DNA from: a virus
DNA: 35,734 bases
Direction: 5' to 3' (one strand)
Virus record (IMG/VR): IMGVR_UViG_3300009418_000052
Coordinates: 1 to 35,734 of that record
Below are positions 1 to 35,734 of the stretch, piece by piece (position 1 is the stretch's first letter; every line of letters starts with the position of its first letter). The notes under the pieces are model-generated. The model did no database searches. It saw nothing but the letters and a program-made list of their open reading frames with translations, and was not told the origin of the DNA. The position numbers and the translations under genes are program-made.

Positions 1-858
1 GATTGCTGTGTTATTTATTGCACCGTTGGTGGTTCCGTCCAATGCGTCACGGCCAACCGCCGTGCTGTTCGTGTCTGCTGAACCGCCACTACCCAAACCG
101 TGGCCAATGTCCAGACTGCCGACGAGAAGATCGCCAGAAAATGTGGCGAGGCCAGCAGACGAGATGGTGAAGCGTTCGGTGTTGCTAGTGTAAAACTTCA
201 ACGCACCCGCTTCACGCAAACGAAAAATACCATTGACACCAGTAGCATCCAGACCAATTGAAATGCCATCACTTGTTGTCGCGCCAGTATCAACGTGCGT
301 TATGTGAACATAAGAGTTGTTGTCGGTATCGGTTTGGTGAATAGCCAACGGATTATTCGCACTTGGCGGCGCTTGGCCAATCCCCACAGCGCCAGCAGAT
401 GAAATCGTCATCCGTTCATTATTTGACCCAGCATCGGGACACGTTGAAAAGACAAGCGCAGTTGCCTCGTTTGCGTCAGCAGCATTTTCTTTTTTAGCCG
501 CAATTGACGCACCCTCAAACGACGCGCTGCTATGCGGCGAATAAAAAGACAGTTTTGGCCCCATCCCAACGGCCATATCTATACCTTCGTCTTTAACCTC
601 TAACCGCGCCACCTCTAGCGGAGCCGTTCCAGTTGTTGCCGGGATTTTCGCGTGAAGTGTTACAGCGGGGGTGATGCCAATGCCTAACTCCGCAGCACCA
701 GTAGATGCGTCTTGAATGATAAACACACCATCTACACCGCCGTCAGACGGTTGCCATTGCATCATCTCGCCAGCACCATCAGATTTGATGATGGGTTCGT
801 TTTCGACGGTCGTGCCGCTAATCGTTATGCTTCTAGGAGGAGTTAATACTGCACCCAT
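1..858 (-). CDS. Tail fibre protein, C-terminus cut off by window edge
   Basis: The frame is open from an ATG at 858 to base 1 (286 codons) with no stop, so only the N-terminal part is present. The protein is rich in G, A, S and T. It carries motifs such as ERMTISSAGAVGIG, ERFTISSAGLATFSGDLLVG and, at the edge, an STAVGRDAL...NTAI run. These resemble repeats in phage tail fibres and trimeric adhesin heads, where they form beta-helical or trimeric stalks for host recognition. An AAAGG sequence 8 bases before the ATG is a plausible ribosome site. It is the last gene of the leftward structural operon within the window. The fibre role is inferred from composition and motifs; the receptor-binding end would lie outside the window. 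Confidence 0.75.
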   Translation of the reverse strand, partial: MGAVLTPPRSITISGTTVENEPIIKSDGAGEMMQWQPSDGGVDGVFIIQDASTGAAELGIGITPAVTLHAKIPATTGTAPLEVARLEVKDEGIDMAVGMGPKLSFYSPHSSASFEGASIAAKKENAADANEATALVFSTCPDAGSNNERMTISSAGAVGIGQAPPSANNPLAIHQTDTDNNSYVHITHVDTGATTSDGISIGLDATGVNGIFRLREAGALKFYTSNTERFTISSAGLATFSGDLLVGSLDIGHGLGSGGSADTNSTAVGRDALDGTTNGAINNTAI

Positions 859-873
859 AATAATACCTTTCTG

Positions 874-1209
874 TTAAACAAATTCAGTATACGCAAGCCG
901 GGCGGCAGTTGATGTATAGGCTGCACTAATAGTGACCTTACCAATATATCCCTCAACACTTACCGTCGCACCCAAACCATCTTTATCTGATCCTCCACCG
1001 GGTAAAATATACTGCCAAGAAGAAGCAGTAGCAGCATCGCCCAATTTAAGATAAATCTTTACTGTTCCAGTATTGGAAACAGTAAACGATTTCCGATAAT
1101 TATTTATTGCCATTATCTGCAAAGATGATGTCGATGAAACTGACACATCCCCGTCACTTGTGTTTGTGGAATTGACAGTTGTTCCACCCGCTACTGTTCT
1201 TACTTTCAT
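874..1209 (-). CDS. Small beta-rich virion protein of unknown function
   Basis: The product has 111 residues and begins MKVRTVAGGTTVNST. It is rich in S, T, V and G and lacks Cys, a membrane segment or recognisable catalytic residues. A middle stretch of alternating hydrophobic and polar residues (FTVSNTGTVKIYLKLGD) suggests a single beta-sandwich domain. It lies between the adaptor-like gene and the fibre gene, three bases after the former, so it is most likely a minor structural protein such as a decoration or fibre-attachment protein. That role is inferred from neighbours and composition; I do not recognise the family. Confidence 0.6.
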   Translation of the reverse strand: MKVRTVAGGTTVNSTNTSDGDVSVSSTSSLQIMAINNYRKSFTVSNTGTVKIYLKLGDAATASSWQYILPGGGSDKDGLGATVSVEGYIGKVTISAAYTSTAARLAYTEFV

Positions 1210-1212
1210 AAT

Positions 1213-1959
1213 TTAATATCCTATAAAATTTAATCTGCTGATTTGCCCTTGCTGCCTATACACTTTATCACACTCCATTACAAGCATTCCTTCTGAATTA
1301 CGATCCTCCGTGGCGGCAATATCCGGTTGACCGTTTGCTCTCAAATAATCCGCATAAATTCCACGGATTAGATAATTTTCAAAAATTTTCGGTATTAAAA
1401 CTTTAGTCCAGTTAGAATCTGGATAATCGGCCCCCGGGACAATATCTGTTTCTGTTCCTCCCGTGTTATTTTTTCGAATGTAGAAATGACCTGTGGTTGA
1501 GTAGTAAATTTGAGTGGTATCTGGATAGGCAGTAGTTGAAACATAAACATCACCATCCAAATCGGGTCTAGAAATTCTGTATTCTACAAAAAGCGGCGTT
1601 GTAGCCTTGAACACATTAATTGTTTTACCAGAATTATCGCTGCTATCAGTAGTATCATCCCGTAATATGTAACCAACAGTAGAAAGAACAGTAGTTTTTG
1701 CAGGGTCTTTATCATAAACTGCAAGAATCTCTCCAGCATCCGAAGGATACGCCATACTACTTACGTCAGAAGTCGTTGTTACAACCGTAGAAACTGTCTT
1801 GATTAAATCCGGCCAATATTCTGTTTCCCAAGCGATAGCCAAACGAGTGTTTGCTAAGTCTCTAATCTGTTTAAAAAAATGGTTAGGTAAATTGTCCCTA
1901 TCCAATCCAGCTAATTGGGAAACTCCATGAATAACATTGCTGAATTTAAGCGTTTGCAT
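1213..1959 (-). CDS. Head-tail adaptor-like protein
   Basis: The product has 248 residues. Its N-terminus is helical, with a segment around residues 25-52 containing DLANTRLAIAWETEYWPDL. The middle is beta-rich and the C-terminus helical (IFENYLIRGIYADYLRANGQ, then VMECDKVYRQQGQISR). Helix-beta-helix proteins of this size directly after the capsid gene in podoviruses are usually connector or adaptor proteins (T7 gp11 / P22 gp4 role) forming a ring under the portal. The start overlaps the previous gene by 14 bases, which suggests coupled translation. The call rests on gene order and general architecture, not on a diagnostic motif. Confidence 0.55.
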   Translation of the reverse strand: MQTLKFSNVIHGVSQLAGLDRDNLPNHFFKQIRDLANTRLAIAWETEYWPDLIKTVSTVVTTTSDVSSMAYPSDAGEILAVYDKDPAKTTVLSTVGYILRDDTTDSSDNSGKTINVFKATTPLFVEYRISRPDLDGDVYVSTTAYPDTTQIYYSTTGHFYIRKNNTGGTETDIVPGADYPDSNWTKVLIPKIFENYLIRGIYADYLRANGQPDIAATEDRNSEGMLVMECDKVYRQQGQISRLNFIGY

Positions 1960-2365
1960 CGACTTCTACCCGTTCGTTTGACCCATACACTTTGCGAAAA
2001 GTAACACGACCAACTGGAGTATCGTAGTATCCATGTGGTTTTTTTCCTCCATAACCAACTTGTATTTTCTTGCTACCCCCACTTTTAACTCTGCTCTCTG
2101 GATTGTCACGTAAATATTCCTTCATAAACTTACGATCATTCCAGCAATCATATCCAAGGCGTTTGCCCCAGTAATGATAGGAGGTTGATTCTATTCTTGC
2201 CCGATGTTGGCCAAATTTAGTAGTGTGAGATTCGTTTTGAGATTCTCTGGCTACACAATCGGATTGGTTGACCCGTGAGTTTTGATGCTCACGAGCCAAC
2301 CGTTTCCGAAGTGAATCCCCCACAAGGGAAGTCATTTCATCACTCAACCCTTCGGGGGCGTACAT
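1946..2365 (-). CDS. Conserved-looking connector-region protein, unknown
   Basis: The chosen start is the ATG at 2365, one base after the capsid TAA, giving 139 residues. A TTG at 2398 would overlap the capsid gene, and a later ATG at 2335 is also possible. No start has a strong ribosome site. The protein is polar and basic, with an aromatic segment (HYWGKRLGYDCWNDRKFMKEYL) and a C-terminal GRVTFRKVYG stretch. It is placed between capsid and adaptor genes and overlaps the latter by 14 bases. A head-completion or neck role is inferred from position only. Confidence 0.5.
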   Translation of the reverse strand: MYAPEGLSDEMTSLVGDSLRKRLAREHQNSRVNQSDCVARESQNESHTTKFGQHRARIESTSYHYWGKRLGYDCWNDRKFMKEYLRDNPESRVKSGGSKKIQVGYGGKKPHGYYDTPVGRVTFRKVYGSNERVEVDANA

Positions 2366-2366
2366 A

Positions 2367-3401
2367 TTAAGTAGCAGACACGCAATCGTAATACCCAAAA
2401 GCCTTGGGATTGTATACGATCAACGCAGCAACCGCTTCGATTAACCTCGCCGGGCCACCACCGTTATCAGTCAATTCCTTGATCTGCGGCAGTTTGCCAT
2501 AACGGATTTCCACTTGGTCAAACGGAATAACATATCCCTTGAAATTGACCGCGCTTCCACCCTCCGCAATGAACGTGGACGGATGCAACCGAAGGCGACC
2601 AAAATCACCCTCAAACACATCAATTACGTTGATAAACGCCTTTGCGGAAGACTCCGTATTAAAGGTCTTGATAGCAAGACGATCAGCACTACCCGTTGCA
2701 GATTGCGTAAACGATGTAAAGTTACGCTTCAACGCAGAACCACAAAGCAAATCGTAATCACGAATTGTTCCGGTGTTCTCGAAGATCGTTTTCAGCATAT
2801 TCTGAACATCTTCTTCGGCAACCTCATCGGCTTTATTAACTGTAGCTGCAAGACAACGAAAATCGCTGTCTACTACCTTATCAGATGCACCACCACCAGT
2901 ACCAGAAGCATGGAGAAACGACCCCATAGACTTGGTAAGATAGGCATTTGATCCATTATCAATCTGTGCATCGGCATCGTTCAAGAACGTCAGTTCCATA
3001 TCACGCTTAATCTCAACCAATTTCTTGGCGATTCCGTTCGCAAGTTCCGATTTTATACCAGCAACGATTTGAATCTCATTTGCCAGACTAGAAATACGAA
3101 ACGAACGTCTGAATATCTGCGCGAAGTTATTCGCCAATGTACGATGTCTGCCGGGGTTAGCCGTAGCATCTGCCACCAAATTAGCCGCCGTTACGTCAGT
3201 TCCGTCAACGGTTCCCGCCGCTGATGGAGCTTCGTACTCATCCATTTGCCAAGACATTAAAACATTGCCGGGCTTCTTACCTTTTCTCGCCATTGAGGTG
3301 AAAACGGTAGATTTAGCATCGACATTGCTGATAAGGTCTGACAAATCCTCTCGTCCTCCAGATTGGAGGGCGTTATATCCTGTTTCTAAAAGAATTGCCA
3401 T
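2367..3401 (-). CDS. Major capsid protein, SU10/DUF5309-like
   Basis: The product has 344 residues. The N-terminal part (about 20-60) reads DLSDLISNVDAKSTVFTSMARKGKKPGNVLMSWQMDEYEAP, the signature-like opening of the SU10-type (DUF5309) major capsid family: a short N-arm, a 'Pxxx' loop, then a W-x-x-D-x-Y/L strand. The rest has the alternating helix and strand expected of an HK97-fold subunit and ends with a basic strand (RYGKLPQIKELTDNGG). It is preceded 13 bases upstream by the scaffold-like gene, the usual order. Hundreds of copies would form the icosahedral shell. Family assignment is from sequence memory; a profile search would settle it. Confidence 0.85.
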   Translation of the reverse strand: MAILLETGYNALQSGGREDLSDLISNVDAKSTVFTSMARKGKKPGNVLMSWQMDEYEAPSAAGTVDGTDVTAANLVADATANPGRHRTLANNFAQIFRRSFRISSLANEIQIVAGIKSELANGIAKKLVEIKRDMELTFLNDADAQIDNGSNAYLTKSMGSFLHASGTGGGASDKVVDSDFRCLAATVNKADEVAEEDVQNMLKTIFENTGTIRDYDLLCGSALKRNFTSFTQSATGSADRLAIKTFNTESSAKAFINVIDVFEGDFGRLRLHPSTFIAEGGSAVNFKGYVIPFDQVEIRYGKLPQIKELTDNGGGPARLIEAVAALIVYNPKAFGYYDCVSAT

Positions 3402-3414
3402 AATGATTTATTCC

Positions 3415-4440
3415 TTATAAATAATCAGTTTCTAATATTTTCGCTAAAGCATCTTGATCTCCGCTAGTCGTGAAGGCTTTTCTAGCAGATTTTGAACGTG
3501 CTTGAGTCGGCTTATCCACAACTGGAGCTTGACTTGGAGCAGATGGTTGACTTGGAGCCTTGGCTTTTGCCTTTGGCTGTTTGTCGGTTGTCATTTCCTT
3601 ATAAGCCTGTAGTCCCAATTGGAACATAGTCACATCAGCTTTCCATGTTGGGTAGTTCTTTAAGCCGGGGCGATTTTTTACAATCTCCATAGCTTCTTGA
3701 TACCCCACGGAACTCCGATCCTTCCAATATGGAAAAATCTGTTCCACTCTCTGGCTAACGTCAGTTTCTTCTCGAAGGTAGTTTTCTTGTTCTGGAAGAT
3801 GTGTGCGTAGTGCTTTTCGGGCATTGCGCTTAATCTGCATCACATCCTCTTTAGAATATGACACTTCCTCCCCTTGAGAATTGGTAACTTCAGTTCCATC
3901 TGCATTATCCTCTGCCCATTCCATAATCTCTTCGGCCTGTTCAATTTCCTTACTTACTGCCGATACAGATTTCAAATGGGAATATGGATTGTCTTTTGCA
4001 ACTCTAGGAAGATCACTTAAATCGTCCTTACTATCCAATTCCGCACGAAGGTCTTTGATTTCGTCTTCCAAACCATCAACCCTACCTTCAGCTTCCTTTC
4101 GCCGGGCAGTTAGCTTGTCGATTCTTTTCAGGAGTCCTTTATGGGGATTTTCCCTTTGTTCTTCGACCGCTTCCTCTGCCTGTTCAACTTCCGCAGAAGG
4201 TTCTTCTTCAACTTGAGAAAGATCACTTTCAGCTTCTCCCTCCAACTCACCACTCGGCTCATCTTCAACAGGAGGCGATTCCTCATTTCCCGCACTTTCC
4301 GCAGCGGGTTCGTCTGGCACATCAAACATCCTTTCCAGTTGATTTGCCAACCCATCGGTGTCCAAAAGTTCACCAATGTTCGTTGCAGCTTCCGTCGATT
4401 GGGGAGTGCTGCTTTCTCCCTCTACTGTGTTTTCACTCAT
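3415..4440 (-). CDS. Scaffolding protein
   Basis: The product has 341 residues. The first 100 are extremely acidic and low in complexity (many E, with P and S). Residues about 105-145 form a charged coiled coil (LLKRIDKLTARRKEAEGRVD...). A helical middle follows, then an A/P/K/Q-rich linker and a basic tail (KSARKAFTT). An acidic, coiled-coil protein directly before the capsid gene with a basic C-terminus is the classical phage scaffold design, which guides procapsid assembly and is then removed. No protease motif is visible. The promoter at 4541-4569 would give a leader of about 90 bases. Confidence 0.75.
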   Translation of the reverse strand: MSENTVEGESSTPQSTEAATNIGELLDTDGLANQLERMFDVPDEPAAESAGNEESPPVEDEPSGELEGEAESDLSQVEEEPSAEVEQAEEAVEEQRENPHKGLLKRIDKLTARRKEAEGRVDGLEDEIKDLRAELDSKDDLSDLPRVAKDNPYSHLKSVSAVSKEIEQAEEIMEWAEDNADGTEVTNSQGEEVSYSKEDVMQIKRNARKALRTHLPEQENYLREETDVSQRVEQIFPYWKDRSSVGYQEAMEIVKNRPGLKNYPTWKADVTMFQLGLQAYKEMTTDKQPKAKAKAPSQPSAPSQAPVVDKPTQARSKSARKAFTTSGDQDALAKILETDYL

Positions 4441-4540
4441 GCTGGTTTCAAGCCCTGCAAGTTAGGCAAACAGCGTTTTTAAGGATACGCAGAAACCCAT
4501 AAATTCTATTGATTCCCGTAAAGAACCAAAAGTTACGGAA

Positions 4541-4569
4541 ATTAAAGTTTGGCTTTCCATTTCTGTCAA
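4541..4569 (-). promoter_or_regulatory. Sigma70-like promoter for scaffold and capsid genes
   Basis: On the minus strand there is a perfect -35 TTGACA (4569-4564), a spacer of exactly 17 bases and a -10 TTTAAT (4546-4541), one mismatch from consensus. Initiation is expected near 4534. A 6-bp inverted repeat (CCGTAA/TTACGG, arms 4516-4521 and 4533-4538) overlaps the start point. It could be an operator, or a 5' hairpin that protects the transcript. The -35 overlaps the end of the upstream 77-residue gene. The 125-base gap (4441-4565) otherwise holds no gene that I can see. Confidence 0.65.
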
Positions 4570-4799
4570 GCATTTAAATCTATCTTTTTATCAGGATTAG
4601 CATTTTCCCATGCTTCCGTTAAAGAGTGCATAAAATCAGTTAAGGCTTCTGCCCTTCCACATTGATGACTTCTAATGTCTTTATCCATCTCTTGGGTAAG
4701 GGCTTCTGATACTTCCACAATAATCATATCCTTTAAACGCTTCAATATGTCCTCCCAAAGAGGACTATGATCAAATTGAAAATGTGATAAATCTTGCAT
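4566..4799 (-). CDS. Small helical protein between portal and scaffold, unknown
   Basis: The product has 77 residues, is acidic and mostly helical by composition, with two predicted amphipathic helices (DILKRLKDMIIVEVSEALTQ and AEALTDFMHSLTEAWENA). It starts one base after the portal stop codon, so it is very likely translated from the same message. No motif is recognised. Its position suggests a minor head or portal-associated protein. The promoter for the next genes is embedded in its last codons. Confidence 0.55.
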   Translation of the reverse strand: MQDLSHFQFDHSPLWEDILKRLKDMIIVEVSEALTQEMDKDIRSHQCGRAEALTDFMHSLTEAWENANPDKKIDLNA

Positions 4800-4800
4800 A

Positions 4801-6906
4801 TTAGGTCAATTGACTAACTCCAATTCGACCGACAGTCTTGTTTTCTTCCTGCATAACTGACATTTGAAGATTCTTGGAGTAGTTTTCAAATAGTTGTTGG
4901 AAAACCTCATCTCCCTGTAACGCTGACTGTGCTTTAGGATTTCTTGATACAATGTCTTGTGCATATTGCATTTTTGTTTTTGCTGCCGGATCGTTCTCCA
5001 CATAAGTAGCCTCATTTCCAAGCATCATTAAACCAATCTCGGTCTTAACATCATTATACATCTTCTGGCTGGCAGTAGCTTGGTCAACGATTAGTTCTTC
5101 GGCAATGTCGGGACTAATGGCTTTAACCACCATTCCAATCAACTTGTTTCTATCCAAAACTCCACCGGCATCTTGTGGAATAACGTATTGGCTTATCGTA
5201 GCCAGTTTCTTATCCACATATTCAGTATCCAATTCCCGAACATCATACTTCAATACAAAATCAAATTGCATCATGTCCGATCTAGGAACAACTCCAGACC
5301 CTGAAATCTTCTGTATTTCTTCTTGCGATAAAAATTGCAAACATAAAGCAAACATCTGCTGGTAGGCTTCAGTCCAAGTTGTTAACCAGTTATTCACCAT
5401 TCGTTGTTGCTTTAGTTGTGTTTGAACTGGAGGTACGCCTTGATTTGCCCTTCCGAAATAACTGTCTGCCTGTCTTTCCACAATATCAATGAGGTTTAAG
5501 GCTGTGTTGGGCGTTCGTGCCGGTGGTCGCATAAATTCATAATCTCCCTGTTTAGTTACCGGAAGTTGAACTGCGGGGCCAACTTTATTAGCCAATCCAA
5601 TCCTTTTATTCACCATGATGGGTGGAAGAGTCTCAAAAGATGTGGAATCAAATATTGAGTCTCGTTGAGTCTTGATTTCATTTTGCCAAGTCTCACATAT
5701 TTCTGGAACTCCACGGGACTCTACTACACGCCTTTTAAGCCGTTCACGCCTAAACTCAATAAACGGATACCGACAATGAACATAATCTAAAAGTTCATGT
5801 TTGGCATAAATATCATTTCCAGAATCGTCCTTTGTGTATATTGGACTGAAAATAGTATAATAAATACCGGGCATATTGTTTTCATTAACCTGCCTAGTGT
5901 ACGCATAAATAACTTCGATAAGATTGTCTTGTCTAGTTATTGTATCGTTTACTGATAAATTAGTAACGCTTTGTGAAAATTCAAAAAACTCCACAGATTT
6001 ACCCGCCGTGTTTATAACCTTCTCAACCCAATCTTCATCCCAATCCTCGTTGACTATTTTAGAGCGTAGCTCTGCTTCAGTCAGAAAAACCCGTCTGAAA
6101 ATAACTCTGGCCGATTGAAGGTCAGTTGTCTCCGGTGGAAACGTCACATCTTCCCACGGTTTAAGAGCAACAATTGTTGGTTGGTTAACAGCAAGGTAAG
6201 CAACCGGAATATTCGTCTGGCCATTTTTTCGTAAGTCTTTAATGGCTTTTTTAGCATCACTATCCGTAGCATTAGGATATTGGGCTTTTATTATTGCAAT
6301 TGCTTCATCTTCTCTATCTGGATCGGCTATAATATCTGGAAAATCTCGTAATGGATCGTCCTGTTCCAATTGCTCAAGCATTTGAATAATTTGATCCATT
6401 GTGATAATAGTAGGTTTCAAGGCTACCCGTTGATCCCACCCCACAAATAAAACACTCCATCCATACTGCAAACCGTGTTGGGCTAGAAGTTCAGCTTCAC
6501 GATTTATAGTGTGGTAAAGTTTAGTATCCAGTTGCCAATGCATCATTTTATTCGCAACAGCAGCTTGCTCCACATCTCCTATTTCGGTAGCTGCTACTTT
6601 TAAAGTAGCCCTACTAGCTGCCGTAGTAAGGACATCCACACAATCATTAATAATAGAATCTGCAAGAGGAATTCTAGTGTCACTCGCACCTTCCCACGGA
6701 AAAGCCTGATCTCCTTCCGAAAGATTTTTACTGTGTTTTTTTCCATCATCACTTTGACCTGTCCATCTGGTAAGCCGAATATTATCAGCTTCCGAAACTT
6801 TAGTCATCGAATACCCATCATGTAGGCTCCGCACATATTCCTTGGTTAGTTCCGCAACATCTGGCTTATCCTGATGTTCAACTAACTTATCATTACTCAT
6901 ATCCAT
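4801..6906 (-). CDS. Portal protein
   Basis: The product has 701 residues, the right size for a podovirus portal. Early residues contain the pattern common to large portal families: the charged opening, then QAFPWEGASDTRIPLADSII and a helix DCVDVLTTAASRATLKV. Further on come WEDVTFPPETTDLQSARVIFRR and a long helical, Gln-rich C-terminal barrel (QTQLKQQRMVNNWLTTWTEAYQQMF). Twelve copies would form the DNA entry and exit vertex, docking the terminase. The start is chosen because AAGGA lies 9 bases upstream. It follows large terminase by three bases, the standard order. Confidence 0.85.
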   Translation of the reverse strand: MDMSNDKLVEHQDKPDVAELTKEYVRSLHDGYSMTKVSEADNIRLTRWTGQSDDGKKHSKNLSEGDQAFPWEGASDTRIPLADSIINDCVDVLTTAASRATLKVAATEIGDVEQAAVANKMMHWQLDTKLYHTINREAELLAQHGLQYGWSVLFVGWDQRVALKPTIITMDQIIQMLEQLEQDDPLRDFPDIIADPDREDEAIAIIKAQYPNATDSDAKKAIKDLRKNGQTNIPVAYLAVNQPTIVALKPWEDVTFPPETTDLQSARVIFRRVFLTEAELRSKIVNEDWDEDWVEKVINTAGKSVEFFEFSQSVTNLSVNDTITRQDNLIEVIYAYTRQVNENNMPGIYYTIFSPIYTKDDSGNDIYAKHELLDYVHCRYPFIEFRRERLKRRVVESRGVPEICETWQNEIKTQRDSIFDSTSFETLPPIMVNKRIGLANKVGPAVQLPVTKQGDYEFMRPPARTPNTALNLIDIVERQADSYFGRANQGVPPVQTQLKQQRMVNNWLTTWTEAYQQMFALCLQFLSQEEIQKISGSGVVPRSDMMQFDFVLKYDVRELDTEYVDKKLATISQYVIPQDAGGVLDRNKLIGMVVKAISPDIAEELIVDQATASQKMYNDVKTEIGLMMLGNEATYVENDPAAKTKMQYAQDIVSRNPKAQSALQGDEVFQQLFENYSKNLQMSVMQEENKTVGRIGVSQLT

Positions 6907-6909
6907 TTT

Positions 6910-8523
6910 TCAATATCCTTGAACTTTTGAAGCTGCAAAAGTGTTGTCTGATACAAAGATGGGTTCCATAACAGCCAAATATCTTAACGCATCAACCGGG
7001 TCTTTTGTTGCACCTTTTTCTCCATCTCTGTTTGTCCATTCCTGTAAAGAATAAATTAGGTTTCCACAATCTGAACTAATGTATAAATTAGGTTCGTTTA
7101 AAACCGATATGGGTTCGTTTTGATCATAATTCAACCAATCATTAAGTATCGTTAAACCGTTAGCGATGGATATTCCAGCCGCTTGGAGAAAATACATAGG
7201 CTTTTCTCCTTCTTCAAGCAAGTCAATAATGCTAGTTCCTCCATCTCTTCCAGCCGCTTGAGTTGCTCCAGCACGGGGGTCAATATATCGTTCCTCTATT
7301 TTCTCACCATTTTCGGCATTTTCAATAATATCCTTGATTTCATCAATGCCTCTGCCTCCACCAACGCTTTGTGCGGGGCCAATAGACCCATCTGGTTTTT
7401 CGCCGGGGATAGCCCACTCTCCATAAGATTTTCGATCTGGCCATTCTCTATAAATATATTTTCTTCCCTTATCATCCACTCTTAACCAAAGCATGAACCA
7501 ATTTCGGCTCCATGCTGGATCAACAACAAAATAGTTTGTCCCTTCTTTAGGTATCTCTTTGGGGTCTAAAACATGATTGTGGCTAAATTTTGGAAACTGA
7601 TTGCCTGTGAGGTTTTGGGCAAATCCATAAGCTCGAAGTTTTATCTGAATGGAAGTATCTCCCTTTAAAGTCCTTTCCATTTCAGAAATAGGATTATACG
7701 GATTCATCGAAGTGAAATACCATATTATGTTGCTATCGGCTTTTCTCCCTTGAGCAATGTATGGCATGTGTCCAACCTTACACCCCGGCACGTTTACATT
7801 ATCTGGAAGCAAAGGACTTGGCTTTGTCTCCAAAATCTTCATTCCGTTTACGTATTCTTTTACTGTTGGAGTATAACCATCTACTGGGGTGAAGGTAACT
7901 ACTAGTCTTCCGCTTCTAGTTACTAACCTAAATCGTAGAGTTTCAATCCATTGAAGAGGTACGAGTTCGTCGGCCCAAATCAAATCAACTTCTCCACCTT
8001 CAATTACCCGCATTTCCTGTGAATAATTCATAAACCAACATTGACTGCCGTTTGGGAAAACAAACGTGTTTTCTGTAAAACCGTTTTTTTGGCTATAACT
8101 AACGTTTTGAATCTTGGTTTTCTTTAAAGTTTTCCACTCTTCTGGTATGTATTTGTAAACCAAGGGTTGTTGATCTCGAATAGATGACTGTGCGGTCATG
8201 CCAAGTACCCACACTTTGGCATTTTTCTTATTGGTAAGCATCCGAATCACCTTTTTAGCGGCATATTCGGATTTTCCAGCCCGATTACCTCCTTGAATTA
8301 AGAGTTCAGATGATTTTTCCCATAAATCATCAGTATCTTTCCAATTTGGAGGTTCATATCCATACCTAAATGGATCACTTTTTTCCAATCGGATAAGTTC
8401 TTCTCGTTTTTCAAGAAGCTCAATTAGTTCATCAAGCCCTTTCTTACCTCGTTTTTTAAATTCCAGCATTCGTTCTTTAGAAGGAAGTGCCAGAACCGGA
8501 TGTTCCGTTGGCTGAAACGCCAT
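6910..8523 (-). CDS. terL: Terminase large subunit
   Basis: This is a 537-residue DNA-packaging motor. Walker A is GGNRAGKS at residues 78-85, Walker B is VDLIWADE at 179-186 with the catalytic Glu, and the coupling segment LVVTFTPVDG begins at 207. The C-terminal nuclease shows YFVVDPAWSRNW (Asp335, first metal ligand), a second Asp in ERYIDPRAGA and a late DPVDALRYLAV (about 508-518). The ATP-binding and RNase-H-like nuclease domains are both complete. The ATG sits inside a 14-base palindrome (8521-8534) with no evident ribosome site, so translation may be coupled to the upstream gene, which ends 12 bases away. Confidence 0.95.
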   Translation of the reverse strand: MAFQPTEHPVLALPSKERMLEFKKRGKKGLDELIELLEKREELIRLEKSDPFRYGYEPPNWKDTDDLWEKSSELLIQGGNRAGKSEYAAKKVIRMLTNKKNAKVWVLGMTAQSSIRDQQPLVYKYIPEEWKTLKKTKIQNVSYSQKNGFTENTFVFPNGSQCWFMNYSQEMRVIEGGEVDLIWADELVPLQWIETLRFRLVTRSGRLVVTFTPVDGYTPTVKEYVNGMKILETKPSPLLPDNVNVPGCKVGHMPYIAQGRKADSNIIWYFTSMNPYNPISEMERTLKGDTSIQIKLRAYGFAQNLTGNQFPKFSHNHVLDPKEIPKEGTNYFVVDPAWSRNWFMLWLRVDDKGRKYIYREWPDRKSYGEWAIPGEKPDGSIGPAQSVGGGRGIDEIKDIIENAENGEKIEERYIDPRAGATQAAGRDGGTSIIDLLEEGEKPMYFLQAAGISIANGLTILNDWLNYDQNEPISVLNEPNLYISSDCGNLIYSLQEWTNRDGEKGATKDPVDALRYLAVMEPIFVSDNTFAASKVQGY

Positions 8524-8534
8524 ATTATAATATG

Positions 8535-8765
8535 TTAATTAGGGTCTTTGGTTTTCCATTCATCGCCATCATTATCCTCTTCTTCTTCCTCTTCTTCTTC
8601 TTCTTCACAAGAGACAAGATCAACCGATTCTAATAAAAGCCAAAATTTAGCTTCTTCCAAAACTCCAATCATTTCACTATAAGTAAGATCAAATTCAGCA
8701 GAAAAGCGTTCGATGACTGATTCAACACCTTCTTTAAAAGCTGTTATTTGTAATTCTTTAGTCAT
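8535..8765 (-). CDS. Small acidic protein with poly-Glu run, unknown
   Basis: The product has 76 residues from the ATG at 8765, preceded by GGGGGAAG. An upstream ATG at 8783 would add MARGKK. The first 55 residues look like two or three helices (ELQITAFKEGVESVIERF and YSEMIGVLEEAKFWLLLE). These are followed by Cys and ten consecutive Glu encoded by a GAA/GAG microsatellite, then an acidic tail. It lies between the HTH protein and large terminase, so it could assist packaging, but no motif supports a function. The repeat tract is a likely site of length variation. Confidence 0.55.
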   Translation of the reverse strand: MTKELQITAFKEGVESVIERFSAEFDLTYSEMIGVLEEAKFWLLLESVDLVSCEEEEEEEEEEDNDGDEWKTKDPN

Positions 8766-8785
8766 TTTCTTCCCCCGCGCCATTT

Positions 8786-8800
8786 GTAAGAACTTCTTAC
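8786..8800. promoter_or_regulatory. 15-base palindrome upstream of the terminase genes
   Basis: GTAAGAA-C-TTCTTAC is a perfect 7+1+7 palindrome lying 20 bases upstream of the preferred start of the small acidic gene and 3 bases upstream of its alternative start. It could be an operator for a dimeric DNA-binding protein or a translation-blocking hairpin. There is no direct evidence for either role. Confidence 0.35.
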
Positions 8801-8864
8801 CTTTATCTAGACGATATTACGATCCTTTTTGTAAAAAAATTTTCCATGTCGAAATCCATTAATG

Positions 8865-8924
8865 ATGCGCGCGCTCGCGCACGTGCAAGCCCCCCCGCCC
8901 CCCTGCGCGTTCGCGTGCGAGGCG
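8865..8924. other. GC-rich, C-tract hairpin island between terminase genes
   Basis: In an otherwise AT-leaning, gene-free stretch (8784-9030), about 60 bases are almost pure G and C. There is an alternating GCGCGCGC/CGCGCACGTGCA segment, a C7-G-C6 tract (8890-8903) and a GCGCG/CGCGTGCGAG segment. CTCGCGCACG (8874-8883) can pair imperfectly with CGCGTGCGAG (8912-8921), leaving the C tract in the loop. Alternating purine-pyrimidine DNA and G-runs on the other strand favour unusual DNA structure. The position next to terminase genes makes a packaging-site or control function possible; this is inference. Confidence 0.4.
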
Positions 8925-9030
8925 ATTTCTGGCCGTTTTGTTGAACCAAATACACCATTTATTGTGCGTTTTCATTGGCTTTTCTGTGTTCCGCACGCAT
9001 GTGCATAACGTACAAGGTCACCTCGCAAAG

Positions 9031-9444
9031 CTATGATTTATTCGTGCCGGTCGTGCCGGAAATCAAAGCATTAACGTCCGCGTGATTGATGTGAACGTGT
9101 TGATGCTGCACGATTTGCCCTCCTTCGCTGGTCAAATCCCGTATTTTGTCAGATAAAATGCCCAACAAGATCGGTTTTGAATGGGGCGGCAAGTCTTCAT
9201 AGGTGTCCCGCAGATGATCCACGAGATCCGAAGCCAACTCCATCATGCTTTGCGCCGTGTTCCTCCTCCAGTTCGGCACAACGTCCCGATTCTGCTCCCT
9301 GATTAGGGCAACCGTGGTTCGGCCAAGGCCAGTATCCACGGCAAGCTGATTGATTCCCCTGCCCTGCTTTAGACCATCCACAACCGCATCCACTTTGACC
9401 TTGGGAGTTTTGTTGTGGCCTCCGTGCTTTTTCTTCGCCGCCAT
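9031..9444 (-). CDS. Helix-turn-helix protein, probable small terminase
   Basis: The ATG at 9444 gives 137 residues; a longer open frame to 9648 crosses the A/T-rich intergenic gap and is unlikely. The N-terminus is basic (AAKKKHGGHNK). Residues about 25-52 form a clear helix-turn-helix (GRGINQLAVDTGLGRTTVALIREQN). A helical region follows with SKPILLGILSDKIRDL, a pattern seen in phage small-terminase-like HTH proteins, and the tail is His-rich (QHQHVHINHADVNALIS). Small terminases bind packaging sites and recruit the large subunit. A transcription regulator is the alternative, since the gene borders the divergent gap. One small gene separates it from large terminase. Confidence 0.6.
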   Translation of the reverse strand: MAAKKKHGGHNKTPKVKVDAVVDGLKQGRGINQLAVDTGLGRTTVALIREQNRDVVPNWRRNTAQSMMELASDLVDHLRDTYEDLPPHSKPILLGILSDKIRDLTSEGGQIVQHQHVHINHADVNALISGTTGTNKS

Positions 9445-9564
9445 GCCAGATTGATCCACGAATACCCGGCTGTGGCCAGAAATAAAAAAAACAAAAAAAA
9501 ACATTGACCGGATGATTGGCCGGGTGTCTCCTTTGTTTGTTCTGCTCGTATTCCACGGGCAAAC

Positions 9565-9570
9565 AAGGAG
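9565..9570 (+). promoter_or_regulatory. Ribosome binding site fixing the start of the plus-strand operon
   Basis: AAGGAG lies 10 bases before the ATG at 9581. It argues against an upstream ATG at 9512 in the same frame, which has no such site. The divergent gap 9445-9580 must contain promoters for both directions, but I found no convincing -35/-10 pair in it. Confidence 0.7.
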
Positions 9571-9580
9571 AAAGAAAACA

Positions 9581-9763
9581 ATGACTACAGAAAACAAGAA
9601 CCAAATAATTGGGCCAATGAAGCCCAAAGCAACGCCAAAGCGGCGCATGACAAAGGCAGAGGAAGATTCATTTTTGGATGAATTCCCCTATTTGCCAAAC
9701 GATAGAAAAACAACACCAGCCGAAACCCGGTTAATCCGCAACTTGCAGGGGGTTATGCTATGA
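9581..9763 (+). CDS. Small basic protein, first gene of plus-strand island
   Basis: The product has 60 residues from the ATG with the AAGGAG site. It is polar and basic at the N-terminus (GPMKPKATPKRRMTKAEEDSF), with a proline-containing middle and a C-terminal helix (AETRLIRNLQGVML). No domain is recognised. It overlaps the next gene by ATGA, so the two are translationally coupled. Position at the head of the divergent operon suggests early expression, perhaps host takeover or regulation; that is inference. Confidence 0.6.
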   Translation: MTTENKNQIIGPMKPKATPKRRMTKAEEDSFLDEFPYLPNDRKTTPAETRLIRNLQGVML

Positions 9764-10617
9764 GTTTAGGACTGATTCTCCATAGTGGAGCAAAAGAAAT
9801 TGACCGGGCAGACATTCCCAATTACAGAACTCCTGAACCAGAAATGGGGATGCGGAACGGCAAGGAAGTAGTGAAACACAGACCCATACCGCATGAACTT
9901 TTGGTTCGGGCAACCGAAACAGAGCTAAAGTTTCACGGTTTTGAGGTAGCAGATCAAGCCTACGGCATGACCGAAGATGGCAACCGTTTTTTCGGAGTCA
10001 TGGAACTGCGCGGAAACAACCTAGATGGCAACGAAGGCAACGCCGGAGACTATCGGCGGATGCTTGGCCTCCGAAACTCCCACGACAAAACCTTTGCCGG
10101 GGGTTTGGCTATTGGTTCCCGTGTCATGGTTTGTGACAATCTGGCCTTTTCGGGAGAGCTATGCTGCACCCATAAACACACGGCCCACATTGTGGAGAAG
10201 TTAACTGGGATGATCCACAAGTCAATGGGCGGTCTAGGTCAGTTATTTGACTTCCAAGATCGAAGGATCAAGGAATATAAACAGGCTGATTTAGCCCAAA
10301 CGGAAGTTTCCGACACCATAATCAAACTCCTTGAAGGAAGGGCGATTGCGGGAACTCAAGTGTTAAAAGTTGTCGAGGAATACCGCAAACCTTCAAACGA
10401 ATGCGGAACCCACGGCAAGCTGTGGAACCTGTTTAACGCTGTAACGGAGCAAATGAAAACAGTTCATCCGGCGACAATGTGTGTCCGAACCCAAAAAATG
10501 CACAAAGTTTTGGATGATGTGTCCGGCCTAAAATGGCAACCGCTGGACTTGGGCCAAAGGATCATGCAGCCGGGGGATAGCGAAGCGGAAGCAGTTGACT
10601 TCCAAGATCAGGAATAA
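9760..10617 (+). CDS. DUF932 family phage/plasmid protein
   Basis: The product has 285 residues. It matches the DUF932 (phage/plasmid-like) layout: an N-terminal beta region, then LGLRNSHDKTFAGGLAIGS (about 102-120) and VMVCDNLAFSGE (122-133), followed by a long helical C-terminal half (IIKLLEGRAIAGTQVLKVVEEYR). The function of this widespread family in phages and plasmids is not established. A GGGGG sequence lies 7 bases before its ATG, and it overlaps the preceding gene by four bases. An intrinsic terminator follows 16 bases after the stop. Confidence 0.75.
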   Translation: MSLGLILHSGAKEIDRADIPNYRTPEPEMGMRNGKEVVKHRPIPHELLVRATETELKFHGFEVADQAYGMTEDGNRFFGVMELRGNNLDGNEGNAGDYRRMLGLRNSHDKTFAGGLAIGSRVMVCDNLAFSGELCCTHKHTAHIVEKLTGMIHKSMGGLGQLFDFQDRRIKEYKQADLAQTEVSDTIIKLLEGRAIAGTQVLKVVEEYRKPSNECGTHGKLWNLFNAVTEQMKTVHPATMCVRTQKMHKVLDDVSGLKWQPLDLGQRIMQPGDSEAEAVDFQDQE

Positions 10618-10633
10618 AAATAACCCAATCCAA

Positions 10634-10666
10634 GGCCGGGCGGCTAATAACTGCCCGGTCTTTTTT
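10634..10666 (+). terminator. Intrinsic terminator after the DUF932 gene
   Basis: An 8-bp stem with one G-T pair (GGCCGGGC at 10634-10641, GCCCGGTC at 10653-10660) and an 11-base loop is followed directly by six T. The T run ends only four bases before the ATG of the next gene (10671), so the hairpin may also control that gene's expression. Confidence 0.8.
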
Positions 10667-10670
10667 GACA

Positions 10671-10850
10671 ATGAAACTTACAAAAAAACAAGAAAAAGCC
10701 ATTGAAACGGCAAAAAAACGCTGGGACACAACACACCAACCGTTCCCAATGATTGCCGGAGACGGGGCAATTGTTCTCCCTGTTGGCGGCACAGAAAACA
10801 AACCACACATGTATTTGGCAATCGAGCTGGACGGACACACACACTCCTGA
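10671..10850 (+). CDS. Small protein starting directly after a terminator, unknown
   Basis: The product has 59 residues. Its N-terminus is a Lys-rich helix (LTKKQEKAIETAKKRW) and its second half looks like beta strands (AGDGAIVLPVGG, MYLAIELDGHTHS). ATG 10671 is preferred to the in-frame TTG at 10665, which lies within the terminator's T run. No ribosome site is visible because the terminator occupies that space. Its stop overlaps the next start (TGATG), supporting a genuine coupled gene. No family is recognised. Confidence 0.55.
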   Translation: MKLTKKQEKAIETAKKRWDTTHQPFPMIAGDGAIVLPVGGTENKPHMYLAIELDGHTHS

Positions 10851-11020
10851 TGAAACAAAAAAAGAAACTCCGAAAACGTAAAAACCTGACCGCAACCCGA
10901 AAAAAACGGATCGGGCCAATGCAACACAACCAAAACCGTGTTTTCACACACGGCAACCAAAAAGGCATTCACGAGATGGGGTGCAAGCAAACGGGGAAAG
11001 TCGGCAAATGGATGCGCTAA
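10850..11020 (+). CDS. Very basic 56-residue protein, unknown
   Basis: This short gene begins with ATG overlapping the previous stop (TGATG) and ends 13 bases inside the next gene. The first 22 residues are almost all Lys, Arg and small polar residues (MKQKKKLRKRKNLTATRKKR). The rest is polar with one Cys. Tight coupling on both sides is the main evidence that it is real. The charge suggests nucleic-acid binding or a ribosomal or DNA mimicry-type host interaction, but nothing specific is seen. It is a chance frame if homologues lack it. Confidence 0.45.
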   Translation: MKQKKKLRKRKNLTATRKKRIGPMQHNQNRVFTHGNQKGIHEMGCKQTGKVGKWMR

Positions 11021-11709
11021 CAAAATTCGTGGCACGATCCACAAACCGGAAACTCGGCCCAATGCCTTGTTCCTACGTGGAAAAAACCACATGCCCTCCG
11101 GCTTGCCCTCTGATGGGGGCAGGGTGCTACGGGGAGGCCGGGCCGGTGTCCATCCATTGGAACAACGTAAAAACCCCGTGGAGGGCGTTTTTAGGCCAAG
11201 TAAAGGCCATCCCTGCTGGGGTGCTTTGGAGGCATGCTGTGGCCGGGGATCTACCCGGCAAAGGCAACTCCCTCGACACAACCCAGTTGTGGCAACTAAT
11301 CCACGCAAACGGGCAATCGCGGGGCTTCACGTACACCCATAAACCCCTCTCGCATTCGTTGTACCGGCAAACCATCAAGCGTATCAACGAAAACACTCCG
11401 TTTACGATTAACCTCTCGGCAGATTCCCTGCCTGAAGCAGACACAAAAGCCTTGTGGAAAGTCGGCCCGGTTGTGGTTGTCCTCCCATCGGAAACCGTGC
11501 TATCCACAAAAACCCCTGCCGGGCGGCACGTAATGATTTGCCCGGCCACATACAACGCAAACGTCAACTGCCAAAATTGCGGTATCTGTGCAAAAGCCGG
11601 GCGTGATTTTATTGTGGGCTTTCCGGCCCACGGTAACAAAAAAAGACTGATAAACGAAAGGATAGAACAAAATAGACAAGGAGAAGTTATTGATCATATT
11701 GGGGTTTAG
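11008..11709 (+). CDS. Conserved phage protein with two cysteine clusters
   Basis: The ATG at 11008 gives 233 residues; a GTG at 10981 is also in frame. Two Cys clusters bracket the protein: C21, C29, C33 and C40 (PCSYVEKTTCPPACPLMGAGCYG) and C178, C188, C191 and C194 (ICPATYNANVNCQNCGIC). The pattern suggests Zn or Fe-S binding, possibly a single site made by both ends. Between them is a mixed alpha/beta region with FTINLSADSLPEAD and VGPVVVVLPSET. I recall related uncharacterised phage proteins (DUF7227-like), but this is from memory. No radical-SAM CxxxCxxC loop is present in canonical form. Confidence 0.65.
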   Translation: MDALTKFVARSTNRKLGPMPCSYVEKTTCPPACPLMGAGCYGEAGPVSIHWNNVKTPWRAFLGQVKAIPAGVLWRHAVAGDLPGKGNSLDTTQLWQLIHANGQSRGFTYTHKPLSHSLYRQTIKRINENTPFTINLSADSLPEADTKALWKVGPVVVVLPSETVLSTKTPAGRHVMICPATYNANVNCQNCGICAKAGRDFIVGFPAHGNKKRLINERIEQNRQGEVIDHIGV

Positions 11710-11764
11710 TTTTCTAATTTGGTTTGTTGGGGTAATCCTCGCAAGCTGGTTTGGGATTCTATAA
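11690..11764 (+). CDS. 24-residue single-span membrane peptide (TTG start)
   Basis: A good ribosome site AAGGAG (11678-11683) lies 6 bases before a TTG at 11690. This opens 24 codons ending in TAA and encodes an almost entirely hydrophobic peptide (ILGFSFLIWFVGVILASWF) long enough to span a membrane once. It overlaps the last 20 bases of the preceding gene in another frame. An intrinsic terminator begins 11 bases after the stop. A toxin-like, holin-like or host-membrane-modifying role is conceivable but unproven. The start and the existence of the gene are inferred from the ribosome site and hydrophobicity. Confidence 0.5.
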   Translation: MIILGFSFLIWFVGVILASWFGIL

Positions 11765-11774
11765 AAACGGGCGA

Positions 11775-11807
11775 GCCGTGCCGCCCTCGATGCACGGCAA
11801 TTTTTTT
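11775..11807 (+). terminator. Intrinsic terminator just before a start codon
   Basis: A perfect 7-bp stem (GCCGTGC at 11775-11781, GCACGGC at 11792-11798) with a 10-base loop is followed by AA and seven T (11801-11807). The T run ends three bases before ATG 11811. The layout matches the terminator at 10634-10666. Confidence 0.8.
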
Positions 11808-11810
11808 AAA

Positions 11811-12011
11811 ATGAAACTAGCACCAAAAGAGTACGCAGTAACAAAAGACAAGGACGAAGTCGTTCACATTCAATGGCATTGCATCCATCACACATGGCAC
11901 GGGGAAAAATTCCTGCTTTGTGAAGGACTCCCAAACCACGTTGTATTCATCAGGGAATTATTGGACGAGGCTGGATACAAAAACGTGACTTTAAACAGCA
12001 CCAACATCTGA
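11811..12011 (+). CDS. Small protein with WHCIHH motif, unknown
   Basis: The product has 66 residues from the ATG three bases after the terminator T run. An upstream in-frame ATG at 11790 lies inside the hairpin and is less likely. Residues about 17-32 contain VHIQWHCIHHTWHGEKFLLC. Its His, Cys and Trp clustering could bind a metal or form a compact beta fold. The C-terminus (PNHVVFIRELLDEAGYKNVTL) looks like a helix plus strand. No family is recognised. Next gene starts three bases after the stop codon. Confidence 0.55.
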   Translation: MKLAPKEYAVTKDKDEVVHIQWHCIHHTWHGEKFLLCEGLPNHVVFIRELLDEAGYKNVTLNSTNI

Positions 12012-12013
12012 AC

Positions 12014-12268
12014 ATGAACCGCGAAGAATACTTGAAACAAGTTGCGGAAACGTCCCGCTCTTTGAGTTGGGCTTGCACCAATTACATGGTCGGAAAAACG
12101 CGAGGCACAATCGAGGAAGTTGGAAGGCTACAAAATAAACTCCGTTGTCGCTACGGTTTAACTTACGCCCAAATCCTGAAAGCGTCCGGATTGCCTGAAG
12201 CTGATTTTGACGAGATACTTTACTTGGCCGAAACAGACTCCGAATTCGTTAGATACGGGGATTATTGA
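12014..12268 (+). CDS. Small helical protein, unknown
   Basis: The product has 84 residues, mostly helical. It begins MNREEYLKQVAETSRSLSW and ends with an acidic region (LPEADFDEILYLAETDSEFV). RCRYGLTYAQILKASGLPEAD reads like a helix-turn-helix-sized segment, but the pattern is not strong enough to call DNA binding. It lies in a tight run of plus-strand genes; the next gene starts one base after the stop codon. Function unknown. Confidence 0.55.
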   Translation: MNREEYLKQVAETSRSLSWACTNYMVGKTRGTIEEVGRLQNKLRCRYGLTYAQILKASGLPEADFDEILYLAETDSEFVRYGDY

Positions 12269-12269
12269 C

Positions 12270-12461
12270 ATGAACTTCTTAAATCGAAAACAATCCAAAG
12301 CAAGCTGCAAAGCCATTGCAGAAACCGCTCGCGCTCACAAGTTCACAATTATTTCAAACGAGTATCTCGACGATCTCGAACGGAGAATTGCAAACATGGT
12401 TCGTGAGGATATTAAACGGCTACCGTCCAAGGGCAAAACAGTTTATCCGTTAATTCGGTAG
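12270..12461 (+). CDS. Small basic helical protein, last gene of plus-strand island
   Basis: The product has 63 residues from ATG 12270. Helices are likely at QSKASCKAIAETARAH and at NEYLDDLERRIANMVREDIKRL, followed by PSKGKTVYPLIR. The long helix plus a basic 'GKTV-P' loop is loosely reminiscent of the second half of a histone fold, but the match is weak and the protein lacks a full third helix. Its 3' end overlaps the convergent dCMP deaminase gene by 12 bases, and no terminator is visible at this junction. Confidence 0.55.
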   Translation: MNFLNRKQSKASCKAIAETARAHKFTIISNEYLDDLERRIANMVREDIKRLPSKGKTVYPLIR

Positions 12462-12851
12462 CTGTTCCAATTCAATCCCAAACTCTTTCGCAAGGGAAAC
12501 GGCTGATCCATCCTTGGAATAAACCTCTCGAAATATTATCTTCTTTATTCCATTAGCCGCTGCCAACCGCATACAATCCTGACACGGCATCAGGGTACAG
12601 GCTAAAAGAAACCCCTCGTCAGGCCGGATATATCTCAAAGCATTAACCTCGGCATGAACAACCCTCTCGCGTCTCCGATCCCGGTCACTCCAATCAATTT
12701 CAATTCCGGCTGGCGCACCGTTGTATCCAATCCCGGCCACGGAATAATCCTCTCGTAATACGCAAGCCCCAACCCTCTCGAAAGGGTCTTCACTTCTAGC
12801 CGCTCCTGTCTCTGCTAATTTCAGAGCATATTCCTCCCAAGATATTCTCAT
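12450..12851 (-). CDS. dCMP deaminase
   Basis: The product has 133 residues and converts dCMP to dUMP, feeding dTMP synthesis. The zinc site is complete: His66-Ala-Glu68 (HAEVNAL) and Pro89-Cys90-Gln-Asp-Cys93 (PCQDC). VGACVL (27-32) and GYNGAPAGI (42-50) are typical of the deoxycytidylate deaminase family. The ATG at 12851 overlaps the stop of a 28-residue membrane peptide by ATGA and is preferred over an in-frame TTG at 12863. It is the last gene of the leftward replication operon and neighbours a MazG-like gene, forming a nucleotide-pool pair. Confidence 0.9.
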   Translation of the reverse strand: MRISWEEYALKLAETGAARSEDPFERVGACVLREDYSVAGIGYNGAPAGIEIDWSDRDRRRERVVHAEVNALRYIRPDEGFLLACTLMPCQDCMRLAAANGIKKIIFREVYSKDGSAVSLAKEFGIELEQLPN

Positions 12852-12934
12852 TGTTCGTACCAATCTATGGCTATAATAACCATGAAAAAAACAAGCATAA
12901 ACAACGACGAGGCTGCTAGTATGTGTAAGATCAT
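12848..12934 (-). CDS. 28-residue single-span membrane peptide
   Basis: On the minus strand the MazG-like stop overlaps ATG 12934 (ATGA), and the 28-codon frame ends in TGA overlapping the dCMP deaminase ATG (ATGA again). It therefore fills the 80-base gap exactly, with coupling at both ends. The peptide has a short polar start, a long hydrophobic core (ASSLFMLVFFMVIIAI) and an end DWYEQ, which suggests one membrane span with the acidic end on one face. Function is unknown; a holin-like, antiholin-like or membrane-anchor role is possible. Confidence 0.6.
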   Translation of the reverse strand: MILHILAASSLFMLVFFMVIIAIDWYEQ

Positions 12935-13149
12935 TTTCTTTGCTTCAAAGCGTCCAGTTCCATTGAGTAGAGGTAGAACCATAAATCCATACATTCCTCT
13001 TGTGCTGCCTTGATCCGTTGGAGTTGGGTCATTTTAATCATGCCCTTATCTCCATTGGGGTTGTGTTCCTTGATTCCAAGGTTGAATTTCTCCGCTGCTC
13101 GCAATCTAAATGCGGTTAGCCCCGCATCTCTTATTTGTTCGTCTGTCAT
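12931..13149 (-). CDS. MazG-like nucleotide pyrophosphohydrolase, short
   Basis: The product has 72 residues with a strong ribosome site (AAAGGA, 5 bases before the ATG). The C-terminal helix KAAQEECMDLWFYLYSMELDAL has the E-E-x-x-D-L-x-x-Y-L pattern of the all-alpha NTP pyrophosphatase (MazG/dUTPase-like) superfamily. The front part (LRAAEKFNLGIKEHNPNGDK) fits the companion helices of short phage members. Such enzymes remove non-canonical or excess (d)NTPs; being next to dCMP deaminase fits that role. It is short for the family, and one metal-binding helix is hard to identify, so activity is uncertain. Confidence 0.5.
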   Translation of the reverse strand: MTDEQIRDAGLTAFRLRAAEKFNLGIKEHNPNGDKGMIKMTQLQRIKAAQEECMDLWFYLYSMELDALKQRK

Positions 13150-13323
13150 TTTTCCTTTCTATGTAGTTGTTTCATCTCGTTGATGAATTAACTTACTAAT
13201 TTCCCCCGGCAATACTAGTTTAGTGGTGTTGCCCAGCTTTGACTCAAACACACATAAACAAATCCAGCCTTTCTTACTGGAAGCTGTTTGTTTTAGTTTT
13301 ACTGCCACTATCCTAAACCGGGG

Positions 13324-13384
13324 ATGGTAGTGCCTCTCATAATTGAGCGGTTATCCTACCAAAATCCTCTCGTCTGCTAATCCA
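13324..13384 (-). repeat. Structured repeat, copy 1 (period 130)
   Basis: This 61-base unit begins ATGGTAGTG, has an 18-base variable hairpin (13333-13350), then a 34-base conserved block (13351-13384). The block differs from copy 2 at one base (13368). In the variable part, CC-T-CTCA and TGAG-C-GG pair around a TAAT loop. Confidence 0.8.
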
Positions 13385-13453
13385 AAAATTCTCCCCGGCA
13401 AACGTGATCTGGACTAATGGTAAAAAATCCAGTTGTTGCCCCGCTTGCCGGGA

Positions 13454-13514
13454 ATGGTAGTGTCCAACAGCATTGCTGGATTATCCTACCAAAATCCACT
13501 CGTCTGCTAATCCA
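13454..13514 (-). repeat. Structured repeat, copy 2 (period 130)
   Basis: The unit has the same layout as copy 1: identical first nine bases, an 18-base variable part (13463-13480) and the conserved 34-base block (13481-13514). Outer pairs of the variable hairpin change in a compensatory way: position 1-18 from C-G to T-A and position 4-15 from C-G to A-T. Confidence 0.8.
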
Positions 13515-13515
13515 T

Positions 13516-13618
13516 CGGGTGCTACCAATGATACCAATTTCGGGGAAAGTTTCCATAAACTACACCTAAATCCATTTGTACTAATAAAGTTCAAAACTGG
13601 TATCATTGGTAGCACCCG
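13516..13618. repeat. 21-bp perfect inverted repeat with 61-base loop
   Basis: Arms 13516-13536 and 13598-13618 are exact reverse complements over 21 bases (each contains GGTGCTACCAATGATACC or its complement). They enclose 61 bases with no gene. Pairing stops abruptly at both ends of each arm. On the minus strand the first arm begins one base after the helicase stop codon, so the transcript would carry a long hairpin there. No flanking target-site duplication is evident. Confidence 0.9.
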
Positions 13619-13619
13619 T

Positions 13620-14915
13620 TTAGTCTCTGGATTGGAGTTCCCACCTGTTTTTTCCATGTGATCTGTACCACTTAACCCTCTCTGGCATAGACTTATGGAG
13701 CCTCCGCAAGTATGTCTGGAGTGCCGTTGGGTAGTAAAGTAGCTTTTTTATCTGATCCTTGTAAATTGAGTCTCCAAATAGGGCTAATTCGAGGTCTTCT
13801 TGGCTTCCTTTCCACGATCCATTTTCTGGAATCACAATTATGTCCAACAACTCCATCAAACGGTTTTCGTGGGTCATTTCAGTCAGGATTTCGACCAGTT
13901 CAGGGTGTTGGAATGCCCGAATACCAAACCTTGACTCCTTATACTCTTTTGGAATCTCATATTTCTCCACAAACTGGATAAAACCCGGTATTTCGGCACG
14001 TAAACCGTCCCAAAAGTCAACCCTACCACGAGGACTGTCGGAATCCATTGGCATAACGGCCACGCCAACCTTTAAAAGCATGATTTTATCTTCGATAGAT
14101 TCTTCGAGGGGAGGCAGCATGATTAGATTTTCAGGTTCATCGTTGACGCTGATGGTGAGTCTCCATATTGGGTATAAGGTGAGTGCTTCCTTGTGTTTAC
14201 CGTGACAAGATTGGAGTGAGTTTACGCACATATCCTTGATTTTGGAACCAAAAACTCGTCTGGAGGGCATGTCAAAAAAAGGCACTTCATCGGCTATGCA
14301 AAGGTGTTCTGCTCCAAACAAATCCCCGTTAAATTCGCTCTTGCCAACCATGTAGCGGTATGGCTTTTCGGCCCGGCCTCCAAGCATTTCTGTAATTATG
14401 TCTTGAAATAGGTTCTTACCGGCGTTTCTAGGGCCAGCGAGGACTAGGGCTTGCCCCGGCATTGGAAATCCCTCTACAACGGCTTTACGGGCCATCTTGA
14501 GCCATCCATAAACCAGAGGTCGTTGGTCTATTTCCTCCCCCTTGAAAAGCTGATCCACTACGGACTGAATCATGGGGTATTTTTTGGATTTCCCTTTAAC
14601 GATGTTTGGGTCGCAAGTTACTAAAACTCTCCGGCCATTCATTAGGTAGCATCCGGTTTTGATCCCGGCCAATCTCCCGGCAAAAGCTACTGCCTTGCCA
14701 TAGGATACGTCTGCCACAAGTGAGTCGATGGGAGACATGTTTTCATCGTCGTTGGCCCGGCCTCGTAATCCCCATGATTTAAGGATTAGTTTTAGGGTTG
14801 TCTTGGTGTATGGCACGTATTCTCCAAACTCGTCTTGGACGTAGTATTTTTCTGATGGAGGATAGAACCAGATGGGTAGCTGGAGACGATGCTCCAGTTC
14901 AATTTTTTTAAACAT
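13620..14915 (-). CDS. Superfamily 3 replicative helicase
   Basis: The product has 431 residues. An SF3-type ATPase core is visible: Walker A GPRNAGKN (161-168), Walker B HLCIADE (204-210), and motif C RLTISVNDEPENL (252-264) with the sensor Asn258. The N-terminal 130 residues (IWFYPPSEKYYVQDEFGEYVPY...) resemble the helper region preceding D5/phage SF3 helicases. It lies 6 bases after the primase-like gene, so the two probably work as the primase-helicase at the fork in separate polypeptides. The C-terminus ends in a basic, helical region (ALQTYLRRLHKSMPERVKWY) likely to bind DNA. Confidence 0.85.
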   Translation of the reverse strand: MFKKIELEHRLQLPIWFYPPSEKYYVQDEFGEYVPYTKTTLKLILKSWGLRGRANDDENMSPIDSLVADVSYGKAVAFAGRLAGIKTGCYLMNGRRVLVTCDPNIVKGKSKKYPMIQSVVDQLFKGEEIDQRPLVYGWLKMARKAVVEGFPMPGQALVLAGPRNAGKNLFQDIITEMLGGRAEKPYRYMVGKSEFNGDLFGAEHLCIADEVPFFDMPSRRVFGSKIKDMCVNSLQSCHGKHKEALTLYPIWRLTISVNDEPENLIMLPPLEESIEDKIMLLKVGVAVMPMDSDSPRGRVDFWDGLRAEIPGFIQFVEKYEIPKEYKESRFGIRAFQHPELVEILTEMTHENRLMELLDIIVIPENGSWKGSQEDLELALFGDSIYKDQIKKLLYYPTALQTYLRRLHKSMPERVKWYRSHGKNRWELQSRD

Positions 14916-14921
14916 GGTGGG

Positions 14922-15776
14922 TTATTTAGGGGTGAAATATTTTGGATGGTTAAAATATAGGATGGGTTGGCGTTTGCCGTTTTCCCGTTTGCCGTCAGGC
15001 ATCCTTACAAACAAGGACTTATTCCAAGTGGCGGTGTCTGCTCCAAGTCTGGTTGCCTCCTTGAAGAAGGTTATCAGTTTTTCTTCTGGAATATCCTCAA
15101 CATGAAACCAACCGTGCAGGGATTTGTTACCAGAATGGACAACGAGTGTAACTGGAATTATTCGGTCGAGGTTGTGAAGGAATGCGGCATGGTCGGCATG
15201 TTCTCCCCTATCAAATTCCACGACCAGATATTTTCTTGGCCCGGTGTTGTCTAGGGTGTGTTGGCTTTTGTTTCCGTTTTGAGCTATGCCCCAAATACTG
15301 GACATTGGGGAAGGCACAATGAATTGTAGGCTTTCACATTTATCCTTAAAAAATTCTAGTGGAGCGGTTCTAAAATCGCTTTGACTTGCTCCACAACAAA
15401 CGAGGGAATCTTCTTCAAACAAAAGTTTTAAAGCCCCAAAGCAATCAATTTCCTCCGCTCTGGTCACAGTCAAACGATTCAACAAGGCTTTACGTAAACC
15501 CTGCATTGGAACAACCCGTTTTATGAAGGCAATGTAATCATCGTCTGGCTTGTCCCATTTGGGACGTTTGATTAGCCCGGTTTTTTTGATTGAGTCGTAG
15601 GCATTGTGGACTTCGTTTATCTGTAAGGCACGTGTGGCATTTGCATCGCAGAATTTTTCAGCCCCATCAACCTCAATCCCCGCATCAATGAACACACAAC
15701 AAACGTGGTATATCCATTTGTGGACTCCCTCACCTGAATCGGGGCATGGACTAATTGGCAGGTTCAGAGTGTTCAT
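14922..15776 (-). CDS. Archaeo-eukaryotic-type primase (prim-pol)
   Basis: The ATG at 15776 gives 284 residues; longer starts at 15809 or 15812 extend further into the previous gene. The catalytic signature is in the C-terminal third: YLVVEFDRG (183-191), then VVHSGNKSLHGWFHV (212-226) with the active-site His, then RMPDGKRENGKRQ (258-270). These correspond to the hhDhD/E, sxH and hhD-type motifs of the AEP superfamily, the first motif having one clear Asp. The N-terminal half is helical and Cys-containing, perhaps an accessory domain. It would lay primers for the family A polymerase encoded nearby. Confidence 0.7.
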   Translation of the reverse strand: MNTLNLPISPCPDSGEGVHKWIYHVCCVFIDAGIEVDGAEKFCDANATRALQINEVHNAYDSIKKTGLIKRPKWDKPDDDYIAFIKRVVPMQGLRKALLNRLTVTRAEEIDCFGALKLLFEEDSLVCCGASQSDFRTAPLEFFKDKCESLQFIVPSPMSSIWGIAQNGNKSQHTLDNTGPRKYLVVEFDRGEHADHAAFLHNLDRIIPVTLVVHSGNKSLHGWFHVEDIPEEKLITFFKEATRLGADTATWNKSLFVRMPDGKRENGKRQPILYFNHPKYFTPK

Positions 15777-16089
15777 TTTGGTGGGTTGAATGGAGGATTC
15801 CACAATCATCACGCCTACCGCTAACTGTTATCAGATCGGCCTGTTTCAATTCAGAAATTCTGCCGCTTATGCAGTTAAGTCTTCGATTCATTTGTTCAGC
15901 TATTTCTTTGGAGATAATACCGCTTGAACGTTTAATGATTTCATAAACTTTCGCTCTATCTCGCTGTTTAATAATTGATGGTGGATTTGCCGCCATGCTC
16001 TCTATATTACCTCGGTGTCTTTTTTGGCATATATCATCTAATACGTTGAACTCGTGCATCAGCGTGGTGTGTTTGGTTTTGTTATCCAT
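15751..16089 (-). CDS. Winged-helix DNA-binding protein
   Basis: The product has 112 residues. After a polar N-terminal 40 residues comes RAKVYEIIKRSSGIISKEIAEQMNRRLNCISGRISELKQADLITVSG, the helix, recognition helix and wing of a MarR/GntR-like winged-helix domain. The end is His- and Asp-containing and polar. It overlaps the primase gene by 26 bases and follows the polymerase gene, so it may be an origin-binding or regulatory protein for the replication module. Such short wHTH proteins are common in phage replication operons; the target is unknown. Confidence 0.7.
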   Translation of the reverse strand: MDNKTKHTTLMHEFNVLDDICQKRHRGNIESMAANPPSIIKQRDRAKVYEIIKRSSGIISKEIAEQMNRRLNCISGRISELKQADLITVSGRRDDCGILHSTHQNEHSEPAN

Positions 16090-16114
16090 TTCAAGTCTTC
16101 CTTTCTATTATGGT

Positions 16115-17887
16115 TTATTTTGTGTAGTGTTTTGCTTCTATTGCTTCAGCGGCAATTGGACAACCCTCCAGCCATTCGGGGGTGATGGACATTAGGTTTT
16201 CTATTTCCTGTTTTGCGTCCTTGTCTTCCTCGTCAACCTCTACAATAAATTCATCGTGGACAGTCCATATTATGTTGAACCCGGCTTTCAGTATTCGGTA
16301 ATAGCAGTCTGCGAATACATCTCTGGCTGTGGCTTGGACTATGTTTTCACATAACTTACCCCCGTAGAAATTTCTTGGTGCTGCCCCTCTAGTTATGGAG
16401 GCAAAGTGTTGTGGAAATTCTGCATTTGTATCGTGGCACTTGCAGCTGAAGTATGAAATCCATCTTCCACTAGGCAGTTGCAGTCGGTTGTCCTGTCCAA
16501 TGTCTGCCATGAATGCCTTCTGCCGTCTTCTCCAAAAATCCACGACCATCTGGTTTGATTTCCGATAATCCCTGACAATCTTCTTGGCCTCAATGTCGGT
16601 CATGTCCACTCCCCAATTTTTAGCGACTGCCCTGAACTTTTTAGCCCCGCATCCGTATCCCAATCCAAGTACCCTTACCTTGGCTAGTTGTCTGGTTTGC
16701 TTGTCAACTGTTTTGGCATCTGGAGGTAGCATTGTAGTTAGTGCGTGGGCTTCGTATAAATCCTTACCGTCCCGTATAAATTCTAATAGTTCGGCATCAC
16801 CGCATAACCAAGCTAGGCATCTAGGTTCAATCTGCGCTAGGTCAGCAAGTATAAATTTTTTACCGGCCCGTGGAATGAACATCTCCCTGACGTTTATTCC
16901 GAAAATATCTCCCCTTGGAATGTTTTGGAGATTTACTCGTGTATCTCCGCTCCATCTTCCGGTTAGGTTGGCCCCGAAATATTTCAAATTAAATGGGAGG
17001 ATTCCATCCCCCACTAAATTACTGGAAGTTCTACGGTCTATGGTTTCTAACAACCTGACCAATCTGTTAGCTGACCTCCAGTTTCGCAAGGATGCAACGA
17101 TGGGGTATTTTTCGGCATATTCGGCTTCCCATCTGTCGCAGTCTTCATTGCCCATTGCGGTGCTTTTCGGAGCGGGTATTCCTTCCTTGGCACAAAAGGC
17201 TTTTAGCTGTAGCGGTGAAGTGGGTGGAGCATCCTTTGCCCAAGGGATTTTAGTTTCAGCCCTGTCCTTTTGCACCATCAGATCGACTAGCCCATTTCTC
17301 AGGGCATCTATATTGATCCTGACACCGTTGAAGCCGCTTTCCATTGTGTGCCGGGCAATGGTTCTTTCGTGAGTTGGCCAATGGGGGGCATAGGTTTCCC
17401 ATAATTTTAAGCATAACTTGGAGTCGTTAAGGGCGTAGTAGATTAGTTGGCCGGTTTCCTCCCCGTTCAACGATTCAAATTTTCGTCCCTTCATTTTATC
17501 TCGAACAGTTTTGTCAGGCTTCACTCCAAACATTTGTTCGCTTGCCCCGGCAAGGTTTCGTGGGGCTTGGATATAAACGGCTAGGTTTGCTGTGCAATCC
17601 CATGCGGGTTTTATTCTGCTAGGGATTAGTCCTTTAATTTGGCATCCCCTAAACACGGTTGAATCAAACCCGGCATTGTGGGCTATAAAATGGGGGGAAT
17701 CTGAAACCTGATCCCAAGGTGCTTTACTTGGATGACCTACAAACTCAATTCCATCTCCAAGCATGGAAACCAAATAGGGATCGAATTCCTCATGGGCAAC
17801 ATATCCCTGATTACCCAAATCCCTTACAGAATAATCCTTACTGTAATAGGTTTCAAAATCTATTGCTATTGTGGTATATGGACTCAT
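16115..17887 (-). CDS. Family A DNA polymerase with 3'-5' exonuclease
   Basis: The ATG at 17887 overlaps the previous stop (TAATG), giving 590 residues; an upstream frame extension to 17944 overlaps that gene and is rejected. The exonuclease is complete: DFE (10-12), HNAGFD (70-75) and YALND (151-155). The polymerase has GRWSGDTRVNLQNIPR (310-325), motif A FILADLAQIEPR (345-356, Asp349), motif B R399-QLA-K403-VRV-L407-GLG-Y411-G, and motif C VHDE (543-546). No 5' nuclease domain is present. Motif A reads DLAQIEPR instead of DYSQIELR, and the residue at the E. coli Phe762 position is Leu407. It is the replicative polymerase of the phage. Confidence 0.95.
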   Translation of the reverse strand: MSPYTTIAIDFETYYSKDYSVRDLGNQGYVAHEEFDPYLVSMLGDGIEFVGHPSKAPWDQVSDSPHFIAHNAGFDSTVFRGCQIKGLIPSRIKPAWDCTANLAVYIQAPRNLAGASEQMFGVKPDKTVRDKMKGRKFESLNGEETGQLIYYALNDSKLCLKLWETYAPHWPTHERTIARHTMESGFNGVRINIDALRNGLVDLMVQKDRAETKIPWAKDAPPTSPLQLKAFCAKEGIPAPKSTAMGNEDCDRWEAEYAEKYPIVASLRNWRSANRLVRLLETIDRRTSSNLVGDGILPFNLKYFGANLTGRWSGDTRVNLQNIPRGDIFGINVREMFIPRAGKKFILADLAQIEPRCLAWLCGDAELLEFIRDGKDLYEAHALTTMLPPDAKTVDKQTRQLAKVRVLGLGYGCGAKKFRAVAKNWGVDMTDIEAKKIVRDYRKSNQMVVDFWRRRQKAFMADIGQDNRLQLPSGRWISYFSCKCHDTNAEFPQHFASITRGAAPRNFYGGKLCENIVQATARDVFADCYYRILKAGFNIIWTVHDEFIVEVDEEDKDAKQEIENLMSITPEWLEGCPIAAEAIEAKHYTK

Positions 17888-18153
17888 TAAATATATTTCC
17901 TCACGGTTGTTTGCATTTGCTGTTCTCTTGCCCATCGCACCCATTTTCTAGGTGCTCCATATCTTTTTTTGATTTCTTTAATTCGTCTGTTTTTATGGGG
18001 GAAAGCAGTTCTGTAATTCATCGTCCGACTTTCGTGCCTTCCAACTTCATCAGTTGATAATCCATGTTTAATAGCAAACCGTTTAAAGGCCAGATTGATT
18101 GCCATGCTATTGGTAATGGTTTCATCTGAAATTGTAACTTGGTTTATGTTCAT
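17887..18153 (-). CDS. Small basic protein, unknown
   Basis: The product has 88 residues, basic in its second half (HKNRRIKEIKKRYGAPRKWVRWAREQQ), with a helical N-terminal half (SMAINLAFKRFAIKHGLSTDEVGRH). Start and stop overlap the neighbouring genes by TAATG on each side, so it belongs to the same coupled message as the polymerase. The basic helix suggests nucleic-acid binding. No family is recognised. Confidence 0.55.
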   Translation of the reverse strand: MNINQVTISDETITNSMAINLAFKRFAIKHGLSTDEVGRHESRTMNYRTAFPHKNRRIKEIKKRYGAPRKWVRWAREQQMQTTVRKYI

Positions 18154-18443
18154 TAATATGCTTTTAAAATATCACGAATTTCTTCATCTATGGAGGTATC
18201 CATTGGAGGTAATACCTGTAAAGGTTTTATCCAATCCCACCATTTTAAATGTACTTTGTGGGCATAGTGATATTTGCGGTGTTCATCGCTTATGCCGTGC
18301 CTTTCCAGTTGGGCAATTTTTCTTTGACGTTCTGTAAGCCGTATTGCACGAGTAACGTCAGGTTCCCGTTGGTGATTAGCATGTATAAAGCTAAACCAAT
18401 GCCAACTGTTATTACGTCTTTTGTCTGTGTTTGGTTTTTTCAT
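18153..18443 (-). CDS. Small His/Trp-rich protein, unknown
   Basis: The product has 96 residues. The opening is strongly basic (MKKPNTDKRRNNSWHWF), with unusual His and Trp content (WHWFSFIHANH, HRKYHYAHKVHLKWWDW) and an acidic C-terminus (DTSIDEEIRDILKAY). No strong ribosome site is seen; the start follows a T6A6 run. It overlaps the next gene by TAATG. Metal or DNA binding is possible from the composition, but no motif is recognised. Confidence 0.5.
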   Translation of the reverse strand: MKKPNTDKRRNNSWHWFSFIHANHQREPDVTRAIRLTERQRKIAQLERHGISDEHRKYHYAHKVHLKWWDWIKPLQVLPPMDTSIDEEIRDILKAY

Positions 18444-18468
18444 TTTTTAAAAAAGGGGGCGATCAATG

Positions 18469-18580
18469 AAGGAAGTAGTACCAACTACAAGAATAAACTT
18501 CCTTGCTGCATCTTAATAGCAGTCTGTACCCACAAGGAGAGGGAACGAGAGGGTAACCCACCAAGAAACCCCCCGTTCCC
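18469..18580 (-). other. Intergenic region with two perfect inverted repeats
   Basis: The 143-base gap 18444-18586 between the SSB-like gene and the 96-residue gene carries two stems. GGGAACG/CGTTCCC (18541-18547 with 18574-18580) starts six bases after the upstream stop codon. AAGGAAGT/ACTTCCTT (18469-18476 with 18497-18504) can also refold through GTAG/CTAC. Neither is followed at once by a T run, so they look more like attenuator, processing or translation-control hairpins than terminators. Confidence 0.45.
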
Positions 18581-18586
18581 AACTAC

Positions 18587-19291
18587 TTATCGTGACAATT
18601 GCCTAACCCAAGTAGCAAACTCTTCGCTATTTCGGCCTCCAGTTTTAATAACCGGAACGAACACCTTGTTTTTACCCAAGGTTTCCCGCTTGCTGGTCAG
18701 TTCCCAACTGCCGTACTCCAATCCCTTTTTGAGATTGTACGCGGCAGCGGTCATTATGACCCGTCCAGCCCGTCTGTATGCCGTGTTCCGCATTGTCCAT
18801 AGGGCAATTGCGTATTGTGTATCGGCATATTCAAACGGGAAGTGAGATTCATCCTCTCCACGAAGAATGCAAGTAGCAACACCGACAGGACTCCATGTAG
18901 GTGGAACGTCCTTGCTCCATTCAGTAGTGCCTCCCTTTTCGGCAACTTCCTTTAGAGTTTTGGCATTGTCCGGCATTTGCTCACTACCATATTCGAGGTT
19001 TTCGATGTAGTATTTGTGCCAATGAGCAATGGTTAAAATTACTGGAGTTTCACCATCACTAATTGCGTGTTCATTGTTGAGGACGAAAGACCCCGGTGAG
19101 AATAACTCACCAAGATCACCGACTTGCTGAACCAACTTCAATGATGGAATCTGCAAATCACTTCTGCAAATTTCACCGCTGACGCTTTCAGCATTGACTT
19201 CTATTGTACCGACAGGCATTGCGGGAGCAACCACCACTTCGGTTGATGTTTCGTTTTCCATGTTTTTTGTTTCTTTATTAGTAGCACTCAT
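18587..19291 (-). CDS. Probable single-stranded DNA-binding / recombination helper
   Basis: The product has 234 residues. An acidic, low-complexity N-terminus of about 40 residues precedes a beta-rich core (ICRSDLQIPSLKLVQQVGDLGELFSPGSFVLNN, then ETPVILTIAHWHKYYIENLEY) with many aromatic residues. The end is basic. Similar proteins sit beside RecB-like nucleases and family A polymerases in many phages and are usually assigned as single-stranded DNA-binding proteins. It overlaps the nuclease gene by 4 bases (ATGA), which supports a joint role in replication or recombination. The OB-fold call is inferred from context and composition, not from a firm motif. Confidence 0.45.
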   Translation of the reverse strand: MSATNKETKNMENETSTEVVVAPAMPVGTIEVNAESVSGEICRSDLQIPSLKLVQQVGDLGELFSPGSFVLNNEHAISDGETPVILTIAHWHKYYIENLEYGSEQMPDNAKTLKEVAEKGGTTEWSKDVPPTWSPVGVATCILRGEDESHFPFEYADTQYAIALWTMRNTAYRRAGRVIMTAAAYNLKKGLEYGSWELTSKRETLGKNKVFVPVIKTGGRNSEEFATWVRQLSR

Positions 19292-20376
19292 GTTTTTCCT
19301 ATATATGGTATTTCTTCTCCACGCTTGATGATTCCAGCACTCGCTAAATCACCAAGAATGGAAGCGGCATACTTCGCTTTTTCACCCCTTGGAGCTTTGT
19401 CTTTAACAGCCTTTTCAAGTTCTGTTATTGATATACTACAAGCCGGTAAAAATTCTCCTAATTCCAATGTGCCTTCTAAAGCGGCCCATGCCTCTAGAAT
19501 TTGCTTTATTCTTCGACTACCCTGTCTGACCTTTAATTCGTAGCCGGGTATTTCCTCCCCGTCTAACGCCATTTCTAATGCCCTAACTTTCACGCTCTTA
19601 CTAAACCGTTCCATGATGGCAGCTAACTGGAGAGCTTTGCTCATGTCAGAAGGGCTGGTCAGGGCATTTAGGTTTGGTTCTATTGGGATGGGCAAACCTT
19701 CAAATCTTTCCGCAACTTCAATGGCGGTATTAACAACGTCAGGGCAAGTGGCTTTAGCTCCACAATAAACACAAACAGTTGGGCTAGGGCAATTTCTTTC
19801 CCCATCACTACTGGCTTTCCTGATTATCTCCTTAAATTCCTCCACCCAACCAAAAACTTCATCAACGTCCCAAATGTGAGTTAAATGTTCATCCCTGTTT
19901 GGAATTAAAAAGTGAAACTCAATCGTTTTGGGTTCAAACTCAAAGGCTGCTCCAAGGACGTAGGCTCTGGCTTGGTAGTTCTCCTTTGGAGTATCAATTG
20001 ATCCTTTGCCAAATTTGTAGTCAAACATGGCAACTCTATCCCCCAACTTGATAACCAAATCACAAGTACCCCAAGTGCAGTCTGGAATGGCTACCTTTTT
20101 CTCTATGTGAATGTCCCTGCCTTTTGCCTGACGTATGAAAGGTTCGATGACTTTCATGCACCAACCCAATTCAGATTGGTCTTCCTTGGTATAGTCTTCC
20201 AGAGCAAAATCATCCACCCTTCCGGCAATGTAGCTTGCGTATTTCTCCATTATGGCATGGAGGCGTGTACCCCTGTCGGCAGCGTAGGTGTTGGAATCAG
20301 GATCGTTGATCCAGTTGGGGCAAGCTGCCTTGTACTTTAGTTGGGAGGGGGAGTGTTTTGCGTGAGTCGTAGGCAT
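19288..20376 (-). CDS. RecB/Cas4-like PD-(D/E)XK nuclease
   Basis: The ATG at 20376 (MPTTHAKHSPSQL) gives 362 residues; a longer frame to 20445 overlaps the previous gene more deeply. Nuclease motifs are His40 (GTRLHAIME), Glu92, Asp106 in TWGTCDLVI, and Asp119-Tyr-Lys121 (MFDYKFGKG). Cys19 plus C202-x2-C205-x5-C211 matches the Fe-S layout of Cas4/AddB nucleases, one N-terminal Cys and three C-terminal ones. An extra C196 is present. Such DUF2800-like phage proteins act as exonucleases in replication or recombination. The last 140 residues are helical and may bind a partner. Confidence 0.8.
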   Translation of the reverse strand: MPTTHAKHSPSQLKYKAACPNWINDPDSNTYAADRGTRLHAIMEKYASYIAGRVDDFALEDYTKEDQSELGWCMKVIEPFIRQAKGRDIHIEKKVAIPDCTWGTCDLVIKLGDRVAMFDYKFGKGSIDTPKENYQARAYVLGAAFEFEPKTIEFHFLIPNRDEHLTHIWDVDEVFGWVEEFKEIIRKASSDGERNCPSPTVCVYCGAKATCPDVVNTAIEVAERFEGLPIPIEPNLNALTSPSDMSKALQLAAIMERFSKSVKVRALEMALDGEEIPGYELKVRQGSRRIKQILEAWAALEGTLELGEFLPACSISITELEKAVKDKAPRGEKAKYAASILGDLASAGIIKRGEEIPYIGKT

Positions 20377-20684
20377 ATTAGGTTGTTTATTTCGGTTAGT
20401 TTTTCTTTTGTTATAAAGTAGCCGGGTAATCTGAATATGAACCAACCAAGAACGATACCGGCATTATATTTTTCGCAGTCCTTGATAAAGCCAACTGGAC
20501 GAGTGTGGCGACTCTGATCCCAAATGCCTCCTTCGATCTCAATGGCGATCCAAGTTTTTGGATGGGCAAAGTCGAATCGCCACTTTCGTTCGGGATGAAA
20601 TTTAAGTTCTTCAACGAGTTCTTGGCCCTTAATTTTCTTCCAGATTGTTAGAAACCTTGTCTCTAGTTGACTTCGATTTCTCAT
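20337..20684 (-). CDS. Small endonuclease, Vsr/DUF559-like
   Basis: The product has 115 residues. It has the compact PD-(D/E)XK pattern: KWRFDFAHPKTWIAIEIEGGIW with Asp38, Glu49 and Glu51, then SRHTRPVGFIKDCEKYNAGIVLGWFIFRL. This is typical of short phage nucleases related to very-short-patch-repair and DUF559 enzymes. It probably cuts branched or host DNA during replication. The reading frame overlaps the next nuclease by 40 bases and the upstream gene by 56 bases, which points to tight packing of this cluster. Confidence 0.75.
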   Translation of the reverse strand: MRNRSQLETRFLTIWKKIKGQELVEELKFHPERKWRFDFAHPKTWIAIEIEGGIWDQSRHTRPVGFIKDCEKYNAGIVLGWFIFRLPGYFITKEKLTEINNLICLRLTQNTPPPN

Positions 20685-20829
20685 TTGTTTTAAATCCTAG
20701 TTTGAAGAGTTCGGAGTAAAAGACTTTTAATCTTGATCCGTTTTTCTTTAGCTGTGCCAGATAGCTTGTCCTGACTTTTTCCCTTAAAGAAAGGGGTATT
20801 TCGATGGTTATTAGAACATTTCTACCCAT
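20629..20829 (-). CDS. Ribbon-helix-helix-like small protein
   Basis: The ATG at 20829 gives 66 residues; a TTG at 20871 would add 14. VLITIEIPLSLREKVRTSYLAQLKKNGSRLKVFYSELFKLGF has the strand, helix, turn and helix arrangement of Arc/MetJ-type DNA-binding proteins, with basic residues at helix ends and a polar tail. It could repress the nuclease operon. It overlaps the nuclease gene by 56 bases, and no ribosome site is clear. The RHH assignment is from pattern only. Confidence 0.45.
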   Translation of the reverse strand: MGRNVLITIEIPLSLREKVRTSYLAQLKKNGSRLKVFYSELFKLGFKTNEKSKSTRDKVSNNLEEN

Positions 20830-20902
20830 GTCAGAGGTCAGGTTCTCATGGGCAGAATCGGCTGTCAACAAATATTTTAAATTTTTTTTCTCAAACGGTG
20901 GA

Positions 20903-21694
20903 CTACTCGGTGATTATCATTGGGGGCAGATACTCATTAGACTTTTTTGTGTCTTTTGTAGCGGCTCTCTTCTCGTACTCTTTGGCGTATTTCCATATTT
21001 CTTTCTGTTTCTTTTTCCATATTTCTTCTTCAGCTTCAACGTCTGCTTTCCAGAATTTTCGGCCCTTTTTCTCACCGTAAAGGTCGATGAGTTTTTGTTG
21101 ATGGATAGGATTGTATACAACACTATCTGGTTGAGTATTCGATAAGTACTCCTTAAAAGAAGGAACTTTTTTACCTTCTGAACGGAAGAAATTATAAGAC
21201 ACTTGGCCAGAAAGTTCGTTTTCCTGACGTTCTTCAGTCATGGCCAGTTCTGGTTTGGGTTGTCCTTTTAACCCCATCTTTTTTAATGAGGTTTTGTGAC
21301 CTCGCACGGGACGGCTACCCGAAGTCCAAGCTAACCATTCTGCCCCAAGTCCAAAATCAGGTCGTGTGGGGTCATATTTATCCCCCCGTTTCATCTCGAC
21401 CGGCCAAGGCGTACTTACTGATGGGGCAGCAACATTCTTTTTCCACGGGCCGATTCGTTTAAGACGATTCTTTTCGATTGATTCTTCTTGCGAGAAATTA
21501 ACAGTAAAACTTCCATCGGGATTCCGCTTAAACTCAGGGCCGGGAGTTTTGTCGGGGCCAAAAGTTCTATCAGGGTTCCAGCTTTCTTCAACCAGTTGTT
21601 GGAAGTTTCTTAAAGTTTCCAGTTTTATCTCTTGATGAAGATTGTTGGAAGGTTCCCTAACTTTTTTCTTTCTTTTTTTACTCTTAATTGGCAT
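20903..21694 (-). CDS. Virion-associated protein downstream of giant gene, unknown
   Basis: The product has 263 residues. The N-terminus is extremely basic (MPIKSKKRKKKVREPS), followed by helical and proline-rich segments (PDRTFGPDKTPGPEFKRNPDG) and a Lys/Glu-rich C-terminal coiled coil (AEEEIWKKKQKEIWKYAKEYEKR). GAGAGG lies 8 bases before the start. It lies 20 bases after the giant virion gene, and its KVREPS-NL motif also occurs in the 550-residue protein on the other side of that gene. A role with the internal virion proteins is inferred. No family is recognised. Confidence 0.5.
   Translation of the reverse strand: MPIKSKKRKKKVREPSNNLHQEIKLETLRNFQQLVEESWNPDRTFGPDKTPGPEFKRNPDGSFTVNFSQEESIEKNRLKRIGPWKKNVAAPSVSTPWPVEMKRGDKYDPTRPDFGLGAEWLAWTSGSRPVRGHKTSLKKMGLKGQPKPELAMTEERQENELSGQVSYNFFRSEGKKVPSFKEYLSNTQPDSVVYNPIHQQKLIDLYGEKKGRKFWKADVEAEEEIWKKKQKEIWKYAKEYEKRAATKDTKKSNEYLPPMIITE
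21637..21666. repeat. 30-base interspersed repeat, copy 1
   Basis: This block lies inside the 263-residue gene and matches copy 2 (28428-28457) at 29 of 30 bases. On the coding strand it includes GTTAGGGAACCTTCC and encodes KVREPSNN. Confidence 0.8.
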
Positions 21695-21714
21695 ATAAAA
21701 CCTCTCGCTGGAAA

Positions 21715-24700
21715 TTATTCAATTGGGTCGGCAAAGTCAATAAACCTAGAATGCGCCCTTCGTAAAGCAGCGTTTTTAACTTGTTTTAGTCTGCTTATTT
21801 TAGTCGCTTTTTCACTAGCGTCCATATTTTTAGCCGCACCAATAAGTCGAATACTTTTATTGGTTTTTCTAATAATAGATTCAGTGATTTTTACTGTTGG
21901 ATGTATTTGGAATAAAATCTTATTCAATTCTCGGTGTTGTTTAGCTTCTTCTGTTTTTCCATTTTGAATGTATAATTTATGCAAATCGGCTGCTTGATAA
22001 GATTTTTCTCGCAACAATTTGAATTTTTCCAATTCATAAAAAGATGATGGAGAAGCTAAAAACCTTCTAGCTATTGGCACATCATTAGGTTTAAAATTTT
22101 CATATTCAGAAGGGTGGAATAGTTTTTCAACACGAAGCAAAGTTTGCCCCACTCCACCTGTAAAATGTTTTGCCACTTGCTCAAGAGCTTCCGGACTCCA
22201 ATCTATTGAACCTGAAGCTACTTCATTGCCTCCAGTTAAACTATTTAGCCCTTGGGCAACGGCTTTAAAAGGCGCACGTACAGTGTTCCAATGTCTATAT
22301 GAATTTGGAGTATCATAAGGAGCAAACGGGCTTGGTTCCGGCCAAATTTTAGCACCTTTCCAATCTCTATTGGTAGTCAGATCAACAACAATATCTCCAA
22401 CATCAGGAGTAATTGATCGAAGTAAGGAAGTACTTCCTCCTATTGGATTAAAAGAATCTGCTGCGGCAGACATTATGTTTAATGCTGCTGCTGCTGGTTT
22501 CATAGCACCCGGTAAAGAAAGTGAAGGGTCATATCCTGAAGCCCTTAAATATCCATCTCGTCCAGCCTGATATGCTTTTGCTCCCATATAATGAAGCACG
22601 TTGTATCCATATGGCATTGGAAAAGCAATAGCATCTTTTCCAGTAATTGGATTTATAAATATGAAATTGGTTTTTTTCTTCCACTCTGGAATTTTATCAT
22701 AATAAGAAATGCCTTCTTCGTCTTCTCCAGAAAATAATTGGTTAAACATTTCTAATGCAAATCCAGTGAGGGCTATGTTGAAGGCAATCTTTTTTCCTTT
22801 TTTAGTATGCACTAAACTATTGTAAACAATATAGCTTCCTTGCGCTCCCGCATTATAAAACATATACATATTGTTTAACCCGGTTCCCAATGTTCCTCGA
22901 CGAGTAAAGTTGATTGTTATGTTTCTTGCTAGATAAGCGGCTTGTTCTGCTGTTGCTCCACTATCTCTGGCAAGTTTATATGTAGCTAAACGAGTAGCCG
23001 TTTCCACGGCAGTATTCGTATCTTCCATCATTTCTTTAGCTCCCATAATAAAACTTTTTACCAGACCATCATGTATTTTACCTGTTTTTTGTTTTTTACT
23101 TAAAGCATTAATTTTTTTAGCAACATCTTGGAGTTTATTCATTTTTGATTCAACCGTCTCAATACCATGAAATGCTATTTTACCTCCATACTTTTTCATT
23201 TCTTGATATGCTAAATCCATTTCTCCAGTAAGTTCTTTCCCTTGATTAAGAGGGTCTTCACCTCTCCATGTGGCTCTCATTGCATCCCAAATGATCCCTT
23301 GTCTACTTTGAACAAGTTTACCTAAACCCGGCACATATTTTATCCCCGGTATTAGTCCCGGCAGATTCCATATATTGACTAGTTTTTTAGCTAAATCTGT
23401 TTTACCAGCAGCAGTTAAATTTATTTTTGCAAAGGTAATATCTCGAATAAAGTTTGGAATGACAAAGGCTGGGTTCCAAGATGTGCTTGCTTTAGATAAA
23501 ACTCTAGTGATTTGGCCCAAAGGTCTAGTCATTGCGGCTAATCCAGATACTCCTGAACTACGCATTTGGTGAGCTAAAGCTGCATTTTGAATTTGTAAAT
23601 AGTATTGTTTACCATCAACTTTAAAACCAACTAAATCAGTATCTTCAGTCCATCTGGGATTACGAACCCATTTTACCTTTTCCATTCCTTTACGTTTTTT
23701 TATTTTTCTAACGTAATCAGGGTGGGCTAAAGTTATTTCATCGTTTGGGTTTTCCGTAATAAAAGCCATTAAACTTTGTAAAACTTTATTTCGTTCACCT
23801 CTAACTATAGTAGTGTGATACTGTTGGAATATGTAGGGGATAATATCAGTCGGTCTACTTTCTCTGCCCATTCTTCGCATTGATTCTTCTCCGCGAACAT
23901 CCAAACCGCTACCTAAAGATTGCATTATAGGATCAGAACCTTCACGCCCCCTGAGAGGTACATAGTTTTTGTAATAAGTGCTGAGTCGTTTATGGTTAGC
24001 GGCATCTATTAGTCTATATTTAAGAGCAAGGTCTAAATTACTTTTTGTTAAAGAGTAAACATAAGTATCCGCTAAATTTTGTAGATTGGTTAGTTTGTTT
24101 TCCTTTCCAAATTTTTCTAAAATTTCTCTAGCTTCACCGTTAGTAATACCCGAACCTCCTTTTTTTTCTGGATCACCAAATTCATCGGGATTTATTTTAG
24201 CGAGATGGGCATTAGCTTCTTCGGCATGTTTGGCCAGTAGGAAATTTGTTAATTCCTCTGGAGTAATGCCAGAATCTATTAAGGCTTGGTGAAATTCTTG
24301 TTCATGTTTATCTAGATTAAAACCTAATTCCCCCACAATAGATTCCATAGCATCCAGTTTCATATGAGCATTGATTGCGTCTGGAAGACTAGCCAGTTTT
24401 TCCTCAAGAGTACTACCCGTAACGCCTCTCCCAACCCTAGCCATAATATCGGCAAGGTCATAATAATCGTGTAAAAATGTTCGTTTAAACAAAGCTTTAA
24501 CTGGAGCAACAATGCCTCGATCTTTAAATTGCTGTAATGAGTGCCTGTTTAAAAAAGTTTCCCATTTGGTATCAACATAACTGTCGCTATTTGATATTTG
24601 TTTTTGCTCAGTTTTGTTTTCTCCACCCTTCAAAATAGCCATAATAGCTTTTATGATTCGCCTTGGAAGACTATCAATTGGTCTGATTCTACCTGTACCC

Positions 24701-27700
24701 GCATCATCCCATGCCATTTGAACAGCTTCGTTATCTGGAGATTGTCTAATTGCTCTGGCAAAATCTTTAACTGTTTTAACTCCCGCATCTAATATTGCGA
24801 TTGCAAGTTTTACCAAGGCTTTAAAAACCTGTGGAATAGCGGCGGGATTAAAAAACATGTTCATTCCAAGAGCGTTTACATCGCCCACTTTACGTAATCC
24901 AGCCATTACGTGTCTAATTTCTTTTCGTATGGCCCAAGTATTACTGTTTTTAGTATTAGGATTGTCTGGTGATTTAATTTGCTTGACCCAACGTTGGCCT
25001 TCGCCCTTATATGCACCTTTTTTTGAAAGCACCATATCGTGCATGAACTTATCTTGAACTTTTCCTATCTCTTCTATATTTTCTTCCTTTTGTTGACTTA
25101 GCCTATTGTCTTTATTTTTTGCTTGATCAACTTTTGTTTTTATTCCCTTTTCAACTAAAAACTTTTGAATGTCTGAAATCCTATTTTCTAAATCAAGCGG
25201 AGAAGTTAAAGTAGCTTCATCTTTCAAATCTTTTGGAAGATTGTGTCCAAATTTTTCTTTTGTAACATTGCCAGAATACCACCTAATGTCTTCTATTGTG
25301 TTTACATTATTTATTACATTTGCAATGTCCTTATTCATCGCCTCTTCAAAAGCAACATCCTTTTGTTGTTGAGGAGGTACTCCTTTTTTAAACAGTTCTT
25401 CTTTTGTGAACTTTTTAATTTCCAAATGTATAAGTGGTTTATTTTTAAAATCAGTTCCTTTAAAAGAGAATTCTTTTGGTGGCCCTTGAGCTAAAAGTGT
25501 TGGAATACTGAGGTTTTCTGCTTCCAAATCTATGGGATTTTCTTGAACTATGTTTTCTTCAGCTAAAAGTTCTGCGGCTCTTTTATTAGTAATCCTTCCG
25601 GCATCCACATCTTCCTTTACAATGTCAACCGTATCTTGTTTTTGATCTCTAAGAACTAGTTTTAAACTAGATGCTAACTTAGTTAAGGCATAGTGTTCTG
25701 CATTAGCATTAATGTGTTTTATGCCATCTATTTCTATTACTTTTGAAGGATCGCCTTTATGTGGATATGGGCCGGTGTCTGGATTTTCTGGATCGCTTAA
25801 AAGTTCTATTAATATTTGTTGTTCAGGTGAGGGTAATGTTATTACGGGTTCTGTTATAATTCCACGGTGTTCGCCATATTTAGGAGCATCTTTCTTTTTA
25901 ATAGTTAAAGATTTTAGTTTTTTACGGGCGCGACTAAGTTGTTCCAGTTTTTGTTCTCTAACAGATGGTTTTATAGGAGGTTTTCCAGTATCAATTATTG
26001 AATAGCCTGTAATGTTTTTATTTTCATCTGTTTCAAGTACTATTTTATGTATCTTTCCTGTTCTAATTTCTGTTTCCCATTTAGCAATATCTCTATTTGT
26101 TTTTGCTACCTTTTTTCTAAGCTCGTCACTTAAATAAGTAGTGTCTGTTTCGTTTTCTGCTATAAACGCTATTCTTTTATCTACTTCAAAAATAGCTTCC
26201 TCTATTCGTTCGGCTGTACCTAGTTGAGTAGATAGAGAAGCACTGTCTAATCCTCCATATTTTCTTATATTATTGCTAAAGTTTGAAAATGGGATAGCAA
26301 TACTAGTGTTTTCTGCCGTATCAAAATGGGCTTTTTTATTAGAAGGAACAATTCTTACTGAACCCCTAATGCTTTTCCATCGTTTAACTAGTGCTTCTAA
26401 ATCTTTCGGAACTTCTTTATGTAAATCTTCTTGGGTTAAGTGAATTTTTTCTCTATCTATAATAGACGCAAGTTCTGGAGGCATTCCTTCTGCTACTAGT
26501 TCCTCCCATACTTCAACAACTTCTTTCCAAGTCATGCCTTTAGGTTGACTTTTAAAATCAGGTAAGGGAAGAAGTGCTGGATTATGTGGCAACACTTCGC
26601 CATCGGGATTTAACAAATTAGGTCTAGCTGGCACAAGAGAAACTATAGACCCATCTTCTCCTAGTTTAAAAAACTGTCCGTTGTGTTGGATGAAAATATT
26701 TCCTTCAGTATCAGCTAAATCTGGATAGTGGAAATTAGGATTTTTTCCTGCTTTCTTTAACTCTTCTACTTCTTCTCTAGTTGCCTTTCTGGCTCCAACC
26801 CATTCACCGTTTTCATCTCTTATAGGAATCCAAACTGCTCGCCTACCTGCATCTGCTTCTCCAACTGGGTCTTGTTCTCCAAAATCTAAATCTTTATCTA
26901 AATCTATTTTATCCCAATTAAAATCGTTTGGAATTGCTATTTCATGTGTGTTTCCTAAAAGTCCTTTTGGATATACCCAAGTTTTCGTCGGCCCCCGTGG
27001 GGCAGTAGCTTTTTTCACAGCTTCTTGACCCCACTTTCCATGGTATTGTAGTCTTGGAACTCCTTCGTTTTCTTTAAGCCTATCCTGAACCCATTTTCTA
27101 GCCGTAACCTCTTGCCCCCATGCACTAAATCCTCTTATTGCAGTTGGAATACCTCCACCTATAACTTCCTGTAATCCAGATCGAAAAGCATTTTCTAGTT
27201 TATCTCCCCTATCTATTCCTTCTGATTCAGCATAAAGATCAGAAAGCACTGATCCTCCCGCTCCAATTGAAGCATCAAATGCTAATTCGGCTCCAACTTT
27301 AGTGCCTACTTTAGAAACAACACTTCTTCCTAAACCGGGGGTAAGTCTTGCAACTGGAACCATAGTGGCCAATCCAGCTTCTCCAACGGCAAGAACCGCA
27401 TCTGTATTTGAAACTCTTCTGGCTATTTCAAATGCCTTTTGTAAATCCACATCTCCCTTTTGATCCATCCCATATCGTTGGGAAATATAGGTGTTTCTCA
27501 TTGATCCACCTTTTGCGGTAGTTCCTTGCATTGTGGCAACAGCGGCAGAACCCGTCCACAATCCAGCTATAGGTGTTGCAACTATAGAGGTAGCTGCACC
27601 AACCCCAAAACCAACAGCAATATCTCTCGAAACACTACCAAAAACTTCTCCTACAAATCCTCCAGATAAAATTTCGTAGTCTTTAACTTCGTCGGGGTCT

Positions 27701-28008
27701 TCTTTCCATTTTTGGTATTCATCTTCCAAGAGCATGAATGCTTCACTATCGTCTGATCTAAGTATGGCACTCCCTACAGCTAAATCATACTTGGCTTGAT
27801 CCCATGAATCTCCATATGCTTCAGCAAATTGCCCCCAAAATCCTTTTTGAAGATAGGGGTCTTCCTCTTCTTTATCAGGCCAAGCCTTATTTGGGAATTT
27901 TTGACGAACCTCGTCCTCCATCATACTTGTTGAATAGTATTCTGGAAACTCCAGAAATTCTGACGGAGTATCTAAACCAAAAGGATTTTGAACTTCTACA
28001 GTTGGCAT
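21715..28008 (-). CDS. Giant polyvalent-type internal virion protein
   Basis: The product has 2097 residues, about one sixth of the window. The N-terminal 300 residues include a Gly/Ala-rich hydrophobic region (about 110-160, SVSRDIAVGFGVGAATSIVATPIAG) and a second around 190-240, suited to membrane insertion. The middle is charged and helical. From about 1380 to 1800 the sequence resembles the LPD38-type large polyvalent protein domain: RPTDIIPYIFQQYHTT, NPAFVIPNFIRDITFAK (about 1510) and ARNITINFTRRGTLG (about 1690). In podoviruses such proteins ride in the capsid and are ejected into the host with the DNA. I saw no RNA polymerase, lysozyme or MuF motifs. Confidence 0.7.
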   Translation of the reverse strand: MPTVEVQNPFGLDTPSEFLEFPEYYSTSMMEDEVRQKFPNKAWPDKEEEDPYLQKGFWGQFAEAYGDSWDQAKYDLAVGSAILRSDDSEAFMLLEDEYQKWKEDPDEVKDYEILSGGFVGEVFGSVSRDIAVGFGVGAATSIVATPIAGLWTGSAAVATMQGTTAKGGSMRNTYISQRYGMDQKGDVDLQKAFEIARRVSNTDAVLAVGEAGLATMVPVARLTPGLGRSVVSKVGTKVGAELAFDASIGAGGSVLSDLYAESEGIDRGDKLENAFRSGLQEVIGGGIPTAIRGFSAWGQEVTARKWVQDRLKENEGVPRLQYHGKWGQEAVKKATAPRGPTKTWVYPKGLLGNTHEIAIPNDFNWDKIDLDKDLDFGEQDPVGEADAGRRAVWIPIRDENGEWVGARKATREEVEELKKAGKNPNFHYPDLADTEGNIFIQHNGQFFKLGEDGSIVSLVPARPNLLNPDGEVLPHNPALLPLPDFKSQPKGMTWKEVVEVWEELVAEGMPPELASIIDREKIHLTQEDLHKEVPKDLEALVKRWKSIRGSVRIVPSNKKAHFDTAENTSIAIPFSNFSNNIRKYGGLDSASLSTQLGTAERIEEAIFEVDKRIAFIAENETDTTYLSDELRKKVAKTNRDIAKWETEIRTGKIHKIVLETDENKNITGYSIIDTGKPPIKPSVREQKLEQLSRARKKLKSLTIKKKDAPKYGEHRGIITEPVITLPSPEQQILIELLSDPENPDTGPYPHKGDPSKVIEIDGIKHINANAEHYALTKLASSLKLVLRDQKQDTVDIVKEDVDAGRITNKRAAELLAEENIVQENPIDLEAENLSIPTLLAQGPPKEFSFKGTDFKNKPLIHLEIKKFTKEELFKKGVPPQQQKDVAFEEAMNKDIANVINNVNTIEDIRWYSGNVTKEKFGHNLPKDLKDEATLTSPLDLENRISDIQKFLVEKGIKTKVDQAKNKDNRLSQQKEENIEEIGKVQDKFMHDMVLSKKGAYKGEGQRWVKQIKSPDNPNTKNSNTWAIRKEIRHVMAGLRKVGDVNALGMNMFFNPAAIPQVFKALVKLAIAILDAGVKTVKDFARAIRQSPDNEAVQMAWDDAGTGRIRPIDSLPRRIIKAIMAILKGGENKTEQKQISNSDSYVDTKWETFLNRHSLQQFKDRGIVAPVKALFKRTFLHDYYDLADIMARVGRGVTGSTLEEKLASLPDAINAHMKLDAMESIVGELGFNLDKHEQEFHQALIDSGITPEELTNFLLAKHAEEANAHLAKINPDEFGDPEKKGGSGITNGEAREILEKFGKENKLTNLQNLADTYVYSLTKSNLDLALKYRLIDAANHKRLSTYYKNYVPLRGREGSDPIMQSLGSGLDVRGEESMRRMGRESRPTDIIPYIFQQYHTTIVRGERNKVLQSLMAFITENPNDEITLAHPDYVRKIKKRKGMEKVKWVRNPRWTEDTDLVGFKVDGKQYYLQIQNAALAHQMRSSGVSGLAAMTRPLGQITRVLSKASTSWNPAFVIPNFIRDITFAKINLTAAGKTDLAKKLVNIWNLPGLIPGIKYVPGLGKLVQSRQGIIWDAMRATWRGEDPLNQGKELTGEMDLAYQEMKKYGGKIAFHGIETVESKMNKLQDVAKKINALSKKQKTGKIHDGLVKSFIMGAKEMMEDTNTAVETATRLATYKLARDSGATAEQAAYLARNITINFTRRGTLGTGLNNMYMFYNAGAQGSYIVYNSLVHTKKGKKIAFNIALTGFALEMFNQLFSGEDEEGISYYDKIPEWKKKTNFIFINPITGKDAIAFPMPYGYNVLHYMGAKAYQAGRDGYLRASGYDPSLSLPGAMKPAAAALNIMSAAADSFNPIGGSTSLLRSITPDVGDIVVDLTTNRDWKGAKIWPEPSPFAPYDTPNSYRHWNTVRAPFKAVAQGLNSLTGGNEVASGSIDWSPEALEQVAKHFTGGVGQTLLRVEKLFHPSEYENFKPNDVPIARRFLASPSSFYELEKFKLLREKSYQAADLHKLYIQNGKTEEAKQHRELNKILFQIHPTVKITESIIRKTNKSIRLIGAAKNMDASEKATKISRLKQVKNAALRRAHSRFIDFADPIE

Positions 28009-28020
28009 TATATTTAAAAC

Positions 28021-29673
28021 CTATTTAACTACAATATCTACCTCTTGTGGAGATACGGAGGTTCCCCCCATTCCTTGTCCTAGTTCTTGCATTCCGGCTG
28101 TGAACTGCCTGTCTATATCAGCTCGTTCTTTTTTCAAAACTTCTAATCTTTTATCGTCAACTTCATTCCAAGGCATTCCAGTTCCTTGTATGATTCCAGA
28201 TGCTTTAGCACTTTCCAATTTATAAATAGCATCATCTAATCTAGACACATCTGCTTTATGAGTGTCTCTTAATTTATTAAGACCACTAGTAATATCATTA
28301 CCTAAAGATCGGTTATATCGTAACATAGATATTTGATTAGATATTGTCATCTCGCCCGGTTTTGGAATTCTTTGAACAGCGGTTTGACCGGGTTTATATA
28401 CCGCATAGGTATGCCCACCAAACTCTTGAAGATTGATGGAAGGTTCCCTAACTTTTTGAGCATAAGCAGCAACACTTTGTAAAAATCCAGCTCTGTATTT
28501 TCTATTGTCGTCATTTTTAACAACGTCTTGAAGAATTTCAGTTTGGGTTTTTTCACGTATGTAATCGTCTGGTGATGGTGTAGGTCTGGATAATATGGAA
28601 GTAAAACTTTCTTGTGCAGTCTGATAAGCTGCAAGTTTATCTGCGGCATCTCTTGAAAGAGGTTGTTTCCCAAAGGTTAAAAGTCTGTTTAACTCTTCGG
28701 GTTTAACGCCAAAAGTCGCTTTTAATGCTTCTGGAGGTAATGTGCCAACAGCTTCTCTAATATTAACACTTGGAACTGGCACACCCACAAAACTCTCATC
28801 AGGTATATTCTGTCTAATTGTTTGAAAAAGCTCGGTTCTTTTATCTACAAGTTTTCCTTTTTCTGTATCTTCTACTTCTAGTTCTCCAGAAACCCCTCTT
28901 TTAATTTTATTAAATCCAGCGGTAGCACCGGGATTTCTAATCTCCATGTTTTTATACTGTTCTAGTTTTGCAACATATGGAGAAAGTACGTCTGTTCTTT
29001 TTTGAATTTCCCTTAGTCGATTAGTGTAGTGAGTCATTCTTTCCAAAGGAGTTTCAAAAGGAGTACCCGCTATAAAATCACTATTGATTTTTTGTGTTCT
29101 TTTTTCAAAATTTCTAAGGGCATTTAAAGTGCTTTCTCCTGTAAAATCACCAAAACCACTAGCACTTTCAATGAAGGCTTGTTTATCTAATTCAACTTGA
29201 TCTAAGTCGGCTTTATAGGTATCTATAATAGAGTGAATTGAACTAGCTACCTCTAAACTACTATCGTTTTTAGTTTTATACTTATCTAGTTCCTTTTGAA
29301 TCTCATTAGTGTGTTTTAATGGATTATATTGTCCGGCTTTCGCAGATGCTAATTCGGATTCTCTTTTAGCTAGTTCAACCCGTTCACCGGCTTTTATTTG
29401 TTCAGCTTTTTCTTCTTCAACTGCTTCCTTCCATCCTTCAGTATCAGGAGTGGTTCCACCAAGTAAAATCTCTTTCCAAGTTTCGTTTTCGTTTCTTATT
29501 TTTTCTTCTTCATCGCGGCGTTTTAATCCCTCTCCGATTGCCTCTCCAAATTCTCGTATGCCTCTACCATATTCCTCACCTATTTCACCCATCATTTTAA
29601 GAGTGCCGGGTTCAATTGCCGGGCCACCCCTACCTCTATATTGACTGAAAAATGTTTGTCTCTTATTAGGCAT
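28021..29673 (-). CDS. Coiled-coil internal virion protein, unknown
   Basis: The product has 550 residues, hydrophilic and mostly helical, with long Lys/Glu/Arg stretches (GLKRRDEEEKIRNENETW, AVEEEKAEQIKAGERVELAKRE). The N-terminus is Gly-rich (FFSQYRGRGGPAIEPG). It overlaps the 343-residue gene by 8 bases and precedes the giant gene by 12, the position of T7-like core proteins (gp15-like). A KVREPS-NL motif at about residue 405 is shared with the 263-residue protein. The role as an ejected core component is inferred from order and composition. Confidence 0.5.
   Translation of the reverse strand: MPNKRQTFFSQYRGRGGPAIEPGTLKMMGEIGEEYGRGIREFGEAIGEGLKRRDEEEKIRNENETWKEILLGGTTPDTEGWKEAVEEEKAEQIKAGERVELAKRESELASAKAGQYNPLKHTNEIQKELDKYKTKNDSSLEVASSIHSIIDTYKADLDQVELDKQAFIESASGFGDFTGESTLNALRNFEKRTQKINSDFIAGTPFETPLERMTHYTNRLREIQKRTDVLSPYVAKLEQYKNMEIRNPGATAGFNKIKRGVSGELEVEDTEKGKLVDKRTELFQTIRQNIPDESFVGVPVPSVNIREAVGTLPPEALKATFGVKPEELNRLLTFGKQPLSRDAADKLAAYQTAQESFTSILSRPTPSPDDYIREKTQTEILQDVVKNDDNRKYRAGFLQSVAAYAQKVREPSINLQEFGGHTYAVYKPGQTAVQRIPKPGEMTISNQISMLRYNRSLGNDITSGLNKLRDTHKADVSRLDDAIYKLESAKASGIIQGTGMPWNEVDDKRLEVLKKERADIDRQFTAGMQELGQGMGGTSVSPQEVDIVVK
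28428..28457. repeat. 30-base interspersed repeat, copy 2
   Basis: This block lies inside the 550-residue gene, 6.8 kb from copy 1, with one mismatch. It encodes KVREPSIN in the same reading register as copy 1. Confidence 0.8.
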
Positions 29674-30697
29674 TGATCTTATCCTCCATCCAAATCTTAA
29701 TACGTTTCTTTAGTTTAGGTTTGTTGCTGATAAACTTGGCAAATCTTTCACCAAACAAATCGTAAAGTTTCTTGAACCATTTGGGAGCTTTAAGTTCTTT
29801 CCAATCATAAAAAGCCAGCCATTGTGGATTTTCGTTGCCGAACACTTCTCTTGCTACCCAACATTTAAAAAATCCTGTACTGCCAGTGGCCATGCCTCCA
29901 AATATACTACCAGCGGCTCCAAGTCCCGCACCAATCATAGAAGCACGATTTTTTGCACTAGCAGTTCTTGCTGCCAATACTCCTTGATAGTTCTGGTTAT
30001 AAATATCTCCAGCATACTGGGATTCTGGGCTGAACATTGCGCCGGGATTATATCCTCCGGCCTGACCAACCACACCTCCGGCCATCATTGGATTCATAGA
30101 ACTTGGTCGGCCAAGGATTGCCATAAATGGATCACCCTTAACTTGTTGACCTAATCCAACCATTGACTGTGCAAATCCTTGTCGTTGTTGTCGTCTAGCC
30201 GTTGCCCCCTGAAGTTGCGCCAACGATTCAATTGCCATGCCTCTACTTCCATAGCCCATGCCTCTCGCTGCACCCCCTGCTCGGCTGGATTGCTGGATTT
30301 CGCGCCTTTCCCATGCACTCAATTGTCCTCCAGCTTCCAAACCTTCTTGGGCTTGACGATTGAGTTCTTTCATTAAAGCAGCTTTTTCTGGATCGGCAGC
30401 CTCTAAAGCGGCCATTGCCCGTGGGCCAAGTTCTTCAATTGCCCCAATATCTGCCTCTCGTTGGAGTCCCATCTGTTCACGATCCATCGCACCAAGTCTT
30501 GTCTGTGAAGTCTCGTATAAGTCCAGCAATTGTGGCGTCATCTGTTGGGCTATATCCAAATCGAGTTGTGCATATTTGCCTCTAAACCGTTCTTCTGCCG
30601 CATATAGTTCTGGTGCTAACTTAATTTGAGCCTCTAAAGTTTCAGTCGTTTCTTGGCCATAATCGCGAGCCTTTGGAGCCTTAATTTTTGTTCCCAT
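29666..30697 (-). CDS. Internal virion protein with C-terminal CWVAREVFG domain
   Basis: The product has 343 residues. The first 200 form an amphipathic, Gln/Ala-rich helical region (TLEAQIKLAPELYAAEERFRGKY...). A Gly/Met-rich flexible part follows, with a hydrophobic stretch (MIGAGLGAAGSIFGGMATG, about 253-271). The C-terminus is a compact aromatic domain starting CWVAREVFGNENPQWL and ending in basic helices. This terminal motif recurs at the ends of otherwise different phage structural proteins, though its role is unknown to me. Gene order (before the 550-residue and giant genes) and the hydrophobic patch fit an ejected core protein of the T7 gp14 type. Confidence 0.55.
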   Translation of the reverse strand: MGTKIKAPKARDYGQETTETLEAQIKLAPELYAAEERFRGKYAQLDLDIAQQMTPQLLDLYETSQTRLGAMDREQMGLQREADIGAIEELGPRAMAALEAADPEKAALMKELNRQAQEGLEAGGQLSAWERREIQQSSRAGGAARGMGYGSRGMAIESLAQLQGATARRQQRQGFAQSMVGLGQQVKGDPFMAILGRPSSMNPMMAGGVVGQAGGYNPGAMFSPESQYAGDIYNQNYQGVLAARTASAKNRASMIGAGLGAAGSIFGGMATGSTGFFKCWVAREVFGNENPQWLAFYDWKELKAPKWFKKLYDLFGERFAKFISNKPKLKKRIKIWMEDKINA

Positions 30698-31067
30698 ATT
30701 TATCTACCTTTCGTTCGTAATCTTTCCATTTATAAATTCTTAATTTGTTGCCGCGCCTGTGCCAGCCCACATATTCCATTTTAACAGGGGCAACCTCCAA
30801 AAATCTCTTGAGAGGGTCTTTTCCGGCAGCGAGCCATACAAACCATGTATCGCATTCTTCCACCGGATAAAGCGTGTCGTTTTTAATCTTTCCATTAAGT
30901 TTATTCCGTGGCATGGGTCGCCCCATGACAAAGGTTTCCCGATCAGAATAAACATAGGCATTGTACAAATGCCAGACCAAATCCTCTTCAAATGTGTTTG
31001 CGTCTTCTGGTTCATAGGTTGCTTTTGCTTGCTGGATTGGCGTCATCCTACGATTGTAATTGCCCAT
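30681..31067 (-). CDS. Small protein between fibre and core genes, unknown
   Basis: The product has 128 residues. Two starts are plausible: ATG 31067 with AAAGG five bases upstream, and ATG 31046, which overlaps the previous stop as ATGA. The protein has a helical, acidic N-terminal part (PIQQAKATYEPEDANTFEEDLVWHLYNAYVYSD) and a beta-rich, aromatic part with CDTWFVWLAAGKD and VEYVGWHRRGNK-like strands, ending basic. No motif is recognised. It overlaps the core gene by 17 bases. An assembly or structural role is inferred. Confidence 0.5.
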   Translation of the reverse strand: MGNYNRRMTPIQQAKATYEPEDANTFEEDLVWHLYNAYVYSDRETFVMGRPMPRNKLNGKIKNDTLYPVEECDTWFVWLAAGKDPLKRFLEVAPVKMEYVGWHRRGNKLRIYKWKDYERKVDKYGNKN

Positions 31068-31738
31068 GTTCCCTTTGGGGATGAGGTACTTACATCCTGT
31101 GCAAGTAGTTGTAGTGTGTTGATAGTGTTTGCAATTATACGAAACGGATCATATCCAACATCCGTTAGTTCATCTGCGGCATAGCCTACGTTATTACTTC
31201 CAGATTCAGCATTAACAGATCGAATTGAAACTACACAATCCTTGTTCTTTAATCCGTGTGTAAAAGTTCCAACAGAATCATTATCATCGTCACTGGTGAA
31301 AACAAGAAGTCCGGTTTGATCGGTTCCCCACACAAACTCCAATGCGAATTTTTTACTCCCGCCGGTACTTACGGCATGGTCGGCATGAGCCGCAGCAACC
31401 ACTTCCGTTACATAGGTGCTGTTATCAACTTCATAAACAGTTGTCTGACCTTCCCTTTGTGGGGAACGAACTACGTATCCGTTTTCATCGTGGATAAAAT
31501 TAAAGGCGGTATCTATGTCGGCAGCCGTGATTTCTGCGTTATTAAGGACTGTGGTTGTTCCATCAGCAGTAATTGAAATGTCTCCGCTCAATTCCACAAG
31601 CCCCCAGTTTCCGTCTGATTGGATAACGGGAATTTGACCCACCGTTCCTTGAGGCAAGTTAGTCAAGTCCAGCCGCAAGTTTTTACTTAACTTGGTCTTG
31701 GTGATTGCGCCTTGAACTATGTCTTGGTTTTCAACCAT
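31043..31738 (-). CDS. Tail or fibre-associated protein
   Basis: The product has 231 residues. The opening (MVENQDIVQGAITKTKL, then GTVGQIPVIQSDGNWGLVELSGDISITADGTTTV) is the repeat style seen in fibre N-terminal stalks (GQ-P...G.W..LSGD.T...G). A compact beta-rich C-terminal part follows, with EFVWGTDQTGLLVFTSDDDNDSVGTF. It would attach to or extend the tail. It lies three bases downstream of the preceding fibre-like gene and overlaps the next one by 25 bases. Confidence 0.6.
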   Translation of the reverse strand: MVENQDIVQGAITKTKLSKNLRLDLTNLPQGTVGQIPVIQSDGNWGLVELSGDISITADGTTTVLNNAEITAADIDTAFNFIHDENGYVVRSPQREGQTTVYEVDNSTYVTEVVAAAHADHAVSTGGSKKFALEFVWGTDQTGLLVFTSDDDNDSVGTFTHGLKNKDCVVSIRSVNAESGSNNVGYAADELTDVGYDPFRIIANTINTLQLLAQDVSTSSPKGTWAITIVG

Positions 31739-31741
31739 GTT

Positions 31742-32731
31742 CTAGCCCCGGTCTTTGTGTATCGGAAGAACATCTTTCACATTATCGTTAATGCTTGGAT
31801 CATCACCCTCTGTTAATCGAATGAGGCAAGGGTTGCTGGCTGCGGTTTCGCCATGAAAAGTTAGCGTAGTATTTGCATTTGTTGCGGTTGCTGCCGTTGT
31901 AATAGTGAATGATTTAACGGTTGTCGTTACAGCACTAACAGTAACAGTTGCAGTATTTGATGTTGAGCCGGGGTCTGTGAATACAAGCGTATCTCCTATC
32001 TGGTATCCGACAATTCCAGTAACAACCAAAGTAAATGTTGGGTTTCCAGCACCATCTGTAACTACTGAAAAAGTTGCACCAGTACCGGAACCGCTGGTGC
32101 TAGTTTGAGCAAAAGCTGAATGGGACTGACTAGCTTGCCATGCCGCACTTGGAGTTGGTGTTGTATCTGAAATGGTAGTTATTGCGAAACTAACTGTTTC
32201 AACCTTACTACCTACGGGAACCCCTGTCCCAGAAACGTATTGTCCAATAGCTATGGTAGCACTAGCATCACAAGCAATTATTACTGAAGTATCGGTAGTA
32301 TCACAAGTTGCGTCCGTAAACGATTCCTCTCCACCATAAGCATAATCAACCTTACACCGAACATATTGTTTTAAGAATCTGTTTCCGATCCTAGATATTT
32401 CAAAACTAGATTTTCCACTAGCAACCGTGTTTGTAATTGTTACAAGATCAACTCCATCCGCTTGAGATGCCGAGGCAATGTCTGTTATGTCTGTGCTGGG
32501 AAAGTTAATTACATTGCTAGTTTGCCAAGTAAAAACCAAATCAGCTTTTTTATTGCAAGTAATAATTAAAATTGTAGACCCAGTTTTAACCACCAGCCTT
32601 CTTTTTGGAAGGTTTTGGATAATCTCCAAGGCGGCTTTAGTCTCGTCAAAGGTATTCGTTAATCCAGCAATAAACGCTGGATCACGCATGGTGTGAACCG
32701 AATTCCCAATGACTAATTCTCTATCAGACAT
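31742..32731 (-). CDS. Tail fibre-like protein with marine phage repeats
   Basis: The product has 329 residues and is very rich in T, S, V and A. It contains IAIGQYVSGTGVPVGSKVETVS (a V.G.GIP.G..V.. repeat) and a GTGATFSVVTDGAGNPTFTLVVTG...GYQIGDTLVF unit. Both are common in tail and baseplate proteins of marine phages and form small beta domains. The N-terminal 40 residues (VIGNSVHTMRDPAFIAGLTNTF) are probably a docking helix. It sits in a run of fibre-like genes and probably contributes to adsorption. Fibre role inferred from composition and motifs. Confidence 0.6.
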   Translation of the reverse strand: MSDRELVIGNSVHTMRDPAFIAGLTNTFDETKAALEIIQNLPKRRLVVKTGSTILIITCNKKADLVFTWQTSNVINFPSTDITDIASASQADGVDLVTITNTVASGKSSFEISRIGNRFLKQYVRCKVDYAYGGEESFTDATCDTTDTSVIIACDASATIAIGQYVSGTGVPVGSKVETVSFAITTISDTTPTPSAAWQASQSHSAFAQTSTSGSGTGATFSVVTDGAGNPTFTLVVTGIVGYQIGDTLVFTDPGSTSNTATVTVSAVTTTVKSFTITTAATATNANTTLTFHGETAASNPCLIRLTEGDDPSINDNVKDVLPIHKDRG

Positions 32732-32737
32732 TTTACA

Positions 32738-33511
32738 TTAAGATGTTGCTGCAAACGCACCTACTTGATTTCCACTAAACGCCATTACCGATAATACTGC
32801 GCTGCCGCTTGCAGAGATCGTAAAAGTTGGAGTCGCAGAACTATATTTCAAAACCGACCATGCCTTACTTCCAGCTCCCGCCGCCAAGGTGAGATCAAGA
32901 TTGCTACCCGTGCCATTTGTGATATACAGCACGCTGGATTTGAACTCGCTAGAAGATGATGGGTGCGCTGTCGGCGTAAGGGTTGTGTTAACATTGATTG
33001 CAAGCGTGTGTACTGGCTTGCTTACATCCATATCGATTGTTGCCGCTGGAGTGATTTGTTCAAATGTTCCAGAGTTTGATATGTTTCCGATAGTTATGGA
33101 CTTTAAGTTGTCCGAATCGGAAGCGTCAGCTACCAAAAGCAAATCTCCACTAGCCGCGCTTGTAATTAGCGTGGCTCCCTTTACTACATTGGATGAACCA
33201 GAGGCCAGTTTGGCATGAGTGATGGTCGCGTCGGATGGCGTTATTGTGACATTACTTCCAGAAACCGCCATTGACCCGTTTGTGACCGTACATTCTGTCG
33301 CCACACTACTGGCGTTTCCAACAATGACAGACCCATTGGCTAGTGGTTCTAGTTTGCTAAACGAAATTGCTGCGGCTGCGGCCACATCTGCATTTTCAAT
33401 ATCACCAGAGATAGCTATTGCTGGAGCCGCGCCATTACGCAGCATTGCCCTTGTTACATTTGTCGAATCGGGATACGTCTCACCCGGTGTTACTACTGCT
33501 GTGATTGCCAT
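32738..33511 (-). CDS. Fibre-like protein of low complexity
   Basis: The product has 257 residues, dominated by A, S, T, V, N and G, with short strands (GSVIVGNASSVATECTVTNGSMAVSGSNVTITPSDATITHAKLASGS). The AAAAAISFSKLEPLANGSVIVGN section matches a fibre stalk motif (ISFSKL..L..G.I..G) found in many phage fibres. The C-terminal region (VLYITNGTGSNLDLTLAAGAGSKAWSVLKY) resembles a small beta domain. It follows the nozzle-like gene by two bases. Adhesion or stalk function is inferred. Confidence 0.6.
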   Translation of the reverse strand: MAITAVVTPGETYPDSTNVTRAMLRNGAAPAIAISGDIENADVAAAAAISFSKLEPLANGSVIVGNASSVATECTVTNGSMAVSGSNVTITPSDATITHAKLASGSSNVVKGATLITSAASGDLLLVADASDSDNLKSITIGNISNSGTFEQITPAATIDMDVSKPVHTLAINVNTTLTPTAHPSSSSEFKSSVLYITNGTGSNLDLTLAAGAGSKAWSVLKYSSATPTFTISASGSAVLSVMAFSGNQVGAFAATS

Positions 33512-33513
33512 AA

Positions 33514-35734
33514 TTAAATCCTTTTAGTTACCATTGTTTGACCCGGCATCGCCGTAGTCTTAATTCCCTTTACTTCGCAAATTCCCAAGTCGTTTGTGAT
33601 CTTATACTGAACGAACCTTCCCCGCCCGTTAAATCTCGCTTTATGTGTGGATTCCTGTTTGGCATCTGGATCGAACCCGGTTGTGTTTGGGTTTAGTGCC
33701 GTGGTCAGGACTGTGCTGTAATCCTGTCTGAATTTCGTCATGTAATCGTCGCTAACATTCGACTCCACAAAATTAGCCTTATCGAAAGGTTTATCGTACT
33801 TCGTTCGACTGAAATTGATATATTTAGTTGTGCCATCTTCGTTGGTCAGGATGGAGGAATTTTCAGATACACCGTCAAACTGCGCGGTTAATGTAATTCC
33901 TGTGGCTCCAACCACTCCGTTTGTGGCAATCTGGAAGTCCACTTGTGTAAATTGCTTGAAATCAATGCTATTAAATGAGTAGCCACGACTAATAACCTCC
34001 GTGGATATATTTGTTTGCGTGATGTTCCGAGTGCTTGTGTTTGTAATGTCCACTCCTTCATCCGCATCGCCACTATACATAGCGTCATCATACAAGTTTA
34101 CAAACCCGTCTGTCGTTAGGAAAAACAGTCGTTCTGCCCCCAAGTAACTGAAGGTGAACATATCCAGTATGCCGGTTTCGGCAGTCCAAGTACCACTCCC
34201 CAACACGCAAGTTCTATCGTTTTTATAGGTGGCATTTGAACAAGTCCCGGCTTTTCCAATCTGATCGCTCTGGTCGTACCCGCTCCATGCTTGATTCTTA
34301 AAATCATATACAAACACGGCATTGTTTTTTTCTGCTCCATCAATTGGGACTGCCAAATAATATCTCGATTGATGGTATGCCGCGACTGCATTAGTGGCAG
34401 CTTTCCAGTTTATACGGTCAATAAGTGGCTGGATTGGCTCACTAATAGGCACATCTAATCCCTGCAATTTTCCAGATTCAGATACAGATAAACTTATGAC
34501 ACCCCGTTGATCACTTAAATACCAAATATCTTTACCTACTGTTATTACAGCTTTTTTTCCAATCAAACCGCTTGTTCGTGTTAATTCATCTAAAAAAGTA
34601 TCTACCAGATTTCCATAAATATTTTTAACCGCATAAACACTATGTTCCTTAAAACAAATCACTGTGGTTTGATCGTATTTCATTAAAGCAACAAGTTTAT
34701 CTTCGCTTCCTTGGTTTATTCTGAAATTCGATAAGACGGGTTGATACCGGGTATAGTTTAGATAATCTGAAACGGCTACTAAATCTCGACTATGTGGAAT
34801 TAAAAGTCTGTTTTGGAAATATACTCCTGTGTCTGCATTTGGAATTGTCTCTGTTCCATCAGTATCGTTTTCATCGAGGGCTACATCAGAATTAAATTGT
34901 CCGCCGCTAAATGCGGAATCGGGGTTTGGGTTTGTGCTGTTTGTAAAATTGCTGGCCGTGGTAATGTCAGTCTTGCCAGCATCCCCAGCTTGAAACTGGG
35001 CAATTACAACTCTTGCACTATTGGCCGTTACCAAAAGCTGCCCGTCGTGGCCATTTGCGCTTTCAATTGCCGTCTTGAGGTTTGTGGCAGAATCGCTCGC
35101 ACTGCTGCCTAAAAGAAAAATCACATTTGAACCATCCAATGCGCCGGTAGTTCCACTAGCTTTCGCAATATAAGTTTTAGATGTCTGGTTCGTTGAGATC
35201 AACGTGATGGTACTGTTAGCCACGGCGGCTGCGCTAAATGCAAATTGAGTGATTGGATTTGTGACTTCGTGGAAACCATCCTCCCGGTTTTCCATAACCA
35301 GAGGCGTCTTCTTGTCTCCACGGAACATCACAACCACATTAAAGCACTGAACAAACTCCACGTTCTCTGGAATCGTCAGGCCAACTTGAAGTTTAAGAAT
35401 CTCGTTGTTCTCCCGAATGCCATAGATTGTTGTGCTTGTTGCAACCAGCAACCAACTAACTCCATTGGTGGGGTTGTCGAACCGGCCAACTCCGCGAATG
35501 TTTGAGAAGGCCGTTAAGGGTTTGCTTTTGAGCGTTCTTGCCGCGCTACCCAAGGAAAACAACGCATCACTCTCATGGTTCCCATTACTGGTGTCACTGG
35601 CTCCAACATTTGTAAGAGTATCGTTCCCCCAATAAACCTTCTTAATACCCGCCCGTGGAGAAGCAACTCCATTTTTAAAACGAATATTTTTAGCCGAAGA
35701 CACAACGCCTCTCGGCAATTGTCCCGCATCCAGA
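33514..35734 (-). CDS. Tail nozzle-like structural protein, N-terminus cut off
   Basis: The frame remains open through the right edge (LDAGQLPRGVVSSAKNIRFKNG), so the true start lies outside; the TTG at 35718 is probably internal. At least 738 residues are present. The N-terminal NIRFKNGVASPRAGIKKVY and repeated WLLVATSTTIYGI / VVVMFRGDKKTPLV strands suggest the beta-propeller-like fold of podovirus nozzle or tail-stabilising proteins (T7 gp12 / P22 gp10 role). Near residue 490 (counted from 35718) lies CSNATYKNDRTCVLGSGTW, a two-Cys insert. It heads the fibre cluster. Function is inferred from size, pattern and position. Confidence 0.6.
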   Translation of the reverse strand, partial: LDAGQLPRGVVSSAKNIRFKNGVASPRAGIKKVYWGNDTLTNVGASDTSNGNHESDALFSLGSAARTLKSKPLTAFSNIRGVGRFDNPTNGVSWLLVATSTTIYGIRENNEILKLQVGLTIPENVEFVQCFNVVVMFRGDKKTPLVMENREDGFHEVTNPITQFAFSAAAVANSTITLISTNQTSKTYIAKASGTTGALDGSNVIFLLGSSASDSATNLKTAIESANGHDGQLLVTANSARVVIAQFQAGDAGKTDITTASNFTNSTNPNPDSAFSGGQFNSDVALDENDTDGTETIPNADTGVYFQNRLLIPHSRDLVAVSDYLNYTRYQPVLSNFRINQGSEDKLVALMKYDQTTVICFKEHSVYAVKNIYGNLVDTFLDELTRTSGLIGKKAVITVGKDIWYLSDQRGVISLSVSESGKLQGLDVPISEPIQPLIDRINWKAATNAVAAYHQSRYYLAVPIDGAEKNNAVFVYDFKNQAWSGYDQSDQIGKAGTCSNATYKNDRTCVLGSGTWTAETGILDMFTFSYLGAERLFFLTTDGFVNLYDDAMYSGDADEGVDITNTSTRNITQTNISTEVISRGYSFNSIDFKQFTQVDFQIATNGVVGATGITLTAQFDGVSENSSILTNEDGTTKYINFSRTKYDKPFDKANFVESNVSDDYMTKFRQDYSTVLTTALNPNTTGFDPDAKQESTHKARFNGRGRFVQYKITNDLGICEVKGIKTTAMPGQTMVTKRI

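Follow-up and report, generated by a model that had tools for sequence, protein, structure and literature searches.

Our analysis makes it very probable that the virus genome studied here encodes a structured RNA that recurs in other phages. The window, i.e. the whole stretch of DNA that was analysed, comprises the 35,734 bases of an uncultivated virus record, and two tandem copies of the element are encoded on its minus strand, in the same sense as the flanking operon. Comparison with further contigs points to a phage-borne RNA of about 115-170 nt that would form part of a polycistronic mRNA and fold between cistrons. The combination of this structured RNA with a mechanism of transcript processing or insulation is a more tentative proposal, which we hold at less than even confidence. 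The preliminary description of this DNA had read the repeat as a selected RNA of no named class, with conserved loops and covarying stems, and homologues in other phage contigs show the same.

On the minus strand a DNA polymerase gene is followed by a primase-like gene, a helicase/primase-like gene, a gap of 470 bases, a gene for a 72-aa product and a dCMP deaminase gene (Table 1); the repeat is located in the gap. Since the flanking operon runs on the minus strand, its transcript is the reverse complement, and all element sequences are given here in minus-strand reading (mRNA sense). The 72-aa gene product had no match in Pfam or PHROG, so the label "MazG" that it had received is unconfirmed. 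A 2097-aa ORF is also found on the minus strand of the window (21715-28008).

Table 1. Features of the element and its surroundings in the window (MFE, minimum free energy fold).
Feature	Position	Strand	Details
DNA polymerase gene	16115-17944	(-)	
Primase-like gene	14922-15812	(-)	
Helicase/primase-like gene, upstream of element	13620..14915	(-)	weak DUF5906 match, 25.0 bits, cut-off 27.6
25-nt inverted repeat, just after helicase stop codon	13516..13618 (arms 13516-13540 / 13594-13618)	(.)	24/25, 53-nt spacer; outside the RNA element
Conserved 5' flank of duplicated unit	13368..13384; 13498-13514	(-)	TGGATTAGCAGACGAGA; TGGATTAGCAGACGAGT
Element copy A, short form	13387..13497	(-)	core model 13448-13497, 73.1 bits; homologous to L008, L009, L004
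Copy A first arm	13455..13491	(-)	outer stem TGGTAG/CTACCA, internal loop GATAA/CA, apical hairpin TCCAGCA-ATGC-TGTTGGA
Copy A second arm	13393..13453	(-)	TCCCGGC.../GCCGGGG, GGCAACA (13440-13434), hairpin CTGGA/TCCAG; from sequence and MFE
Element copy B, long form	13198..13367	(-)	extra arm in second domain; core model 13318-13367, 74.7 bits
Copy B first arm	13325..13361	(-)	outer stem TGGTAG/CTACCA, internal loop GATAA/CA, apical hairpin CCGCTCA-ATTA-TGAGAGG, one G-A mismatch
Copy B second arm	13204..13323	(-)	CCCCGG/CCGGGG; TAGTGG-CAG (13310-13302) pairs CTG-GGCAACA-CCACTA (13236-13221); from MFE, bulge-helix shuffle test 24/2000
72-aa gene, downstream of element	12931..13149	(-)	no family match
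dCMP deaminase gene	12450..12863	(-)	

A repeat search recovered two units of 67 nt (13318-13384 and 13448-13514; 82% identical) and confirmed the spacing of 130 noted before. Within them lies a 50-nt core of the form AATTTTGGTAGGAYAA-[hairpin]-CACTACCAYCCCCGG, at 13497-13448 and 13367-13318. A core model, of which both copies were themselves part, finds them at E about 1e-21, the next match in the window having an E of 0.2. As the preliminary description had stated, the TGGTAG/CTACCA stems are identical in the two copies, the 18-nt hairpins differ by compensatory changes, and CCCGG stems are present at 13204-13209/13318-13323 and 13394-13401/13445-13452. The repeat comprises the first half of the element only; each copy extends through the second stem.

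A protein search with the helicase identified three sister contigs (L004, L005 and L006; 66-79% identity). L004 has a single copy, which occupies the same gap behind an inserted ORF; the element is absent from L005 and L006. A DNA pattern search with the core matched the contig of L004 plus two more, L008 and L009, which brings the known set to five copies in four contigs, the window included, with one or two copies per record. A pattern built on the 3' half (the second arm alone) retrieved exactly the L004, L008 and L009 contigs, as did the 5' pattern, which indicates that the two halves travel as one unit. Between L008 and L009 there is 81% identity across 121 nt, and this similarity stops at GGAAAAATTTT and GGGGGTAAATTT, thereby marking the edges of the element. 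The alignment of the window to L004 that spans copy B (68.6% identical, 271 nt) runs into the next gene.

The genes around the element in L008 and L009 (one copy each) are unlike each other and unlike those of the window. In L008 it follows a small basic ORF, close to a convergent terminase gene; the genes upstream, whose ORFs gave no significant family match, are likely a lysis region. In L009 (record G005) it stands at the end of a Cys-rich ORF, before a short ORF and adjoining convergent genes. All contigs have the element between cistrons or at cistron ends, and the downstream genes are unrelated among window/L004, L008 and L009. Some tail-side and accessory proteins are common to these phages, which therefore draw on one gene pool; the neighbours of the element still differ. 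The preliminary description had pointed to homologous phages without the stems, or with non-compensatory changes, as evidence against a selected RNA. L005 and L006 do lack the element; where it is present, however, the changes are mostly compensatory and conservation extends well beyond this genome.

Wider searches added no copies. Among 84,980 species genomes the exact pattern found no homologue, and the sole match of a degenerate pattern there (L010) is G+C-rich, has no P1 stem and was dismissed as chance. Three further matches of the 5' pattern (L023, L024 and L025) fall in apparent coding sequence, are devoid of the hairpin and were rejected. Against annotated phages, neither blastn of the region nor tblastn of the helicase gave a match, and blastn of the element returned chance fragments among phages and nothing among plasmids.

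Several observations concern the flanks. At 5381-5415 of L004, after an inverted repeat, CCAGACGAGAGAATTTTGG partially matches the 5' flank of the window copies and is followed by an ORF; to judge from the sequence, this looks like the place of a first copy that was replaced by the inserted gene. The 9-mer GCAGACGAG precedes the element in L009 (about 910-920) and in the window (13372-13380 and 13502-13510). In L009 these nine bases are translated as ADE, close to the end of the Cys-rich ORF, and the flank in the window may be what is left of a gene of this kind. Downstream of the helicase stop codon, each of the four helicase relatives carries an inverted repeat of 19-28 nt whose arms stand roughly 40-80 nt apart (the search tolerated one mismatch at most), at about 5287-5379 in L004, about 5286-5378 in L005 and about 5316-5451 in L006. 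Its arms vary among the phages, and each arm resembles a direct pair of 9-10-mers that terminate in CAA (e.g. GGGCGGCAA-GGGCGGCAA in L005 and GTGTCGTCAA-GTGCTTCAA in L006). The arrangement suggests sites of iteron type, recognised by a replication initiator that may be the helicase itself and whose specificity would have co-evolved.

Comparison supports a first arm (P1) made up of an invariant stem, an asymmetric GAYAA/CA internal loop and, on top, an apical hairpin that covaries freely. No gaps are needed to align the five cores, and 30 of the 50 columns are invariant; all six pairs of the outer stem (TGGTAG/CTACCA) are the same in every copy. The apical hairpin differs in every copy, and in four of its seven pairs both partners have changed. 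Across the entire core, 95.4% of cells are paired and the covariation score is 0.369, compared with 0.157 +/- 0.053 in shuffles, a contrast to be read with the caveat that related sequences can beat shuffles without any structure, here for five sequences from diverse contexts. Neither the paired fraction nor the covariation score was reached in any of 500 shuffles, and every slid register scored far lower. In the aligned sequences the covariation thus appears real but shallow, with five copies in four contigs and the P1 stem itself invariant. Among the hand-assigned helices, read on the minus strand, 127 cells are Watson-Crick, seven G-U, none A-C and two other; the G-U excess fits an RNA of the mRNA-sense strand and is supportive only, the helices having been chosen on that strand.

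Folding energies lie below those of shuffles, with z -2.7 for L008, -2.5 for L009 and -4.9 for copy A (MFE -44.4 kcal/mol, z -4.85). Energy does not tell the strands apart, because the opposite one folds well too (z -2.4 to -3.4). The two arms may be linked at their ends by a weak A/U helix (P0), which is present in none of the MFE folds. Forcing the consensus structure costs 2.7-4.9 kcal/mol, and the MFE of L008 prefers a local CCCGG/CTGGG hairpin. An automatic full-length alignment model was poor and was left unused, MAFFT having misaligned the second arm.

Comparison likewise supports a second arm (P2), a CCCCGG/CYGGGG stem with a 7-nt GGYAACA bulge module. In the sequences, CCCCGG follows the core, pairs with CYGGGG at the 3' end and encloses CUGGGYAACACC, with a conserved bulge of the form CUG-GGYAACA-CC / GG-CAG. 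The strands of this module run in the order CUG-GGYAACA-CCUCC, loop, GGAGG-CAG in L008 and L009, whereas in copy B and L004 UAGUGG-CAG (or GUUAGCG-U-CAG) comes first, then a long loop and CUG-GGCAACA-CC. The same bulge and the same two helices are therefore permuted. The unconstrained MFE of copy B and of L009 shows the 7-nt bulge; those of L004 and L008 do not. Shuffles that preserved the bulge string gave equally good helices in 24 of 2000 cases for copy B, 0 of 2000 for L004, 209 of 2000 for L008 and 148 of 2000 for L009, so support is strong for L004, moderate for copy B and, taken singly, weak for L008 and for L009. Copy A retains GGCAACA between different flanking helices, and its second arm may be reduced. 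Within the extra arm of the long form, a terminator-like hairpin, its loop TNAGAAAGG and its tail T-rich, is found at 13281-13263 of the window and 5838-5856 of L004, with different stem sequences in the two.

By every search made here, the element appears as a new family of phage structured RNA. No window sequence matched any of the 4227 models of Rfam 15 at the gathering threshold, and relaxing the limit to E<=5 brought up nothing but miRNA models, which fell on the separate inverted repeat, and a single weak match to a CRISPR repeat; L009 had no Rfam match. The Rfam models recognised no hammerhead three-way core in the window or L009, and ARAGORN found no tRNA or tmRNA gene. An HDV-like ribozyme was considered and rejected, since the topology is wrong, there is by inspection no upstream strand complementary for P1 in L008 or L009, and Rfam gave no match. 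HDV-like ribozymes have a nested double pseudoknot with the 3' strand of P1 just before GGGCAA, and the element is without one. The string CUGGGCAACA, followed by a hairpin and a stem strand, resembles the HDV strand after P1, as a lead only. In the literature on such motifs we recognised none as this element, which is a weak test. Because the data require no new kind of mechanism, the element takes its place among the orphan structured phage RNAs. Like manA, wcaG and other orphan motifs, which occur partly in phages, it has purely comparative evidence and an unassigned function (PMC2864571); unlike them, it matches no such family in Rfam.

A gene-specific regulatory role is not supported by the contexts. 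A tandem riboswitch-like leader, i.e. a cis-regulatory aptamer or attenuator for the downstream gene, would account for the tandem copies and the conserved internal loops, both of them typical aptamer traits; the 3' strand of P2 (GGGGAG) in L004 lies 4 nt before an ATG of the downstream ORF, and CCCGG can pair with either a near CYGGG or a far CYGGGG, a possible switch. However, this overlap with a ribosome site is clear in L004 only, no conserved terminator follows the element, and its unrelated downstream genes show no steady tie to one gene family or pathway, so that we consider such a leader unlikely. The narrower proposal of a leader dedicated to the MazG/dCMP deaminase genes is not supported, given the differing neighbours in L008 and L009. 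Somewhat less probable still is an antitermination or pausing RNA that acts on RNA polymerase in the manner of the HK022 putRNAs, which are about 70 nt long, have two stem-loops and act in cis (PMC9378689). Compared by description, not homology, the element shares with them phage origin, independence of particular genes, two bulged stem-loop arms, conserved loops and a sequence-invariant stem; yet it is longer than their about 70 nt, and where putL and putR lie near early promoters, it stands late in its operons and, in the window, L008 and L009, close to convergent genes.

The sporadic presence in sister phages, the different sites, the tandem duplication and the sharp similarity boundaries would also suit a small non-autonomous mobile element with structured ends, or intergenic filler spread passively and without phage function. 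No target duplication or nearby transposase was identified, though, copies number only one or two per record, covariation and the invariant stem indicate selection on an RNA fold, and GCAGACGAG upstream of the window copies and in L009 hints at ordinary recombination transfer with flanking sequence; we regard this origin as improbable. Least probable is an element acting as DNA, be it a cruciform, a replication origin or a recombination site. Its place in the replication operon beside a long inverted repeat is in favour of it, and palindromic stems could form in single-stranded DNA too. The G-U pairs, in contrast, fit an RNA of one strand, which makes the cruciform suggested earlier less likely than RNA; the origin reading likewise lost ground, given that the element is not kept at the replication locus in relatives, L005 and L006 retaining the inverted repeat without it and L008 and L009 carrying copies away from any replication gene of this kind.

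Among the earlier suggestions a processed phage RNA is the most likely and is the one favoured here. Changing contexts together with tandem copies favour an intercistronic processing or insulating element over a gene-specific riboswitch or an origin, and so do the distribution of prophage hammerheads and the known permutation of ribozymes. It would act in cis, work whatever gene adjoins, and most likely process, insulate or stabilise the transcript, either by cleaving itself or by offering a nuclease or RNA-binding protein a place to land. Granted the RNA, such a role comes a little closer to an even chance. Two sister phages do without the element, which is thus not essential. Prophage hammerhead ribozymes flank genes of varying identity, in tandem, and have been proposed to process long phage transcripts (PMC3088659). 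Like these, the element is intercistronic and tandem or clustered, with inconstant neighbours, a fixed core and variable stems; hammerheads self-cleave and match Rfam, in contrast to the element, which has no Rfam hammerhead match and for which cleavage is only proposed. More specifically, it might be a new self-cleaving or protein-recruiting class of phage RNA, in which the module CUG-GGYAACA-CC / GG-CAG occurs in two natural strand orders and an unpermuted (reduced) copy A stands beside a permuted copy B, although we would call this doubtful.

With the element comes an uncatalogued RNA family, compact and testable, that occurs in phages across several gene contexts. Natural circular permutation of RNA is known from hammerhead and twister ribozymes (PMC10085705), and with this precedent a permuted module here would be well suited to tests of catalysis or of tight binding to a ligand. 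Should the element serve in processing, phages would have one more way to partition long transcripts.
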